A model generated the notes under the pieces. The model was not told the origin of the DNA, searched no databases, and saw nothing but the letters and a program-made list of their open reading frames with translations. A program made the translations under genes and the position numbers. Of a DNA stretch of 64,000 bases, positions 1 through 64,000 are shown piece by piece (position 1 is the first letter of the stretch; each line of letters starts with the position of its first letter). The stretch is from contig NZ_CP026721.1 in assembly GCF_004117075.1 (NCBI RefSeq), forward strand, positions 1,426,001 through 1,490,000. The letters run 5' to 3'. The DNA is from Fervidobacterium changbaicum. GTDB taxonomy: Bacteria; Thermotogota; Thermotogae; Thermotogales; Fervidobacteriaceae.

Positions 1-423
1 CAGAACTTCTTTCGGATTTAAACCGATATCTTCGATGACTTTTTGCAATCGCTCTTGCCAATCGCTGCGCTTGACATCTGGATAGAATTCCTCCCTAACC
101 ATCTCAAAGACCCTGTCTACCTTGAAAATCGGATTGTACGAGCTAAAAGGATCTTGGAACACCCCCTGCACATGGCGGTAGTATTCCTTTAGGTTTTTGA
201 AGGATGATATGTCAAAAGCATTGTAAAATATCTTTCCAGAAGTTGGTTTGATCAATCTCAATATAAGTTTTCCAATGGTCGTCTTTCCGCTGCCGCTTTC
301 CCCTATAAGGGAGACTATTTCCTGATCTTCTATTTTAAAGCTCACATTGTCAACTGCGTAAAACTTTTCCCTTCCAAATGGACCGATTGGATAGGCTTTC
401 GTCAAATTCACTATCTCAAGCAT
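1..423 (-). CDS. ABC transporter ATP-binding protein, Dpp/Opp type, second ATPase (partial, C-terminus outside window)
   Basis: The reading frame opens with ATG at 423 on the minus strand and runs off the left edge, so about the first 140 residues are visible. The N-terminal half has a Walker A motif (GESGSGKTT) and a Q-loop region (VFQDPFSSYNP), both typical of the DppF/OppF ATPase of peptide and oligosaccharide importers. The start overlaps the last 8 bases of the upstream ATPase gene (ATGCTTGA), which indicates translational coupling in the same operon. The partner ATPase, two permeases and a binding protein lie immediately upstream. It should hydrolyse ATP on the cytoplasmic face to power import. 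The signature motif and C-terminal domain are not in the window. Confidence 0.9.
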   Translation of the reverse strand, partial: MLEIVNLTKAYPIGPFGREKFYAVDNVSFKIEDQEIVSLIGESGSGKTTIGKLILRLIKPTSGKIFYNAFDISSFKNLKEYYRHVQGVFQDPFSSYNPIFKVDRVFEMVREEFYPDVKRSDWQERLQKVIEDIGLNPKEVL

Positions 424-1372
424 TCGTGTTCACCTTCCAGCAGTACGCAACGTGATCTTCTTCTATCTGAACTTTTGGAGGCTCTTCGTCACATTCTTTC
501 CCCCTCAACGGACATCGTTCTTTGAATCGACAACCGGTAGGTGGATTTAAAAGCTGTGGTGGTTGCCCTGCTATACCGGTCAGGAGTTTTTCCGTATAGC
601 GCACTCCCACCTCTGGTAATGAATTCAGAAGCATCCTTGTGTAGGGATGTGCGGGATTTTCGATAAGTTGACGAGTTCTGCCTATTTCAGCTACCTTACC
701 GGCGTACATGACCATTATCCTATCGGCAATTTGGTATAACACCGAGAGGTCATGAGTTATAAATATCATTGATTTGACTATCCCATCGTCTTTAAAACCC
801 TTAATCATAAGACAAACCGCTTTTTGCGTCGACACATCGAGCGCTGAAGTTATTTCATCAGCTATCAGCAAGGATGGATTAAGCAAAGTAGAGATAACCA
901 TAACCACACGTTGTTTCATACCTCCTGAAAGTTCTATTGGATACATTTTCAAAACCTTTTCTGACAAATTGACGTACTTTAGCCTTTCAATTAGCCTATC
1001 CCAAACACTTTCAGGTTCTATACCTTTACTAATTAGAACGTCACTTACGTAAGTTCCAAGCTTTTTGGTAGGATTCAGTGCATCCATTGCGTATTGTGGA
1101 ATTATAGAGATTTTCTTGAACCGAAAGTCGTTCATTTTCTCGAAATCATCTATCGGAAGTTTCTCACCGTCAAGTTGGACGTCCCCACCGAAATAATTCA
1201 ACGGTGGCTTGAGCAATATTAAGCCATTTCCAAGTGTTGATTTCCCGCATCCTGACTCACCTGCAAGACCAAGCAACTCTTCATCCCTTACCTCGAAGCT
1301 CACATCGTCAACAGCTTTAACAAACCCTCTCAATGTCTTGTAGTACAATTTGAGATTATCAACTCTTAGCAT
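416..1372 (-). CDS. ABC transporter ATP-binding protein, DppD/OppD type
   Basis: This 318-residue ATPase is the first of the two nucleotide-binding subunits of the importer. Visible motifs are Walker A GESGCGKST (residues 38-46), the signature LSGGMKQR (148-155), Walker B LLIADE (168-173) and the switch histidine in THDLS (H207). The C-terminal tail has the oligopeptide-transporter extension with CRFKERCP and further cysteines (C281, C287, C294, C311). Some DppD proteins are known to hold a [4Fe-4S] cluster through such cysteines; that it does so here is inference. The gene follows the permeases and overlaps the next ATPase by 8 bases. The upstream ribosome binding site is poor, so translation may depend on coupling. 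The substrate is unknown; in Thermotogales this family imports sugars as well as peptides. Confidence 0.92.
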   Translation of the reverse strand: MLRVDNLKLYYKTLRGFVKAVDDVSFEVRDEELLGLAGESGCGKSTLGNGLILLKPPLNYFGGDVQLDGEKLPIDDFEKMNDFRFKKISIIPQYAMDALNPTKKLGTYVSDVLISKGIEPESVWDRLIERLKYVNLSEKVLKMYPIELSGGMKQRVVMVISTLLNPSLLIADEITSALDVSTQKAVCLMIKGFKDDGIVKSMIFITHDLSVLYQIADRIMVMYAGKVAEIGRTRQLIENPAHPYTRMLLNSLPEVGVRYTEKLLTGIAGQPPQLLNPPTGCRFKERCPLRGKECDEEPPKVQIEEDHVAYCWKVNTNA

Positions 1373-1396
1373 CTACATCACGACCCCTTTAAGCGA

Positions 1397-2239
1397 CTAC
1401 ATCTCTCTAAGTCTTGGATTGAACACTTCATCCAGTCCGGTGTTCATAAAGTACAGAGCACCAACGATCAAGGTTATCACCAATCCGGGAGTTATCGCCC
1501 ACCACCACATACCTAACTGAATAGCATTCCAAAGCACAGCGTTCTGGAGCATCAATCCTATCGAAATACCCTTTGTTGGCCCCAGTCCTATGAAATCAAG
1601 ACCCACAGCGGCAAGTATCGCACCGCCAAATTGAAGTATGAAGACCATAAACACGTACGACATCATGTTGGGCATTATCTCGTAGAGAATGATTTTCAAA
1701 TGACTCCGACCAGTTATCCTGGCAAGGTTCACGTACTCGCGTACCTTTAATGACAAAGTTTGCGCTCTCACGGCTCGGGCGGTCCATGGCCATGCGGTGA
1801 AACCGATGATAACACTTTGGATGAATATACCCCTGTACGGAAGATAGGAAGCAATGATAATCAACAACGCAAGGGTCGGTACAACAAGAAGTATATTAGT
1901 AACCATCATCAGCAACTCATCGATCCAACCACCTTCGTAACCTGCGAAAAATCCTATAATTAAACCAATCAAAGTGGCCAATCCCCCACCAAGAAACCCT
2001 ATGAAGAACGAAGACCTCAGTCCAAAAACCAGCTGCGTGAACACATCTTGCCCAAACGTGGTTGTACCCAACCAGTAATTTCTACTTGGTGGTTGATAGC
2101 CGGGACCTACGTACTCTAACGGATCTTTGTACTTGGAAATGTACGGACCTATTATAGCTAATACAAGAAAGAAGACAACAATGGACAGCCCTATTCTGAG
2201 TTTTTTGTTTCTCAATGCGAAAAACAAAATTTCCCTCAT
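1397..2239 (-). CDS. ABC transporter permease, DppC/OppC type
   Basis: This is an inner-membrane permease of about 280 residues with an N-terminal membrane segment, an extracytoplasmic stretch containing WLGTTTFGQDVF, and further membrane spans. That arrangement is typical of DppC. The cytoplasmic coupling loop has the EAA-like region around ARITGRSHLKII. ATG at 2239 is preferred over the TTG one codon upstream because it sits on the stop codon of the preceding permease (TGATG overlap) with a GGTGGTGAG sequence just upstream. It should pair with the DppB-type permease to form the translocation pore. Confidence 0.9.
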   Translation of the reverse strand: MREILFFALRNKKLRIGLSIVVFFLVLAIIGPYISKYKDPLEYVGPGYQPPSRNYWLGTTTFGQDVFTQLVFGLRSSFFIGFLGGGLATLIGLIIGFFAGYEGGWIDELLMMVTNILLVVPTLALLIIIASYLPYRGIFIQSVIIGFTAWPWTARAVRAQTLSLKVREYVNLARITGRSHLKIILYEIMPNMMSYVFMVFILQFGGAILAAVGLDFIGLGPTKGISIGLMLQNAVLWNAIQLGMWWWAITPGLVITLIVGALYFMNTGLDEVFNPRLREM

Positions 2240-3228
2240 CAAATCTCACCACCGTAAGAAAATCTGACCCGTGGATCGAGCGCCAGGTATACAAGGTCAA
2301 CGGTGAAGTTTGCTACGAGCACTCCGATTATGATGAACAAGAAACAGCCCTGAATTAAAAAATAATCTTGGTTTAGTATCGCCTGAGTTAGTATATATCC
2401 TATCCCTGGATATGAAAAGACAACTTCCGTGGTTACTTGACCAGCGATTACCGTTCCAAGCTGGAGAGCAAGACCAGTAATCTGGGGCAATATAGCGTTC
2501 CTGAATGCGTATTTTCTGATAAGTTTTCTTTTCACACCCAAAGTTTCCAGATACCTTGCGTAGTTACTCTCAAGTTCGTAGATAATCATATTTCTCATAC
2601 CTATTGCCCATCCGCCAAGTTGAATTATAAAAAGCGAAAGGAATGGTAGAATCCAATGTTTCAGAAAATCTCCGACAAAAAGCCAAGACCAGTGTGGTCT
2701 TAGAGCAAAACTGTAAGCTCCGGCTATTGGGAAAATCCTGAGCACAACACCAAGAAAGTATGCAAGCAAGATTCCTATCCAAAGGTACGGTGCTCCGGTT
2801 ATGAAATACATGATAGGTAACATAATAGAATCCAATCTTTTTCGGCGTGCTGCAATGGCACCGAGATTGTTACCAACGAACCAGCTTGCCAGTATGGAAG
2901 GTATCAGTATCCCAAGCGAGTACGGAAGAGCGCTTTTGAGAACATCTACGACAGGTTTTGGGTAAAGATAGATACTTACTCCAAGGTCGCCCTTAAAGAA
3001 TGCGATCCAAAAATTCAGGTACTGCCTCCACATTGGAAGGTCCAAGCCAAATGCTTTTGTGAGATAGCTATAAACGATTTTCGAGGATTCTGGCAAAGTT
3101 GCAAATCTTGAAACTAAAACAAGTATAGGATTCCCAGGCATGAGCCTGGGAATCAACCAATCGATAGTAACAGCGAAGATAAACGTAAGGATATAAACAA
3201 ATATCTTTGTTCTCAGATATTTCTTCAT
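2239..3228 (-). CDS. ABC transporter permease, DppB/OppB type
   Basis: This permease of about 329 residues has a first hydrophobic segment right at the N-terminus (IFVYILTFIFAVTIDWLIP), then RLMPGNPI, which is characteristic of DppB proteins. Several further hydrophobic helices follow, with a coupling loop near YARYLETLGVKRKLI. The ATG at 3228 is chosen over an upstream GTG (3237) because AGGGGTG lies about 7 bases before it. The gene ends in a TGATG overlap with the second permease. Together the two proteins form the membrane channel of the importer. Confidence 0.9.
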   Translation of the reverse strand: MKKYLRTKIFVYILTFIFAVTIDWLIPRLMPGNPILVLVSRFATLPESSKIVYSYLTKAFGLDLPMWRQYLNFWIAFFKGDLGVSIYLYPKPVVDVLKSALPYSLGILIPSILASWFVGNNLGAIAARRKRLDSIMLPIMYFITGAPYLWIGILLAYFLGVVLRIFPIAGAYSFALRPHWSWLFVGDFLKHWILPFLSLFIIQLGGWAIGMRNMIIYELESNYARYLETLGVKRKLIRKYAFRNAILPQITGLALQLGTVIAGQVTTEVVFSYPGIGYILTQAILNQDYFLIQGCFLFIIIGVLVANFTVDLVYLALDPRVRFSYGGEI

Positions 3229-3252
3229 CAAGAGCACCCCTGCATTGTTAGG

Positions 3253-4932
3253 TTATTTACTTGATATGCCTATCAGCATGAGTATTCCTCCGGTCTGCCA
3301 TCTTCCGACCCAGGTAACTGGATAAGCATATGGATTCTTTTCACTTGGCCAATTCTTCCAAACTTGCGTACTTGCCTGGAACCACATACCATTGTACCAT
3401 AGAGGTATCGCCGGCATATCTTTGAGGAAGATCTCAGCTATTTGTTCCACAATACGTTTATTAGCAGCAATATCATCCATTGGTGTCATGTTAAGTTGTG
3501 TGACTAAATCGAAGAGTTTTGGATTGTTGTATCTTCCGAAATTACCGTTGTACATATATTCGTCGATGTTGGAATTAAAGACCCAGTTGAACATCGTCCA
3601 CGGAGAGACGCTCATCTGGGAATTGAAGTTGTTGATCGCCATATCGAATTTTCCGCTTGTTAAGTCTTCCCAGTACTTACTGTAATCGGGGAACTGAGCT
3701 TCTGCATTGATACCGACGGCTCTGAACTGTGAGGCGATAAGCTTAGCGGATTCCATCCAGTCGGTCCATCCGAACGGAACAATTATAGAGACTTTGAATT
3801 TACTTCCGTCCGGTGCTTCTCTGTAGCCATCTTTGTTTACATCCTTGTATCCTGCTTTATCAAGTAATTCTCTTGCTGTCTTCGGGTCATACTTAAATCC
3901 AAGTTGTTTGACAGCATTTTCAGGATAGTACTTCATCCAACCTTTGATTGGGAGGAATCCAACAGGGTTACTTGGCACAACTTGTCCTTCGAATACTGTT
4001 CTGGCAATGACGTTCGGATCAATTGCGAAAGCCAAAGCTCTTCTAAGGTTTGGATCATTTAGGGGCTTCTTTGTTGTGTTGATAAACAAATACGCTGTGT
4101 TGTCGGAAAGCATGTAGGGTTCTTTATCAAACCACGTATGAATTTGAGAATAACTCTTCTTTAATGTTGGGATACCTGGCAGGAAGAAATTGGAAATGTC
4201 GAGTTCACCTTTGAGTATCATTCCGACTGCCACGTTGTTGCTGAGCACTCTTAAGTATACAATCCTCTTTGGCTTTGGCTGTCCGAAAACCTTGTTTCCC
4301 CACCAGCTATCGTTTCTCAGGTAAATCATACGATCATCTGAGTATGTTTCGGCCATGTAAGGTCCTGTTCCAATTGGCTTCTCATTTGCGCCGGAAAGAA
4401 TTTCATCTTTTGACCTTTTCGACCAGATGTGCTGTGGTATAATCGGTAACTGGTAAAGTTGGTAGTTCCATTCGTGATACCTTGGAACTGTGAAAGTAAA
4501 AACAACCGTATAATCGTCCGGAGTTTCTACCTTTGCAATCCAGTTCCACAAATAGCTGTAGGAAATTTCGGGGATTTGTTTTGCAAGTTCCAGTGTGAAT
4601 TTCACGTCTTTTGATGTAAACGGAGTACCATCGTGCCAAGTTACACCCTTTCTCAGCTTAATTTCAAAGGCGTTCTTTTGAAGCCATCTTCCACTTTCGG
4701 CAAGCCACGGTATGAGTTCGTCTTTGAGAGGATCGTAACCATACAACGTTTCGTAAATCAATCCTACAGTCCCAGTTACTGCGTTCCATGGTGTGATCGG
4801 GTTCCAGTTGGATGGTGGAGACCACATACCACCACCTGCGTACAACGTTTCATCGCGTTTGTAGACAACATCAGCAAATAAAGCTGTTGTAAGAAAAACC
4901 GCCAGAAACACCAGCAGGAAAAACCTTCTCAT
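3253..4932 (-). CDS. extracellular solute-binding protein, family 5 (Dpp/Opp type)
   Basis: This 559-residue secreted binding protein is the first gene of the importer operon. The N-terminus is a signal peptide (MRRFFLLVFLAVFLTTALFA, then DVVYKRDE) without a lipobox cysteine. The body shows SBP_bac_5 features, such as LAESGRWL, LRKGVTWHDGTPFTSKDVKFT and RRALAFAIDP. Family members bind oligopeptides or, in Thermotogales, oligosaccharides; the substrate cannot be decided from sequence alone. ATG at 4932 is supported by AGGAGGGG 6-7 bases upstream. The operon continues with permeases and ATPases at short spacing. Overlapping palindromes 60-95 bases upstream suggest control by a repressor or activator. 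Confidence 0.93.
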   Translation of the reverse strand: MRRFFLLVFLAVFLTTALFADVVYKRDETLYAGGGMWSPPSNWNPITPWNAVTGTVGLIYETLYGYDPLKDELIPWLAESGRWLQKNAFEIKLRKGVTWHDGTPFTSKDVKFTLELAKQIPEISYSYLWNWIAKVETPDDYTVVFTFTVPRYHEWNYQLYQLPIIPQHIWSKRSKDEILSGANEKPIGTGPYMAETYSDDRMIYLRNDSWWGNKVFGQPKPKRIVYLRVLSNNVAVGMILKGELDISNFFLPGIPTLKKSYSQIHTWFDKEPYMLSDNTAYLFINTTKKPLNDPNLRRALAFAIDPNVIARTVFEGQVVPSNPVGFLPIKGWMKYYPENAVKQLGFKYDPKTARELLDKAGYKDVNKDGYREAPDGSKFKVSIIVPFGWTDWMESAKLIASQFRAVGINAEAQFPDYSKYWEDLTSGKFDMAINNFNSQMSVSPWTMFNWVFNSNIDEYMYNGNFGRYNNPKLFDLVTQLNMTPMDDIAANKRIVEQIAEIFLKDMPAIPLWYNGMWFQASTQVWKNWPSEKNPYAYPVTWVGRWQTGGILMLIGISSK

Positions 4933-4990
4933 AACGACCCCTCCTACCTAAGTGATTTGCCCATCAGGGCGGGCTTATGATTCGTTCGTA

Positions 4991-5027
4991 TTTTAGCTAT
5001 GTAAATATTTACAGTCATAACTGTAAT
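4991..5027 (-). promoter_or_regulatory. putative operator/promoter region of the ABC importer operon
   Basis: Upstream of the binding-protein gene, two palindromes overlap: a perfect 14-base palindrome TGTAAATATTTACA (5001-5014) and the dyad TTACAGT-N4-ACTGTAA (5010-5027). On the minus strand a TAAAAT box (4991-4996) lies just downstream of them, so the dyads fall where a -35 or spacer would be. This is the expected place for an operator. The palindromes are seen directly; the regulator and the exact promoter are inferred. Confidence 0.5.
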
Positions 5028-5245
5028 AACCAATCAAATTTTGGCTTTGTGAAAAAAGAATTAAAAAGTCATTCTGAAATAAATTTTTGCTGAAAATATT
5101 CGCATTTTCATTCCAGAAGTTTTCGGTTAAGAAATCAATAGTTGCTTCTTGAAGATGCGAAAGCATGAAAAATAGAGATTTAAGCGAACAGCCCTCATTA
5201 AATTCAAGTCTCTCGAGTCAAAAATTGAAAATCTTCAAAAAAGTA

Positions 5246-5276
5246 TTGCAAAATTTGAAGAACTTGGTGGTATAAT
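5246..5276 (+). promoter_or_regulatory. sigma-A-type promoter with extended -10 for the 5355 gene
   Basis: TTGCAA (5246-5251) is followed after 19 bases by TATAAT (5271-5276), which is preceded directly by TGG, making an extended -10. Start sites just downstream would give a leader of about 70 bases ending in the ribosome binding site GGGGGGAG at about 5343-5350. Confidence 0.7.
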
Positions 5277-5354
5277 ATAGCTGGTGTTAACATACAGGTA
5301 ATCCAAAAATCTGTTAAATCGCGATTTCAATCACAACCAAAGGGGGGAGATTTC

Positions 5355-8300
5355 ATGAGGAAAGTATTCCTATGGTTTTTTGTTCTTCTCGCACTTGTAT
5401 CTACTATAGCGTTTTCGCAAGTGACACAAACAACGCCTTTAGCAAGGTTGTATTACGAGCTGAAAGCACTTCTTGAAAACCCGAACGTTGACCTCAAAGA
5501 AGCACTCGACACGTTACTTCAAAAGTACGCTCCCATCGTTGAACCAATCTTACCTCCAGGTGAATACGAAGAGTACAGCCTTGGACTTTCAGAACTCGAC
5601 AAGGCACTATTAGAAAACGGTATTTGGATTACGAGAGCTACTGTCGAAATATTCAATCAGGAAGTTGTAGAAGGTCCGTTCCTTTTGAACTACGATAGAG
5701 AAACTGGTCAGGCAACCGGACTAATTACGAAGCTCAAAGCAGGTAAATACAACGTAATCGTCAAAGTCCTCGGTTTAATCGACAAAAAGGACGAAAGAGT
5801 GGTTGCATACGGTCGAAGAGACGGAGTAGAAGTTGTGAGAGATAGGATATCTCTCGCAAACATTCCATTAACGGTTTTAATAGGTTCCGGTGGAGTGCTC
5901 ATCAACGCGTTGATCGATTTCCAAAATACTGAGTTTGTGCCTGGAGAATTCGAAGGAATTGAACCACTAGACGGTGCTACTGACGTGCTTCCAACAGTTA
6001 CTTTGGAATGGCAATCGAAACGCGCAAAAATGTACGACATTTACTTTGGAGAAGAAGGTAACCTACAACTGTTGGAAAAGAACTACTTTGATAACAAATA
6101 CGAAGTCAAAGGTTTGAAACCTTCAACAACATATGAATGGAAAATAGTTGCCAGAAATGCTTTCGGAGAAACAGAAAGCAAAGTCTTTAAGTTCAGAATA
6201 GGCGATGCTCCAACTGTTCCAGATAACCCCGTTCCGTACGACGGTGCACAGAAGGTATGGATTGAGCCTCGTCTGATGTGGCAATCAGAAAGAGCTTCGA
6301 GTTTCGATTTGTACCTTGGAAAATCTCCTGATGAATTACAACTTGTTGCAACCGTTGATGAACCGGAATATGACACCAAAAAGCTTGATCTCGGAACGGC
6401 TTACTATTGGAAAGTTGTTGCGAAAAACGCGTATGGTGAGACCGAAGGACCTGTTTGGATCTTCTCAACCGGTGATGTTCCAACCAAACCAGAACTAATT
6501 GAACCAAAAGGTGAAAAAGTTTGGGTACAGCCAACATTTAAGTGGATAAGCGAGGATGCGAACGAATATGAATTGTACCTCGGAACAGATGCGAGTAGCT
6601 TAGAGCTTATAGCTACAACCACGGAACTCGAATTCACATTGCCATATGAACTTGAAATGGACACTGCATTTGTTTGGAAAGTAGTTGCCAAGAATGATTT
6701 TGGCTCAAGTGAAAGCGAAATGGAAACATTCAAAACTGGTAAGGCTCCAGTCTTCTTGAACATTTTGAGCCCGGCTGATGGTGAAGAAGATGTCTGGAAA
6801 GATCCAGAACTTGCATGGGAATTCGACTGCGCAGATACCTACGATGTGTACCTTGGAAAATCCAAAGAAGACTTAGAACTTATTGCGGAAGATATTAAAG
6901 ATAGCAAATTGGTTGTGAACGACCTTGAACTTGGTACAACGTACTATTGGAAAGTTGTTGGAAAGAATAGATTTGGCGAGGCCGAAAGCCCAATTGTCAA
7001 ATTCACCGTTGGAAATGTTCCAGCACAGCCGTTTAATCCTTATCCTGAAGACGGTGCAGTTGATCAATTCAACAACCTGGTGCTCAGATGGGAAAGTGCA
7101 AAAGCGGATTCGTATGATCTATACATAGGGTTCTCACCAGACAAGCTCGAATTGTTTGCTTCAGACATGTTAGAAAGCGCAGTGGAAGTTACAGACTTAC
7201 TATTTGGTACAACGTATTATTGGAAAGTTGTTGCAAAGAACAGATTTGGAAGCACAGAAGGACCTGTTTGGAAATTCACAACAGGTCAAGTACCAGAACA
7301 ACCGAGAGCAGTTTATCCAGAAAATGGTGCAACAGAAGTTCCAGTTGATGTAACATTAAAGTGGGAAAGTGGAAGGGCTGAAGAATTTGATCTCTACTTT
7401 GGAACGGTATCGCTGGAATTAATTGCTCAACTCAAGGAAGCACAGGCAGAATACGAACTTCCAACACTTCACTTTGGAACGGAGTACAAATGGAAGGTCA
7501 TAGCCAGAAACAAATTCGGAGAAGTTGAAAGCGAAGTATTCTCATTCAGGACGAAACTCCCGACAATTCAAAAACAAACTTTGCTCGGTCACTCAGGTCA
7601 AGATACAGCAAGAAAAGTTGTCAAGACAAGCGATGGCGGTTACATACTTGTTGCAAGCACACAATCGAGCAAACTCGAAGGTTTCAAAGGTGAGTCTGAT
7701 ATACTCGTTATAAAGCTGAACAAAGAACTTGAAATTCAGTGGATGAAACTACTTGGTGGTACTGGCTGGGATGAAGCTGCGGATGTCAAAGAGGTAGCAG
7801 ACGGATATGTTGTGCTTGGGTACACATTGTCGAAAGAAGTTGATGGTCAAGTTAACAAAGGTGGATGGGAATACCTGCTTGCCAAACTTGATAAAGAAGG
7901 AAATACTAAATGGCTAAAACTCTACGGTGGAACGGGTAACGACATACCATCCAAAGTCATCGTAACATCCGACGGCGGTTTCTTAATCGTTGGTACAACC
8001 AACTCAGTCAACGGTGATACTCGCGGAAACATCGGAACATGGGACAGCTGGCTACTCAAACTTGATTCACAAGGAAACATCGTTGCAAGTAAGACATTCG
8101 GCGGTTTGGATAGAGATAAGGCTATAGATGTAATTGAACTCGAAGACGGTTACCTTGTTGCAAACGTTACATACTCGCTTGAAGGCAACATTCCATACAA
8201 CCATGGAACATCTGACATCTGGATATTCAAAGTGAGCAAAGACTTGAGCACAATAAGCATAAATGTTGCAATTGGAGGAACAGATCAAGACGAGGTCTCG

Positions 8301-8756
8301 AGAATAATCAAAACAAGGGATGGTAACTTCTTAATTGTAGGTTACACAACATCTGTTGATGGAGACGTTCAACAAAACGCTGGCTACTGGGATGTACTTG
8401 TTGCGAAGATTAACCCAGAAGGTAAAATCCTGTGGCTCAAGACGTTTGGTGGTGCTGAAGAAGACATCGCTTACGCTGGTGCGGAATTCGTAGATGGAGG
8501 CTTTGCAATTGTTGGATACACGTTCTCAAAAGTCGATGGTCAAAAAGGTGCCGCAGACGTTTGGTTGATTGATATTGATAACGATGGCAACCTAAGATGG
8601 TCAAAGACATACGGTGGAAGCTTGGCAGATTACGGATATGACGTATTTATCGAAGAAGACGGCACAATACTCGTAGTTGGCACCTCGTTCTCCAGGAATG
8701 GGGATCTTGGAATCAACCTTGGTGGTAGCGATATTTGGCTGTTTAAAGTAAAATAA
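5355..8756 (+). CDS. large secreted protein with six Fn3-like repeats and a seven-repeat beta-propeller
   Basis: This 1133-residue protein begins with a signal peptide (about residues 1-21, ending STIAFSQ). After a region of about 180 residues of unknown fold come six repeats of about 90 residues. Each has a W-x-S core, a D-[IL]-Y-[FL]-G motif, a W-K-[VI]-[VA] strand and a closing [RK]-N-x-[FY]-G-x-x-E-[GS] motif, as in fibronectin type III modules. The C-terminal third has seven repeats of about 55 residues with GG-x-x-x-D near the start, DGG[YF] or similar, and a D/N-x-x-G-[NKE] turn before W. That looks like a seven-bladed propeller. No membrane anchor is visible, so the protein is likely periplasmic or on the outer toga. 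The function is unknown; adhesion or polysaccharide binding are guesses. It is monocistronic, with its own promoter and terminator. A second propeller with the same blade signature is encoded at 43022-44476. Confidence 0.85.
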   Translation: MRKVFLWFFVLLALVSTIAFSQVTQTTPLARLYYELKALLENPNVDLKEALDTLLQKYAPIVEPILPPGEYEEYSLGLSELDKALLENGIWITRATVEIFNQEVVEGPFLLNYDRETGQATGLITKLKAGKYNVIVKVLGLIDKKDERVVAYGRRDGVEVVRDRISLANIPLTVLIGSGGVLINALIDFQNTEFVPGEFEGIEPLDGATDVLPTVTLEWQSKRAKMYDIYFGEEGNLQLLEKNYFDNKYEVKGLKPSTTYEWKIVARNAFGETESKVFKFRIGDAPTVPDNPVPYDGAQKVWIEPRLMWQSERASSFDLYLGKSPDELQLVATVDEPEYDTKKLDLGTAYYWKVVAKNAYGETEGPVWIFSTGDVPTKPELIEPKGEKVWVQPTFKWISEDANEYELYLGTDASSLELIATTTELEFTLPYELEMDTAFVWKVVAKNDFGSSESEMETFKTGKAPVFLNILSPADGEEDVWKDPELAWEFDCADTYDVYLGKSKEDLELIAEDIKDSKLVVNDLELGTTYYWKVVGKNRFGEAESPIVKFTVGNVPAQPFNPYPEDGAVDQFNNLVLRWESAKADSYDLYIGFSPDKLELFASDMLESAVEVTDLLFGTTYYWKVVAKNRFGSTEGPVWKFTTGQVPEQPRAVYPENGATEVPVDVTLKWESGRAEEFDLYFGTVSLELIAQLKEAQAEYELPTLHFGTEYKWKVIARNKFGEVESEVFSFRTKLPTIQKQTLLGHSGQDTARKVVKTSDGGYILVASTQSSKLEGFKGESDILVIKLNKELEIQWMKLLGGTGWDEAADVKEVADGYVVLGYTLSKEVDGQVNKGGWEYLLAKLDKEGNTKWLKLYGGTGNDIPSKVIVTSDGGFLIVGTTNSVNGDTRGNIGTWDSWLLKLDSQGNIVASKTFGGLDRDKAIDVIELEDGYLVANVTYSLEGNIPYNHGTSDIWIFKVSKDLSTISINVAIGGTDQDEVSRIIKTRDGNFLIVGYTTSVDGDVQQNAGYWDVLVAKINPEGKILWLKTFGGAEEDIAYAGAEFVDGGFAIVGYTFSKVDGQKGAADVWLIDIDNDGNLRWSKTYGGSLADYGYDVFIEEDGTILVVGTSFSRNGDLGINLGGSDIWLFKVK

Positions 8757-8770
8757 GTAATCTTAATAGC

Positions 8771-8800
8771 AATCGGCGCTCGAAAGGGCGCCGATTTTTT
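8771..8800 (+). terminator. rho-independent terminator
   Basis: The arms AATCGGCGC (8771-8779) and GCGCCGATT (8788-8796) form a perfect 9-base stem with an 8-base loop, followed by a T run to 8800. It closes the 5355-8756 gene. Confidence 0.9.
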
Positions 8801-8823
8801 CTATAGCAAACTCAAAATCTATC

Positions 8824-8852
8824 TTGAAAAATTCCTGTATCAATGATAAAAT
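8824..8852 (+). promoter_or_regulatory. promoter of tRNA-Leu
   Basis: TTGAAA (8824-8829), a 17-base spacer and TAAAAT (8847-8852) with TGA directly before it (extended -10) lie 22 bases upstream of the mature tRNA 5' end. Confidence 0.75.
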
Positions 8853-8873
8853 AACATACGCCCAAAGCGAAGT

Positions 8874-8962
8874 GCCGAGGTGGCGGAATTGGCAGACGCG
8901 GTTGACTCAAAATCAACAGGGGTTCAAACCCCGTGCGGGTTCAAGTCCCGCCCTCGGCACCA
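8874..8962 (+). tRNA. tRNA-Leu, anticodon CAA
   Basis: The sequence folds as a class II tRNA of 89 bases including the encoded CCA. The acceptor stem GCCGAGG (8874-8880) pairs with CCTCGGC (8952-8958), followed by discriminator A and CCA. The anticodon stem is GTTGA/TCAAC with loop CTCAAAA, giving anticodon CAA, which reads the leucine codon UUG. The long variable arm (GGGGTT...AACCCC) and the GGTTCAAGTC T loop fit leucine. It has its own promoter and terminator. Confidence 0.97.
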
Positions 8963-8974
8963 AAAATAAAAAAT

Positions 8975-9005
8975 AAAAAGCGGTGGAGCAATCCACCGCT
9001 TTTTT
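8975..9005. terminator. bidirectional terminator between tRNA-Leu and the flagellin gene
   Basis: A stem of GCGGTGG/CCACCGC, extended by AAAAA on the left and TTTTT on the right, with a 6-base loop. The A run on one side and T run on the other make it active on both strands. It serves the tRNA (plus) and the convergent flagellin gene (minus). Confidence 0.88.
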
Positions 9006-9028
9006 CTTGTTTCTGGTCGGAGTTATGG

Positions 9029-9832
9029 CTATCCAAGTAACCTTAGAACATTCAAGGCGTTCACGTTAGATTGACCAAGTATACCCGCAGTTGCCTGCTG
9101 CTGCAATCTTGTCCTTATCAAATCCATCATACCACGTGCCATATCTGTGTCTGTCAAAACACTCACGGAGGAGGTGAGGTTTATCATCGTATTGCTCAGT
9201 TCCCTTGCTGCACCTTCAAGCCGGTTTGTTACACTACCAACGTAACTTCTCGTTCGCGAAACATTCTCTATTGCCGTATCAAGAACTTTAAGGGCATTTT
9301 GAGCATTTTCAGTACTGTTAAGATTCACATTTTCAAGTCCTAAAGACCTAATGTCCATGCCTGGGAGGGTGATCCTCATTCTCTGCCCTTCATTTGGACC
9401 AAGTTGCACTTGCATGTCCTTAATATCACCACCAAGAACTCTTCTGTTGTTATATGTAGTCTGATCGACCACCTTGTTTATACCTTGTGCCAACTGTGAA
9501 AATTCCTGCTGTAAAGCCGCACGCTCATTTTCCGAAAGAGTCCCATTCGAAGCTTGAACTGCTAACTCCCTCATTCTTTGGAGGTTGTTTGAAATGCTTT
9601 GAAGACCGCCTTCTGCAACGTTCATAACGCCGATTGCATTGTACGTACTCATCATAGCTTCGCGATAGCCGTTGATTTGCGAACGTATGCGCTCGGCTAT
9701 CGCTCCAAAAGCCACGTTCTGTTGAATTGGTACAGTTGCCTGTGCCAAACTCTGCATCTGGCTATTGTGATGCGTTTGTAAATTTTGAAGGTACCTAATA
9801 GCCCACATTCCTACGTTGTTATTAATCCTCAT
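9029..9832 (-). CDS. divergent short flagellin
   Basis: This flagellin-family protein of about 267 residues has only the conserved D0/D1 terminal domains. The N-terminus MRINNN and the segment NLQRMRELAVQASNGTLS match flagellins. The C-terminus DTDMARGMMDLIRTRLQQQA and LGQSNVNALNVLRLLG also match. The middle variable domains (D2/D3) present in the two other flagellins of this window are missing. The highly conserved LSSG-x-x-[IV]N-x-A-DDAAGLAI region is replaced by an unrelated-looking stretch (LAQATVPIQQNVAFGAIAE). ATG at 9832 is chosen over ATG at 9838 because AGGGAGGG lies 6 bases before the former and touches the latter. A sigma-28-like promoter lies upstream. It could be a minor filament subunit, for example proximal to the hook; that role is inference. 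Confidence 0.88.
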   Translation of the reverse strand: MRINNNVGMWAIRYLQNLQTHHNSQMQSLAQATVPIQQNVAFGAIAERIRSQINGYREAMMSTYNAIGVMNVAEGGLQSISNNLQRMRELAVQASNGTLSENERAALQQEFSQLAQGINKVVDQTTYNNRRVLGGDIKDMQVQLGPNEGQRMRITLPGMDIRSLGLENVNLNSTENAQNALKVLDTAIENVSRTRSYVGSVTNRLEGAARELSNTMINLTSSVSVLTDTDMARGMMDLIRTRLQQQATAGILGQSNVNALNVLRLLG

Positions 9833-9867
9833 AACCATCCCTCCCTACCGGCATGGACGGGGAATAA

Positions 9868-9893
9868 ATATCGCAAAAATCTAATAAACTTTA
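9868..9893 (-). promoter_or_regulatory. sigma-28-like promoter of the divergent flagellin
   Basis: Read on the minus strand, TAAAGTTT (9893-9886) is followed after 10 bases by TGCGATAT (9875-9868). The sigma-28 consensus is TAAAGTTT-N11-GCCGATAA, so the -35 is perfect, the -10 keeps CGATA, and the spacing is one base short. It lies about 35 bases before the flagellin start. Confidence 0.65.
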
Positions 9894-10255
9894 TCTAGCC
9901 ATTTCTTGTGCTCTAATATATTAGACCATCGATGGGTGAAAATCGTTCAAAGGGAATTTAGTAATAAATTTATAGGAACCAATGTTATCATTCCAGAAAA
10001 ATAAAATCGAACAACGGCAAAAGAACATGTCAAAATTGATAAAAGTATCTTAAAAAAGGGCCAAAAACTTTCTGCGATTTGTTCAGTGAAAGTCGAAGCA
10101 CAAGAGGCAGTAAATGGAAAAGCGCGGATAACCTTAAGCGATTTTTCAAAAACAGCATTTTAATGGTCAATGGGATATAATTTACAAGATTTTGTTATTG
10201 AATGCAAGTCTTTTTGCATAAGTGTCCGACTATTATCTACGAATAACGAAAGGAG
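9894..10255 (+). other. intergenic region with a possible small gene remnant
   Basis: There is no complete gene here. A frame without a start codon is open from 10005 to a TAA at 10161-10163. It encodes a plausible but unrecognised 52-residue tail (ending ARITLSDFSKTAF), which may be the remains of a lost gene. A TATAAT at 10176-10181 could serve the downstream glycosyltransferase gene, but no convincing -35 is visible. Confidence 0.3.
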
Positions 10256-11365
10256 ATGGTTAAAATAGGTCTTAAAATCTCAAGGGTTGGAATAATAGGT
10301 ACTGCTCCACACAGGTTTTTGGATATAACTTTGGTAAGTGAAGTTGAAAACTTGAGATATTTTCATTTCTCTTCTGATAATGAAGCGTTTCAGGCTCTTC
10401 TTGATGTTGGATTGGCATGGGACGATTTCACTAGAAAATTTAGCGGTAGAAGGTTTTCATGGGATACTTTTTACAGAAATTACGCGTCGTATTTACGACC
10501 TGAAAAGAAACTGATAGACATACTACCAACTGAAATGCTTCGAGTAGTAACGCACGAAATCTCGAAAAGCGATATGGTTTGGGTTGGGGACAATGATTTC
10601 GATAGCTCTTTCGTTTTTGCAACGCTCTTGGGAATACTGGGCATTCCATATGTATTAACTTTCAAGGAAACAAGAATATATCCAAACGAATTTGAGTTTT
10701 TTGCTCTTGAGAACGCAGAGCGAATTATAGTTCCACATGATGGATATTTGGAACTCTTAAGGAAAAAGTATAATAAAGATTTCTCAGAAAAAATAGAATA
10801 TGCAGATGTCGATTGGCGCTCAAAAGTGGTCTACGATTTTCTTGAGAAACAAAAAGTTCGAAAACTATCTGAAATGGACAACAAATTTCATGTGTGCATT
10901 CTGAGCGGGAGAGTAATTTGGGACAAAAATGAGACAAGATCTCGTGGCAGATATTATTATGTAGACATAATTGAGGAACTCCTTAGGGCTGGATTTACTG
11001 TACATCTCCATACGAAAGCATTGATTAAATCTGTTAATGAACCAATCTTTGAAAAAGACAATCCATATTTTAAATTGAAACAAAGGTACCAGAATTCATT
11101 TTTTATTGAGGAACCGATTAATCTTCTAAAACCAGAAGGATATCTTGAATTAATGAAATATGACCTGGGATTACTTACATCTGGAGCAGCGACTGAGGAC
11201 CCTGAGTTTATGGAGTTTGAGCAGTACAACATTCCAAACAGATATTATGAATACCTAATGGCTGGAGTTATCCCAATTGCTCCTGAAGGAACATTAAAGT
11301 ATATGGAAAAAATTACAACAACGTCATCTTTTTCAAACATTGTAAAGAGATTCGTGATAAACTAA
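10256..11365 (+). CDS. glycosyltransferase-like protein, GT-B fold, C-terminus probably frameshifted
   Basis: This 369-residue protein resembles GT-B glycosyltransferases. The C-terminal half has a Rossmann-like segment (KFHVCILSGRVIWD) and the late motif NIPNRYYEYLMAGVIPIAPE, typical of GT4-like nucleotide-sugar sites. The frame ends abruptly after FSNIVKRFVIN. In the next frame, KEIRDKLRN and then some 25 sensible residues follow to a TGA at 11437-11439. Adding one T to the T5 run at 11329-11333 would join the two, giving about 394 residues. The ATG at 10256 directly abuts AAAGGAG, so the start is uncertain. It lies between the divergent flagellin and two CDP-glycerol transferase homologues, suggesting a role in surface or flagellin glycan synthesis. 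Donor and acceptor are unknown. Confidence 0.7.
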   Translation: MVKIGLKISRVGIIGTAPHRFLDITLVSEVENLRYFHFSSDNEAFQALLDVGLAWDDFTRKFSGRRFSWDTFYRNYASYLRPEKKLIDILPTEMLRVVTHEISKSDMVWVGDNDFDSSFVFATLLGILGIPYVLTFKETRIYPNEFEFFALENAERIIVPHDGYLELLRKKYNKDFSEKIEYADVDWRSKVVYDFLEKQKVRKLSEMDNKFHVCILSGRVIWDKNETRSRGRYYYVDIIEELLRAGFTVHLHTKALIKSVNEPIFEKDNPYFKLKQRYQNSFFIEEPINLLKPEGYLELMKYDLGLLTSGAATEDPEFMEFEQYNIPNRYYEYLMAGVIPIAPEGTLKYMEKITTTSSFSNIVKRFVIN

Positions 11366-11469
11366 GGAATACTTGTATTTCAACAGTTCCTGAGAAATTC
11401 TTTTGCGACCTCATAAAGGTGGTAGTCAGCTCTTATTGATAGATTTACTTACAGAAACGGGGTGGGCGA

Positions 11470-12594
11470 ATGGAAAGTTTAGTTTCCAACAGGATAACTC
11501 TTTTTACAGGCAACTTCAGCGGTTCTAATACAGTTGCTCTGTACAAATTTCTGAAATCAAATCAGAATATTTTTGACGTGAAATTAATTATTAGGAGTGG
11601 AAATAATTCCTTAGAAGAACTTGAGTTTATCAAAACTTCCAGGTTTTTAATTTATACGGCCTATGATCCAATAAAATATTCAGACGGGCAAATTGTTATT
11701 CAAACTTGGCATGGTTTTCCATTAAAAACCCTTGGTGTTTTAAACCAAAATGATTGCTTGCGAGATAATGGAATATACGTTGACTCTTTAGCAAGATCAG
11801 ACATAGTTTTGTCTTATTCCAAAACATACCAGACATTTTACAATGCTTGTTTTCCCACATTTGCTAGTAAATATTACATTACTGGCATGCCACGAAATGA
11901 TTTTTTATTTCTTCCTTTTGAAAAAGTAAAAGAAAACCTCGAAAGGATATTTGGGATTTGCAAGAGTTCTGAAAAGTTCATTCTTTTTTCGCCGACTTAC
12001 AAATTATCAGGATACAGGGGAGATGACTATCTCCAAACATCGTATTTTGAGTATCTTGACCAAATTTTTAGTGATGAATTTGTTTCGTTTTTGGATGAAA
12101 TCAACAGCGTTTTGTTTTTAAAACTGCATCCTGTTGAAAAAAGGTTCCTTGAATCTTCAGGTTTAATCAAGAAAATCTTTCAGTCAGTAACGAACCGACA
12201 AAGAATTTTCTTGATCAAAGACGAAGATTTGAAAAGAAATTTCACAGACCTTTATGAATTACTACCATGCTTTGATTTGCTTATAACAGACTACTCTTCT
12301 ATTGCCTACGATTGGCTTTTAACCGACAAGCCTGTAGTTAACTATATACCAGACAGGGAATTATACAAGAAGCAAAGAAACTTTCTGGTAGAACCTTTGG
12401 AGTTGTGGGTTCCAGGAGCTATAGCTAAGAATGTTCACGAGCTTCAAAGGGAGATACAGAATTCTTTGAGTGACAAGAATTATCAGAAAAACAAAAGAGA
12501 ATTGCTGAAGAGAATTGTACACCACTATATGGACTCAAAATCTTCGGAACGGGTCTTCAATTTGATTAGAAGTATCTATGAACAGATTGGTTAG
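11470..12594 (+). CDS. CDP-glycerol glycerophosphotransferase family protein
   Basis: This 374-residue protein has the motifs of the TagB/TagF-like family (PF04464): QTWHGFPLKTLG near residue 76, ITGMPRNDFLF, FSPTYK, LKLHP and LLITDYSSIAYDWLLTDKPV followed by a D-x-x-x-Y region. Known relatives transfer glycerol phosphate or ribitol phosphate from a CDP donor to wall teichoic acid or other surface glycans in the cytoplasm. No membrane segments are evident. It is homologous to the N-terminal domain of the next gene (both begin ...GSN-x-x-ALYKF), so the two are tandem paralogues. The ribosome binding site GGGGTGGG precedes ATG 11470. Thermotogales are not known to me to make teichoic acid, so a polyol-phosphate decoration of flagellin or a surface glycan is inferred from the flagellin neighbours. 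Confidence 0.85.
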   Translation: MESLVSNRITLFTGNFSGSNTVALYKFLKSNQNIFDVKLIIRSGNNSLEELEFIKTSRFLIYTAYDPIKYSDGQIVIQTWHGFPLKTLGVLNQNDCLRDNGIYVDSLARSDIVLSYSKTYQTFYNACFPTFASKYYITGMPRNDFLFLPFEKVKENLERIFGICKSSEKFILFSPTYKLSGYRGDDYLQTSYFEYLDQIFSDEFVSFLDEINSVLFLKLHPVEKRFLESSGLIKKIFQSVTNRQRIFLIKDEDLKRNFTDLYELLPCFDLLITDYSSIAYDWLLTDKPVVNYIPDRELYKKQRNFLVEPLELWVPGAIAKNVHELQREIQNSLSDKNYQKNKRELLKRIVHHYMDSKSSERVFNLIRSIYEQIG

Positions 12595-12625
12595 ACAGAT
12601 AGACATAGACTTTAGAGGTGATAGC

Positions 12626-15346
12626 ATGAGCTATTTTAACATGAGAAATCAGTTAGGTATAAGGGACAATCGCATAGCGCTCATAACACATAATTATTCT
12701 GGTTCAAATTCTTTGGCACTTTATAAGTTTCTGATGCAGAAAAAGCCGACCAACGTTGAGTTCAGATTGGTTTCTCAATATTCGGTGATGAATGATAAAG
12801 ATACTAAAGATTACATAGCGTCTTCAAAGGTTGTCTTCACTACATTTGTACCCTTTAAGTTTAGTAAAGAGCAGATTTGTGTTCAAAGTTGGCATGGCTT
12901 TCCTTTGAAAACCCTTGGATTACTCGACCTAAAAGATGAAAAAAATTTGGGATATATTTTGGAAATGATAAGTAAAACAGATATTGTGTTGTCCTATTCA
13001 AGTCTGTATACTACGCTTTTCAATTCTTGTTTTCCACTGACATACGACAATTACGCAATCACTGGTATGCCGAGGAACGATTTTCTTTTCTTAGATAGAG
13101 AAACCTCTGTTAGAAATCTTGCCAAAATCACCAGACTTAGGGAACATGACCTGAGAAAATCACAAATCATTTTCTACATGCCATCGTATAGAGTTACAAA
13201 ATATAGAACGGACAGACAAGAAACTCTAAGTATTGTTGAGGAAACTTTTTTCAACGAAGAGTTCAAAAGGTTCTTAGAGAGGGAGAACTACTTTCTTATT
13301 ATAAAGCTACATCCATTTGAGGATTCCAAGGCTTACGAAATGATGGACCGTTCTCCAAGTAAGCGAATAGCCTTTGTTACAGACTCTGAACTAGAGAAAA
13401 ATTTCCTGGACTTCTATGAATTGCTACCTGCTGGAGACATTTTAATAACGGATTACTCATCCGTCTATTTTGATTGGTTATTACTTAACAGGCCAATAAT
13501 TTTCTTTGTTCCTGATATTGAATTCTATACTGAACGAAGGGATTTTCTATTGGAACCTTTGGACATATGGATGCCGGGTCCGATTTGTCACAACACAAAC
13601 GAACTGATAAGGTCCATAAGTGAAGTTCAAAAGGATACATCATCTTACGCGTCTAATAGAAAATTTGTAACCGAAAGCGTACACGAGTTCAGAGATAACA
13701 AATCTTCCGAGAGAGTGTGGAATCTCTTTCAGGAGTTACTAAGTGGATCGCGTATGCTTCCAAAAAGTAAGCTAGTTTATAAAAACCTTGGCTTTTCGCC
13801 GGTGAATGCGATAAGCTACGAGTATCTAGAAAAAATGTTGTTGGAAGGCAGATTCGAAGAGGTAATAAAACTTTTAACAGAGGAGACCAACCCTACCGAA
13901 TATTATCAATTTATGGCATTGGCAATCTCCTATCTTAATCTCGGCTTAAAAGAAGAAGCTCTAAAAAACATCGAAAAAGCCCGGACATTAAAACCAGAAG
14001 ACGGCGAAGTCTTGGTTAATTATTCGGAGATCTTATATCTAAATAATAAGCTCTCTCAGGCGGCTGAGATAGCTATCCAAGCTTTGGAGTACGTTGAAAA
14101 CGATAGTCATTTGTACGATATTTTGTACGATTTTACTTCTGAAACAGGAGAACATGAAATAGCTTTAAACTTTGCGCACCTTGCAGCAGCAAGCGCACCA
14201 GACAATGAGACCAAAAGCCTTCTGAGTAACAAGTATAAACTCTTAAAAAACAAAAGAAAGGTAATTATCGTATTTGGAGAACTTGTAAATCCAGAGTTGT
14301 TGTATGGCTTGGTAAAAAAGGGGTTTGAGATTATTATTCCTTATTTGAAGAATTCTGATCCATCCAATAGAACCTTTGTTAGAAGCCTTGGAGCAACGAT
14401 GGTACAATATCGGAACTTGTTTGAACTGCTGAACCAGAAGGAAGTTTCTGCAGTCTTATGTTTTGGTAACGCCGTCGGTAATTACTCTTCACCATTCGAG
14501 ATATCACAGATTGTCAGATGTCTTCATGAATTCACAAAAACATACGAATTTCTCAAGACTAAAAATCCAAAAGTAGTTTCTATCTACGGATTTAATTCGA
14601 AGATATCACTTTTTGAGGATCAAACTTTCAATTCGTTATTGGCGCGCAGTCTATCAAACGTAGATTTGATAATCTTCCCAACAGAAAACATGAAGAATTA
14701 TTTTGAAAGTAGATTCCCTGAACTATCTTCCGTTAAAAAACAGGTAATGCTCTTGGACACGTTTGTCGATTTCATAGCTCCGAGTACCGAGTCGTCTAAG
14801 GTAAATAAGTTTTATCTTGCCCTCCCCAATAACTTGGAAGGTTACAATCCGTTGCCCAAAGCGAATTTTGGAAAAATTGACTTCGACCTTGAAAGAATTA
14901 ACAAATTAAGTTTTTGGTCTTGGAAGCGGAATTTGAAAGACCTTGCAAATAGACTTGGTAACTTTGTATTCGGATTAGGTTATTTTGGAACATTTTACAC
15001 TCACAAAGCGAGCTTAGATGATATTCTTACATTCAGTCAAAAGAGCTCAGATATGATGCTGACAGATTCCTTAATTTCTCATATTAATCATATAATCAAC
15101 GTGCCTCAAGATGTCTTGCTATATTTAGCCTTAGGATTGGTGCCTATTGTACCAGAGAATGAAAACGACTTTTATTCGTTGATTACTAAAAATGGAATGG
15201 CTATTTCGATTCCAAAGGATTGCGAATACTTTGAACATTTTACCGTAAGCGAAACCGAAATTGAAGAGATGAGAAAAAATATTAGGCTTTCTAAACATTT
15301 ATGGACTACAGAGAAATTTTTAAAGTTTTTTGACTTTCTTTTTTAA
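12626..15346 (+). CDS. CDP-glycerol glycerophosphotransferase-TPR-glycosyltransferase-like fusion
   Basis: The protein has about 906 residues. Residues about 15-385 carry the glycerophosphotransferase motifs (QSWHGFPLKTLG, ITGMPRNDFLF, IIKLHPFE, ILITDYSSVYFDWLL). Residues about 415-535 look like TPR helices (YLNLGLKEEALKNIEKARTL). The remainder, starting KVIIVFGELVN, resembles a GT-B-like glycosyltransferase and contains LLYLALGLVPIVPEN, similar to the late motif of the 10256 gene. ATG at 12626 is chosen over 12578 because GAGGTGAT lies about 6 bases upstream, and this start avoids overlap with the previous gene. The fusion suggests one polypeptide that adds both a sugar and a polyol phosphate, with the TPRs binding a protein partner. 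That is inference. Confidence 0.82.
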   Translation: MSYFNMRNQLGIRDNRIALITHNYSGSNSLALYKFLMQKKPTNVEFRLVSQYSVMNDKDTKDYIASSKVVFTTFVPFKFSKEQICVQSWHGFPLKTLGLLDLKDEKNLGYILEMISKTDIVLSYSSLYTTLFNSCFPLTYDNYAITGMPRNDFLFLDRETSVRNLAKITRLREHDLRKSQIIFYMPSYRVTKYRTDRQETLSIVEETFFNEEFKRFLERENYFLIIKLHPFEDSKAYEMMDRSPSKRIAFVTDSELEKNFLDFYELLPAGDILITDYSSVYFDWLLLNRPIIFFVPDIEFYTERRDFLLEPLDIWMPGPICHNTNELIRSISEVQKDTSSYASNRKFVTESVHEFRDNKSSERVWNLFQELLSGSRMLPKSKLVYKNLGFSPVNAISYEYLEKMLLEGRFEEVIKLLTEETNPTEYYQFMALAISYLNLGLKEEALKNIEKARTLKPEDGEVLVNYSEILYLNNKLSQAAEIAIQALEYVENDSHLYDILYDFTSETGEHEIALNFAHLAAASAPDNETKSLLSNKYKLLKNKRKVIIVFGELVNPELLYGLVKKGFEIIIPYLKNSDPSNRTFVRSLGATMVQYRNLFELLNQKEVSAVLCFGNAVGNYSSPFEISQIVRCLHEFTKTYEFLKTKNPKVVSIYGFNSKISLFEDQTFNSLLARSLSNVDLIIFPTENMKNYFESRFPELSSVKKQVMLLDTFVDFIAPSTESSKVNKFYLALPNNLEGYNPLPKANFGKIDFDLERINKLSFWSWKRNLKDLANRLGNFVFGLGYFGTFYTHKASLDDILTFSQKSSDMMLTDSLISHINHIINVPQDVLLYLALGLVPIVPENENDFYSLITKNGMAISIPKDCEYFEHFTVSETEIEEMRKNIRLSKHLWTTEKFLKFFDFLF

Positions 15347-16036
15347 AGATGGAGATTTACCGACTAATAACCACATGACCTAATTAATTTTCACTGTTCG
15401 AAAAAGAACGTTTTGCAACTTATTTGGACATGAGTCCATCAAAAAAAGCAGAAGACCAAGCGGATCATATTTTAATAGTTTTAACAGTGTCCATTGGCAT
15501 CAAGTATTTTCTGCACTAACCTAAAGACAAGTTTTTGCGTACGATGCTTAAGCATGATTCATCGAAATTGATAGCCTGTATATGATCTTTTAAGTGATGA
15601 GGTTACTGTGATGGAGAAGGTAATTGAAAAGACTCTATCATTCAGCACTATTCCCTGAAGATGGTACTTTTTTCCCGAAGTTTATGTAAGTTCGACCATT
15701 TGTACGAATACTGTGATAGTATTTATTTGCCAAGAACAGATGGAATATCAGCTACGGCTTAGAAGTTTATTTAACTGCTTATCCAATTCGATGATACAGG
15801 AGTTGATAAAAGCAGTAGACTTACTGACGAAAATAAACATTGAAGAATTCAAGTGACGTTTGACATATTAGAACGCTTAGAAAGGTTCTCTCATAGTGTT
15901 TCTACGGTAGCAATTTCATACACCTTTGTATGAAGGAAAAAATGGAACGACAAATTTCAACAATGAAAGGTATTTTTCGGTTTTGTTGTTGATTTACAAA
16001 ATTGCTAAAAATTAATGACATGGGGGATGTTATATA
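15347..16036 (+). other. decayed coding region without intact gene
   Basis: About 690 bases have no substantial ORF. Short sensible-looking peptides lie in different frames one after the other: KRLYHSALFPEDGTFFPKFM (about 15629-15690), CDSIYLPRTDGISATA (within 15689-15763) and a 38-codon ORF at 15740-15856. The change of frame from piece to piece is what a frameshifted, abandoned gene looks like. I do not recognise the ancestral family. Confidence 0.4.
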
Positions 16037-16808
16037 ATGGATTTCGGAAGGTTAAAAGCGATCATAAGGAATCCTTTTGCATTTGTCAAAAAGAAAAAAT
16101 CAAAACTTTTAAAACTTATGATAACACATCCTTTATCGTTCCCTAAAACCATGTATTATAATTTGAGGTAATACTACTTATGGTCCTCGAGGATCTTCAG
16201 ATTTCCACTATTAACCTTGTGATGGGCAGTGGTCAAGTGTTCAAAGAAGGCAAGCATCTCAATCGATAATAGGCTGATATTAAGGCTTTTCACTTCAAGG
16301 ATTGGGGAAATCGGGCGAATTAGTTATGATAGAACAATTGCACAATTAGCACCGCACAGAAAACTTATTATCGATGGTACTGTGAAATTAGGACTAAGAA
16401 CAAGAGTAATACGGGACCATCGGCCCAACTGAAGATTGGAAAAAACACGTTCATTTCGTCCAACTCAAAATTATCTGTAAAGAAAAAATAGAAATAGGTG
16501 CTAATTGTGCTATATCTTGGGATGTTCAAATTATGGATACAGATTTTCATACTATGGTAACTTGGGAGGCACAGATAGTGAATCGGACTTTAGTAGTCAA
16601 TGGAAAGCTTTGGACACCCACGAAGCCTATTAAAATAGGTAATAACGTTTGGATCGAGAGCCGGGTAAGAATACTTAAGGGTGTTACAATAGGTTATGGA
16701 GCGGTCATAGGAGCAGGGTCGGTTGTTACAAAGGATGTTCTACCGAACACTTTGGTAGCAGGTAACCCAGCGAGAGTTATAAAACAAAATGTAAGTTGGG
16801 TAAAGTGA
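16037..16808 (+). pseudogene. hexapeptide-repeat acyltransferase, broken by stops and frameshifts
   Basis: The start (ATG 16037 after a GGGGGATG stretch) encodes MDFGRLKAIIRNPF...FPKTMYYNLR, the usual N-terminus of small left-handed beta-helix acyltransferases of polysaccharide clusters. The frame then meets TAA at 16169 and TGA at 16220. It continues through GTVKLGLRTRV, loses one base near 16405-16411, continues as [20 protein letters not shown], and loses one base in the A6 run at 16483-16488. The last part, [21 protein letters not shown] through the hexapeptide signature [20 protein letters not shown] to GNPARVIK, is open to TGA at 16808. The ORF from 16533 alone would encode only the C-terminal 91 residues. 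The function, presumably O- or N-acetylation of a sugar, is probably lost unless the indels are sequencing errors. Confidence 0.8.
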
Positions 16809-16902
16809 TACTAAGGCTACATAAAGTGAAAGAGAATTGTATATAAATAAATCTGAGGCAATCACAGATACTGTAAAGTAAGAGAAGTTAAGAACAACTA
16901 TG

Positions 16903-16946
16903 ATAGGGTAGCTGAAGAAAAAACATAAAGAAGCTACCCTATTTTT
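16903..16946 (+). terminator. rho-independent terminator after the acyltransferase pseudogene
   Basis: An 11-base perfect stem ATAGGGTAGCT (16903-16913) / AGCTACCCTAT (16932-16942) with an 18-base loop is followed by TTTTT. Confidence 0.75.
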
Positions 16947-17211
16947 GTATTAATATATAGCATCAGAGAGAAGAGGTTGACAAGCCATGAGCTCGACAGC
17001 AAAGACGTTTCCTGGTAGATGTGATAAACAACAAGAAAAGCAGAATCTTATACGTGGTGGTATTGGACATAACTTTCTCTATATGCAACGTTAAAACTAT
17101 TTGTTGATGTATTAGCAAAAGCAAAATCGAACTCAATGTACTCTGTGATGTTATGGATAAGCATAAAAATACCAAAATCTGATGATCATTCGTCCCAGTT
17201 TCAAATTTAAC
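16947..17211 (+). other. intergenic stretch upstream of flagellin, no supported gene
   Basis: Only short frames are present, such as a 35-codon ORF from 16987 with no recognisable motif and no good ribosome binding site. It looks like more decayed sequence of the same zone. A sigma-28 promoter follows directly. Confidence 0.3.
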
Positions 17212-17250
17212 TAAAAAAATTTTCTAATCTTCCGATAATACAATCGGAAG
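17212..17250 (+). promoter_or_regulatory. sigma-28 promoter of the first major flagellin, overlapped by a dyad
   Basis: TAAA (17212-17215), 15 bases, then TCCGATAA (17231-17238) is close to the TAAA-N15-GCCGATAA form of sigma-28 promoters. The -10 lies inside a perfect inverted repeat, CTTCCGAT (17229-17236) and ATCGGAAG (17243-17250), which could act as an operator or as the base of a transcript hairpin. The start codon is about 80 bases downstream. Confidence 0.8.
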
Positions 17251-17272
17251 CTTCAAGGGGGCCCCCAAAGCT
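17249..17272 (+). repeat. GC-rich imperfect palindrome in the flagellin 5' leader
   Basis: A 24-base imperfect palindrome is centred on GGGGGCCCCC (17257-17266) with AGCT ends. It lies between the sigma-28 promoter and the ribosome binding site, so it would be in the leader RNA and could form a stable hairpin protecting or regulating the mRNA. Confidence 0.55.
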
Positions 17273-17323
17273 GGAAGATAGTATTTGGAAATTTAGGAAA
17301 ACCACACATGGAGGTGGAGAGGT

Positions 17324-18487
17324 ATGAGGATTAACCACAACATTAACGCTTTGAACAGCTGGAGAAACATCACGATGACCAACATGGATATGGGAAAGAC
17401 ACTTGAAAGGCTCTCATCAGGTTTGAGGATCAACAGAGCAGGAGACGACGCAGCAGGTTTGGCAATCAGTGAAAAGATGAGAGGACAAATCAAAGGTCTT
17501 GAGATGGCAGTAAAGAACGCACAGGATGCCATTTCATTGATCCAGACAGCAGAAGGAGCACTGACAGAAGTACACTCGATACTCCAAAGGATGAGAGAAC
17601 TTGCAGTACAGGCATCAAGTGATACAAACACAAATGTTGATAGGAATCAAATTCAAGCAGAGCTTGACCAATTAAGAGAAGAGATTGATAGAATATCAAG
17701 AACAACTGAATTCAACACAAAGAAATTGCTTGACGGAAAGCTTGAAGGATTCAGGTTCACACCGGATGCAAAGGTCGTTACTGGCGGAAACGTTGATGTT
17801 AAACTTGGAACAGTAAGTTCTGCGGCTTCTGAGGGTACATATATAATCGAGGTAGGACAGCTTGGCGGAACTGTCGATAGCGCAATAGATGTTAGGATTA
17901 CTTATATTGGAAAAAATAGGGTTGAATCAACTACTACAGTGATAGGTGCTGGAAGTGTTGTTGTGAATGGTATAACATTCAAGTGGGACAAGAACGCTTT
18001 TGATATTTCTAAATTTGGTGGAGCATTGCCACTTAACGAAGTCACTGATAGTGCGGTTGTAAGAGTTGAAGGGATGTACACAGCGAATAATCAACTTGTC
18101 TTCCAGATAGGTTCAAACGAAGGACACAACATGATAGCTGGCATAGATGACATGAGTGCAACAGCACTTGGATTGACAACAGCAACGCTAAAGGTTACTG
18201 ACCAAGACAGTGCGGAAAGAACGATAATGGTAGTAGACGCAGCGATACACAAGGTAAGTACAGCAAGGGCAGCGCTTGGTGCTATCCAGAACAGGTTAGA
18301 ACACACGATAGCGAACCTTGGAGTAGCGGCAGAGAACCTGACAGCAGCAGAGAGCCGAATCAGAGACGCAGATATGGCAAAAGAGATGATGCAATTCACA
18401 AAACAGCAAATCTTGCTCCAGTCGAGTATGTCGATGCTTGCACAGGCAAATGCTCAACCACAACAGGTGCTTCAATTGATGAGGTAA
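17324..18487 (+). CDS. fliC: flagellin, major type
   Basis: This 387-residue flagellin is the building block of the filament, exported unfolded through the flagellar apparatus. The N-terminal D0/D1 region is canonical (MRINHNINALNSWRNI, then LERLSSGLRINRAGDDAAGL, RMRELAVQASSDTN). The C-terminal D1/D0 region is also canonical (ENLTAAESRIRDADMAKEMM, SMLAQANAQPQQVLQLMR). The middle of about 150 residues, rich in beta-strand and Thr/Val/Gly, is the exposed D2-like domain. The ATG is preceded by GGAGGTGGAGAGG. It has a sigma-28 promoter and its own terminator. It is closely related to the flagellin at 21313, from which it is separated by a glycosyltransferase gene. Confidence 0.96.
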   Translation: MRINHNINALNSWRNITMTNMDMGKTLERLSSGLRINRAGDDAAGLAISEKMRGQIKGLEMAVKNAQDAISLIQTAEGALTEVHSILQRMRELAVQASSDTNTNVDRNQIQAELDQLREEIDRISRTTEFNTKKLLDGKLEGFRFTPDAKVVTGGNVDVKLGTVSSAASEGTYIIEVGQLGGTVDSAIDVRITYIGKNRVESTTTVIGAGSVVVNGITFKWDKNAFDISKFGGALPLNEVTDSAVVRVEGMYTANNQLVFQIGSNEGHNMIAGIDDMSATALGLTTATLKVTDQDSAERTIMVVDAAIHKVSTARAALGAIQNRLEHTIANLGVAAENLTAAESRIRDADMAKEMMQFTKQQILLQSSMSMLAQANAQPQQVLQLMR

Positions 18488-18531
18488 TTCTAAACCTGAT
18501 TAGTGAAAAGCTAATAATCAATAAGATTTGG

Positions 18532-18564
18532 GAAAGCGGGCGAAAGCCCGCTTTCTTGCTTTTG
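18532..18564 (+). terminator. rho-independent terminator after flagellin
   Basis: GAAAGCGGGC (18532-18541) pairs perfectly with GCCCGCTTTC (18546-18555) around a GAAA tetraloop, followed by TTGCTTTTG. Confidence 0.88.
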
Positions 18565-18642
18565 TATAAAGTTTTAGGAATGTTCTTAGTGTAAAATGAA
18601 TAATATGTTAGGAAAGTTATATCAAGAATTGGGGGTTTGGAA

Positions 18643-21279
18643 ATGTCTGAGAAGAAGCGTTGTCTACTGAGTGTTGCAATGATTATGAAAAACGAAGAGC
18701 ACAATCTCGACAGGGCTCTTGGAAGTATTAAGCCGTATGTTGATGAGATTATAGTCGTTGATACGGGCTCAACTGATAACAGCGTTGAGGTCGCTAAGAA
18801 ATATACAGACAAGATATATTTCCATGAATGGAAAGATGATTTTTCTGAAGCACGTAATTATTCCCTGCAGTTTCCGACGTGCGAATGGGTGCTCATTTAC
18901 GATGCCGATGAGGAGGTAAAAGAAGATTTTGCAGGAATTAGGGAGTTTCTTGAAAATCTTCCAGCCGACGTGAACACGGTATATCTTCCAACACTGAGTT
19001 ATCTGGACTGGGATTTGAAAAAAACAGAAATTGCTTCTACGGCAAGGATTTTTAGAAATGGTACGGTAAGGTATGAAAACATAGTTCACAATCAGCCAAT
19101 TTATAAAGGAAAAGTCGTAGAGGCACCGTTTACGATATATCACTACGGATATATATGGACAAGAAAACTCCGAAGGAAAAAGTACGAAAGAACGAGGAAT
19201 TTCATCATTAGACTTTTGGAAGAAGGAAAGGATATGCCCAGCCAAGAAAGGGCGTATTATTTGTGCCAGCTTTATAAAACAGAACTGATTGGTGGGAATA
19301 AATACGAGCTTTATCCTATCGTTGAGGAAGTTATGAACATTATTCAAAAAGACCAAAAGATGCCCGCTATAGCTTTTGAGGTCCTGTTCATGCATGCACT
19401 CGATTTAAATGCAAAAGGCTTTCGTCATAAATCCAGGGAGTTGTTGAAGTTTTTACTGAAAGTTGAACCAAAAAACCCAGATCCATACTACGGCCTTTTA
19501 GCTGTTGAAGAAGCAGAAAAGAGTTATGACAAGATAATAGAATACGGCGAGGAATTCCTCAAAAGAATAGAATATGTTGAGAAGAACCCTCAAGAATTCT
19601 CATGGACTATAACTGCAATAAAGTATACCCCCATGGCTCATACACTTCTTGCTTTGGCTTATCTTAGGAAGAAGGATTTAAAGAATTTCAGAAGGCACTT
19701 TGAGAAAATATTCGATAGGTCTAAGCTTACCTCAGGTGAAGTTCAAAGGTTGGCAAATGCTATTTTGAAAACGGTTGTTGAGGTTGACGATGAGGTTTTC
19801 GCTGAGATTGTTGGCGAGTTAGAAGCCCTGCTTGCCATTTTGAAAGAGTTTGGGGTAGCCATCAATGTTATAGACATTGTAGAGCGAATCGTCAAGCTAA
19901 ACTTAAAATTCAACGTGGACCTACTGAGGCCGTTCTTGAAAGGTCATTTTGGTGAGCTACTTTTTGAAAGACTTAAGGATGGAAAAGATAAATTAATAGA
20001 ATACATCTTTGGAAAGAATGAAGAAGAATGGGGCCAAAAAATTGAACAATTAGGTTTGGAAGCACTTATTTTCTTCTATGAAAATGTACCGGATGACAAT
20101 GTTTCAAAGCTCCGAGTATTAAGCAAACTAAGGAAATCGGAGAACCAAGTTATCAAAGGTATTACTCACGGACTTATTGCTGACACATATCTCGCAAAAG
20201 CTAATTTCAAACTTGCGTTAGAGTACTACAAGAGCGCAGCGGAAGTTTTACCGGAAATATCAAGGTTTATCAAACCAATACTTGATGATTTGAAAACAAA
20301 ACTTGATCCTACTGTAGAAGGTGTATTCCACGAATTAAAGAGGTTCTATTTGGAAAACAAAGAACTGATGATGGAAGTTCTCAAGCAGTTTTCGAAAGAG
20401 GAACTATCGAAGTTGTATCTCATATCGGATACTGATTTTGCAAAATATGTGAGTGCAGTGAATATTTGGAAAGCGGATAAGAAGAAGTCTGCTGAGCTGT
20501 TAGAAAGTATTATGAATAAGGATGAGTTTCCGTTCCTCGAGCACAGATATGCGAAGTTATTTGAGGATTCGAGTGACCAAACTGATTTGGCAAAAGCATA
20601 CGAATATCACTTAAAGGCTTTGAAGAAAAATGCTGCGCTGGGCGATATTGCGTTAGGAATTTTTAAGTTCGATAACTTCTATCCAGCCGAGAATTTCGGG
20701 AACAAAAGCGACGAAATAGTGTGGGTGGGAAATATATCTGAGAAACACTCTGGACTTGGTGTTATATCACCGCTGAGGGTTTGGAGAAAGACGGAAGAGT
20801 ACTACTACGTTCAGCCGTTCCACATAGATGAGGCGATAAGTGTATATAAAGAACGTTCGAAGAACTACAATTTACCTGTTTTGGAAATCAAGAAAGAGGA
20901 TATTTTAAAAGTTCTGAGCGATGTTAGCTTTAGCGATACAAAGCTTTTGGAAAATGATGAGAGATATCGTAATTTACTGAGAAGTGTTGCGGTAGAGCTT
21001 GAAATTAATCAGGTTGAGGATTCAAGGAATGTTGTTAGTTTTGAATTTGTAAACATCTCTCAGGATTTCTCAAGTCTTGTGAAGAATTTTGAAAGTGGAG
21101 TGTTGTTCTATTTTGTTCCAGAATTTGGTAATCATGATGACTTGGTTTGGCACTATCCTATTTTCAGATTCATCAGAACGAAGAAGCAAATCGAAAGTGA
21201 GTTAAAGAGGCTTGGTGTGAAGACGGTAAAACACTACATGTTGACAGGACCATTGAGGGCAGTGATATACGAAAAATAA
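18643..21279 (+). CDS. family 2 glycosyltransferase with long helical/TPR-like C-terminus
   Basis: The protein has about 878 residues. Residues 8-100 are a GT-A domain of family 2 (SVAMIMKNEE, then VVDTGSTDNSVEVAKKY, DFSEARNYSL) with the metal-binding DAD at 87-89. The rest is mostly helical with TPR-like pieces (GLIADTYLAKANFKLALEYY), ending in a mixed domain of about 200 residues that I do not recognise. GT2-TPR proteins often glycosylate proteins or lipid-linked sugars on the cytoplasmic side. ATG at 18643 is preferred over the in-frame TTG at 18637 because GGGGG ends 7 bases before it. The gene lies between two flagellin genes, with only 33 bases to the second. Flagellin is therefore the likely acceptor, but this is inference. 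Confidence 0.82.
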   Translation: MSEKKRCLLSVAMIMKNEEHNLDRALGSIKPYVDEIIVVDTGSTDNSVEVAKKYTDKIYFHEWKDDFSEARNYSLQFPTCEWVLIYDADEEVKEDFAGIREFLENLPADVNTVYLPTLSYLDWDLKKTEIASTARIFRNGTVRYENIVHNQPIYKGKVVEAPFTIYHYGYIWTRKLRRKKYERTRNFIIRLLEEGKDMPSQERAYYLCQLYKTELIGGNKYELYPIVEEVMNIIQKDQKMPAIAFEVLFMHALDLNAKGFRHKSRELLKFLLKVEPKNPDPYYGLLAVEEAEKSYDKIIEYGEEFLKRIEYVEKNPQEFSWTITAIKYTPMAHTLLALAYLRKKDLKNFRRHFEKIFDRSKLTSGEVQRLANAILKTVVEVDDEVFAEIVGELEALLAILKEFGVAINVIDIVERIVKLNLKFNVDLLRPFLKGHFGELLFERLKDGKDKLIEYIFGKNEEEWGQKIEQLGLEALIFFYENVPDDNVSKLRVLSKLRKSENQVIKGITHGLIADTYLAKANFKLALEYYKSAAEVLPEISRFIKPILDDLKTKLDPTVEGVFHELKRFYLENKELMMEVLKQFSKEELSKLYLISDTDFAKYVSAVNIWKADKKKSAELLESIMNKDEFPFLEHRYAKLFEDSSDQTDLAKAYEYHLKALKKNAALGDIALGIFKFDNFYPAENFGNKSDEIVWVGNISEKHSGLGVISPLRVWRKTEEYYYVQPFHIDEAISVYKERSKNYNLPVLEIKKEDILKVLSDVSFSDTKLLENDERYRNLLRSVAVELEINQVEDSRNVVSFEFVNISQDFSSLVKNFESGVLFYFVPEFGNHDDLVWHYPIFRFIRTKKQIESELKRLGVKTVKHYMLTGPLRAVIYEK

Positions 21280-21312
21280 TAGGATTATTTTACTTTCCAT
21301 GGAGGTGAGGTT

Positions 21313-22485
21313 ATGCGTATTAACCACAACTTGTCGGCACTTAACGCATGGAGGCAGATAACACTCACGGACTCAGACATGAAAAAGGTGCTCGAAAGAC
21401 TTTCGTCCGGTTTGAAGATCAACAGGGCAAGCGATGATGCGGCTGGTTTGGCGATCAGTGAAAAGATGAGAGGCCAGATCAAGGGTCTCGAGATGGCGGT
21501 AAAGAACGCACAAGACGCGATTTCACTCATCCAAACAGCGGAAGGAGCACTCAACGAAGTTCACTCTATCCTCCAACGTATGAGGGAACTCGCAGTTCAG
21601 GCGGCAAGCGATACAAACACGGATGTCGATAGGTCGAGTATACAAGCCGAACTTGATCAACTCCGTGAGGAAATTGACAGGATCGCTCGTTCAACTGAGT
21701 TCAACACCAAAAAGCTTTTGAACGGTAACCTTGAGAGCTTTAGATTTACGCCCGATGCAAAAGTTGTTTCCCAAGGAAACATTGACCTTAACGTGACTGC
21801 GGTCAGTTCTGCAGCAAGTGTAGTTGAGGGAACATTTGTTGTTGAAGTGGGACAGTTCAAAGGAAACGTAACCAGTGCTTTGGATGTTAGGGTTGTGCTT
21901 GTTCAATCAACGGGAGTAACTACTGTTGTAATCGACTACTCACAAGCTTCTGTCGTTGTTGGCGGAGTTAAAATCAGCTGGAACACTTCAAGATTTGATA
22001 TCAAGCAATTTGGTGGTGGATTACCTCTGGAAGAGGTAATAGACACTGGAGTTGCAAGAGTTGAGAAAATCAACACGACAGGTAATCAGCTTGTGTTCCA
22101 GATTGGTGCAAACGAAGGTGCTAACATGGTAGCTGGTATTGATGCAATGAATGCGAAAGACCTTGGACTTCTGACCTCTACACTCAAAGTTACGACGCAA
22201 AATGACGCTGAAAGAACCATCAGCGTCATTGATGCGGCTATTCACAAAGTTAGTTCCGTGAGGTCACAGCTTGGTGCAATCCAAAACAGACTCGAACACA
22301 CGATAGCGAACCTCGGCGTAGCAGCAGAGAACCTGACAGCAGCAGAAAGCCGAATCAGAGATGCCGATATGGCAAAAGAGATGATGCAATTCACAAAGGC
22401 GCAGATTTTGATGCAATCTGGTATGTCGATGCTTGCGCAGGCCAACACGCTACCACAGAACGTGCTTCAGTTGATGAGAGGATAA
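21313..22485 (+). CDS. fliC: flagellin, major type, second copy
   Basis: This 390-residue flagellin has the same domain plan as the 17324 gene and nearly identical ends: LERLSSGLKINRASDDAAGL, KMRGQIKGLEMAVKNAQDAI, and the C-terminal ENLTAAESRIRDADMAKEMM. The middle domain is related but clearly different. The ribosome binding site GGAGGTGAGG precedes ATG 21313. No sigma-28 promoter is seen in the 33-base gap behind the glycosyltransferase gene, so it may be read through from that gene or from a promoter inside it. The flagellar filament of this organism is therefore likely to contain several flagellins. Confidence 0.96.
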   Translation: MRINHNLSALNAWRQITLTDSDMKKVLERLSSGLKINRASDDAAGLAISEKMRGQIKGLEMAVKNAQDAISLIQTAEGALNEVHSILQRMRELAVQAASDTNTDVDRSSIQAELDQLREEIDRIARSTEFNTKKLLNGNLESFRFTPDAKVVSQGNIDLNVTAVSSAASVVEGTFVVEVGQFKGNVTSALDVRVVLVQSTGVTTVVIDYSQASVVVGGVKISWNTSRFDIKQFGGGLPLEEVIDTGVARVEKINTTGNQLVFQIGANEGANMVAGIDAMNAKDLGLLTSTLKVTTQNDAERTISVIDAAIHKVSSVRSQLGAIQNRLEHTIANLGVAAENLTAAESRIRDADMAKEMMQFTKAQILMQSGMSMLAQANTLPQNVLQLMRG

Positions 22486-22510
22486 TAACAGCCTTAATAC
22501 TTAACAGGCG

Positions 22511-22538
22511 GCGGGGCGATTACGCCCCGCTTTGTTTT
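22511..22538 (+). terminator. rho-independent terminator after the second flagellin
   Basis: GCGGGGCG (22511-22518) pairs with CGCCCCGC (22523-22530) around ATTA, followed by TTTGTTTT. Confidence 0.88.
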
Positions 22539-22540
22539 GG

Positions 22541-22549
22541 TGGTATAAT
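22541..22549 (+). promoter_or_regulatory. extended -10 promoter of the serine dehydratase operon
   Basis: TGG followed directly by TATAAT (22544-22549) forms an extended -10 box, immediately after the flagellin terminator. No clear -35 is visible at the expected distance, where the terminator stem lies. Confidence 0.6.
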
Positions 22550-22597
22550 AGTTTCTGATGTGTGTTTAAAAGGAACGAATAAGCAGAGGTGAAGTCC

Positions 22598-23260
22598 ATG
22601 GGATTACTTGAAGTTTCCGGTCCGGTTATGATCGGTCCATCGAGTTCACATACACTCGGTGCGCTCAGAATTGCACGGTTTGTGTACAAGTTGATGGGGA
22701 TTCCAGAAAGTGTAGTGTTTGTATTGCACGGTTCGTTTGCTTTAACGTACAAGGGACACGGCACGGACAGGGCATTGCTTGCAGGTATTCTTGGGCTTAA
22801 GCCGGATGACCCCAAAGTCAAGGATGCCTACAAACTTGCCGAGCAAGTAGGCTTGAGGTTCGAATTCGAGTTTGCCGACCTTGGTGATGTTCATCCGAAC
22901 ACCGTATTGATTAAAGCGCAGAAAGGCAATCTTTACAACGAGGTTGAAGGTTCTTCCATAGGCGGTGGTGCGATAAGGATTACAAAAATAAACGGTGTTG
23001 AATGTTCACTCGCTGGAGACTATCCGGCGTTGGTTATAGTCAATAAAGATAAGCCTGGTGCTTTAAAGGGAATTTTGGATTGTATAAGTGTGAATATAGC
23101 GAATGTTTATCTGCGCAGAGTTAATGCGCTTGAGGGAATTGCACTAACAATTATCGAGCTTGACGAAAATCCAAGCAACGATGTTTTGGAATGCATAAGA
23201 ACTCTTAAGAACGTCATTGAGGTGTACGCTGTGCGTCTTGAAGAGGGTGAACAGATATGA
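22598..23260 (+). CDS. sdaAB: L-serine dehydratase, iron-sulfur type, beta subunit
   Basis: The protein has about 220 residues. The N-terminal part has GPVMIGPSSSHTLGALRIAR, a hallmark of the SDH beta domain, followed by an ACT-like regulatory domain at the C-terminus (PALVIVNKDKPGALKGIL). With the alpha subunit it deaminates L-serine to pyruvate and ammonia in the cytoplasm. ATG at 22598 is chosen over the GTG at 22589, because AGAGGTGA, which contains that GTG, is the ribosome binding site. The stop overlaps the alpha-subunit start by 4 bases (ATGA). Confidence 0.95.
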   Translation: MGLLEVSGPVMIGPSSSHTLGALRIARFVYKLMGIPESVVFVLHGSFALTYKGHGTDRALLAGILGLKPDDPKVKDAYKLAEQVGLRFEFEFADLGDVHPNTVLIKAQKGNLYNEVEGSSIGGGAIRITKINGVECSLAGDYPALVIVNKDKPGALKGILDCISVNIANVYLRRVNALEGIALTIIELDENPSNDVLECIRTLKNVIEVYAVRLEEGEQI

Positions 23261-24129
23261 AGTTTTCTGAGCTTGTTGAAATTTGGAAAAATACTAACCT
23301 TGAGTTTAGTGAAATCATTTTGGCTCAGGATATGATAGACACTGGCAGAGATCCGGAAAAGGTGAAAAAGCAGCTGGGGAAATTGCTTGAGGTAATGCTT
23401 GAAGAAGCGGAAAAGAACTTTGGTAAGAAATTTGAAACGCTCACAGGTTTAACGGGAGAGAATGCGCACAAGCTTGCGAGCGTAAAACCTAAGATGATGA
23501 GTGAGTTCAACTACGTGGCAACGGTGGTTGCTCTTTCTATGGGTGAATCAAATGCATCCATGGGACGAATTGTTGCGTGTCCGACGGCGGGTTCATGCGG
23601 TGTTGTTCCGGGGGTTGCGTACGCACTGTGGAAGGTGAAAAACGCAGAATTTGACGAGCTTTTAAAAGCTTACATCGTTGCCTCTGGGATAGGCAACGTG
23701 GTGGCAAAGAAGGCAACACTCTCAGGTGCAGCAGGTGGCTGTCAGGCTGAGATTGGTACGGCAACGGCTATGGCATCCGGGTTGTTGACTTACTATTTTT
23801 CAAAAGATGCAATTAAGGTAGGACATGCGGCTGCGCTTGCTTTGAAGGCACTGATGGGGCTTGTGTGCGACCCTGTCGGCGGATTTGTCGAAGTGCCTTG
23901 TGTCAAAAGAAATGCAAATGCTGTGAACGTTGCGATCGCGTCAGCGGAAATGGCGTTAGCTGGTATAGAGAGTGTTATTCCATTCGATGAGGTTGTTGAG
24001 GCGATGTACGAGGTCGGGAAATCATTACCCGAGTCGTTACGAGAAACAGGTCTTGGTGGTATTGCTGCCACAAAAACGGCACGGGAGATTGTTGAAAGAC
24101 TCAGAGAGAACTGGAATGGAAAAGAATAA
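23257..24129 (+). CDS. sdaAA: L-serine dehydratase, iron-sulfur type, alpha subunit
   Basis: This 290-residue catalytic subunit carries the conserved cysteines for the [4Fe-4S] cluster in CPTAGSCGVVPG and in CDPVGGFVEVPC. Glycine-rich loops (GMGESNASMGRI-like and GAAGGCQAEIGTATAMA) match the family. It is translationally coupled to the beta subunit by a 4-base overlap. In a fermentative thermophile it would feed serine carbon to pyruvate. The 153 bases after it hold a 12-base direct repeat (24151-24162 and 24172-24183) and no obvious terminator, so the next gene may be co-transcribed. Confidence 0.95.
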   Translation: MKFSELVEIWKNTNLEFSEIILAQDMIDTGRDPEKVKKQLGKLLEVMLEEAEKNFGKKFETLTGLTGENAHKLASVKPKMMSEFNYVATVVALSMGESNASMGRIVACPTAGSCGVVPGVAYALWKVKNAEFDELLKAYIVASGIGNVVAKKATLSGAAGGCQAEIGTATAMASGLLTYYFSKDAIKVGHAAALALKALMGLVCDPVGGFVEVPCVKRNANAVNVAIASAEMALAGIESVIPFDEVVEAMYEVGKSLPESLRETGLGGIAATKTAREIVERLRENWNGKE

Positions 24130-24282
24130 GGGAAATATACTGAAATATATTGAAATGCTTTGAAAACGTTGTGAAATGCTTTGCTTTCTTGTGTATGGTT
24201 ATTTTTGAAATAATTGAGAAAGCAGTCTTTCAGAGTTAAAATAAATTGTAAGTTCGGACATCTTTTGAAGGGGGTATTCGGT

Positions 24283-25947
24283 ATGGCTGAAGTGATTAGA
24301 GCTCCAAGGGGAACGACGCTGACTTGCAAGTCATGGCTCACAGAAGCAGCAATGCGTATGCTAATGAATAACCTCGATCCAGAGGTTGCACGTGATCCTG
24401 CAAATTTGATAGTCTACGGTGGCAAGGGTAAGGCGGCAAGAAATTGGGAATGCTATTACAAAATAGTCGAAACGCTAAAAGAATTGGAAGATGATGAGAC
24501 GCTGATTGTTCAAAGCGGAAAGCCTGTAGCGGTTTGGAAGACACATGAATGGGCACCAAGGGTACTTATCGCCAATTCAAACCTTGTCCCAAAATGGGCA
24601 ACGTGGGAGTATTTCAATGAGCTTGAGGAACGCGGACTGATAATGTACGGTCAGATGACGGCTGGTAGCTGGATATATATCGGAACACAGGGCATACTTC
24701 AAGGCACATACGAGACGTTTTATGCAGTTGCGAAGAAGTATTTCGGTGGTACACTGAAAGGCAAGCTTGTATTAACTGCTGGGCTTGGTGAGATGGGTGG
24801 AGCTCAGCCACTTGCTGTAACAATGAACGATGGTGTGGTAATCGCTGTTGAAGTGGATAAACGAATGATAGACAGAAGGCTTCAAACGGGGTACCTTGAT
24901 ACGTGGACAGATAGTCTCGACGAAGCGTTGAAAATGGCAAAAGAAGCCATGAAGGAAGGTAGACCTCTGTCGATAGGTCTACTTGCCAATGCGGCTGACG
25001 TACATCCTGAACTTGTGAGAAGAGGAATCATTCCCGATGTTGTCACAGACCAGACAGCTGCACATGATCCACTCAACGGATACGTTCCGGCAGGTATTTC
25101 TTTTGAAGAAGCACTTAAGTTGAGAAAAGAAAATCCACAAAAATACTTGGAGATGGTATATGGTAGTGTTGTTAAACATGTGAACGCTATTTTGGAAATG
25201 CAAAAACAAGGTGCAAAGGTCTTTGAGTATGGAAACAATATCAGAAGGCTCGCTTTTGACCACGGCGTTAAGGATGCGTTCAATATTCCAGGATACGTAC
25301 CTGAATACATCAGAGACCTTTTCAGTGAAGGTAAAGGACCGTTCAGATGGGTTGCATTATCGGGTAATCCGGAAGATATTTACAAGACAGACCAAAAGGT
25401 GCTGGAACTTTTTGGAGAAGATGAACATTTAAGGAAATGGATAGAAATGGCTCAGAAGAAAGTAAAATGGCAAGGGCTTCCGGCACGAATTTGTTGGCTT
25501 GGTATGGGTCAAAGAGCTGAGATGGGACTTGCAATGAATGATATGGTGAGAAAAGGTGAACTCGAAGCTCCTATCGTTATTGGTAGAGACCATCATGATA
25601 CAGGTTCTGTTGCAAGTCCGTATAGAGAAACCGAAGCGATGAAAGATGGTAGCGATGCAATTGCCGACTGGCCGATTCTTAACGCGATGCTCAATGTGGC
25701 AAGCGGTGCGACTTGGGTATCGTTCCACCACGGTGGTGGAGTGGGTATTGGCTACTCACTGCACGCAGGTGTTGTCATCGTTGCGGACGGAACTGAATTG
25801 TCCAGAAAGAAAATAGAAAGGGTACTGACAAACGATGTTGGAATGGGTGTTGTAAGGCATGCGGATGCCGGTTACGAAATAGCTATCCAGACAGCGAAAA
25901 AGCATGGAATTAAGATGCCGATGTTGAAGAACGAGGAAGGAAAGTAA
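24283..25947 (+). CDS. hutU: urocanate hydratase
   Basis: This protein of about 554 residues matches urocanase: [15 protein letters not shown] near the N-terminus, [20 protein letters not shown], the NAD-binding stretch [14 protein letters not shown], and the C-terminal [19 protein letters not shown]. It converts urocanate to imidazolonepropionate in histidine breakdown, with tightly bound NAD+. ATG at 24283 ([10 protein letters not shown]) is used rather than the longer frame from 24214. It has AAGGGGG about 8 bases upstream, and family members start here. No hutH or hutI is nearby; the neighbours are serine dehydratase and an unknown gene, so this is an amino-acid catabolism locus in loose order. 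Confidence 0.95.
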
Positions 25948-25983
25948 GTTCATTAATTTGATAAGGAAGGTTGAGAACAAGCG

Positions 25984-26784
25984 ATGTATGTAGGACCAGA
26001 AAAGTTCAAAAAGTTGGAGAGTATAGACTTTGATAGCTCTGAGCTCATTGCGTTTTTGGAGAGCAAAAAAGAAAGGCTTGATGTTTACCACCGCCATGTG
26101 GCGGTGGTAAGTTGTCATCTTAACCATACTGAACATTTTTCAAATTTCCCATTTTATTTCAATTTCATCGTCACACCTTCTAATGAAAAGGTTGTCGGTA
26201 TCTCAATTTCACTGCCGATGTCTCTTACTCCTGCGATTTACAAAATGAACGATTTTGGAAAAAAGGAAGAATTTATCAGACTTTGTGGGGAGCTTATCGG
26301 CAACACGAATGAGCAGTGGATTTGCCAGTGTGGTATAATGAAATTGCCTTTGAAAACGAGGTTCGTAGCAGTCGCGGGCGACGAGACATTTTTGAACAAA
26401 GAGATGTTCAGTGAGAAAGTCTTTGGAGCAGAATCGTTTTCATTTGCTAAGCGAGTGAACGGGAGAGTATTGGAGTTTTTGGAAAAGTACAAAGATGGGC
26501 AGTACAAAATATGCAGAACGATAATAAACGATGAGGGTATCAACTTTTTTGTTGTAGATAAAAAGGTGCCTGATGAATTTCGTGCTTTGTACTCTGAGGT
26601 TATCTCGCTTCTAAGAAAAAAATACGGCCTATCACCAGCCAAGTACTATCCAATTTCAGAGCGCGTGATAGGTTCGTTTACGCTGGAATTTGAAACGATG
26701 TTTTCCAACGCACCTTTTGAAAGGGTCGACAGGTTGTTGGAAGATTATGAGAGAATTAAATCGGATATTGCGAAGTATTTTTAG
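25984..26784 (+). CDS. conserved hypothetical protein
   Basis: I do not recognise this 266-residue soluble protein. It has no signal peptide or membrane segment, and two close cysteines (QWICQCGIMKL). It follows hutU by 36 bases and may share its transcript. A 26-base near-perfect inverted repeat lies in its coding sequence at 26085-26110, encoding VYHRHVAVV. That piece may be an insertion, because the flanks read smoothly around it. Codon use looks like that of its neighbours. Confidence 0.65.
   Translation: MYVGPEKFKKLESIDFDSSELIAFLESKKERLDVYHRHVAVVSCHLNHTEHFSNFPFYFNFIVTPSNEKVVGISISLPMSLTPAIYKMNDFGKKEEFIRLCGELIGNTNEQWICQCGIMKLPLKTRFVAVAGDETFLNKEMFSEKVFGAESFSFAKRVNGRVLEFLEKYKDGQYKICRTIINDEGINFFVVDKKVPDEFRALYSEVISLLRKKYGLSPAKYYPISERVIGSFTLEFETMFSNAPFERVDRLLEDYERIKSDIAKYF
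26085..26110. repeat. near-perfect 12+2+12 palindrome inside a coding region
   Basis: TTACCACCGCCA (26085-26096) and TGGCGGTGGTAA (26099-26110) are exact reverse complements separated by TG. Such a GC-rich palindrome inside a moderately AT-rich CDS is unusual. It may be a small palindromic insertion element or a transcript hairpin. No second copy was noticed in this window. Confidence 0.8.
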
Positions 26785-26808
26785 ATTACAAAGAGTGGAG
26801 TTGAGCAG

Positions 26809-27561
26809 ATGAGAGTAAAGCGCATATTTTTGATTTTTTCTGTGATTTTTGTTTCAAGTATGCTTTTGGCTGTTGATTTTCCTACACCAACACCGTACAA
26901 ATACATCAACGATTACGTTGGCGTTGTTGAGCAAGAATACGTTCAAAAAATCGTCTCTGTTGGGAAAGAACTCGAAGACAAAACAACTGCACAAGTTACA
27001 GCTGTTATCGTTGATTCATTGCAAGGAATGTCGATTGAAGAGTACGCTGTCGAGCTGTTCAGAAGGTGGGGAATCGGGCAGAAAGGAAAAGACAACGGCG
27101 TGTTGCTTTTGGTTGCGATTAAAGACCGAGAAATGCGCATCGAAGTTGGATACGGGCTTGAGGGTGCTATTCCTGATGGTAAGGCAGGAAGAATAAGAGA
27201 TGAATACATAATCCCGTATTTTAAAGAAGGCGATTATTCAAAAGGTGTTTACTATGGATACCTTGCGCTTGCTCGAGAGGTTGCGAAAGAATACAATGTT
27301 GAATTGACGCTGGATGTTAACGCAGAACTACCGGAGAGTTCCTCAGATTCCGTAGGTATTGATGAAATTGTGTTCATAATCGTACTTATTGTTGTGTTGA
27401 TTCTCATATTCTCACGAAATGGTGTAAGATATATTGGACCTCGTGGGCCTATGGGACCTGGTGGATTTGGTGGTTTTGGTGGCTCGGGAAGAAGTTCAGG
27501 CGGGTTTGGAGGTTTTGGTGGCGGCCGCAGTGGCGGTGGCGGAGCGAGTGGGAAGTGGTGA
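26809..27561 (+). CDS. TPM-domain protein with signal peptide and glycine-rich C-terminus
   Basis: This 250-residue protein starts with a signal peptide (MRVKRIFLIFSVIFVSSMLLA). A TPM (YgcG-type) domain follows (about residues 25-160; YINDYVGVVEQEYVQKI, RRWGIGQKGKDNGVLLLVA, EVGYGLEGAIPDGKAGRI). There is a single membrane helix near 185-205 and a low-complexity tail of GGFGG and GRSGGGG repeats. YgcG-like proteins are extracytoplasmic and membrane-anchored. Some plant members have phosphatase activity and others bind or help assemble membrane proteins; the role here is unknown. It starts a run of genes for surface polysaccharide enzymes. Confidence 0.88.
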   Translation: MRVKRIFLIFSVIFVSSMLLAVDFPTPTPYKYINDYVGVVEQEYVQKIVSVGKELEDKTTAQVTAVIVDSLQGMSIEEYAVELFRRWGIGQKGKDNGVLLLVAIKDREMRIEVGYGLEGAIPDGKAGRIRDEYIIPYFKEGDYSKGVYYGYLALAREVAKEYNVELTLDVNAELPESSSDSVGIDEIVFIIVLIVVLILIFSRNGVRYIGPRGPMGPGGFGGFGGSGRSSGGFGGFGGGRSGGGGASGKW

Positions 27562-27575
27562 GGTGCTGAAAATAA

Positions 27576-28577
27576 ATGGGCAGCATTCTCAAAGTTGAGA
27601 AAATAAATATACTCATATTAGAGGGGCTTGCGATATTCTTCGTCATGCTTGTACATTCCGGTACACCGAACCAAGTCTATGCTTTTTTTAGCTACGGGCT
27701 TGGCGCTCTTGTTTTTGCAAGGGGTTATCAGTGGAAAGAGCGCACAATAAAAGAAGTATTATCATCGAGGATTTTACTTGTTCAAACTTATTACTTTGCA
27801 GGTTTAATAAACACCATAGTCTTCTTACTTATCGCTCCACCAAGCGTTGTGAAGTACCCTAAATATGAGTACTTTTTGAATTTATTAATCGGAAGGATGG
27901 ATAGACTTGATCAGGTGGCGGTTAACGCGATACCTCTTTGGTTTTTCTTAATGTTGTTTTTAGCTGAACTGATGTACTACTTTGTAAGCAAAAACAACGT
28001 TCTGTTAATTATTTCCATCGCCTTAGCGCTTGTTCTGAGGATGGTTCCTCACGAACCGCTCGTCTTTAAAATTGATGCTGCTATAGTTTCTCTGCCGTTC
28101 TTTTGGCTTGGGAAAATTTGGAAAAAATACAATGTTAAGGTGAGCCTCTTAGGTTTTGTTCTTACTACCGGTGGTTTGCTTCTTATAAGCCAAACGAACG
28201 GTGATATATCTTGGAACAACCAGTGGTTTGGCAAAAATGGTGTCATAGCGTTCTTTGGTGAGTTTTTTGCAATCATTGTGATAATATTCCTTTCTGAAGT
28301 GGTAAAAGTTCTAAAGGTCGATGGATTTTTCTACAAACTCGCCTTCAATGCACTCTTTGTAATTGCCTATCATATGTTGTTGGGAAGCCTACTGTACGTT
28401 ATCCTTTCTGCATTTGGGATAGTTATTCCTGATGTTATGAAAGTTTTAAACAAAATGTGGTATATCTATTTTGCATTTGATTTGGCTGTTGTGTATTTGG
28501 CGATAAGATATATTCCAGCAAGAGTTAAATCATTTTTGATAGGGGACTTTAGGAGGGTTGTAAAGCGTGTCCGATGA
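27576..28577 (+). CDS. membrane protein, acyltransferase-3-like
   Basis: This 333-residue protein has about ten hydrophobic helices. The N-terminus KINILILEGLAIFFVMLVHSG and the alternating short loops resemble the OafA/acyltransferase-3 family, which acetylates or succinylates surface polysaccharides in the membrane. The histidine in the first helix (VHSG) would be the family catalytic residue. The match is loose, so a polysaccharide-assembly membrane protein of another kind is possible. Its end overlaps the next glycosyltransferase gene by 11 bases. Confidence 0.6.
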   Translation: MGSILKVEKINILILEGLAIFFVMLVHSGTPNQVYAFFSYGLGALVFARGYQWKERTIKEVLSSRILLVQTYYFAGLINTIVFLLIAPPSVVKYPKYEYFLNLLIGRMDRLDQVAVNAIPLWFFLMLFLAELMYYFVSKNNVLLIISIALALVLRMVPHEPLVFKIDAAIVSLPFFWLGKIWKKYNVKVSLLGFVLTTGGLLLISQTNGDISWNNQWFGKNGVIAFFGEFFAIIVIIFLSEVVKVLKVDGFFYKLAFNALFVIAYHMLLGSLLYVILSAFGIVIPDVMKVLNKMWYIYFAFDLAVVYLAIRYIPARVKSFLIGDFRRVVKRVR

Positions 28578-29592
28578 AGCGCTTGTGTCAGTTATAATAC
28601 CAGCGTACAACCTTGAAAGATACATAGAGCGTTCTTTGAAGAGTGTCTTAAACCAGACATATGAGAATATCGAAATTATATTAGTTGACGATGGCTCAAC
28701 CGATAGGACAGTTGAAGTGGCGGAGAAAGTGCTCAAAAATTCTGGGAAACCATTCAAAATAATCAGTCAGAAAAATCAAGGTGTGAGTGTTGCAAGGAAT
28801 ACAGGTTTAGCTAACGCGAGAGGGAAGTATATAAAGTTCTTGGATGGAGATGATACGCTCTTTCCATATGCTATAGAAGAGCTTGTTGATGCTTTAGAGA
28901 CAAATGATTGTCAGATGGCATTTGGAGGACAGGATGTGGTAAATATCGAAGGGAAACAACTTTATGCATACAACGAAACGTACACGTACAACGAGGGAAT
29001 TTACAGTGGTAAAGAGGTGTTGAAAGATTTTATTACAAGTGTCACGTATGCACATTTAAATACATCTATATTTCGAAAAAACATCATCGAAAACTATACC
29101 CTTAGATTCACACAGGGTGCAAGGTATTCAGAAGATAACGAGTTCATAGCGAAATACCTTTATTATTCAAAACGGGTGTATGTCTTTGATAAGGCATTTG
29201 CGGAACTTCTTTACCGAACATCGTCAACTACCAAAAGGCCGACTTTAGCAGCATTTCATAACGTTGGTTCGTTGTTGAGGTTGAAAAAGTTTTTTGAGGA
29301 AAATGGAGAATCTGAGATTGTTGAAATACTTTTAACAAAAAGCATACCTATTGCTTATTCGTGGACACTTGGTAATCTTGCGTTTAACGGATATCCTTTG
29401 AAAGATTGGATGAAACTTGCTAGGAATGAATTAATACGTCAGCAGATAGTGAACGCGCTTCTTGAAGTGAATAAAACAAAAATGGGAAAACAATTAGCTT
29501 TCCTTAAAAACATATACAAGATTTCACCTTTTTTATGTTACAGCCTTTTGAGGTTAGCTGGCTGGATATTCAAACTGAATTCGAGACATTAG
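28567..29592 (+). CDS. family 2 glycosyltransferase
   Basis: This 341-residue cytoplasmic enzyme has the canonical GT2 start (LVSVIIPAYNLERYIERSL, SVLNQTYENIEIILVDDGSTD) and metal/nucleotide site LDGDD (residues 92-96). It also has NQGVSVARNTGL before it and a YSEDNEF region that may be the acceptor-side acidic motif. The start is GTG 28567 with GGAGG about 9 bases upstream, inside the end of the acyltransferase-like gene. It probably adds a sugar to a surface glycan together with the neighbouring glf and galactofuranosyltransferase-like genes. Confidence 0.9.
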   Translation: MSDEALVSVIIPAYNLERYIERSLKSVLNQTYENIEIILVDDGSTDRTVEVAEKVLKNSGKPFKIISQKNQGVSVARNTGLANARGKYIKFLDGDDTLFPYAIEELVDALETNDCQMAFGGQDVVNIEGKQLYAYNETYTYNEGIYSGKEVLKDFITSVTYAHLNTSIFRKNIIENYTLRFTQGARYSEDNEFIAKYLYYSKRVYVFDKAFAELLYRTSSTTKRPTLAAFHNVGSLLRLKKFFEENGESEIVEILLTKSIPIAYSWTLGNLAFNGYPLKDWMKLARNELIRQQIVNALLEVNKTKMGKQLAFLKNIYKISPFLCYSLLRLAGWIFKLNSRH

Positions 29593-29629
29593 GATTCGAA
29601 GGTTCAATAGTGGATTGAGGTGATAAAAA

Positions 29630-30499
29630 TTGGGCGGTAAGAAATATTTGATAGCTACTGCTTGCAATAAAAAATACGAGGATTTTCTTTTAAATCACTG
29701 GTTTAGGTCGTTGAAAGAGAATGTGAATCTGTCAGAAACCGATGTACTTGTAATGGACTACGGTTTATCTGACGAGGTTGTCCAGAAACTTTCTCAACAG
29801 GGAGCTATTGTCAGGAAAGCCAGACGGACAGACGGGCATATAAACAACACAAGGTTCTTAGAACTTGCGGACTTTCTTAAAGGAAACACTTTTTACAAAG
29901 GAATTGTTCTTTGCGACTCAGGTGATATAATCTTCCAAGATGATATATCAAACCTCTTTAAAGAGAACACGACGCAAATCAAAGCTGTTACAGAAGACAT
30001 TTCTCCAAATATGGAAATGGTAATCAACGAAAAAAACGTTGATGGAGCTGATGACATAAAAAGAAAGCTTTGGAGAAAGAGATTAATAAATGCGGGTTTT
30101 GTTGTCTATCCAAGGAATGTTTACATCGACTTTGTTGAAAGAATGTTCTCTAAAGTGAAGGATATGTACGCTTGGGGAGTTGACATGATTCTTTTGAATT
30201 ATTACGCCTACGAATCAGGTTTTCTCCAACTCCCTGTAATATACAACTTCATTCCAACAACGGCAAAGGTTAAGTACCTCGTTGAGGATGGTGTGTTCTA
30301 TGTAGTTAACCATGGTAATAAGATCAAAGTCCGAGTTGTGCACAACGCTGGAGGACATAGGATTTTTAGGCCGATTTTAAACTTCGGATATGGAAAAGGT
30401 CACAATATACCAAGACCTGCTACTATATTTATGTTGAGAACTTTTTACGTCACTCTCTCAGCATTAAGAAGATTCGGTGCACTCTTTCAAAAGGAATAG
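29630..30499 (+). CDS. GT-A type glycosyltransferase-like protein
   Basis: This 289-residue protein begins KKYLIATACNKKYEDFLLNHW, then has a DVLVMDYGLSDE segment and a D-x-x-D-type site CDSGDIIFQDD (from residue 95), as in GT8-like nucleotide-sugar enzymes. A later WGVDMILLNYY region resembles the motif that follows the nucleotide site in such folds. The start is TTG 29630 with GAGGTGAT 5 bases upstream. It ends only 5 bases from the convergent gene on the other strand. The donor sugar is unknown. Confidence 0.7.
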   Translation: MGGKKYLIATACNKKYEDFLLNHWFRSLKENVNLSETDVLVMDYGLSDEVVQKLSQQGAIVRKARRTDGHINNTRFLELADFLKGNTFYKGIVLCDSGDIIFQDDISNLFKENTTQIKAVTEDISPNMEMVINEKNVDGADDIKRKLWRKRLINAGFVVYPRNVYIDFVERMFSKVKDMYAWGVDMILLNYYAYESGFLQLPVIYNFIPTTAKVKYLVEDGVFYVVNHGNKIKVRVVHNAGGHRIFRPILNFGYGKGHNIPRPATIFMLRTFYVTLSALRRFGALFQKE

Positions 30500-30504
30500 C
30501 TCAT

Positions 30505-31551
30505 CTAATTGATTAATTCTCTCAGCAGTTCTTCCAAGTTTTTCCCAGCTGCCAGCTTTTGTGCCAATCTGATTACGTTTCTTTTCCAGAAGTTGTATTC
30601 ATCTTCTGTGATTTTTGAAAGTTTCTCGTCTAATTCCAACAAATTAGAAATTCCGAAACCGATGTTGTATTCTCTTACAAGCTCAAATATGGCAGCTTCT
30701 TTCCACACAATCAACGGCAATCCGCTCACGATGTAAAGTGAAGCTTTGTGAGGCGAATTATATTTTAGATACTCTCCGGTAGTCCCAGCTATCGTTTCTA
30801 CTTCTTCCCCGTCCCACACTAATCCGAAATGCCCTTCGAGTTTGTAGGGAAGTTCATCGGGATGGAAAGCTCCTTTGAGTTCAAGGAAGCCTTCTTTCAT
30901 TTGTCCTTGGTAGCCCTTGCCATAGAGATAAATAATATAGTTATTAAAAGACAACTTCTGAAGCATCTTTTCTATAAATTTTGATTTCGCAAGATTACCA
31001 GCGAATGCGATTGTGTACTTTCCGAGTGGCTTCTCGGGTATTGAAGAAAGTTTTTGCTGATCCAGGTGGTCAAGTAAATAATCAAAGAATCCAAGTATTA
31101 AGACTTCACCCCTGAAACCCAATTCGTTTCTTAGGTAATCTGCCATGTTTTTAGAATGCACTATTGCGTGTGTAAATTTGTTAAACACGCTTCTTTCCCT
31201 TGTCTTATCCATTTTCCTCCCCAATCTTATACTTTCAACATCGTGAATCACAATTATTCTTTTTCCCTTTCGGAATGCAGATTTCAGAAAAGGGGTGATG
31301 AACCAATCTAAACCTGTTCCGTTTTGAAATACAACGGTCGATTCTGTGAGTTGCTTGTTGCCCCAAGAACGAATTAACAGGGAAAACAATTTGTGAGGCA
31401 TAAACACCTTTTGGGTATCTTCTGTTTTCCCTTTGAATACGTCTATCCTTTCAAATCCCATATTCATTATTATTCTTTCAACATCCATCTTTGCTTTAAA
31501 ACCTGCGTTGAATTTGCTTCCCCAGTGAAAATACGGGACATAGTAAACCAA
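30505..31551 (-). CDS. galactofuranosyltransferase-like glycosyltransferase
   Basis: This 348-residue GT-B protein has features of the WbbI/Galf-transferase group: IIVIHDVESIRLG, AIVHSKNMADYLRNELG, YTIAFAGNLAKSKFI, GLVWDGEEVETIAG and YNSPHKASLYIVSGLPLIVW. It lies 5 bases downstream of glf, whose product makes UDP-galactofuranose, the donor such enzymes use. That context makes the call much stronger than the sequence alone. The start is TTG 31551 with GGAGTGAG upstream, partly inside the glf stop. It acts in the cytoplasm on a lipid-linked or polysaccharide acceptor. Confidence 0.8.
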   Translation of the reverse strand: MVYYVPYFHWGSKFNAGFKAKMDVERIIMNMGFERIDVFKGKTEDTQKVFMPHKLFSLLIRSWGNKQLTESTVVFQNGTGLDWFITPFLKSAFRKGKRIIVIHDVESIRLGRKMDKTRERSVFNKFTHAIVHSKNMADYLRNELGFRGEVLILGFFDYLLDHLDQQKLSSIPEKPLGKYTIAFAGNLAKSKFIEKMLQKLSFNNYIIYLYGKGYQGQMKEGFLELKGAFHPDELPYKLEGHFGLVWDGEEVETIAGTTGEYLKYNSPHKASLYIVSGLPLIVWKEAAIFELVREYNIGFGISNLLELDEKLSKITEDEYNFWKRNVIRLAQKLAAGKNLEELLRELIN

Positions 31552-31556
31552 TTAGC

Positions 31557-32666
31557 TCACTCCTTCAACCATCGTTGAACTTTTTCTATACTTGCCTCAA
31601 TGACTTGGTCCATATTGTAGTACTTGTATTCCGCAAGCCTACCTACAAACAAGTATTCTCCACTTTCTTCTAATTTCCTCACTTGTTCCATATATTTTTC
31701 TCGCTTTTCCATATTATCCTGCGTCATCACAATATAGTACGGCTCTCCACTTGCGAGTGGGTATTCAAAACATACTGTTGTCTTGTCGCTCTTTTCGTTT
31801 AGAAAGTGCTTGTACTCTGTTATCCTCGTCCAGTCGTAATCGTTTGGGTAATTCACAACCGCAACTGGTTGGTAATATTCTTGGTCGTAAGTCTTCAGCT
31901 CAAGCCTTAGTGAACGGTATTCAAGCTTTCCATATGCGTAATCGAAAAATCTATCAAGCTCGCCAGTGTACACCGTCAGTTCAGGTTTGAACAGTTCCCT
32001 CACTTCGAAGTAATCTACTCCCGTGAGCACGGCTATGTTTGGGTGATTCAGAATGTTTTCCACCATCTTCGTGTATCCAGCCTTTGGAATCCCCTGATAT
32101 TTGTCCGAAAAGTATCTATCGTCTCTGTTTGTTCTTATCGGTATTCTCTTTGCCACTTCAGGCGACAATTCTTCAGGGTCTCTTTCCCACTGCTTTATCG
32201 TGTAGTTTTTGAAAAACAACTCGTACAGCCTTTCACCAACTTGCGAGACAACAACGTCTCTGAAATTTTTGGGAGGATTATTGAACTTTGATTTCTTTAC
32301 TTCTTTCTCCAAAAATTCTTCCACTTCGTAGGTTGCTATGTTAACACCAAATACTTCGCATATGGTATCTCTGTTGATTGGAAATGGGATGAGTCTTCCT
32401 TCAACGTAGCTTAACACTTTGTGCTGATAGTAATGAAAATCACAGAACCGGTTCACGAAATCCCAGACTTTTTTATTATTTGTGTGAAATATGTGTGGGC
32501 CGTAGGTATGGATAGTGATTCCATTTTCGTCTTTGTAATCGTGGCAATGTCCAGCTATATGTCTGTGCTGTTCGATAACAAGAGCCTTTTTTCCTGCTTC
32601 AGCAAGCACTCTTGCGGCTGTTGCACCTGCAAGGCCTGCGCCTACTACAACTATCTCAAATTTCAT
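31557..32666 (-). CDS. glf: UDP-galactopyranose mutase
   Basis: This 369-residue FAD enzyme interconverts UDP-galactopyranose and UDP-galactofuranose. The N-terminal FAD motif is VVVGAGLAGATAARVLAEAG. Family signatures follow: HTYGPHIFHTNNKKVWDFVNRF, FKNYTIKQWERDPEELSPEV, RIPIRTNRDDRYFSDKYQGIPKAGYT, and the C-terminal VGRLAEYKYYNMDQVI. GGAGTGATAAG precedes ATG 32666. With the following gene it forms a galactofuranose unit for a surface glycan or glycolipid. Confidence 0.96.
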   Translation of the reverse strand: MKFEIVVVGAGLAGATAARVLAEAGKKALVIEQHRHIAGHCHDYKDENGITIHTYGPHIFHTNNKKVWDFVNRFCDFHYYQHKVLSYVEGRLIPFPINRDTICEVFGVNIATYEVEEFLEKEVKKSKFNNPPKNFRDVVVSQVGERLYELFFKNYTIKQWERDPEELSPEVAKRIPIRTNRDDRYFSDKYQGIPKAGYTKMVENILNHPNIAVLTGVDYFEVRELFKPELTVYTGELDRFFDYAYGKLEYRSLRLELKTYDQEYYQPVAVVNYPNDYDWTRITEYKHFLNEKSDKTTVCFEYPLASGEPYYIVMTQDNMEKREKYMEQVRKLEESGEYLFVGRLAEYKYYNMDQVIEASIEKVQRWLKE

Positions 32667-32709
32667 CTTATCACTCCTTATTTGAAATATCCGAATCGAA
32701 CTTCTGCCA

Positions 32710-32737
32710 TTGACAAGAAAGGTCAGTATGGTAAAAT
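32710..32737 (+). promoter_or_regulatory. promoter of tRNA-Gln
   Basis: A consensus TTGACA (32710-32715), a 16-base spacer and TAAAAT (32732-32737) with TGG directly before it lie 20 bases upstream of the tRNA. Confidence 0.8.
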
Positions 32738-32757
32738 ATATCTTGCGTTATATGAGT

Positions 32758-32831
32758 TGGGAGGTCGTCTAATGGCAGGACTGCGGACTCTGGATCCGCC
32801 AGTGGAGGTTCGAATCCTCCCCTCCCAGCCA
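32758..32831 (+). tRNA. tRNA-Gln, anticodon CTG
   Basis: A 74-base cloverleaf. The acceptor TGGGAGG (32758-32764) pairs with CCTCCCA (32821-32827), with discriminator G and encoded CCA. The anticodon stem GCGGA/TCCGC encloses loop CTCTGGA, giving CTG, which reads CAG. The T loop GGTTCGAATCC is canonical. Confidence 0.97.
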
Positions 32832-32842
32832 ACAAGTCAGTG

Positions 32843-32866
32843 AAGCTCCCGAAGGGGAGCTTTTTA
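32843..32866 (+). terminator. terminator of tRNA-Gln
   Basis: AAGCTCCC (32843-32850) pairs with GGGAGCTT (32855-32862) around GAAG, followed by TTTA and more T. The opposite strand lacks a T run, so it is directional. Confidence 0.85.
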
Positions 32867-32871
32867 TTTTT

Positions 32872-34137
32872 TTATTCCAGTTCGGCCAACAAGTCTTTGA
32901 TGCCGCTGACTACAAAGTCCTTTTCAAATTCTAATTGCTGGCCTGTCTCCATGTTTTTGACTAATACGATATCCTGTTCGATTTCGTTTTCACCGATGAT
33001 TATACAAAGTTTAGCACCTGTTCTAGCTGCGTTTTTCAACTGAGCACTTAGTCCGCGTTCCATGATTTCCAAATTAACAGCGATACCTTCCCTGCGCAGT
33101 TGTTGTGCTAGCTTCATTGCTTCTATCTTGACTTCTTCACCACCGAAGTGTGCGATGTAAACTTCGTTTATCTTTACATCGTCAACATGTACATTCTCAG
33201 CCTTTATCGCAAGAATTAGCCTTTCCATACCCGCAGCAAAACCCAGCGCGGGAACATCTTTGCCGCCGATTTCCTTTATCAGGTTATCGTACCTTCCTCC
33301 ACCTGCTATTGCGCTCATTGCACCGAGTCTGTGATAGTGCACTTCGAAGACTGTTCGGTTGTAATAATCAAGCCCTCGTACAAGTCTTGGGTCTTCCACG
33401 TACTTTATCCCAAGTGCATCAAGTAAGCTTTTCAGCTCTTCGTAGTGTTTTCTTGCGCTATCTCCAATGTAGTCTATGAGTTTTGGGGCTTGTTCTGCAT
33501 ACTGAACATCCACTTTACAATCGAGCAGTCTCAGAGGGTTGCGCTCGTATCTTGCCTTACAATCGTCGCAAAGGTTCTCAAGGTGCTGAGCATAGTATTC
33601 TCTGAGTGCTTGCCTGTAATTTGCTCTATCTTCTGCATCGCCAAGTGTGTTTATATGTATCTCAAAATCCACAAGTCCTATATCCCGCAGGAATCTATCC
33701 ACAAAAGCTATCAATTCGGCATCGGCAAGAGCCGACGGACTTCCGAATATCTCAGCACCAAATTGGTGGAATTGTCTTTGCCTGCCCGATTGCGGGCGTT
33801 CGTATCGGAACATAGGGCCTATGTAGAAGTATTTTTGAGGAAAACCTTGAGTGATTAGGCCGTTTTCAACAAACGCACGTACTACCGGTGCGGTTCCTTC
33901 CGGTCGCAACGTGATACTCCTACCACCTTTGTCTTCAAACGTGTACATTTCCTTCTGAACTATATCCGTATCTTGTCCAACACTTCTGACGAACAATTTT
34001 GTATCTTCAAATATAGGTGTGCGGATTTCCGTAAATCCGTACAGTAAAGACAACTTCCTTGCCCTTTCTTCGATCCAGTACCAGTATTTCATCTCACCAC
34101 CGTACAGGTCTTCTGTTCCCTTTATTTTTTGGTACAC
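32872..34137 (-). CDS. hisS: histidyl-tRNA synthetase
   Basis: This 421-residue class II synthetase charges tRNA-His. The N-terminus has KIKGTEDLYGG, motif 2 is in TLRPEGTAPVVRAF and YIGPMFRYERPQSGRQRQFHQ, and the histidine signature RGLDYYNRTVFE is near residue 260. The C-terminal anticodon-binding domain follows. The start is GTG 34137 with GGAGGTGG about 8 bases upstream. The first 16 bases overlap the end of the TPR-protein gene, so it is probably translated in an operon with the genes at 34122-36834. Confidence 0.96.
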   Translation of the reverse strand: MYQKIKGTEDLYGGEMKYWYWIEERARKLSLLYGFTEIRTPIFEDTKLFVRSVGQDTDIVQKEMYTFEDKGGRSITLRPEGTAPVVRAFVENGLITQGFPQKYFYIGPMFRYERPQSGRQRQFHQFGAEIFGSPSALADAELIAFVDRFLRDIGLVDFEIHINTLGDAEDRANYRQALREYYAQHLENLCDDCKARYERNPLRLLDCKVDVQYAEQAPKLIDYIGDSARKHYEELKSLLDALGIKYVEDPRLVRGLDYYNRTVFEVHYHRLGAMSAIAGGGRYDNLIKEIGGKDVPALGFAAGMERLILAIKAENVHVDDVKINEVYIAHFGGEEVKIEAMKLAQQLRREGIAVNLEIMERGLSAQLKNAARTGAKLCIIIGENEIEQDIVLVKNMETGQQLEFEKDFVVSGIKDLLAELE

Positions 34138-34859
34138 TTCTTTTCCACCTCCGAGAGTCTTTTAACTATCTCATTTTTTGCATCTTCGTCTACTACCTTC
34201 CATTCTGGTCTGACAGGTAACAGCAGTGCTGTTTCGTATATGTTCAGTGCATCGCAGAATTGCCCTTTCTTTTCAAGAAGTTTGCCATACATCAGATATG
34301 TAAAAATATGCTCTGGATTATTATTTAGTGCCTTTTTCAAATACTGCTCTGCAAGTGAGAGGTTTGGAAAAAGTGGAACTTCCAAGTTGCGCACACCTGC
34401 TAAGAAAAATGGTTCCCATTCATTTGGACCGAATTTCATAGCTTGTTCAAGGTGATAGTCGATCTTGTTGACAAGCGTGAGAGCAAGCAGGTTATTTTTT
34501 TGAACTCTATGAGATAGCACAACCGCCATTGCGTAGTGAAACTTCCAAAATTCTGGATATTTTTTGAGCATATCATCGGCCAATTTGTAGGCTTTCTCGG
34601 AGTAGCTGTAATCTACGCCAGCCCAGCTGTATAGTTCGCTTAGAGCGATTATATAATCGGCCTTCTCTATCAACGATAACTTTTCAAAATCCAACAAGCC
34701 AAGAAACTGTATAAGTTCCTTGGCTTGACGGTTGCCTATCATGTATTGAATTTTGTACGATACTTCACTCATCTGTTTTGAGTTCGAAAACAAAGAGCCG
34801 GAGAAAACTATCAAAAGTGCAAAGAAGATTAACAATTTGCGGTCTTTTACTATCTTCAT
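34122..34859 (-). CDS. secreted TPR-like protein
   Basis: The protein has about 245 residues with an N-terminal hydrophobic signal (KLLIFFALLIVFSGSLFSNS) lacking a lipobox. The rest is helical repeats that look like TPRs (LSLAEQYLKKALNNNPEHIFTY; YGKLLEKKGQFCDALNIYETAL). It is probably periplasmic and binds other proteins; no specific function is suggested. ATG 34859 is taken rather than the adjacent GTG 34862; the ribosome binding site is weak. It overlaps hisS by 16 bases. Confidence 0.75.
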   Translation of the reverse strand: MKIVKDRKLLIFFALLIVFSGSLFSNSKQMSEVSYKIQYMIGNRQAKELIQFLGLLDFEKLSLIEKADYIIALSELYSWAGVDYSYSEKAYKLADDMLKKYPEFWKFHYAMAVVLSHRVQKNNLLALTLVNKIDYHLEQAMKFGPNEWEPFFLAGVRNLEVPLFPNLSLAEQYLKKALNNNPEHIFTYLMYGKLLEKKGQFCDALNIYETALLLPVRPEWKVVDEDAKNEIVKRLSEVEKKCTKK

Positions 34860-34880
34860 CACCAGCTATCAATAGCTTTT

Positions 34881-35717
34881 TCAATCATCAATCCCCAGTG
34901 CCCATTTCTTTACCGCGTAAGCCACACCGGCTTCGTTGTTCGATTTCGTGATGTACCTTGCATATTGCTTCACTTCGTCGTGCCCGTTTTCCATTACGAT
35001 GGGATATCCAACCATCTTCAAAAGGCCGATGTCGTTGAAGCTATCACCGAGGTACATAGTTTCTTCCGGTGCAACTTTAAAATACTCGAAAAGGTGTTTT
35101 ATAGAAAGTTCTTTGGATGAATTTGGTCCGAAAATTTCGTAAAATGTTTCGTTTCCAATTGTGGTGTTCTTAACGACACTCGTTTGACTCTCAAGTCCAT
35201 CAAGTGCCTCATTAATGGCTTGTCTAATTACCAGCTCTTCCCCAACGAGCGCAACTTCTGCAACAGCATCTTTTGTTTTTATGTATTTTAACACATCATC
35301 GACAATATTCAACCTCCATTGGTTTTGACCAAGGTAAAGAGAAAAGCTTCCAGAGTACGGCATATCAATGTACATGTCCTTTTCTTCAAGAAAGTCTCTG
35401 TAGAGTATGTAGAATAGCTTGTGCCTTCTCGCAGTTTCTATAACTTTAGTTGCAATTTCTGAGCCCAAGGCAGATTTGTATATAATTTTGTTTTCCATCC
35501 ACTGGTAAATGAATGCACCATTTTGAAAGATAACAGGCACATCGAGTCCCAACTCTTCTACGTACGGTTTCGCCGAATAAAAGTTGCGACCTGTTGCGAC
35601 ACTTACGTGTATTCCTTTTTCCATGGCTGCTCTCAGTACTTCGATATTTTCCTTTGGTATATGCTTTTCATCGTTTAAAAGCGTACCATCAAGGTCTGTA
35701 ACGATAAGTTTTACCAT
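34881..35717 (-). CDS. HAD-superfamily phosphatase, Cof type
   Basis: This 278-residue protein is of HAD type IIB. Motif I is IVTDLDGTLLND at the N-terminus, motif II is SVATGRNFYSAKPYVEELG, and motif IV is ETMYLGDSFNDIGLLKMVGYPIVMENG. Cof-like enzymes dephosphorylate sugar phosphates or flavin/pyridoxal phosphates in the cytoplasm; the substrate cannot be predicted. GGAGG lies upstream of ATG 35717. It is in the same orientation and closely spaced with the nucleotidyltransferase and TPR genes. Confidence 0.9.
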   Translation of the reverse strand: MVKLIVTDLDGTLLNDEKHIPKENIEVLRAAMEKGIHVSVATGRNFYSAKPYVEELGLDVPVIFQNGAFIYQWMENKIIYKSALGSEIATKVIETARRHKLFYILYRDFLEEKDMYIDMPYSGSFSLYLGQNQWRLNIVDDVLKYIKTKDAVAEVALVGEELVIRQAINEALDGLESQTSVVKNTTIGNETFYEIFGPNSSKELSIKHLFEYFKVAPEETMYLGDSFNDIGLLKMVGYPIVMENGHDEVKQYARYITKSNNEAGVAYAVKKWALGIDD

Positions 35718-35754
35718 CCTTTAAACCTCCGGATTTTTCTTTAGCAACATAAGT

Positions 35755-36834
35755 TCATCTTGAAACAACAACTTTACTAAGGTCACCGACGATAATTTGT
35801 ACGCCCTTCGGCTTACCGTCGTTTTCTACAATCTCGACCTTTTTGCCTATGAGAGAAGAGTCTATTCTGAAAGATAAGTTAGATATTTTGACTTCGTCCA
35901 TGACGATAGAGTTCTCTATTTCACAGTTTTCGATCATTACACCGTTGCCTATCGATGTGTAGGGACCTATGTATGCATTTGAAATTGTACAATTATCTCC
36001 TATAATCACAGGTCCTCTAATAACGCTGTTGACAACTTCTGAATTCTTCCCTATACTGACCCTACCTTGGATGACGGAGGAGGCTTCAACTGTTCCTTCG
36101 ATTTTAAATTCTTCAATGATATCGTCCAATATCTTGTGATTTGCTTCTATCAAATCCTCAGGCTTTCCCGTGTCTTTCCACCAACCGTAAATGATGTGTC
36201 CTTCAACTGTACCTTTGTTTTGAATAAGCCAATCTATTGCGTCTGTGATTTCGAGCTCTCCTCTCCAGGAAGGCTTGATGTTCGCTATGCCTTCGAAGAT
36301 GTCTTTCCTGAACAAATAAAGCCCGATTATTGCGAGATTTGAAGGTGGTTCTTTTGGTTTCTCGATGGTTTTGACAATCCTGTTACCTTCCATTACTGCT
36401 ATACCAAAGCGGGAAGGGTCTTGAACTGGGGAAAGCATGATCAATGCGCTGAGGTCTTTCTTCTCTTCGAACTCTTTTACAAAAGGTCTGATGTCGTCCA
36501 TGATGAGGTTGTCGCCGAGGTACATCATGAAATCCTCGTCACCGAGGAAGTCCTTTGCCATGAGGACAGCATGCGCCAAACCCTTTGGCTCTTCTTGGAG
36601 GATGTAAGTTAATTTGACACCGTGCTGGGAACCGTCACCGAGCGCACTTATGAAATCCTCTCTGTTTTCGGGACTTACGATGATGCCGATGTTGGTGATC
36701 CCGGCGCTTTTTATTTTTTCAATCGTGTAGAGAATAACAGGTTTGTTTGCTACCGGAATGAGGTGCTTTGCTGTTGTATACGTGAGTGGTCGTAATCGCG
36801 TTCCTTTCCCTGCGCAAAGGATAATAGCCTTCAC
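35755..36834 (-). CDS. glucose-1-phosphate thymidylyltransferase-like nucleotidyltransferase, long form
   Basis: This protein of about 359 residues has the sugar-nucleotidyltransferase start KAIILCAGKGTRLRPLTYTT with K in KHLIPVANKPV, then MMYLGDNLI, which resembles the nucleotide/metal site of RmlA. The C-terminal third is a left-handed beta-helix (VIQGRVSIGKNSEVVNSVI). This fits the long RmlA type, which makes dTDP-glucose for surface glycans; other NDP-sugars are possible. GTG at 36834 is preferred over GTG 36843 because AAGGGGTGA precedes it with normal spacing and family members start MKAIIL. A promoter lies about 65-90 bases upstream. Confidence 0.85.
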   Translation of the reverse strand: MKAIILCAGKGTRLRPLTYTTAKHLIPVANKPVILYTIEKIKSAGITNIGIIVSPENREDFISALGDGSQHGVKLTYILQEEPKGLAHAVLMAKDFLGDEDFMMYLGDNLIMDDIRPFVKEFEEKKDLSALIMLSPVQDPSRFGIAVMEGNRIVKTIEKPKEPPSNLAIIGLYLFRKDIFEGIANIKPSWRGELEITDAIDWLIQNKGTVEGHIIYGWWKDTGKPEDLIEANHKILDDIIEEFKIEGTVEASSVIQGRVSIGKNSEVVNSVIRGPVIIGDNCTISNAYIGPYTSIGNGVMIENCEIENSIVMDEVKISNLSFRIDSSLIGKKVEIVENDGKPKGVQIIVGDLSKVVVSR

Positions 36835-36899
36835 CTTTCTCACCCCTTATGATTTTTTGTAGATAAGTTTACTATTTTGAGAAGAGCTTGAGCAAAACT

Positions 36900-36927
36900 A
36901 TTATATTACAAGAAGGCTGAAATTCAA
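36900..36927 (-). promoter_or_regulatory. promoter of the nucleotidyltransferase-hisS gene run
   Basis: On the minus strand, TTGAAT (36927-36922), a 16-base spacer and TATAAT (36905-36900) form a good sigma-A promoter. The remaining part of the 300-base gap toward glnA shows no gene. Confidence 0.7.
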
Positions 36928-37135
36928 ACATTTCTAATTGAAAATGTGCGTGGTATTAGTGAGCATACTGAAGGATTTTTAAGAAAAGATGAGAAGTTCT
37001 GAGAATAGGTAAAGGTAAATCGTTTTTTGTACGCTCCATTGAACTGTTGTAATTTGTTTCTCCAAAAAAACCGTGATAGCATTAGTATGGAAGAAAGTGC
37101 CGTACACAAACTTTCGAATTCTGGGAGGGAACGAA

Positions 37136-38506
37136 ATGACCAGTTCTCAGGTTCTAAAGCTGGTAGAACAAGAGGGAATAAATTTTATCGACCTTAAAGT
37201 TGTCGACCTGTGGGGCAGATGGAGGCACGTGACGCTTGCGAAGACCAATTTTTCTGAAAAAACTTTTGTCGAAGGTGTAGGATTTGACGCTTCCAACCTC
37301 GGCTATGCTGAGGTCTTCAGCAGTGATATGGTTATAATCCCTGATCCGGAGACTGCGATAATAGAAGAATACGATGGTGAAAAAGTTCTCTCAATGATTT
37401 GCGATGTCTATGAAGTTGAGAATATGACACCATGTTCGCATGACCCAAGGACGATTTTGAAGAAGACTCTTGAATCAATAAAAGACATTGCAGATGAGGT
37501 TTACCTTGGACCAGAGTACGAGTTCCACATATTCGAAGATGTGAGATACGATGTAAAGCCGAACAGGATAATGGTCGAAATCGATAGTGGGGAAGGTTTT
37601 TGGAAGTCAGGTGAAACGGGTGAGTATTTTATTGGAAGAAAAAAAGGTTACCACAGAATTCCGCCGTTTGACAGGTTGATGGAAGTAAGGAATGCGATTG
37701 TTAAAAAGTTGCTTGAGTACGGCGTACCTGTGAAGTACCACCACCACGAGGTTGGAACGTGTCAGGTGGAAATTGAACTGACACTTGTTGACGCGTTGAA
37801 AGCGGCAGATTACACGATGCTTGTCAAACACGTCGCAAGAATGGTTGCGAAGCAATACGGTTACTTGGTGACGTTCATGCCCAAACCGTTGTACGATGAA
37901 GCGGGCAACGGTATGCACGTGCACCAATTCTTGAAAAAGAACGGTAAGAACATATTCAACGGAGACAAACTCTACAACCTTTCGCAAGAGGCTCTCTGGT
38001 ATATCGGTGGTGTGCTGAAGAACGCACCGGCACTCATGGCTTTCACCAACCCGTCAACGAACTCGTATCGTCGTTTGGTTCCCGGATTTGAGGCACCAAC
38101 GAACGCTGTGTTTGCACTTGCAAATAGAACATCAGCTATAAGAATTCCGGCGTACGTAAAAGATCCCGAAAAGCGCAGAATAGAGTTCAGAACGATAGAT
38201 GCAACATGTAATCCGTACCTTGGCTTTGCTGCAATGATATTGGCAGGTGTCGATGGCATCAGAAAGCATACAGATCCAACAGCAGAAGGCTTTGGACCTT
38301 TCGAAGGGGATGTGTACGAAAAGGAACTGAAACCACTACCAAAGTCGCTAGAAGAAAGCTGCGTTGCTTTGAAAAACAACCATCAATTTCTAACCACATT
38401 CCCAAAAGAGCTAATCGAACATTGGGTAAAAACAAAGTTAATTGAAGAAAGACAGGTCAATTCCGTTCCACATCCGAAAGAATACGATTTGTATTTCGAT
38501 GTGTAA
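37136..38506 (+). CDS. glnA: glutamine synthetase, type I
   Basis: This protein of about 456 residues makes glutamine from glutamate and ammonia with ATP. Landmarks are FIDLKVVDLWGRWRHVTLA, GPEYEFHIFEDV (metal-site glutamates), YHHHEVGTCQVEIEL, GNGMHVHQFL, the ATP loop region RRLVPGFEAPTNAVFA and RRIEFRTIDATCNPYL. Instead of the common FDGSS near residue 60 it has FDASNLGYAEVF, so it belongs to a somewhat divergent branch. ATG at 37136 follows GGGAGGG; the longer frame from 37073 lacks support. It stands alone with a terminator. Confidence 0.94.
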   Translation: MTSSQVLKLVEQEGINFIDLKVVDLWGRWRHVTLAKTNFSEKTFVEGVGFDASNLGYAEVFSSDMVIIPDPETAIIEEYDGEKVLSMICDVYEVENMTPCSHDPRTILKKTLESIKDIADEVYLGPEYEFHIFEDVRYDVKPNRIMVEIDSGEGFWKSGETGEYFIGRKKGYHRIPPFDRLMEVRNAIVKKLLEYGVPVKYHHHEVGTCQVEIELTLVDALKAADYTMLVKHVARMVAKQYGYLVTFMPKPLYDEAGNGMHVHQFLKKNGKNIFNGDKLYNLSQEALWYIGGVLKNAPALMAFTNPSTNSYRRLVPGFEAPTNAVFALANRTSAIRIPAYVKDPEKRRIEFRTIDATCNPYLGFAAMILAGVDGIRKHTDPTAEGFGPFEGDVYEKELKPLPKSLEESCVALKNNHQFLTTFPKELIEHWVKTKLIEERQVNSVPHPKEYDLYFDV

Positions 38507-38558
38507 TGCGTTAAGATAGTTTTGTCCCAGAGAAGCTTCCTCATACCAGTACCCCCAG

Positions 38559-38592
38559 CCCTCGGCGCTTTCAGGCCCGAGGGTTTTGTTTT
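38559..38592 (+). terminator. terminator of glnA
   Basis: CCCTCGG (38559-38565) pairs with CCGAGGG (38577-38583), followed by TTTTGTTTTT. Confidence 0.85.
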
Positions 38593-38601
38593 TACACAGT
38601 A

Positions 38602-38634
38602 TTGACAATTTATCAGTAATGATATATAATCATT
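38602..38634 (+). promoter_or_regulatory. consensus promoter of the PadR gene with overlapping dyad
   Basis: TTGACA (38602-38607), exactly 17 bases, then TATAAT (38625-38630) is a full-consensus sigma-A promoter. The -10 lies within AATGAT-N5-ATCATT (38618-38634), a natural site for autoregulation by the PadR protein encoded next. The dyad role is inferred. Confidence 0.75.
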
Positions 38635-38692
38635 TTGGAAAGTGGAACACTCTTATCTTACTTATCTTGACGTGTTAATGGAGGTGTGAGGT

Positions 38693-39064
38693 TTGCGTAG
38701 AAAATGTGGATGTAGTCACCAAGGGCATGGTCCTCACAGATGTGGAGAAATGGGATTTTCGGTTGGAGACTACTTAACGGCAGCTATTTTGAAAGAGCTA
38801 TTGAAAAAACCAATGCACGGGTACGATTTGTACGAGAAGATAATCAACTCCGAGTATTATCCATTTAAACATGACCAAAGTGTTGTTTATAGCTTGTTGA
38901 GAAAACTTAATTCGCTCGGGTTTTTAAGGTACTCTCTTGAAGAGGGAAATGGTGGAGTGAGGAAAGTTTACGAAGTTACTGAGGAAGGTTCTAGATATCT
39001 AGAAGAACTTACTAACTATATAGCTGATCTAAAAGACGCTTTTGAGAAATTTCTCAATTATTAA
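38693..39064 (+). CDS. PadR-family transcriptional regulator with Cys/His-rich N-terminus
   Basis: This 123-residue protein is a PadR winged-helix regulator (AAILKELLKKPMHGYDLYEKI, QSVVYSLLRKLNSLGFLRYS, YEVTEEGSRYLEEL) with a short dimerisation helix. Unusually, it starts with about 18 residues rich in Cys and His (RRKCGCSHQGHGPHRCGE) that could bind a metal ion. The start is TTG 38693 behind GGAGGTGTGAGG. The next gene, 32 bases downstream, encodes a His-rich NifX-like protein, so the pair probably forms a metal- or cofactor-responsive unit. A dyad overlaps its own promoter. Confidence 0.88.
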   Translation: MRRKCGCSHQGHGPHRCGEMGFSVGDYLTAAILKELLKKPMHGYDLYEKIINSEYYPFKHDQSVVYSLLRKLNSLGFLRYSLEEGNGGVRKVYEVTEEGSRYLEELTNYIADLKDAFEKFLNY

Positions 39065-39096
39065 CAAAGATATTTTAGAATTCAGGAGGTGGCGTT

Positions 39097-39531
39097 ATGA
39101 GGTTTGTTATTCCAACGGACGATGGTAACGTAGTTGCGGATCATTTCGGAAGAGCTATGTATTTCATGAAAGTGGAAATTAAAGATGGGAAAGAGATTTC
39201 AAGAATTTTGGTAGACAACCTCCATGCGAGAAGTCACGGAAACCATGGGCACCATGGACACTACGAACCCGGGCATCACGAACATGCACATGGATATGGA
39301 CATGGACGCGAGTTCGGACATGAGCATGAACACGGACATGGACATGAAGAGGTTTTTGCCTCAACGGGAGAAATAGATGCGGTAGTTGCCGTGAGAATTG
39401 GTCCGCATATGTTTGAAGACCTTAAAGAAAGAGGCGTAGATATTTATCTTGTAAAGCCTCGCACTTCAATAAACGAAATTGTCTCTAAGATGCTCTCAGG
39501 TGAGTTAAAAAAGCTCGAATTAAGAAAATAA
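39097..39531 (+). CDS. NifX/NafY-like (dinitrogenase cofactor-type) protein with histidine-rich insert
   Basis: The 144 residues begin RFVIPTDDGNVVADHFGRAMYFMKVEI, the fold of the NifX/NifB C-terminal domain that binds iron-sulfur or FeMo-cofactor precursors. The second half (IDAVVAVRIGPHMFEDLKERGVDIYLV) completes it. Between them, at about residues 44-84, is a stretch with about 20 histidines in HGHH, HEHAH and HEHEHGHGH patterns, which should bind Ni, Zn or Co. Similar small proteins occur widely in anaerobes without nitrogenase. It is co-oriented with the PadR gene and followed by a terminator. Confidence 0.85.
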   Translation: MRFVIPTDDGNVVADHFGRAMYFMKVEIKDGKEISRILVDNLHARSHGNHGHHGHYEPGHHEHAHGYGHGREFGHEHEHGHGHEEVFASTGEIDAVVAVRIGPHMFEDLKERGVDIYLVKPRTSINEIVSKMLSGELKKLELRK

Positions 39532-39548
39532 GAGCAACGAATCAATAG

Positions 39549-39580
39549 AAAAATCCTTGGCGGAAGCCAAGGATTTTTTT
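39549..39580 (+). terminator. terminator of the PadR/NifX-like operon
   Basis: AAAAATCCTTGG (39549-39560) pairs with CCAAGGATTTTT (39567-39578) around CGGAAG, with a further TT. The A run on the left could also stop transcripts from the convergent gldA gene. Confidence 0.9.
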
Positions 39581-39630
39581 GGAGATTTTCAATAACTTAG
39601 AGAAAGGTTTAATCAACTGTTTCGTGTTTA

Positions 39631-40752
39631 TCAGTGTTGATTGCTCTTGATTTGCTTTCGCTTCAAATAATCTTTGCCTAACATATCTGCAGTGATAATT
39701 GCCGCATAAACCATATCTGGTGTAACCTTAAACGGCATATTATGAATTGTTTCGCCTTCTGCGCACGCGGCTTGTGAAACAATTCGTATTTTCTCTTCTG
39801 TGCCATCTAAAATTCCCATTTGTTCCAAGGTTACTGGTAAGCCTACTTTAACACAAAAATCTAAAACTTCTTCTATTTCTTTCTCCGAACTATTTTGCAA
39901 AACTAGCTGGGCAAGTGTTCCAAATGCTACTTTTTCGCCGTGGTATAGATGATGGCAATCTTCAACCAACGTAAAGCCGTTATGAATTGCATGAGCGGCT
40001 GCTAAACCACCGCTTTCAAACCCAACACCGCTCAGATATATGTTAGCCTCAACAATTCTTTCGAGCGCTTCTGTAACAACTTTTGCCTCTGCAGATAATT
40101 TAGCCTTGTAACCTTCGTTTATTAAGGTTTCATAGCATAATCTGGCTATTGTAATAGCGGTGAGTGTTGGTTCCCCGCCAGCCATAGTAATCGCATGTGA
40201 ATCATAACACGCTTTCGCTTCAAAGTATGTTGCAAGGGCATCACCCATACCTGCCACAAGTAATCTAACAGGTGCTTTTGAGATAATTTCCGTATCGACG
40301 ATTACAATATCTGGGTTTTTGGGGAATAGTAAGTATTCCTCGAAAACACCATCGTCAGTATAAATCACCGATAGAGCACTACACGGTGCGTCGGTCGATG
40401 CAATTGTTGGAACAATAATGACAGGAGTGTTTCCATAATAGGCGACGGCCTTTGCTGTATCAAGAGCCTTTCCTCCACCTACTCCTATAACTCCCGAGCA
40501 TTTATGTGTTCGTAACAAGCTCACCAATCTACTTATCTCGTTCTTTGAGCACTCTCCTTTGAATATTTCAAATACTCCTTCGATGCCGTGTTGGTTGAGA
40601 CTTTTTTCGATAGTTTCTCTCGTCAAGTTCATCACAAACTCATCGGCAATGATGAAATATCTTTTTCCAAAAGGTTCCAGATACTTTCCGATGTAGTGTA
40701 AAGCACCAGCTCCTTGGATGTATTTCATAGGTGACTGGATAATTCTTAGCAT
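39631..40752 (-). CDS. gldA: glycerol dehydrogenase-like iron/zinc alcohol dehydrogenase
   Basis: This protein of about 373 residues belongs to the GldA branch of metal-dependent dehydrogenases. It has the nucleotide loop GVGGGKALDTAKA (residues 90-102), VPTIASTDAPCSALSVIYT, and metal ligands in GMGDALATYFEA, AAHAIHNGF and YHGEKVAFG. It oxidises glycerol to dihydroxyacetone with NAD+, or reduces similar carbonyls. ATG at 40752 is chosen because AAGGAGGAA precedes it; the longer frame to 40818 is not supported. Two CRP-like dyads lie 170-250 bases upstream. Its substrate may connect with the glycerol-phosphate enzymes at 11-15 kb, but that is speculative. Confidence 0.9.
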   Translation of the reverse strand: MLRIIQSPMKYIQGAGALHYIGKYLEPFGKRYFIIADEFVMNLTRETIEKSLNQHGIEGVFEIFKGECSKNEISRLVSLLRTHKCSGVIGVGGGKALDTAKAVAYYGNTPVIIVPTIASTDAPCSALSVIYTDDGVFEEYLLFPKNPDIVIVDTEIISKAPVRLLVAGMGDALATYFEAKACYDSHAITMAGGEPTLTAITIARLCYETLINEGYKAKLSAEAKVVTEALERIVEANIYLSGVGFESGGLAAAHAIHNGFTLVEDCHHLYHGEKVAFGTLAQLVLQNSSEKEIEEVLDFCVKVGLPVTLEQMGILDGTEEKIRIVSQAACAEGETIHNMPFKVTPDMVYAAIITADMLGKDYLKRKQIKSNQH

Positions 40753-40922
40753 ACGCTTATTCCTCCTTCTCTTCAAAGTTATAAAGTTCTGTTGAAAAAC
40801 GAAAATTACTATCTTCAAAATATCCTTCAGCTCGATGTTTTGGTGCTTTTTGAGAATTTAAAAGCATACGTACTTGATTGAGAAAAATTGGTTGACCAGA
40901 TTAAAAATGGAAGCGGAATAAT

Positions 40923-40938
40923 TGTGATATTTTTCACA
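40923..40938. promoter_or_regulatory. CRP/FNR-type dyad
   Basis: TGTGA-N6-TCACA is the exact textbook half-site arrangement of the CRP family. It lies in the 484-base gap between the divergent gldA (minus) and histidine kinase (plus) genes. It is the only such perfect dyad noticed. The regulator in this organism is unknown. Confidence 0.55.
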
Positions 40939-40984
40939 TTACATTCTTATTTTACCACTGCTGATAGCGTGTGTCAATAACTTT

Positions 40985-41000
40985 AGTGAAAAAAATCACT
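40985..41000. promoter_or_regulatory. second CRP-like dyad
   Basis: AGTGA-N6-TCACT has the same spacing and GTGA/TCAC core as the dyad at 40923, with centres 62 bases apart (about six helical turns). The pair could bind two dimers on one face of the DNA. Confidence 0.45.
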
Positions 41001-41039
41001 TATATGATAAACAAAGTAAATTATGTTGAATAAACAGCT

Positions 41040-41100
41040 TGAGTGAGACATTTGACAGACTTTGCAAAATTTTTTTGAATTTCTCACTCAGCATATAAGA
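41040..41100. promoter_or_regulatory. inverted repeat upstream of the histidine kinase gene
   Basis: TGAGTGAGA (41040-41048) and TCTCACTCA (41092-41100) are exact reverse complements 43 bases apart. They flank AT-rich DNA containing TTGACA (41052-41057). They may be paired operator halves for the two-component promoter, or arms of an RNA hairpin. No clear -10 was placed. Confidence 0.4.
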
Positions 41101-41236
41101 AGTAGTTGGTAAAGTTTCGTAAGTTTCATGATAAAATTTTATTTGGATACACAAGTTATTAGACGAGAACTGAGCGTTATTTGTGATGAATTCTTATTAT
41201 ATGAGTATTTACAAGACATTGTGAGGGGCGATTTTT

Positions 41237-42229
41237 GTGCGGGTTTTCCTATTTTTGCAATTAATAGCGCTTGTTATCTTTGTGTATACTATGTATTTTC
41301 TCCCTTCTAATCTGTATTTTATTTCCGTCGTTTCTATATTCATCATTGTGAACACGGTCGGGCTCACCTACTATATTTTCAGAGCTTGGGCAAAGGAGTT
41401 GATTGCATCTTCTAAATCGAAATGGAGCAGATTTTTGTATTTTCTCTTAGTCGTAGTTGCTATCGTTGGCATTACTTTCTTGTTCTTGAACATATCTGGG
41501 ATGTGGATTTCTAAGTATTCCGAAGATTCACTTGCAAACTTCACCAATTCGCTACTTGTCGTCTCAACATTTTTACTGGTTTCGTTTGGTATTGCTTACC
41601 TCACACTCAGGAGGGAATTAGAAAGACAGCTGCGAGAGTACGAAAAGCTTAAAGGTGCACAGCAGAAGTTGAGTATACAGGTTATCCGATACAAAACGAA
41701 TCCACACTTTCTTTACAATTCGTTGAGTACAGCGATATCGATGCTGGATTTAGGTGAGGCACCAGAAGCTGTTAAAGAATATCTCTCAAATCTTGCGGAA
41801 CTCTTCAGAACGGTCTTTCAAGCACCGGAGGTTTGGACGTTGAAAGATGAACTTGAGTTAGCAGCTCGGTACTTGGAAATTCAGAAGCTTCGGATAGAAG
41901 GGCTGAACTACGAAATCAAAGTCGATGCAGAATGCGACAAGGTTAGAATTCCATCATTGGTGCTCCAGCCTATCGTTGAGAACGCTGTAATCCACGGGAT
42001 CGCTAAGTCTAAGGACGGAAGAAAAATACTTATCGAATGCTTTATTGAGAATGGTCGTGTCGTTATTAAGGTCATCGATGATGGGAAAGGTAGTGAAAAC
42101 ATAGTTCCCGGCACGGGTTTAAAACTTGTTGAAGAATTGCTGAAAGCGTTTGCAAGGAACGTTGAGCTAAAGGTTGAAAGCTACCCTGAAAAGGGTACCA
42201 CAGTTATACTTTCTTGGCAAAGGGTTTAA
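41237..42229 (+). CDS. LytS-type sensor histidine kinase
   Basis: The 330 residues start with four hydrophobic helices in the first 120 residues and a short coiled coil (LRRELERQLREYEKLKGAQQKL). A His_kinase domain (PF06580 type) follows, with phosphoacceptor His157 in NPHFLYNSL. The ATPase half has LVLQPIVENAVIHGI (N box), IDDGKGSEN and GTGLKLVEELL. It has no large extracellular domain, so the signal is probably sensed within or close to the membrane. The start is GTG 41237 behind GAGGGGCG. It is paired with the LytTR regulator 29 bases downstream. Confidence 0.9.
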   Translation: MRVFLFLQLIALVIFVYTMYFLPSNLYFISVVSIFIIVNTVGLTYYIFRAWAKELIASSKSKWSRFLYFLLVVVAIVGITFLFLNISGMWISKYSEDSLANFTNSLLVVSTFLLVSFGIAYLTLRRELERQLREYEKLKGAQQKLSIQVIRYKTNPHFLYNSLSTAISMLDLGEAPEAVKEYLSNLAELFRTVFQAPEVWTLKDELELAARYLEIQKLRIEGLNYEIKVDAECDKVRIPSLVLQPIVENAVIHGIAKSKDGRKILIECFIENGRVVIKVIDDGKGSENIVPGTGLKLVEELLKAFARNVELKVESYPEKGTTVILSWQRV

Positions 42230-42258
42230 AGTGTTTAGTGCTTTTTAGGGGGGAGCAT

Positions 42259-42993
42259 ATGACTTGCGTTATAGTCGAAGATGAGAAGCTTTTGGCATTG
42301 TTATTGGAAAAGATGGTGAAAGAGGAAGGAATAGATGTGCTTGGCGTTGCCAAAGATGCGGAGGAAGCGATAGCAATCATTAACGAGAAGAAGCCTGATA
42401 TCGTATTTCTTGACATAAACTTAGGAGAACACGATGGATTCTATGTACTTGAACATGTCAGCCACAGGCCATACGTGATATTTACAACAGCGTATTCTGA
42501 GTACGCTGTAAAGGCGTTTGAAGAGAATGCGGTAGATTACTTGTTGAAACCTATAAAGAAAGAAAGACTGCAAGAAGCCATTGAAAAAGTCAGGAAATTG
42601 AGCGCTTTAGAAAGAGTGAGTATTTCTCAGAGTATAGAAAAAGTGAAGGATTTGGCGCAGAAGGTAAAGAGTGGAAAGTTTATTGTGGAGGTTGGTGATG
42701 AGATTCTATTTTTGAACGTTGACGAGATAGTTTTTCTAACTTCTGAAGAAGGTGAAACGATAGTTGTTGCAGAGGACAGGAAGCTGAAGACAAGAACTTC
42801 TCTCAAAGATTGCGAAGCCAAGCTTCCTGCAGAAAAGTTTTTAAGGGTACATAAATCTTACATAATCAATGTTGAAAAGATAAAGAAGATAATCCGGAAT
42901 TACTTTGGTACAGTAGCACTCGAGCTCTCAAATGGAGAAATCATCCCAGTAGGTAGAAATTACAAAGATTCGATAAAAAAACTGCTCGAATGA
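42259..42993 (+). CDS. LytTR-family response regulator
   Basis: The protein has about 244 residues. The receiver domain (residues 1-115) has VEDEKLL and the phosphorylation site Asp52 in FLDINLGEHDG, then TTAYSEYAVKAFEENAVDYLLKP. The C-terminal LytTR DNA-binding domain (about 150-244) shows FLTSEEGETIVV and RVHKSYIINVEKI. ATG 42259 follows AGGGGGGAG and replaces the longer frame from 42214. Its partner is the LytS-type kinase; targets are unknown. A terminator for the convergent gene lies in its last codons. Confidence 0.92.
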   Translation: MTCVIVEDEKLLALLLEKMVKEEGIDVLGVAKDAEEAIAIINEKKPDIVFLDINLGEHDGFYVLEHVSHRPYVIFTTAYSEYAVKAFEENAVDYLLKPIKKERLQEAIEKVRKLSALERVSISQSIEKVKDLAQKVKSGKFIVEVGDEILFLNVDEIVFLTSEEGETIVVAEDRKLKTRTSLKDCEAKLPAEKFLRVHKSYIINVEKIKKIIRNYFGTVALELSNGEIIPVGRNYKDSIKKLLE

Positions 42994-43003
42994 ATCGAGC
43001 AGT
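42975..43003. terminator. terminator shared by convergent genes, overlapping the end of the response-regulator gene
   Basis: ACTGCTCGA (42981-42989) pairs with TCGAGCAGT (42995-43003). Seven A residues precede the stem on the plus strand, which is a T run for minus-strand transcripts. It is strong for the 43022-47355 operon and weak for the plus-strand gene, whose stop codon is inside it. Confidence 0.8.
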
Positions 43004-43021
43004 CTATATTGTTATCTGATT

Positions 43022-44476
43022 TTAGCTCTCGATATTTGACAACAACTTGATTAGACCTTTCATCTTTCCATCCTTCATGATAGTACCGGATAACACAAAA
43101 ACATTTCTTTTTTCGTCATACGATATCGAAAAGAGCATGCCGTAGTCTGTATCGATGGTTTTTTCAACGACCTGTAGCTTGCCTGAGCTTTTGTCGTATT
43201 CAAAAAGGCCGTACCAAGGGAGTTTCTTTTCGCCATCGTATTTATAACCTGCAAAGTAGAGCGTATCTATTCCATTTTGTCCTTCACTTTGCAAACTGTT
43301 CAACACAGAATGGATTCTCACGTTCTCACCAAATGTTTTTATATACTCCACTTGACCGTTTATTGTAAGCTTTGCGATGAATGCACGTTCGGTTCCCAAT
43401 CTTTCAGAGTTAGCATCGTTGAAATTTTCGTACACGTATCCGGAAACAAAGATAGCTCTCTCTGTGATAGACAAGTCCATAGGCCAGAGAGTATGTGAAT
43501 TGGTTAAGACGGTCTGCCAAATTAACTGTCCAGCCGAATTGTAGCTAACAACGTACCCGTCGTACCTTGTTCCGTCTGTGAATGAATTACTTGATCCGGC
43601 AACGAGTATTTGACCTTTCATTGGATCATAGCCGACGGCATAGGCTCTATCCCAGCGTGTACCACCGAAGCTTCTATCCCAGATGATTTTTCCATCACTT
43701 GAGAACATAACAGTCCAGTAATCATGTTCGCCGAAGTTCTCTGTTACGTCGTTACCCTTGGCATAGTTATCGCCAACAAATACGAAGTTGTTCCCAGCTC
43801 TTACCATTCGATATGCCCTGTCCCAATCCGGTCCCCCGTAAGTTTTTTGCCAAATAGTGTTTCCATTCTTGTCTAAACGCAAAAGTAAAACATCGTATCT
43901 TCCTTTGGTACCTAAGCTTTTCGAAGAGGTTGTTCCGAGCACAAAAAAACCATCGTCGGTTTGAATGATATCGTATCCGAGATCGTCATTCTCAGCACCG
44001 AAGGTTTTAACCCATACGATGTTACCGTCATCATCGACTTTGGTCAAAAGTATTTGATATTTTTCACTTTCATCAGCTATGGTCGAACCTATTCCTACAA
44101 ATCCATCAGGCGTGCTAATAACTCTTGATATCCGTGATTCGAAACCTTTGTCGATTGTTATCTCTTTGTCAATTTTTGCGGTTAGCTGAGTTGAACTGGA
44201 AATACCTTTTAAAAAGGCCAAAAACGTCGAACTGCGTGAGAAAATGAATCCAAAACTAAGAACGAAAATCCCCAGAATTAAAAATAGCAGAGTAATTGAA
44301 ATCAAGGTTTTTGATTTAGCATGTCTTTGCGATTTTTTGGGCTCTGGCCCACTGGAGTGGGTTGAAGAACCTAGCGGATTAAGAGCCTCTCGATTTCTGA
44401 ACGCTTTCTTGCTACGTGATTTACTATATTTTAAAGCCTTTCTCGTAGTATTTAGTTTGTCTCTGTCAAGTCTCAA
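43022..44476 (-). CDS. membrane-anchored seven-repeat beta-propeller protein
   Basis: The 484 residues start with a basic, cytoplasmic stretch of about 56 residues. One membrane helix follows ([20 protein letters not shown]), then about 400 extracytoplasmic residues with seven repeats. The clearest repeats have KT[YF]G-x-x-x-x-D, a glycine-rich centre and a D-x-[DN]-G-N-x-[IV]W turn. The blade signature is the same as in the secreted protein at 5355-8756. The gene is coupled to dnaJ by a 4-base overlap (ATGA) at the end of the hrcA-grpE-dnaJ operon. A role in envelope protein quality control is possible but unproven. Confidence 0.82.
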
Positions 44477-45612
44477 ATTTCTATGCCCCTTTCTTTGGCT
44501 ATTTCTTCAAGGAGTTTTCTCTCTTTTGATGAGACTTTCCTTGGGATTGAGACCTTCACTTCTACTATTAGATTGCCACGTCTACCTGTCCTTGCGTTTG
44601 GAATGCCCTTGCCTTTGATAACTATACGTTCGTTGGGCTGTGTCCCCGCAGGTATCTCCACTGGAACTCGTTCGCCGTTTGGCAATGTAACATATACGAT
44701 GCCACCGAGTATAGCACTGATGTAATCAACGGGAACAGTTACTATTATATCATCACCTTCGCGTTTGTAGTCGCTTGTTTTTCTAACTTTAACGTGGACA
44801 TACAAATCTCCGTAATCTCCACCGTTTGTTCCAGCATTCCCTTTTCTCGGAATTCTGATAACCGCTCCATCTTCTACACCTGCTGGGATGTTCACGACTG
44901 CGTTTGTTTTTCTTCTAATTCTTCCTGCTCCTTTACACACATGGCAGGTTTCTCCCGGAATTGTGCCGCTACCACCACAGACGTCACAGGTATATTGGTT
45001 AATAAACACACCGAACGGTGTTCTTCTCTCTTCCCGAACAACGCCAGTTCCATGGCACTTCGAACATGTCACCCATTTACTTCCAGGTTCTACTCCTTCT
45101 CCCTTACAGTTCTCGCACAATTCATACCTGTCGTACTCAACGGTTACATCTCTTCCAGTAAAGACGTCAGCTTCTGAAATGGTCACTTCAAGGTTTATAT
45201 CCTCTCCTCTTTTGGCATACCTTCTACCACCTGTTGTTCGTTGCGTTTGCGATGTACTTGTTCTATGCCCTCCAAAGAATATGTTGAATATATCATCATT
45301 TAAGAAGTCCCTGAAGATATCACTTATATCTTCAAATCCAAATCCGTTACCCCTACCGGACGGCTCGTAAACATAGCCACCTTCACCTACGTATCCAAAC
45401 TTATCGTACATTGCACGTTTCTGTGGGTCGCTCAGCACCTCGTAAGCTTCCTGTATCTCTTTAAATCTTTGCTCGGCTTCCTTTTTCTTATCTCCCGTAT
45501 GCCTATCTGGATGCCACTCTTTAACAAGCTTCTTGTAAGCCGCCTTTATCTCATCTTCTGATGCATTTCTTGGCACGCCAAGTATTTCGTAGTAATCTTT
45601 TCTTGCTGGCAT
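44473..45612 (-). CDS. dnaJ: chaperone DnaJ
   Basis: This 379-residue co-chaperone stimulates the DnaK ATPase. It has the J domain with HPD ([13 protein letters not shown]), a glycine/phenylalanine-rich stretch around [15 protein letters not shown], and four CxxCxGxG zinc motifs ([32 protein letters not shown]). The C-terminal peptide-binding domains follow. GAGGTGAT precedes ATG 45612. It follows grpE by 26 bases and overlaps the next gene by 4. Confidence 0.97.
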
Positions 45613-45638
45613 ATTGTATCACCTCTGCTTGTCATTTT

Positions 45639-46274
45639 TTATTGCTCATTCTCTTGCTTGTTCTCTGTCATGTTCTCAGATGTTTCTGCCTTCTTCCTTG
45701 GTTTTACAGCAACGCGCACTTTCGTTGGTTTTACAACCTGTCCGTTGAATGTGTAACCGTCTTCAATAACTTCAAGGATTGTGTATTCTTCAACATCATC
45801 GCGTTCTTCTTTCTCAAAGGCTTCATGGTTGAACGGGTCGAATTTACCTGTTGCGTCTATAACCCTTAATCCTTCGTTCTCCAAGGTCTTCAAGAGTTTT
45901 TCATATATCTTCTCTACTCCAAGTTTGAACTTTTCCAGGTCATTATCGGATTCGTAGTACTTAAAAGCCCTCTTGAAGTCATCTAAAATTGGTATAAGTG
46001 CTTTGATGATGCGAAGTGCGGTTGACTTTGAGGCATCTTTCAGCTGCCTGTCGACGTCCAATTTGTAGTTTTCAAACGTTGCTTTGATTATGCGTGCTGC
46101 ATTCTGGATTTCTTTTAGTTGGTTTTCAAGTTCGGCTATTTTCTCCTTTAACTGCTTGTTTTCCTCGAATAATCCGTTCTGATTCATCTCTTCGTTCTCC
46201 TTTATCTCATTTAAATTTTGCGAATTATTGTTTTGCATTTCTTTCATTTCGTTTATTTTCTTTTCTTCACACAT
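45639..46274 (-). CDS. grpE: nucleotide exchange factor GrpE
   Basis: The protein has about 211 residues. A charged, low-complexity N-terminus rich in Asn, Glu and Met leads into a long coiled coil (ENKQLKEKIAELENQLKEI). The GrpE core follows (IKALIPILDDFKRAFKYYE, FDPFNHEAFEKEE) with the beta-wing ending VVKPTKVRVA. ATG 46274 is used because AAGGAGG precedes it; the longer frame to 46340 is not supported. It recycles DnaK. No dnaK is in the window. Confidence 0.95.
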   Translation of the reverse strand: MCEEKKINEMKEMQNNNSQNLNEIKENEEMNQNGLFEENKQLKEKIAELENQLKEIQNAARIIKATFENYKLDVDRQLKDASKSTALRIIKALIPILDDFKRAFKYYESDNDLEKFKLGVEKIYEKLLKTLENEGLRVIDATGKFDPFNHEAFEKEERDDVEEYTILEVIEDGYTFNGQVVKPTKVRVAVKPRKKAETSENMTENKQENEQ

Positions 46275-46305
46275 GGTCTCAACCTCCTTCTTATCTGGAT
46301 TGATT

Positions 46306-47355
46306 TTAGATATTTCTCGATACAACAGTGAAGTATTCACTCAATCTGTTGAGCATGAATTCAAAGCTGTCGATGACTAAGTCATATCTCCCGTATTTGT
46401 CAAAGATGACAGCAACGCGCCCAACAGGTGTATCTTCTGAATAAAACTGACCGAGCATTACCGAGAAGTCTTCCAAGAATCTAAGGCCGTGTTCTTTACC
46501 GATGAATATATCGTTTTCAAGCTCAAAGAGTTCTTTGTAGAATGTGTCCGACGCGACGTATGCAAGGATGTTCTGCAATTTCTTCAGGTTGATTCTTTCA
46601 TTTGAAAGTAAGTTTGGTAGTCCCTCTGTTATGTAATCTTCGTAACTCTCAACTGATAGTCTTTCAGTTATTTCCAGGAAACCTCGGCTGAGCGTTCCGA
46701 AATCGTTCTCTTTGAAGTTGTTTAAATTGCTCAAGTTATTTATTCGAGCGAGAATATCCCTAAGCTTGGACCTGAATTCGTTCAAAGTTAGTCCTGTCAT
46801 TACTTTGTTGAGCATTTCTTCTATTTTTTCCGTCTCGTCGAGTTCACTGTGTTGGATCGGGATTGATGAGCTTAGACCAAGCGATGTTATTATATTCGCG
46901 ATCGAGAAATTCTTGCTTACAGGTGTGACAACTATCCTTTTTATCCTTAAAGTTAACGGACTCGGTTTTTCGATGACAACCATACCTTTTGTTGAAGAAC
47001 TTAAAAGTTTTGCGGCACCTGTAAGGACCTTTTCCATATCACCGATAGGGAAACGTGCCGCAACTTCGACGTGTGTGCTCTTTGATTTTATTTCTTCTCT
47101 AATTTTCCTAAGTTCGTTTACATAAAACCTGAGACCTTTGTCCGTTGGGACACGACCAGCTGATGTGTGCGGCTGGTATATATAGCCTGTTCTCATCAAC
47201 CGATTCATGTCGTTTCTGATAGTGGCACCAGACCTTTCAATCGTAGCACTTTCCAAAACCCTTTTTGAACTCACTGGGGTTTTGGTATTGATGTACTCTT
47301 GAACGATACAATAGAGAACTTTCTTCTGCCTTTCGGTGATATCGTTTCCGAGCAT
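46306..47355 (-). CDS. hrcA: heat-inducible transcription repressor HrcA
   Basis: This 349-residue repressor has an N-terminal winged helix (LYCIVQEYINTKTPVSSKRVL, SGATIRNDMNRLMRTGYIYQPHTSAGRVPTDKGLRFYV) and a GAF-like core. The C-terminal dimer region has GRVAVIFDKYGRYDLVIDSFEF-like sequence. It represses class I heat-shock genes at CIRCE elements, and one such element lies 60-90 bases upstream of its own start, consistent with autoregulation. GAGGTGAT precedes ATG 47355. It opens the hrcA-grpE-dnaJ-propeller operon. Confidence 0.96.
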   Translation of the reverse strand: MLGNDITERQKKVLYCIVQEYINTKTPVSSKRVLESATIERSGATIRNDMNRLMRTGYIYQPHTSAGRVPTDKGLRFYVNELRKIREEIKSKSTHVEVAARFPIGDMEKVLTGAAKLLSSSTKGMVVIEKPSPLTLRIKRIVVTPVSKNFSIANIITSLGLSSSIPIQHSELDETEKIEEMLNKVMTGLTLNEFRSKLRDILARINNLSNLNNFKENDFGTLSRGFLEITERLSVESYEDYITEGLPNLLSNERINLKKLQNILAYVASDTFYKELFELENDIFIGKEHGLRFLEDFSVMLGQFYSEDTPVGRVAVIFDKYGRYDLVIDSFEFMLNRLSEYFTVVSRNI

Positions 47356-47417
47356 ACTTAACTATCACCTCGCTTTTTTGTATATCCATTCTTGCTGTTC
47401 TATTATTATCAAACTTA

Positions 47418-47444
47418 TTAGCAATCAACATCCAAGTCTGCTAA
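47418..47444. promoter_or_regulatory. CIRCE-like HrcA operator
   Basis: TTAGCAATC, 9 bases, then GTCTGCTAA matches the TTAGCACTC-N9-GAGTGCTAA consensus in both outer six-base parts and in the spacing, with changes only in the inner bases. It lies upstream of hrcA, where autoregulation is expected. Confidence 0.85.
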
Positions 47445-47530
47445 TATATTACCACAGATTTGTCGATTTGTCAATTTCTTGAGAGCTTACAATACGGTGT
47501 TGTTCGGATTTTTGTTACATAAAACTCTTC

Positions 47531-47558
47531 TTGATGAAAGGATTATTTTTGATAAAAT
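47531..47558 (+). promoter_or_regulatory. promoter of the EamA transporter gene
   Basis: TTGATG (47531-47536), a 16-base spacer and TAAAAT (47553-47558) preceded by TGA (extended -10). Confidence 0.65.
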
Positions 47559-47617
47559 AGAGACATAAAATTGTGCGGAATGCGAACTTTCTTATCGATG
47601 AAGATGAGGTGGTCCCT

Positions 47618-48484
47618 GTGAACTGGAAGGTTTATATATCTGGAGTAGCTGTTTCTGCTATATTTGGATTGTCTTTTCTTTTTACCAAAAACAGCATACA
47701 GCACATCAACGTCTACACGTTCTTAGCTTACAGGTTTGCAGTGGCAAGTATCGTTATGCTTTTGCTCGTTGGTGTTGGAGTTATCAGGTTGTCAAAAAAG
47801 CCATATTGGAAATTGTGGAAGGTGGCTTTATTTCAACCGATTCTGTACTTTGTTTTTGAAACAAACGGGTTAAGATTTGCGACTTCTTCGGAAGCAGGGA
47901 TGTTGATCGCTTTGATTCCGATTGTAATTACCGTTCTAAGTCCTTTGCTATTGAAGGAAAGAATAAAGTGGTACCAATTTCTGTTCGCTTTTCTGAGCTT
48001 TTTTGGTGTCTTTCTTATCGTTGCGAGTGGTGGTTTTGAGCAAGGAGCGCTTGTCGGAAAGCTCTTGATCTTAGGTGCTGTGCTTTCTGCAGCTCTTTAC
48101 AATATCTTCTCGAGGAAGTTGTCTGCACAGTTCACACCTGTGGAGACGACGTTCTTCATGATGATAACGGGTTTTGTGTTCTTCTTTTTGGTGAGTATCT
48201 TCACAGGTCAGTTCAAGGTAACACTCCATCCGGCTGTTATAATGGGAGCATTGTACCTTGGTGTGCTTTCTTCAACAGTTGCGTTCTTTTTGGTGAATTT
48301 CATGCTCAGCAAAGTTCCGCCAACGGTCTCTTCACTTTTTTCGAATTTGACAACGGTGATTTCAGTAATTGCTGGTAGTGTCATCAGACATGAGAAGATT
48401 GCGGCATTGCAGATACTTGGAATGGTTTTAATACTCGTATCACTTGTGGCTAACTCCTATTTGAAAAGTAAAGAAATGCACTGA
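47618..48484 (+). CDS. EamA/DMT-family transporter
   Basis: This inner-membrane protein of about 288 residues has ten hydrophobic helices in two EamA halves. Each half shows the typical end with a proline-containing motif (LSPLLLKERIKWYQFLFAFLSFFGVFLIV; LTTVISVIAGSVIRHEKIAALQILGMVLIL). Family members export amino acids, metabolites or drugs; the substrate is unknown. GTG 47618 is taken as start because GAGGTGGT lies about 6 bases upstream; the longer frame from 47573 lacks a ribosome binding site. Confidence 0.88.
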   Translation: MNWKVYISGVAVSAIFGLSFLFTKNSIQHINVYTFLAYRFAVASIVMLLLVGVGVIRLSKKPYWKLWKVALFQPILYFVFETNGLRFATSSEAGMLIALIPIVITVLSPLLLKERIKWYQFLFAFLSFFGVFLIVASGGFEQGALVGKLLILGAVLSAALYNIFSRKLSAQFTPVETTFFMMITGFVFFFLVSIFTGQFKVTLHPAVIMGALYLGVLSSTVAFFLVNFMLSKVPPTVSSLFSNLTTVISVIAGSVIRHEKIAALQILGMVLILVSLVANSYLKSKEMH

Positions 48485-48510
48485 CAACGGTATAAATCAA
48501 ATGAATTAAA

Positions 48511-48540
48511 AAGCCCTCGGTTTTTTCCGAGGGCTTCGTT
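48511..48540. terminator. terminator between convergent EamA transporter and rpsB genes
   Basis: AAGCCCTCGG (48511-48520) pairs with CCGAGGGCTT (48527-48536) around TTTTTT. Runs of A before and T after make it usable in both directions. Confidence 0.85.
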
Positions 48541-48554
48541 TTAAATTACAGCTC

Positions 48555-49331
48555 TTATATTTCTTCTTCGTCAAGGTTTTCTGGGATATTAATTTCGATT
48601 TCTTCTGTTTCAACTGTTGCAGGCATTGCTTCTTCTGTTGAGTATGGTACCCCTTCGCGACCTTCGAGGTATGCATCGGCTATTTTACCAGCGATGAGTG
48701 CAATAGCTCTTATTGCATCGTCATTCGATGGGATCACGTAGTCGATTGGATCAGGGTCGCAGTTGGTGTCAACCATTGCAACTATTGGAATTTTGAGGTG
48801 GTTGGCTTCCTCAACGGCGATCTTTTCTTTTCTCGGGTCGACTATGAAGATAACATCTGGTAAACTCTTCATGTTCTTCACGCCACCGAGGTTCTTTCTG
48901 AGTTTTTCGAGCTTTTTTCTGAGTTTACTCTGTTCCTTCTTTGGCAGCTTGTCGAGTTCACCGTTTGCTTCCATTTCCTCGAGTTCGATGAGTTTCTGAA
49001 TTCTCGACTGGATTGTGGAGAAGTTTGTAAGAAGTCCGCCGAGCCATCTGTTGTTAACGTAGAATCCTCCGCATCTTTCGGCCTCGTTCTTAACTACTTG
49101 CTGTGCTTGTTTTTTCGTTCCGACAAAAAGGATCGTTCCACCCTTGCTCGCGACATCTCTTACAAAATCGTAAGCTTCGTCGAGTAGTTTAACTGTTTTC
49201 TGAAGGTCGATGATGTAAATACCTTTCCTTGCACCGTAAATGTACGGCTTCATCTTTGGGTTCCATCTTTGCGTCCTGTGTCCAAAGTGAACACCTGCTT
49301 CCAAGAGCTGTTTCATAGTTACCACTGGCAT
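48555..49331 (-). CDS. rpsB: 30S ribosomal protein S2
   Basis: This protein of about 258 residues matches S2: [99 protein letters not shown]. It has an acidic C-terminal tail. ATG at 49331 is the family start and has GGAGGTG 7 bases upstream; the frame is open upstream to 49508, but that part is the structured leader, not coding. tsf (EF-Ts) does not follow; the next gene is convergent. Confidence 0.97.
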
Positions 49332-49373
49332 ACCTACACCTCCATGATTTGGTTTTATCCTCCGCCCCCTTGA

Positions 49374-49430
49374 CCCACCGACCTTGCACATGGTCTTTAA
49401 ATTCTCAATTTTGCAAGGCACCGAGGTGGG
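49374..49430 (-). promoter_or_regulatory. structured 5' leader of rpsB (candidate r-protein autoregulatory element)
   Basis: In the untranslated leader, CCCACC (49430-49425 on the minus strand) pairs with GGTGGG (49379-49374), and inside it CCTTGCA (49418-49412) pairs with TGCAAGG (49388-49382). An internal loop separates the two helices, and the terminal loop is about 23 bases. Ribosomal protein leaders often fold this way so that excess protein binds its own mRNA. That S2 binds here is inference. Confidence 0.55.
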
Positions 49431-49480
49431 AAACGGGTTGGCGTGTGGATTGGGGTACTTTTCCAAATTTACGCACTCGA

Positions 49481-49508
49481 ATTTTATCATATATTTTTGT
49501 TTAGTCAA
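49481..49508 (-). promoter_or_regulatory. promoter of rpsB
   Basis: On the minus strand TTGACT (49508-49503), a 16-base spacer and TAAAAT (49486-49481) with TGA directly before it. The predicted leader is about 140 bases. Confidence 0.75.
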
Positions 49509-49525
49509 GAGTTGAGCGAAGTTAA

Positions 49526-49566
49526 TTCCAATTAGTTGGAAAATGACTTTGCTGTTATGGTATAAT
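49526..49566 (+). promoter_or_regulatory. promoter of the 49641 gene with dyad over the -35
   Basis: TATAAT (49561-49566) is preceded by TGG (extended -10), with TTGGAA (49536-49541) 19 bases upstream. The -35 is one arm of TTCCAA-N4-TTGGAA (49526-49541), a possible operator. Confidence 0.6.
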
Positions 49567-49640
49567 TGTGCTAAAATAACCTACAAGTAAGAACTAATTT
49601 AACTTGTTCTTAGAAGTCGGAAGGAGTCGGAGGTGAACAT

Positions 49641-50981
49641 GTGATTGTCGAAAAGAAAAAGTTCTTGGCAAAGTTAGTTCTCATTTTGTTATCGGTGTGT
49701 TTACTGCCATCGATTTTGTTCTCTGCGATAAAGATAGGTTACTACGATAACTATCCGCTGACCTTCAACGATAACGGCAAACCAAAAGGATTGTTTATAG
49801 ACGTACTTAGGAAGTCTGGCATTTTGAGTAGTTATGACGTAGAATTTATTTTTGGTGAATTTGCAGACCTTATGCAGCAGCTGAATAAAGGTTACATAGA
49901 TATGGTAGTTTGCGTTGCGCATACTCCTGAGCGAGAGAAATTGTATTCGTTTAACAAAGAACCCGTGTTGATGAATTGGGGTGTGCTTGTTAGTTTTAAA
50001 ACGCTCAACGATATCAGCGAATTGGATGGAAGAGCAGTAGCTGTTAATCGTGGGGATATATACTATCAGAAATTTCTGGAAATAGCCCAGTCGTTTGATG
50101 TACGGCCGAATTACGTAGGATTCGATACATACGAGAGCGTAATAAAAGCTGTGAACGATGGTATCGCGATTGCTGGAGTGGTTAGCAGACTATCGTATCT
50201 TGTCAACAGCAGTAAGTATCCGAGAGTGAGAGCCACATCTTTAGTTTTCAGCCCTGTTCAACTTAAATACGCAATACGCAGAGGTTCGGAAATCGCCAAT
50301 AAAGATGTGTTGGAGAAGATCGACAAAACGATAGCATTAATGAAATCCTCTGGTGAGTTGGATGATCTCTTCAACTCGTATTTTAGAACGCAGGTTAATA
50401 GAACGACTTTAGGTTTAGAAACATATATGATTTTCATCTTTGCTGGTATCTACATAACAAGCATACTGATTTTCAAAAACATGTTAAAAGTTCAAAAACA
50501 GCGCTACGAACAAGCACTTGAATTAAATAAGCAAGCACTTGCCCAGCAAGTAATCGATGAAACAAGAGGTATTTATACTTACGGTATAGGAACTGAGATA
50601 CTGAAAAAATACATGGAACTTTCAAAAAGAGAAAATCATCTGCTCGGTGTTGTTTGTGTGGAATTTGAAGGAAAGACGTGCGAACAAGAAAAAGAAAAGC
50701 TGGAGAAGATATTAAACGAAGAGACAAAAATGGGAGATTTTGTGATCCACGTGGCAGGTAGTACATACGCTGTTGTCCTTTACAAATATGGTGTGTTCTT
50801 CGCAGAACACTTCAGACGAAGGATAGGTGATTTAATAACAGATGAAGGACTCATGTGCAATGTCTATGTAGGTTTTGTCAAACACAACATAAGCGGTGAT
50901 TCGACCGCTGAATCACTTATATACGAAGCAGTTGCGGAAATGGAGAAAGAAAAAGATTTTTGGAAAAGGGTTAAAGAATAA
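49641..50981 (+). CDS. periplasmic-binding-domain sensor with degenerate GGDEF-like domain
   Basis: The protein has 446 residues. A signal/anchor (LVLILLSVCLLPSILFS) is followed by a type-3 solute-binding domain (IKIGYYDNYPLTFNDNGKPKGLFIDVL, GYIDMVVCVAHTPERE, AVNRGDIYYQKFL). A membrane helix lies near residues 258-278. The cytoplasmic C-terminal part resembles a GGDEF fold, but the active loop reads HVAGSTYAVVLY instead of RYGGDEFAILL, so it cannot be an active diguanylate cyclase. It could sense a small solute and act through protein contacts or GTP/c-di-GMP binding. The start is GTG 49641 with GGAGGTGA upstream. It is convergent with an HD-GYP gene, only 12 bases away. Confidence 0.78.
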   Translation: MIVEKKKFLAKLVLILLSVCLLPSILFSAIKIGYYDNYPLTFNDNGKPKGLFIDVLRKSGILSSYDVEFIFGEFADLMQQLNKGYIDMVVCVAHTPEREKLYSFNKEPVLMNWGVLVSFKTLNDISELDGRAVAVNRGDIYYQKFLEIAQSFDVRPNYVGFDTYESVIKAVNDGIAIAGVVSRLSYLVNSSKYPRVRATSLVFSPVQLKYAIRRGSEIANKDVLEKIDKTIALMKSSGELDDLFNSYFRTQVNRTTLGLETYMIFIFAGIYITSILIFKNMLKVQKQRYEQALELNKQALAQQVIDETRGIYTYGIGTEILKKYMELSKRENHLLGVVCVEFEGKTCEQEKEKLEKILNEETKMGDFVIHVAGSTYAVVLYKYGVFFAEHFRRRIGDLITDEGLMCNVYVGFVKHNISGDSTAESLIYEAVAEMEKEKDFWKRVKE

Positions 50982-50993
50982 ACCGAAAGAAAA

Positions 50994-52727
50994 CTATTTC
51001 AATTCCTCCCAAATTTTTCGAATCTCCTCATGATGTTCTTTAAATATATCAAGCACTTTCGGTGAAAAGTGCTCCGGGGAAGTTCTTCCATCTCCATCGA
51101 GGATGATCCTCAGTGCTTCTTCGTGCGACATACCTTTTTTATATGGCCTATCGGAGCGCAATGCATCGTATATGTCCACAATCTTGACAATTTGCGCTTC
51201 GATTGGTATTTCCTCTCCAACCAAACCAAAGGGATAACCGGAGCCATCATGATTTTCGTGGTGGTACAGTGCGATGTTCAACGCGGTTTCAAATCCGGGT
51301 ACATCCAATATCCTTTTTGCGTAAACAGTATGTTTTTTCATCTCTTCCCATTCTTCTGGTGTCAATTTTCCCGGTTTGAGCAGTATCTCTTTCGGTATGA
51401 AGATCTTACCAATATCGTGCAAGCTGGCAAACATGTCCACATCTTCGATCTTCTCATCGGCTAAGCCTAATTTTTCTGCAAGCAATTTTGAGAGTCGCTT
51501 AACTCTATAGATGTGTTGACCAGTGTTTTCGTCGTATCCTTCAGCTATAACAGCTAATTTTTCAGAAATGCTGACCAATAACCTTCTGAATTCTTCGCTC
51601 TTGAGCCTTAGCTCGTCGTAGGAACGCATTAGTTCTTCATTAGTTGCTTCGAGCTCTTCCATTGTTGCGCTAAGCTCTTGGAGTATCGCTGACAATGTTT
51701 CGTAAAACTCCTGTGTCTCAACCAGGTTAAAATTACCAGCTGGTGGTAGGGTACCCGTATTTCCAATTTCTCTTACGGCAATCGATAACTTACTCATATC
51801 TGAGGCAAATGGCTTTACGGTTGCGTTAGTGGAAAGGATCGTGAAAACAGTGACACTTACAACAAGTGTAAGCATGAATGTAAGAACATAAAACAAGATT
51901 TTTCTGAAATCAAAAACCACTTTTAGATAGATCGGAATTTTAATTTCTCCGTAAGAAGAGAAATCATATGCTTTATAATAAATATCTTGTAACCAACCTG
52001 CCTTGAAGTACTGTCGCGTAAATCCTCTCGCAATCACTTGATCGGGTGTCTTCTTAGAAGTGTCCAGTCTGTTCTCATAATCAACATATATCGCAATCTC
52101 CAAGATATTTCCAGCTGTAAGTCCTGACAAGCCCTTTATGAATCCATCGTACAACTTTTGATTTAAGTAGAAGGTGAAAAGCAGATATCTGTTGTCTGTC
52201 TCAGAAAGTTTTAGCCACACGTATTTTACCATACGAGCTGTACCGGGAACGAAACCGGTGATATGTGGCAACGAACCTGCAAGAAGAACGTTAGGTTTAA
52301 AACCGATGTTTTCTACGTTTGATAGGTAACCTGTAGCTCTTATAATGTCTCCCTTTTCATTTATCAAAGCTACGTTTAAGTCAACAAAAAGACTTGGTAT
52401 GTTATTCAATACAACTCTTGAAAGTTGTTCGTTTATTTTTTCTAAAGCTTCATTTTCATTTAGATTCTCAATAAGCGTTTTAGCTATCTGAAGGTTGGCC
52501 TTGACGTAATTTTCTAACTCATCATCGTGATGGGAAATCACCGTATTGAGTGTTTCAAGGAAATTTCGAAGCGATAGGTCTATTTTTTCGAAATGCGCTT
52601 TTGAGTTTTCCATGCTGTAGAACTTTACCCAAAACAGCGCAATGGCCAAAACAAGGCCAGTGACTAAGAACGCAATTACAATATTACGAATAAGAATTTT
52701 CCTTTTCAACTGATCAACCCTGAGCAT
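50994..52727 (-). CDS. membrane HD-GYP domain protein (probable c-di-GMP phosphodiesterase)
   Basis: The protein has about 577 residues. One N-terminal helix is followed by a sensor domain of about 250 residues outside the membrane and a second helix ([20 protein letters not shown]). Then comes a coiled coil ([22 protein letters not shown]) and the HD-GYP domain with [24 protein letters not shown] and [15 protein letters not shown]. The metal ligands are present, so it should degrade cyclic di-GMP. ATG 52727 follows GGAAGGTGTG and the stop of the previous gene; the longer frame to 52805 would overlap it. Confidence 0.9.
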
Positions 52728-52729
52728 TC

Positions 52730-53062
52730 TCACACCTTCCCATCGCTTGTATCCATCTGATTCAAAATTTTCAATCTGTCGGGATTTTCGTAGTTCAAAC
52801 AACATCCGCTTCCAAAGAGCCTAATTTCAAGTTTTTGAGCTTCTTCGTACGCGTTTATCTCTTCGAATTTACTGCAGAGGTTATCTTCCGTTAAGTATTT
52901 GCACTGGTTTTTCTCATAGTCCCATTCGCCGTAGTAACAAACGGTGTGCCTACAACACCAACCACACTTCACACACGGCGGGCACGCCGTTTGTTTTGCC
53001 TCATTCAGCATCTGTTCAAGTGCGCCTAAGAATTCGTCTGATAAAGGCTCAGAGTTACCCAT
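52730..53062 (-). CDS. YkgJ-family cysteine cluster protein
   Basis: This 110-residue protein has a cysteine-rich pattern [13 protein letters not shown], then QCKYL and CSKF, and a final GSGCCLNY. It fits the zinc- or iron-chelating CxxCxxCC (YkgJ) family. The biochemical role of the family is unclear; flagellar or metallo-insertion functions have been suggested in some bacteria. It starts 4 bases after der and ends 3 bases before the HD-GYP gene, so all three are probably co-transcribed. Confidence 0.85.
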
Positions 53063-53066
53063 AAGT

Positions 53067-54452
53067 TTATTCTCTCTCCTTGAATTTCAAAAATATCGGA
53101 GCACCAGTAAACGGATCGACCTGCTCTCTTATTGTTTTTCTTATCGCGTTTTGGAAACTCTCAGGCACTTCTAATTTATTCACAAAGAATAAAAACGTTG
53201 GTGGTCGAATATCTACTTGTAATCCGTAGTAGAGTTTCAGTCCATGAGGTGGTCGGGCTATCATCCTTTGAATGGCGGCATTCACAGCACTTGTTGGTAC
53301 CCTTCTGTGTAGTGAATCGTAAGCGGTGTTTATAGACCTTACGAGTTCCTTGTAGCCCACGTGGTTTATCGCACTCGTAAAGACAACAGGTGCAAAGTCA
53401 ACAAAATACAATTTTTCGCTGAACTGGTCCATAAAATCTTTGACCCTTTTATCCGCATGTTTGATCAAGTCCCACTTGTTGAAAACAACGACGATGCCTT
53501 TACCATTCTTCTCAGCAAGCCCTGCTATTCTCTGGTCTTGTCTTGTTATACCCTCCGTCGAGTCGATAACTAAAACTACCACATCGGAGCGTTCTATTGC
53601 GTCTATAGTTCTGAACGTGCTCACACGTTCTATGAAGTCTTCAATTCTACTCTTTTTCCTCAATCCAGCAGTATCAACAAAGAGGTAGTTTTTATCCCCG
53701 ATTTTGACGATCTCATCTATTGTATCGCGTGTTGTTCCTGCTATCGGTGTTACAAGTGCACGCTCTTCCTTTACGATCATATTGAAAAGGGAAGACTTGC
53801 CAGCGTTTGGTCTACCAACGATTGCTACTCTTATGAGATTCTCCAACTTCGGTGCACTGCTCAAATCGTATCCTTTCTCTTCAAGCTTTGAGATGATCAA
53901 TTCTACCAATTCGTCGAGGTTTTTGCTCTGTTCTGCGGAAACAGGGAAAGGTTCACCAAATCCCAAACTGAAAAGCTCGGGATAAACCTTTGAGTAGTTC
54001 TTTTCGCTCTCTGATTTGTTAGCTACTAAGATAACGTCTACCCCAGATTTTCTAAGCATATCGGCGATAGTATGATCTTCGGAAGAAAGTCCATTCTTTC
54101 CGTCTACCACAAAGAGTATCAAATCGCTTTCTTGCAGAGCCTTGAGCGTGAATTCTCTACTCTTTTCGTAGATCTCGTCTTCTTTTCCTTCAAAGATTCC
54201 GCACGTATCAACAAGCTGGAACGTTTTGTCAAAATAGACGACGCGGTCAACGACCGCGTCCCTGGTTGTTCCTCGCTCGTCCGCAACTATTGATTTCTTT
54301 TTGCCGATAAGCTTGTTGAAGAGCGTTGATTTTCCAACATTGCTTTTACCAACTATCAGCACCGTTGGTAACTTGTTTGTGGTGAACGATTTATTTGTCT
54401 GACCTTCAGTCTTTACTTGCTCCCCTTTCTGGTTCTTCGGATTCAACAGCAT
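53067..54452 (-). CDS. der: ribosome biogenesis GTPase Der (EngA)
   Basis: The 461 residues hold two tandem GTPase domains. The first P loop is GKSNVGKST (35-43) with DTCG and NKSE. The second is GRPNAGKSS (near 214) with DTAGLRKK and NKWD. A KH-like C-terminal domain follows. Der helps assembly of the 50S subunit. The ATG at 54452 lies 47 bases inside the end of the ispH-rpsA frame. GGAG 2 bases before it is close and GGAGGG 15 bases before it is far, so the exact start is uncertain. A non-conserved tail of about 28 residues precedes the GTPase domain. Confidence 0.94.
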   Translation of the reverse strand: MLLNPKNQKGEQVKTEGQTNKSFTTNKLPTVLIVGKSNVGKSTLFNKLIGKKKSIVADERGTTRDAVVDRVVYFDKTFQLVDTCGIFEGKEDEIYEKSREFTLKALQESDLILFVVDGKNGLSSEDHTIADMLRKSGVDVILVANKSESEKNYSKVYPELFSLGFGEPFPVSAEQSKNLDELVELIISKLEEKGYDLSSAPKLENLIRVAIVGRPNAGKSSLFNMIVKEERALVTPIAGTTRDTIDEIVKIGDKNYLFVDTAGLRKKSRIEDFIERVSTFRTIDAIERSDVVVLVIDSTEGITRQDQRIAGLAEKNGKGIVVVFNKWDLIKHADKRVKDFMDQFSEKLYFVDFAPVVFTSAINHVGYKELVRSINTAYDSLHRRVPTSAVNAAIQRMIARPPHGLKLYYGLQVDIRPPTFLFFVNKLEVPESFQNAIRKTIREQVDPFTGAPIFLKFKERE

Positions 54453-57006
54453 TCTCCAATTTTCCCTCCATACTCACTTGAGCTGTACCTTTTTGTTCTT
54501 CGTCTTTTGCTGTTTTCAAAGCAATTTCGTCATCGTGTGCTTTAGGACTTACAATGATTTTGTAAATATCTTTTTGTGGTTCAAGTTTGATGATTTTTCC
54601 GCTTACTTCGTCGCCTATGTTTAACGTTTCGTAGACTTGTGTTTTCGGTATGTACACTTCAACGCCTTCACAAAGACCGATGTAGCCTTTATCTAGGACT
54701 TTGATAATCTTTGCGCTTACCGTATCTCCTTCTTTGTGATTTTTGGCAAATTTCTCCCATGGGTTTTCTTTTGCTCTTCGGATGCTGACCTTGATCTTTT
54801 TATTTTCTTTGTCGATTGAGAGTATCTGGAATTTCACTTGTTCTCCTTCTTTTACAACCTCTTCTATTTTATCGACGAAGTTCCAGCATATTTCTGAAAT
54901 GTTGCAAAAACCCGTTATATTTGGTTCAAGCTCGACGATAACTCCGTTTGGAAGTACCTTTACAACCTTACCAGTAGCAATGCTTCCTTCCGGATATTTT
55001 TCCGCAACCTTGTCCCACGGGTTTCCCTCAACGGATTTGTAGCTAAGCAGAATTCTTCTTTTCTCAGGAACGATTTCAAGTATTTGCAATTTAACCGCAT
55101 CGCCAACGGCAACAACGTCAGTGACTTTTCCGGGTTTGCCCCAGAAGATTTCTGATATGGGCACGAGACCTTCAATACCATCATCAATCTTTGCAAAGAA
55201 ACCGAACGGCTTTATCGATGTGACGATACCTGTAACTTGCTGTCCTACTTGGAATTTCTTAGTCACATTTTCCCATGGATCTGGCATCAGAGCTTTTAAA
55301 CTTAGCGTTATTCTTTTTCTTGTTGGGTCGATTTCTTTGATTTGCAATTTTACGGTTTTACCAACTGAAAGTACGTCTGATGCCTTGGCATTCGTGTTGT
55401 AAGAAACTTCCTGATTTGGCAGGAAACCAGTCAAAACACCACCGATTTTGACAAATGCACCACGTTCATCGATGTTTTCAACAATACCTTCGACAACGTC
55501 ACCTTGTTTTTTCGTTTGGAAGAATTCTTCAACAAGTTTTTGGAAAAGCTTTTTTCTTGAAACGACGATGTTGGTCTTTCTTCCGCGCTGCTCAAAATTA
55601 ATGACTGCAAAGTGCATCTTTTCCCTTGGTAATTCTTCACCTTCCTTTAAATTAGATTCACTACCTGGAAGGAACGCTTCCACAACGTTTTCAAGAAGAA
55701 CTCTGTATCCACCTTTTATCCTTTCAAGGATCCTACCTGTGACAGTCTTTCCCTCGTTGAATGCGTTTAATATATCTTCCATAACTTTTCTTTGCATCGG
55801 CTTTTTCTCAGAAAGAATGGCAGTTCCTTCTTCCTCGTTGAATTTTTCTATCCTAACAAGGATTTTCTGCCCCACTTTGTATTCAGAAAGGTCTCTGTAA
55901 AGCTCTTCAAGTGGTACAACACCTGTGCCCTTCCATCCAAAATCTACGTTTAATCCCGTTGGCGTAACCTCAGTCACGGTACCTTCAACTACGCGCCCCT
56001 TCCCCACGCGATTCTGTTCCATAGCCTTTTCAGATTCGTTGAGGAGTTCTTCAAAAGAAGGTTCTAAGTTTTCTTTTGACTCTTCAAAGTTTTCCTGCCC
56101 TTCCTGGACAGCGTTGTTGAGTTTCTCAAATTCCGCCATGAAAAGTTCCCTCCCACCGTATTTTTCAAGTATGTATTTGACGATGTTGCTAACATCGCTA
56201 TTCGATGTTGAAGTACCACTTAAAATGCCAATCTTTGAACTGGAACTTGAAAGGGTCTCCAAAAGCTCAGCATCAGTAGAAATTACATGTTTAAATTCTT
56301 CAAGGTCTTCAATATGTATTGCTTTTGCATTGCCTTGCTGGTAAGCGATTTCGTAAAGCTTCTTTGTATTTGAACTGTTCTTTCCACCGACAACGATGAC
56401 TAAGTCGCATTTTTCTCCAAAGACTTTGGCAAATTTTTCTCGCTCAATAGTGACATTGCATATGGTATTGTAACTGACAATTTGGCAATCCGGGTTTAGT
56501 GTTTTCATCAATTCTATGAATTTTTCATACCCTTCCTTTGAACTCGTTGTTTGACTAATAACTGCCCACTTTCCTGGTTCAAGGCGAACTGGGGTCTTGG
56601 TGATTATGGAATCCTCAACATGCCCTTTTAGTGCTACCATTTCCGCATGTTGCGGGTTACCATAGGCAACGATTCTAAATCCATCGCTTCTAAGCTTTTC
56701 AGCAAGCTTAAATACGTTTAAAACTATAGGACATGTTAAGTCTACTATCTTAAATTGCTGCGAAAGCTCTTTTATTGTCTTCGGAGGTAAGCCATGTGCT
56801 CTGACAGCAAAAATCTCACCAACGGAACTTACATTGTCCTGTGTTTTCAAACCAAGTTCCTTAAGGTGCAACATTACGTTCTTGTTGTGCACTATCTCGC
56901 CATCTGTGAGAACACTTCTTCCTTCCCGAAGTAGTTGTTCAACCTTCTCAACGGCTCTTTCAACACCAAAACAAAATCCAACAGGACCGATAAAAATTTC
57001 TGGCAT
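54406..57006 (-). CDS. ispH-rpsA: IspH (HMBPP reductase) fused to ribosomal protein S1
   Basis: This is a natural fusion of 866 residues. Residues 1-285 are IspH (LytB), the [4Fe-4S] enzyme of the MEP isoprenoid pathway. It has cluster cysteines C12 (GFCFGVERAVE), C92 (LTCPIV) and C183 (NTICNVT), and the histidines in EIVHNKNV and NPQHAEM. A linker of about 60 acidic residues follows, then six S1 RNA-binding repeats to about 840. Repeats 3 and 4 are the most canonical (GIVENIDERGAFVKIGGVLTGFLP, GIVTSIKPFGFFAKIDDGIEGLVP). Such fusions are known in Clostridia and, as I recall, Thermotogales. It lies between cmk and der. The fusion could be cleaved after synthesis. Confidence 0.95.
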   Translation of the reverse strand: MPEIFIGPVGFCFGVERAVEKVEQLLREGRSVLTDGEIVHNKNVMLHLKELGLKTQDNVSSVGEIFAVRAHGLPPKTIKELSQQFKIVDLTCPIVLNVFKLAEKLRSDGFRIVAYGNPQHAEMVALKGHVEDSIITKTPVRLEPGKWAVISQTTSSKEGYEKFIELMKTLNPDCQIVSYNTICNVTIEREKFAKVFGEKCDLVIVVGGKNSSNTKKLYEIAYQQGNAKAIHIEDLEEFKHVISTDAELLETLSSSSSKIGILSGTSTSNSDVSNIVKYILEKYGGRELFMAEFEKLNNAVQEGQENFEESKENLEPSFEELLNESEKAMEQNRVGKGRVVEGTVTEVTPTGLNVDFGWKGTGVVPLEELYRDLSEYKVGQKILVRIEKFNEEEGTAILSEKKPMQRKVMEDILNAFNEGKTVTGRILERIKGGYRVLLENVVEAFLPGSESNLKEGEELPREKMHFAVINFEQRGRKTNIVVSRKKLFQKLVEEFFQTKKQGDVVEGIVENIDERGAFVKIGGVLTGFLPNQEVSYNTNAKASDVLSVGKTVKLQIKEIDPTRKRITLSLKALMPDPWENVTKKFQVGQQVTGIVTSIKPFGFFAKIDDGIEGLVPISEIFWGKPGKVTDVVAVGDAVKLQILEIVPEKRRILLSYKSVEGNPWDKVAEKYPEGSIATGKVVKVLPNGVIVELEPNITGFCNISEICWNFVDKIEEVVKEGEQVKFQILSIDKENKKIKVSIRRAKENPWEKFAKNHKEGDTVSAKIIKVLDKGYIGLCEGVEVYIPKTQVYETLNIGDEVSGKIIKLEPQKDIYKIIVSPKAHDDEIALKTAKDEEQKGTAQVSMEGKLENAVESEEPERGASKD

Positions 57007-57031
57007 GGAAATTTTTCTCCTTTGCCATTTT

Positions 57032-57697
57032 TTACCTTGTTAATTTACATCGCTCTTTAACGATTTCTAATATTTTCTCCACCACTTCCTCAACGCTCAG
57101 GTTCGAAGAATCGATCTCAATAGCATCCTCTGCTTTGACCAAAGGGGCTATCTCTCTGGAAGAATCTAGTTTGTCTCGTTCTATTATCTGTCGAAGGAGT
57201 TCGTCGTAACTCACTTCCAAACCTTTCATTTTGAGTTCTTCGTATCTTCTCTTTGCCCTAACTTCTGGCGAAGCGACTAGGAATATTTTAACTTGCGCAT
57301 CCGGCATGACGACGGTACCGATATCACGACCTTCTGCAACGATGCTTCTGTTTGCACAGATCTCTTTTTGCAGCTTTGTCAAAAATTTCCTCACTACGGG
57401 GCTTGCCCCGTACTGGGAAGCGTAAACACCCGCTTGAGCAGTTCTGATCTCATCTCCTATTTTCTTGCCGTTCAAATAGTACTCCCCATCTTTGTATTCG
57501 ATTGAAACTTCGTTAAGTATTTTTTCGATTTCTTCAGTTGAATCAGGATTTACACCGCAGTTATGTAAGTAAAGTCCAACGATACGATACATTGCCCCTG
57601 TATCAAGGTACTCAATTCCCAGCCTCTTGGCGAGTTCTCTTGCAACGGTAGTCTTTCCGGAGCCGGCTGGTCCGTCTATTGCTATCTTGCAGTGCAA
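57032..57697 (-). CDS. cmk: cytidylate kinase
   Basis: The protein has about 221 residues. The P loop is in KIAIDGPAGSGKTTVARELAKRLG, followed by YLDTGAMYR and the arginines of EGRDIGTVVMPDA. It phosphorylates CMP and dCMP. The TTG at 57697 is taken as start because AGGAGG lies 9 bases upstream and this avoids overlapping the STAS gene; the frame is open further to 57745. The order cmk, ispH-rpsA, der is a conserved gene run. Confidence 0.93.
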   Translation of the reverse strand: MHCKIAIDGPAGSGKTTVARELAKRLGIEYLDTGAMYRIVGLYLHNCGVNPDSTEEIEKILNEVSIEYKDGEYYLNGKKIGDEIRTAQAGVYASQYGASPVVRKFLTKLQKEICANRSIVAEGRDIGTVVMPDAQVKIFLVASPEVRAKRRYEELKMKGLEVSYDELLRQIIERDKLDSSREIAPLVKAEDAIEIDSSNLSVEEVVEKILEIVKERCKLTR

Positions 57698-57701
57698 TTT
57701 A

Positions 57702-58031
57702 TCATGCCTCCTCAACAGTTTGGACAATTTTGAAGACTCTATCAAGCCTTGTCATTTCAAATATTCTCATAACGGTTTGTTTCAGCGAAGCAAGAACGAG
57801 TTCTTTTTCAGCCATTCTGGCATCTTTGTAAAGCGCTACTAAACTACCAAGCCCTGCACTGTCGATGTAGTTAACCTCGGACATATCGAGTACAATCTTT
57901 GGTAACTTAGTCTCGGCAATGGCGTCTTTGATGAATTTCTTAACCTCTCCTGAATGATACGCATCTATTTCGCCATGTATAGAGATGATGAGTTTGTCAC
58001 CTTGTTCCTTTTTCTCAAACTTAATAGCCAT
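57702..58031 (-). CDS. STAS-domain anti-sigma factor antagonist
   Basis: This single STAS domain of about 109 residues is of the SpoIIAA/RsbV kind. It has GDKLIISIHGEIDAYHSGEVKK and the phosphorylation segment VNYIDSAGLGSLVALY with Ser58. It would bind an anti-sigma kinase when dephosphorylated; no such kinase is in the window. ATG 58031 follows GGAGGTGTG and is preferred over 58046. Its stop codon sits inside the cmk ribosome binding region. Confidence 0.92.
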   Translation of the reverse strand: MAIKFEKKEQGDKLIISIHGEIDAYHSGEVKKFIKDAIAETKLPKIVLDMSEVNYIDSAGLGSLVALYKDARMAEKELVLASLKQTVMRIFEMTRLDRVFKIVQTVEEA

Positions 58032-58067
58032 ACGCACACCTCCCATTTACGCTGAATGTTGCGATAT

Positions 58068-59792
58068 TTACTGCTTTAAGGAAATTCCTAACTCATCGAG
58101 TTGCCTTTGTGAAACTGGTGATGGTGCATTTGTTAACAAACACGTTCCGCTCGATGTTTTCGGGAATGCTATAACTTCCCTGATACTGTCAGCACCAGCG
58201 GCGATGGTAACCAGTCTGTCCAAACCAAACGCTATTCCACCGTGCGGTGGTACACCGTATTTGAGTGCTTCCAAGAAAAAGCCGAATTTCTCTTCCATTT
58301 CTTCTTTCGTCAAACCTATTATATCAAAAACTTTCTCTTGTATATCCTTCCTGTGTATCCTTATACTTCCACCACCGACTTCGAAGCCGTTGATAACCAT
58401 ATCGTACGCATGTGCCCTGATTTTTGAAAGTTCAACGCCGCTTTCTAAATCCTCGACATACGGCATTGTGAATGGATGGTGTCTTGCAACAAATCTGTTT
58501 TCTTCTTCACTCCACTCGAGGAATGGGAAGTCTATGATCCACATGGCATCGTAGCCTTCAACTTTGAAGTGTTCTTTTCCTATCTTAAGCCTCAGAGCAC
58601 CTAATGCTTCGTTCAGTCTTTCCCTGTTGCTGTGGGCTGCAAGGATAAGAACATCCCCTTCTTTCATTTCAAAGGCTTTCGATATTTCAGTGTACTCTTT
58701 TTCTAAGTACTTCGCTGTGGTGGAGGTGATTTGACCATTTTCAATCTTAAACCACAGTACACCACCTAAGCCGAATGCTTTCACAAACTCCGAGTATTCG
58801 TCTGCTATCTTCCTACTCATCGGTATGTTAGTTTTAAAGCCTTTTACAAACCCTCCGTTATTCAATACATCTGCCACGATTTTGAATTGGGTGTTTGTAA
58901 AGTAGTTGGTTAAATCTTGGAGCTCCATCCCGTATCTTCTGTCAGGTTTATCTGAACCGTACTTCTCCATCGCTTCTTCGTATGGTATTCTGTCAAATTT
59001 CTCAGGTAGCTGTATCCCTACTTTGGAATATATGTACCGAATGAGGTTTTCCGCAAGTTCCAAGACATCTTCCATGTGGACAAACGACATTTCGATGTCA
59101 ATTTGCGTGAATTCGGGTTGTCTATCAGCTCTTAGATCTTCATCACGAAAGCATCGTACGATTTGGAAGTATCTATCCATTCCACCGATCATGAGTATCT
59201 GCTTGAAAAGTTGTGGGCTCTGAGGGAGAGCGTAGAAGTTCCATTTTTTCAATCTTGAGGGCACGAGGAAATCCCTGGCACCTTCAGGCGTGCTTTTTGT
59301 TAAGTATGGCGTTTCGATTTCTAAAAAGCCTTGATTTGTGAGGAATTCTCTCGCATGGAATGCCATTTTGTGCCTGATTATGAGATTATTTGCCATCTTT
59401 GGATTTCTGAGGTCTAAGTATCTGTACTTCAAGCGCATTTCTTCAGAAACATCATCACCAGGATAGAACGGCGGAAGTTCAGATTTTGAAAGAATTTCTA
59501 TCTTTTCAGCAAGAACTTCTATCTCACCTGTTGGATCGGAGGTCACGGCCTCTTTGGGTCTTGCACGGACGGTGCCTTCTACATTGATGACATCTTCTCT
59601 GGAAATAGAATTTACAATTGAATAGGCTGGTGAATCAGGGTTCACAACAACTTGCGTTTTACCGTACCTGTCCCTAAGAACGATGAATTTTACGCCGCCA
59701 AGGTCTCTGATTCTATCAACCCAGCCCGCAAGTTTTACTTGTTTTCCTTCATCTCTTAAGCGAAGCTCCCCACAAGTATGCGAACGATACAT
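58068..59792 (-). CDS. aspS: aspartyl-tRNA synthetase, bacterial type
   Basis: The 574 residues have an N-terminal OB fold ([26 protein letters not shown]) and class II motifs ([44 protein letters not shown]; the final [11 protein letters not shown]). A bacterial GAD insertion lies between them. It charges tRNA-Asp and possibly also tRNA-Asn, because amidotransferase genes gatA and gatB lie 1.5 kb away; that discrimination cannot be settled by eye. GGGAGG precedes ATG 59792. Confidence 0.96.
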
Positions 59793-59823
59793 CTATTTAC
59801 CTCCCTTTGTTTTTCCATTACTT

Positions 59824-60477
59824 TTACTTTTTCGAAGCTTTGTACGATTCCCAGTCTTGCAGGAACCGCTTTATTCCAACATCTGTAAGAGGATGTGTGA
59901 ACATCTTTTTGAGTACTTCAAATGGTACAGTTGCTATGTCCACACCGATAAGTGCAGCCTCAACAACGTGCATCGGATGTCTGATGCTTGCAGCTATCAC
60001 TTCCGTTTCAAATCCGTAGTTAACAAAAATCTGCATGATCTCTTCCAGTAATTTTATCCCGTCGTTTCCGTTATCGTCTATTCTTCCAATAAAGGGACTG
60101 ACGTACGTTGCACCGGCTTTTGCCGCAAGGAGTGCTTGGTTTGCACTGAACACGAGAGTCACATTCGTTCTAATTCCTTCGGCTGACAGGATTTTGACCG
60201 CTTTAATTCCGTCTGGTGTCATTGGGATTTTCACTACAACATGGTCATCGATGGAGGCAAGTTTTCTGGCTTCTTCGACCATACCTTCCCAGTTCAACGA
60301 GATGACTTCAGCGGAGACAGGCCCTTGAACAAGTTCGCAGATTTCCTTTATCCGCTTTTCAAAATCGGCTCCTTCTTTTGCGATAAGCGTTGGATTTGTT
60401 GTAACTCCATCGACAATACCCCATTCGACCCCTTGCCTTATCTCTTCAAGGTTGGCTGTATCAAGGAAAATCTTCAT
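59824..60477 (-). CDS. transaldolase, TalC/fructose-6-phosphate aldolase type
   Basis: This 217-residue (beta-alpha)8 enzyme begins [32 protein letters not shown]. The Schiff-base lysine is in [10 protein letters not shown], and [11 protein letters not shown] follows. This short class includes both true transaldolases and fructose-6-phosphate aldolases; in Thermotogales it most likely serves the pentose phosphate pathway. A GGGGGTG ribosome binding site precedes ATG 60477, and an extended -10 promoter lies upstream. Confidence 0.93.
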
Positions 60478-60528
60478 ATCAGTTCACCCCCATCAATGCA
60501 TTTTAGTGATTGCGAAACCTATGCTATG

Positions 60529-60537
60529 ATTATACCA
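60529..60537 (-). promoter_or_regulatory. extended -10 promoter of the transaldolase gene
   Basis: On the minus strand, TGG (60537-60535) directly precedes TATAAT (60534-60529). No strong -35 is seen. Transcripts would start about 45 bases before the gene. Confidence 0.6.
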
Positions 60538-60566
60538 CAGTTCTTTTAAGTTTTGAAAGACCAAAG

Positions 60567-61151
60567 TTATCCTTTTCTATTTTTGTTGATTTCATCGTAG
60601 ACTTCCTCTTTTCCAAATTTCACACTCTCACTATTAGCGAATGTGTATCTATCGTTACCGTGGTACAATAGCAATGATTTTGACAAGCCATTTTCGTAGT
60701 AAGACTTGTCGTAGTGTATTCCAAGTATTTCTCCAACATAGAGAATATGGTCGCCGTAGGTTCTTGAGTCAACGATTTTACATTCATAACAGGCTATGGC
60801 GTTTTCTAAAACAGGTACGGTAGCGACCTTTCCATCGAAATACTTCAAACCGAACGTTTTGACCTTGTCAAGCTCTCTACCCGAAGTTCTACCGACAAAA
60901 CCAGCGGTCTTGTAGTCTTCGAATTTTAGAAAGTTAACCGAAAATGCGTTACTTTGCTTTAGAAGTTCGTTTGTATACCTTTTCGGTGAAATGAGCACTC
61001 CGTAAAGTGGTGGATCAAACGAAAGTTGCGTATGCCAGGCTGCGGACATGAAATTTACTTTCTCACCGGCTTTGACACCTACTATGGCAACGGGGAATGG
61101 GTAATGGTAGTAGTATTTACCGCTGCTTGGTTCGAAGATTAACGAACTCAT
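60567..61151 (-). CDS. flavin reductase family protein (FMN-binding)
   Basis: This protein of about 194 residues has the split-barrel fold. It shows YYYHYPFPVAIVGVKAGEKVNFMSAAWHTQLSFDPP, ISPKRYTNELLKQSNAFSVNF, and a C-terminal DHILYVGEILG. Family members bind FMN and reduce flavin or serve as flavoredoxins in anaerobes. ATG 61151 follows GGGAGGGAG; the frame is open to 61214 without a better start. It is divergent from gatA, with about 120 bases between. Confidence 0.88.
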   Translation of the reverse strand: MSSLIFEPSSGKYYYHYPFPVAIVGVKAGEKVNFMSAAWHTQLSFDPPLYGVLISPKRYTNELLKQSNAFSVNFLKFEDYKTAGFVGRTSGRELDKVKTFGLKYFDGKVATVPVLENAIACYECKIVDSRTYGDHILYVGEILGIHYDKSYYENGLSKSLLLYHGNDRYTFANSESVKFGKEEVYDEINKNRKG

Positions 61152-61235
61152 TAAGACTCCCTCCCGTCGTTTAATTGCCAGTATTTTTGCTTTATTATCA
61201 ATTCTAACATACAACGGTGCATTTTGTTAAAGATG

Positions 61236-61244
61236 TGGTATAAT
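61236..61244 (+). promoter_or_regulatory. extended -10 promoter of gatA
   Basis: TGG directly before TATAAT (61239-61244). The -35 region is unclear, so activity probably depends on the extended -10. The transcript leader would be only about 20 bases. Confidence 0.65.
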
Positions 61245-61272
61245 TTCCTGAGAAAGCAAGGAGGTGTTCACT

Positions 61273-62658
61273 TTGAGAGAGAAATTTTTCAACACAGAAG
61301 AATTTAAGAAACTAACTCTCAGTCAAGCTTTTGAATTTGCAAAAGATAATCCAGACCTACTTGTGAAAACATCTCTGGAGGTTATCGAGAAAGAAGACAA
61401 AGTGCTGAATGCATTTATAAGTGTCAACAAAGAAGCTCCGAGTGGTGTTCCTATCGGAATAAAGGATAACATAAACGTTCAGGGGATAGAAACAACCTGT
61501 GCATCGAAAATACTGAAGGGCTACGTGGCTACTTACGATGCTACGGTTGTGAAAAAGCTCAAATCTACAGGTTTTTCTGTTGTCGGAAAGACCAATCTCG
61601 ATGAATTTGCAATGGGAGCAAGTACCGAATATTCTTCGTTTGGACCAACAAGAAATCCGCATGACATAGAAAGAGTTGCTGGGGGAAGTAGTGGCGGTTC
61701 GGCTGCAGCTGTCGCTGCTGGCGAAGTAGTGGCAGCCCTTGGTAGTGATACGGGAGGTTCTATTAGACAGCCGGCAGCCTTTTGTGGTGTTGTCGGCTTT
61801 AAACCGTCGTACGGCTTAGTTTCACGTTACGGGCTTGTTGCGTTTGCGTCTTCTTTGGACCAGATAGGACCTATCACAAAAACTGTTGAAGATAGCGCTA
61901 TATTGATGAACATAATCGCTGGGAAAGATGAAAACGATTCTACCACGGTTGAGAGGCAGATAGATTTTACACAATTCATCGGCAAAGAATTGCCGAGGAT
62001 GAAAATCGCCGTTGCGAAGCAGTCATTTGACGAAGGAGTAGAAGAAGGTGTCAAGCAAAAGGTTGAGGAGTTCGTTAGGTTTGTTGAAAATTTCGGACAT
62101 TCTGTGGAGCTGGTCGATATAGACGAGATCAAATATTCCGTTGCGACGTATTACATAATCGCACCATCGGAAGTAAGCTCAAATTTATCTAGATTTGATG
62201 GGGTGAAATACGGTCTAAGAATATCAGCGGAAGGACTAAGGGAGATGTACGAAAAGACTAGAGGGATAGGCTTTGGGGATGAAGTTAAAAGGAGGATACT
62301 CATAGGAACGTTCACATTGAGCGCAGCCTATTACGATGCATATTTTGAAAAGGCCCAGAAGGTGCGAAGGAAAATAGCCATGAAGCTCAACAACGTCTTC
62401 GAACAGTACGATTTTATCGTTACTCCAACTTCCCCTATCGTTGCTTTCAAAATAGGTTCTGTAAGTGACCCGCTTGTTTATTATATGATGGACATATTCA
62501 CAATTCCTGCGAATCTTGCAGGTTTACCTGCCATCAGCGTGCCATTTGGCAAGGTAGGACATCTTCCGGTGGGAATCCAAATAATGGGACCAAGGTTTTC
62601 CGATGCCAAGGTCTTAGGTTTCGCTGACCAGATTGAAAGGCATTTGAAGGATAAGTAA
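61273..62658 (+). CDS. gatA: Asp-tRNA(Asn)/Glu-tRNA(Gln) amidotransferase subunit A
   Basis: This glutaminase subunit of about 461 residues releases ammonia for transamidation. It has the amidase signature with catalytic residues: lysine in PIGIKDNINVQG, and the serines in AGGSSGGSAAAVAAG and GSDTGGSIRQPAAFCG. TTG 61273 is preferred as start because GGAGGTG ends about 7 bases upstream, whereas GTG 61264 is inside that ribosome binding site. It is followed 27 bases later by gatB. No gatC is visible next to it. Confidence 0.95.
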   Translation: MREKFFNTEEFKKLTLSQAFEFAKDNPDLLVKTSLEVIEKEDKVLNAFISVNKEAPSGVPIGIKDNINVQGIETTCASKILKGYVATYDATVVKKLKSTGFSVVGKTNLDEFAMGASTEYSSFGPTRNPHDIERVAGGSSGGSAAAVAAGEVVAALGSDTGGSIRQPAAFCGVVGFKPSYGLVSRYGLVAFASSLDQIGPITKTVEDSAILMNIIAGKDENDSTTVERQIDFTQFIGKELPRMKIAVAKQSFDEGVEEGVKQKVEEFVRFVENFGHSVELVDIDEIKYSVATYYIIAPSEVSSNLSRFDGVKYGLRISAEGLREMYEKTRGIGFGDEVKRRILIGTFTLSAAYYDAYFEKAQKVRRKIAMKLNNVFEQYDFIVTPTSPIVAFKIGSVSDPLVYYMMDIFTIPANLAGLPAISVPFGKVGHLPVGIQIMGPRFSDAKVLGFADQIERHLKDK

Positions 62659-62685
62659 TTATAACCGAGGAGGTTGAATGAGAGC

Positions 62686-64000
62686 ATGGATAAACTAGAT
62701 AGATACAAGCCCGTTATAGGTCTTGAGATACATGTTCAGTTAAGTACCAAGACGAAAGCTTTCTGCAGTTGTAGTGCAGATGTGTTCGATTTGGAACCGA
62801 ATACTTCGATATGTCCGGTTTGTACAGGTCAACCTGGGGCATTGCCTGTACCGTCTTTAGAGATGTTTGAATTGGGAGTTAAGCTGGGATTGGCTTTGAA
62901 TTGCAAGATAAACAAATATTCGAGATTCGATAGAAAAAATTACTTCTATCCTGATTTGCCGAAAGGCTATCAGATTACGCAATTTTTCTACCCGCTTGCA
63001 GAATACGGATTTTTGGAAGTTGAAGGTAAAAAGGTCCGAATAAGAAGAATACACTTAGAGGAAGATGCAGGAAAGCTTATGCATGCTGGTGATAATATCA
63101 CCGAAGCTGACTACTCACTCGTAGATATGAACAGGTGTGGTGTTCCGTTGGCTGAGATTGTCACAGAACCCGATATAGAATCGCCTGAGCAGGCAAGAAT
63201 ATTTATGGAAAAGCTTAGAAGTATCTTGAGGTACATCGGTGTCAGCAGTGGCGATATGGAAAAAGGTGCTATGCGCTGTGATGCAAACATCTCTGTATTA
63301 GACACCTTAACAGGAAGGCAGAGCAACAAAGTAGAAGTGAAGAACATGAACTCGTTTAGATTCGTTGAAAAGGCGCTTGAGTACGAATACGAACGCATCG
63401 TAGAGCTCATGGAAAAGGGTTTGGAAGTGGAGAGAGAAACAAGAGGATGGAATTTGAATACAAAGACAACGGTCAGCATGAGAAGTAAAGAAGAAGCGCA
63501 CGATTACAGGTACTTTCCAGAACCAGATATACCTCCCGTATTACTTGAGGATGAATTCATCGAGCAAATTAAATCAACGATCGGTGAATTACCTGAACAA
63601 AGACTTCGCAGGTTTGTTGAAAGTTACGGGTTGAACGCAAAAGAAGCGTGGGCATTGGTTGAGGATAAAGAGGTTGGTGATTTGTACGAAGAAGCAGTTA
63701 AAAAGAGTGGAGAGCCAAAAGAAGTTGCCAACTGGTTTTTAACTGAGCTCTTCAGACTGTACAGTGAGCACGAACCAGAAAAGCTACACGTAAATGCTGA
63801 TACTTTTGCGCAAATTATCGGCTTGGTGAAAGATGGCACTATTTCAAGAAACATGGCAAAAGAGGTGTTCCAAGAATCCGTTCTCACAGGTAAGATGCCA
63901 AAACAGATAGTTGAAGAAAAGGGTTTAAGACAAGTTGACGATGCATCATTGATAGAAGAGATTGCAAAGAAGGTCATCGAAAGCCATCCAAAAGAGGTTG
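62686..64000 (+). CDS. gatB: Asp-tRNA(Asn)/Glu-tRNA(Gln) amidotransferase subunit B (partial, C-terminus outside window)
   Basis: The frame starts at ATG 62686 (behind GAGGAGG) and is open to the right edge, giving 438 residues of an expected 470-480. It has [21 protein letters not shown], the zinc cysteines of CSCSADVF and [22 protein letters not shown], the [11 protein letters not shown] region, and the helical/YqeY-like tail beginning near residue 300. GatB binds the mischarged tRNA and phosphorylates its Glu or Asp before amidation. tRNA-Gln(CTG) is also encoded in the window. Confidence 0.96.

Follow-up and report, generated by a model that had tools for sequence, protein, structure and literature searches.

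Closest described systems

Regulators of the PadR family are known mostly for the sensing of drugs and phenolic compounds, and most PadR proteins are sensors of small organic ligands; Rv3488 is a metal-binding PadR. The regulator described here resembles the small PadR subfamily (LmrR, bcPadR, cdPadR1, TM0937/2esh, Rv3488), which is characterised by a wHTH core, about 110-120 aa and a C-terminal helix. PadR proteins typically bind the promoter of their own gene, and the reported operator is an ATGT/ACAT inverted repeat (PMC3506622, PMC5050560). The protein encoded next to it resembles the Nitro_FeMo-Co/NifX-like proteins (MTH1175, 1eo1; 1rdu; the orange protein 2wfb) over the whole PF02579 domain, including HFGxA and the His/Gly of the loop. 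A NifX-type domain is also found in ORP and MrpORP of Desulfovibrio, where the Di-Nase domain of MrpORP binds Fe-S (PMC6345978), and relatives within the bacterial family of our locus keep NifX beside Fe-S ATPases of the MinD/Mrp type. Finally, a flexible Gly/His-rich segment, which likely binds Ni, Zn or Co, is shared with His-rich storage and chaperone proteins (Hpn, HypB, SlyD).

The locus differs from each of these systems. In contrast to the known small PadR subfamily, its PadR combines a CxC-x7-10-HxC arm with an ATCA-N4-TGAT array, and in contrast to MTH1175, 1rdu and 2wfb, its NifX-like protein carries a His-rich insert of 40-58 residues in the cofactor loop and the additional invariant residues H43 and H104. 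The Fe-S ATPase partners of other NifX-like proteins have been lost in this genus: unlike in Desulfovibrio, a full-length MinD/Mrp ATPase is missing, so that membership of an ORP/Mrp-type Fe-S system was ruled out, and PadR replaces the sigma-54 regulator. Compared with Hpn, HypB and SlyD, the insert sits in a NifX fold under its own PadR, and a nickel hydrogenase is lacking. Our literature search on PadR in connection with NifX, metal or Fervidobacterium returned nothing relevant.

Organisation of the locus

The window, i.e. the whole stretch of 64,000 nucleotides analysed here (G000:C1:1426001-1490000), belongs to the complete 2.27-Mb genome of a thermophilic member of the Thermotogota. A sequence-only reading had placed at 38602-39531 a PadR regulator followed by a NifX-like protein, behind a full-consensus promoter overlapped by a dyad. 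Coordinates and gene content hold, both proteins being members of their families by domain (PF03551 and PF02579, respectively), and the promoter indeed matches the consensus at 12 of 12 positions:

38559..38583, + strand: terminator-like hairpin of the upstream glnA (CCCTCGG...CCGAGGG, then T-rich), from a dyad search
38602..38630, + strand: sigma-70-type promoter, TTGACA-17-TATAAT
38680..38685, + strand: RBS of padR, GGAGGT, from the sequence
38693..39064, + strand: PadR-family winged-helix regulator, 123 aa, TTG start (PF03551, E 4.9e-11)
39084..39089, + strand: RBS of the nifX-like gene, AGGAGG, from the sequence
39097..39531, + strand: NifX-like protein, Nitro_FeMo-Co fold, 144 aa (PF02579, E 5.2e-14)
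39549..39578, no strand assigned: terminator-like hairpin between the module and a convergent glycerol-dehydrogenase-like gene, called on the - strand

On the + strand the order is thus glnA, hairpin, promoter, padR, nifX-like gene and closing hairpin, the latter being trailed by T residues on its + strand as well. The glnA hairpin, of which similar ones are found 3' of glnA in relatives, parts glnA from the module. In the loci read, the PadR-NifX pair has neither a metal transporter nor an efflux gene beside it. The glycerol-dehydrogenase-like gene (39631-40818, - strand) sits between the module and a histidine kinase gene; in two other genomes (G004, G008) the kinase gene directly follows the pair, without this intervening gene.

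The regulator scores 42.9 bits against PF03551 (curated cut-off 27) and has Thermotoga TM0937 as its nearest solved structure by sequence (E 8.6e-9). Its AlphaFold model (mean pLDDT 85.5, core about 87-98) takes the wHTH fold with C-terminal helix, and the best Foldseek matches are PadR structures. The NifX-like protein reaches 52.7 bits against PF02579 (curated cut-off 26.3), is the only match to this domain in the 2.27-Mb genome and resembles solved MTH1175 (1eo1; E 1.9e-8), while its AlphaFold model, built from two sequences, is too poor to use (pLDDT 43).

Operator array and ancestral regulon

The dyad noted earlier over the promoter is present as AATGAT-ATATA-ATCATT, and it turned out to belong to a longer array, ATCA-N4-TGAT-N5-ATCA-N4-(TGAT), overlying the promoter of padR itself:

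38612..38623, + strand: left operator ATCAGTAATGAT (ATCA-N4-TGAT) in the -35/-10 spacer, at the same offset in 7 orthologous promoters
38618..38634, + strand: dyad AATGAT-N5-ATCATT over the -10 box, made of the inner half-sites of both operator copies
38629..38640, + strand: right copy of the operator, in which ATCA is followed by a degenerate second half, over -10/+1

Embedding of the promoter in this array, with the right copy 17 bp downstream of the left one, is established at the level of sequence, and this placement would suit autorepression by PadR. ATCA-NTAN-TGAT stands at -13 from the -10 box in 7/7 promoters (64/70 positions matched) and a second, weaker copy at +4 (50/70 over the seven species), compared with maxima of 44 (left) and 46 (right) in 5000 shuffles, a test which is partly circular, as the consensus was taken from the same seven sequences and their relatedness was not controlled. 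In 5/7 promoters the -35 box (TGAC/TGAT) provides a further half-site. A pattern search found the left operator as a single exact match in the genome of the window, the only other operator-like place showing two to three mismatches and lying inside a gene. Either ATCA-N4-TGAT or TGAT-N5-ATCA could be the site of a dimer. The canonical ATGT/ACAT operator is not matched by this conserved array; it is, however, common among PadR proteins without defining them, and its absence does not disqualify a family member.

Searching 41 genomes with the operator pattern (up to two mismatches, reversed-pattern control) recovered the promoters of all arm-bearing PadRs except that of G007. Matches also lie upstream of PadR, NifX and DUF5320 genes, which makes this search a check independent of the partly circular shuffle test. 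In sister genera, this operator stands ahead of a PadR-DUF5320-DUF5320-NifX operon whose PadR is arm-less (G011), of four unlinked DUF5320 pairs (G010, G015, G016, G018) and, likewise unlinked, of two NifX genes (G010, G014), some of the small proteins assigned to DUF5320 scoring below the curated cut-off. Each of these sister-genus matches lies 37-59 bp ahead of a start codon; the remaining matches are about as frequent as in the reversed-pattern control. A PadR regulon with NifX and DUF5320 is therefore older than arm and insert: judging from these promoters, the conserved link from PadR to NifX is ancestral to the family, with arm and insert as later, paired additions. The idea of a self-contained module, as originally proposed, applies within the genus, but the regulatory link was inherited from this wider regulon, of which the module, by comparison of genomes, is a real, conserved and lineage-specific elaboration.

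Full-length MinD/Mrp-type Fe-S ATPases accompany NifX in G010-G012, whereas the genus of the window gave only ferredoxin-like or partial matches and G009, from the sister genus, gave no match. Such a loss of the partners of the ancestral cluster is consistent with a repurposed NifX. It also bears on an alternative in which the module is an Fe-S or redox sensor plus an Fe-S/heterometal carrier: a labile cluster, [2Fe-2S] or another, would sit on the arm, the NifX-like protein would still hold one of Fe-S or Mo type, and the histidines of its loop would serve as auxiliary or protective ligands. Metal-sulfur clusters on the NifX/ORP fold of known members (for example, the MrpORP Di-Nase domain, PMC6345978) and the Fe-S ATPases beside NifX in relatives speak for it, but precisely these ATPases are missing from the genomes with arm and insert, poly-His is better suited to Zn, Ni, Co or Cu than to Fe-S, and the NifX orthologues bearing the insert have no conserved cysteine. 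The hosts of the module belong to an anaerobic lineage and Cys3His is a known ligand set of [2Fe-2S], both of which fit a cluster; on the whole, we regard this alternative as unlikely, though worth keeping in view.

The Cys/His arm of the regulator

38693..38752, + strand: N-terminal arm of PadR, CxC-x7-HxC, from the alignment of seven orthologues

A CxC-x-H-x-x-H arm had been described for this PadR, and the sequence does read so; across the orthologues, however, H9 and H12 are not conserved and C17 had been overlooked. M1, R2, R3, C5, C7, H15 and C17 are invariant in 7/7 orthologues, giving the consensus CxC-x7-10-HxC with four potential ligands (Cys3His), and these four remain constant, yet length and sequence of the arm vary. 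C5, C7, H15 and C17 thereby provide the at least three to four conserved metal-type ligands expected of a metal-responsive repressor. Most of residues 1-19 are predicted to be disordered without metal (pLDDT <50), and the AlphaFold model contains no ligand cluster in the arm; such predicted disorder would be expected of a segment ordered by metal as well as of a merely flexible one.

Across the 103 genomes searched in the phylum, high-scoring PadR matches spanning the arm were confined to the seven orthologues. About 40 other PadR matches, whose N-termini were read, have short arms, often Gly/Arg-rich and some with isolated Cys or His (for example, MSHCRCRGMGCGGH). A scan of public genomes with the PadR alignment returned one arm-bearing relative (L077, on a contig of G009) and 23 arm-less PadRs.

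The same operator before the arm-less PadR of G011 indicates that operator recognition does not require the arm, which may serve another role. The Cys3His set could form a [2Fe-2S] or a purely structural Zn site, and the arm might be a small Zn knuckle or a basic RRxC arm for dimer stability or DNA contact, the PadR sensing an unrelated ligand or mainly autoregulating, and NifX alone handling metal. The operator shared with the arm-less G011 orthologue, the invariant M-R-R at the start of the arm and the preference of most PadR proteins for small organic ligands would suit such a structural arm. Against it, arm and His insert share one lineage and were retained together every time, which suits a shared metal theme, and a variable spacing of x7-10 is unusual for a rigid structural knuckle; we therefore consider a structural arm improbable, to the same degree as the Fe-S alternative.

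The His-rich insert and its co-occurrence with the arm

39226..39351, + strand: His/Gly-rich insert, residues 44-85, with 15 His, from the alignment with insert-less NifX

The insert stands between N-L-H43 and V86 in all seven NifX orthologues, spanning 40-58 residues with 10-17 His. About 20 histidines had been claimed for it; a His-rich insert is present, but it holds 15 His in 42 residues, and with the three in the remainder the whole protein has 18. Comparison with insert-less NifX proteins places it at the cofactor loop, as it spans and precedes the loop His/Gly conserved in the family (H79, G82). Besides H43 and H104, the HxHGH at the end of the insert is invariant. Among the seven orthologues, the core is 50-86% and the insert 30-90% identical, the insert alignment being loose, and composition is better conserved than residue order.

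His-rich loops can arise by low-complexity drift, and the variable length and order of the insert, together with its repetitive coding DNA (CAT/GGA codons), would agree with a neutral expansion that has no function. We hold this to be very improbable, given that all seven species retain 10-17 His and use both His codons, that the terminal HxHGH is invariant and that the insert is always paired with the Cys arm.

In all seven orthologous pairs, five in this genus and two in one sister genus, arm and insert occur together, and no arm-bearing PadR was found without insert; where arm-less PadRs from this family were read, the NifX proteins have no insert. Among the genomes examined in the phylum, arm and insert are restricted to these two related genera, and a single ancestral event may underlie all seven cases. 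The public-genome scan with the NifX-like protein alone yielded no relatives. The sister-genus pair lies in a different neighbourhood, so the linkage of PadR and NifX was kept across relocation.

Within the genus, the pair is absent from G001 (99% complete) and G002 (97%), and the less complete G003 and G005 likewise show neither gene. G001 has a clean empty site, glnA there directly adjoining the kinase gene that G004 and G008 carry behind the pair. Because G001 and G005 separate from G002 in the glnA tree, the absence requires two changes, and because the pair is present in the sister genus, its loss as a unit, about twice, is the natural reading of the gene content. Taken together, the data support a regulated two-gene module with conserved, lineage-specific additions of metal-type ligands to both proteins, and such paired additions in two genera suggest an as yet unstudied metal-handling switch.

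Metal preference and proposed mechanism

Judging from the ligands on offer, we infer that both arm and insert bind metal, and metal sensing and storage by the two proteins are plausible. The initial suggestion had been nickel or cobalt in the service of hydrogenase metabolism, and there are indeed reasons to think of it: Hpn and HypB are His-rich storage proteins or metallochaperones described in the literature as nickel-binding, and His/Gly repeats are good Ni binders in vitro. The gene content speaks otherwise. A search for the [NiFe] hydrogenase large subunit gave no match in the genome of the window and, across nine genomes of the genus, no match exceeding the cut-off, so that a nickel-hydrogenase accessory module was ruled out; the hydrogenases are of the [FeFe] type and occur in 9/9 genomes, with or without the module. 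CbiM gives a sub-threshold match here and is strong only in G002, where the module is absent. A role in sensing and storing nickel or cobalt for hydrogenase metabolism is accordingly quite improbable, clearly more so than an Fe-S or a structural role of the arm. For the same reasons a Zn-type metal is favoured and is probably the one handled, although this is a weak preference built on negative evidence; ZnuA is found in 8/9 genomes of the genus without a tie to the module.

An autorepressed two-gene operon, with PadR as a sensor of a probably Zn-type metal and the NifX-like protein as metal buffer, is the explanation to which we give about an even chance. A PadR dimer, or two in tandem, would bind the array of ATCA/TGAT half-sites over -35/-10 and block RNA polymerase. 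The disordered arm, with three Cys and one His per chain, would take a thiophilic divalent metal, most likely Zn(II), which would weaken DNA binding and switch the operon on, whereupon the NifX-like protein could buffer the surplus metal through its flexible His/Gly loop, held by a Nitro_FeMo-Co fold that may originally have been a cofactor or Fe-S carrier. Repression, the identity of the metal, the direction of the response and buffering are all inferred here from the arrangement of sites and ligands. Somewhat more tentatively, and at less than even confidence, the module might represent a new class of PadR metalloregulator, in which a disordered Cys3His arm senses metal and has co-evolved with a His-rich storage loop in a NifX fold, turning an old PadR/DUF5320/NifX cofactor-carrier regulon into a metal sensor-and-buffer switch. 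If true, this would add a mode of metal sensing to the PadR family and supply the PadR/DUF5320/NifX gene sets, which are widespread in anaerobic thermophiles and unexplained, with their first testable role; the operator as defined here renders the regulon directly testable.

Other PadR-linked units in Thermotogota

In G030, a PadR with an NCGCCH arm (L116, 2374-2742, - strand) is followed by a metallothionein-like protein of 81 aa (2124-2369, - strand; MCCCGCCCFHCCCCHCCCCKHHGRGHH...), which ends in a coiled-coil-like segment and matches no Pfam family above cut-off. Judged by sequence, this arm and the small protein next to it, both apparently turned cysteine-rich, possibly represent a second, independent metal-type conversion of the module. 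In other Thermotogota families (L016-L019, L146, L149, L150), the PadR-NifX unit takes another, unexplained form: the NifX behind PadR has a coiled-coil-like tail at its C-terminus, and most of these units include two permease-like membrane proteins. Other palindromes lie in the -35/-10 spacer upstream of the PadR/NifX units L116, L028 and L163 (GCACATATGTGC, CACTATTAGTG), which suggests autoregulation with diverged operators.
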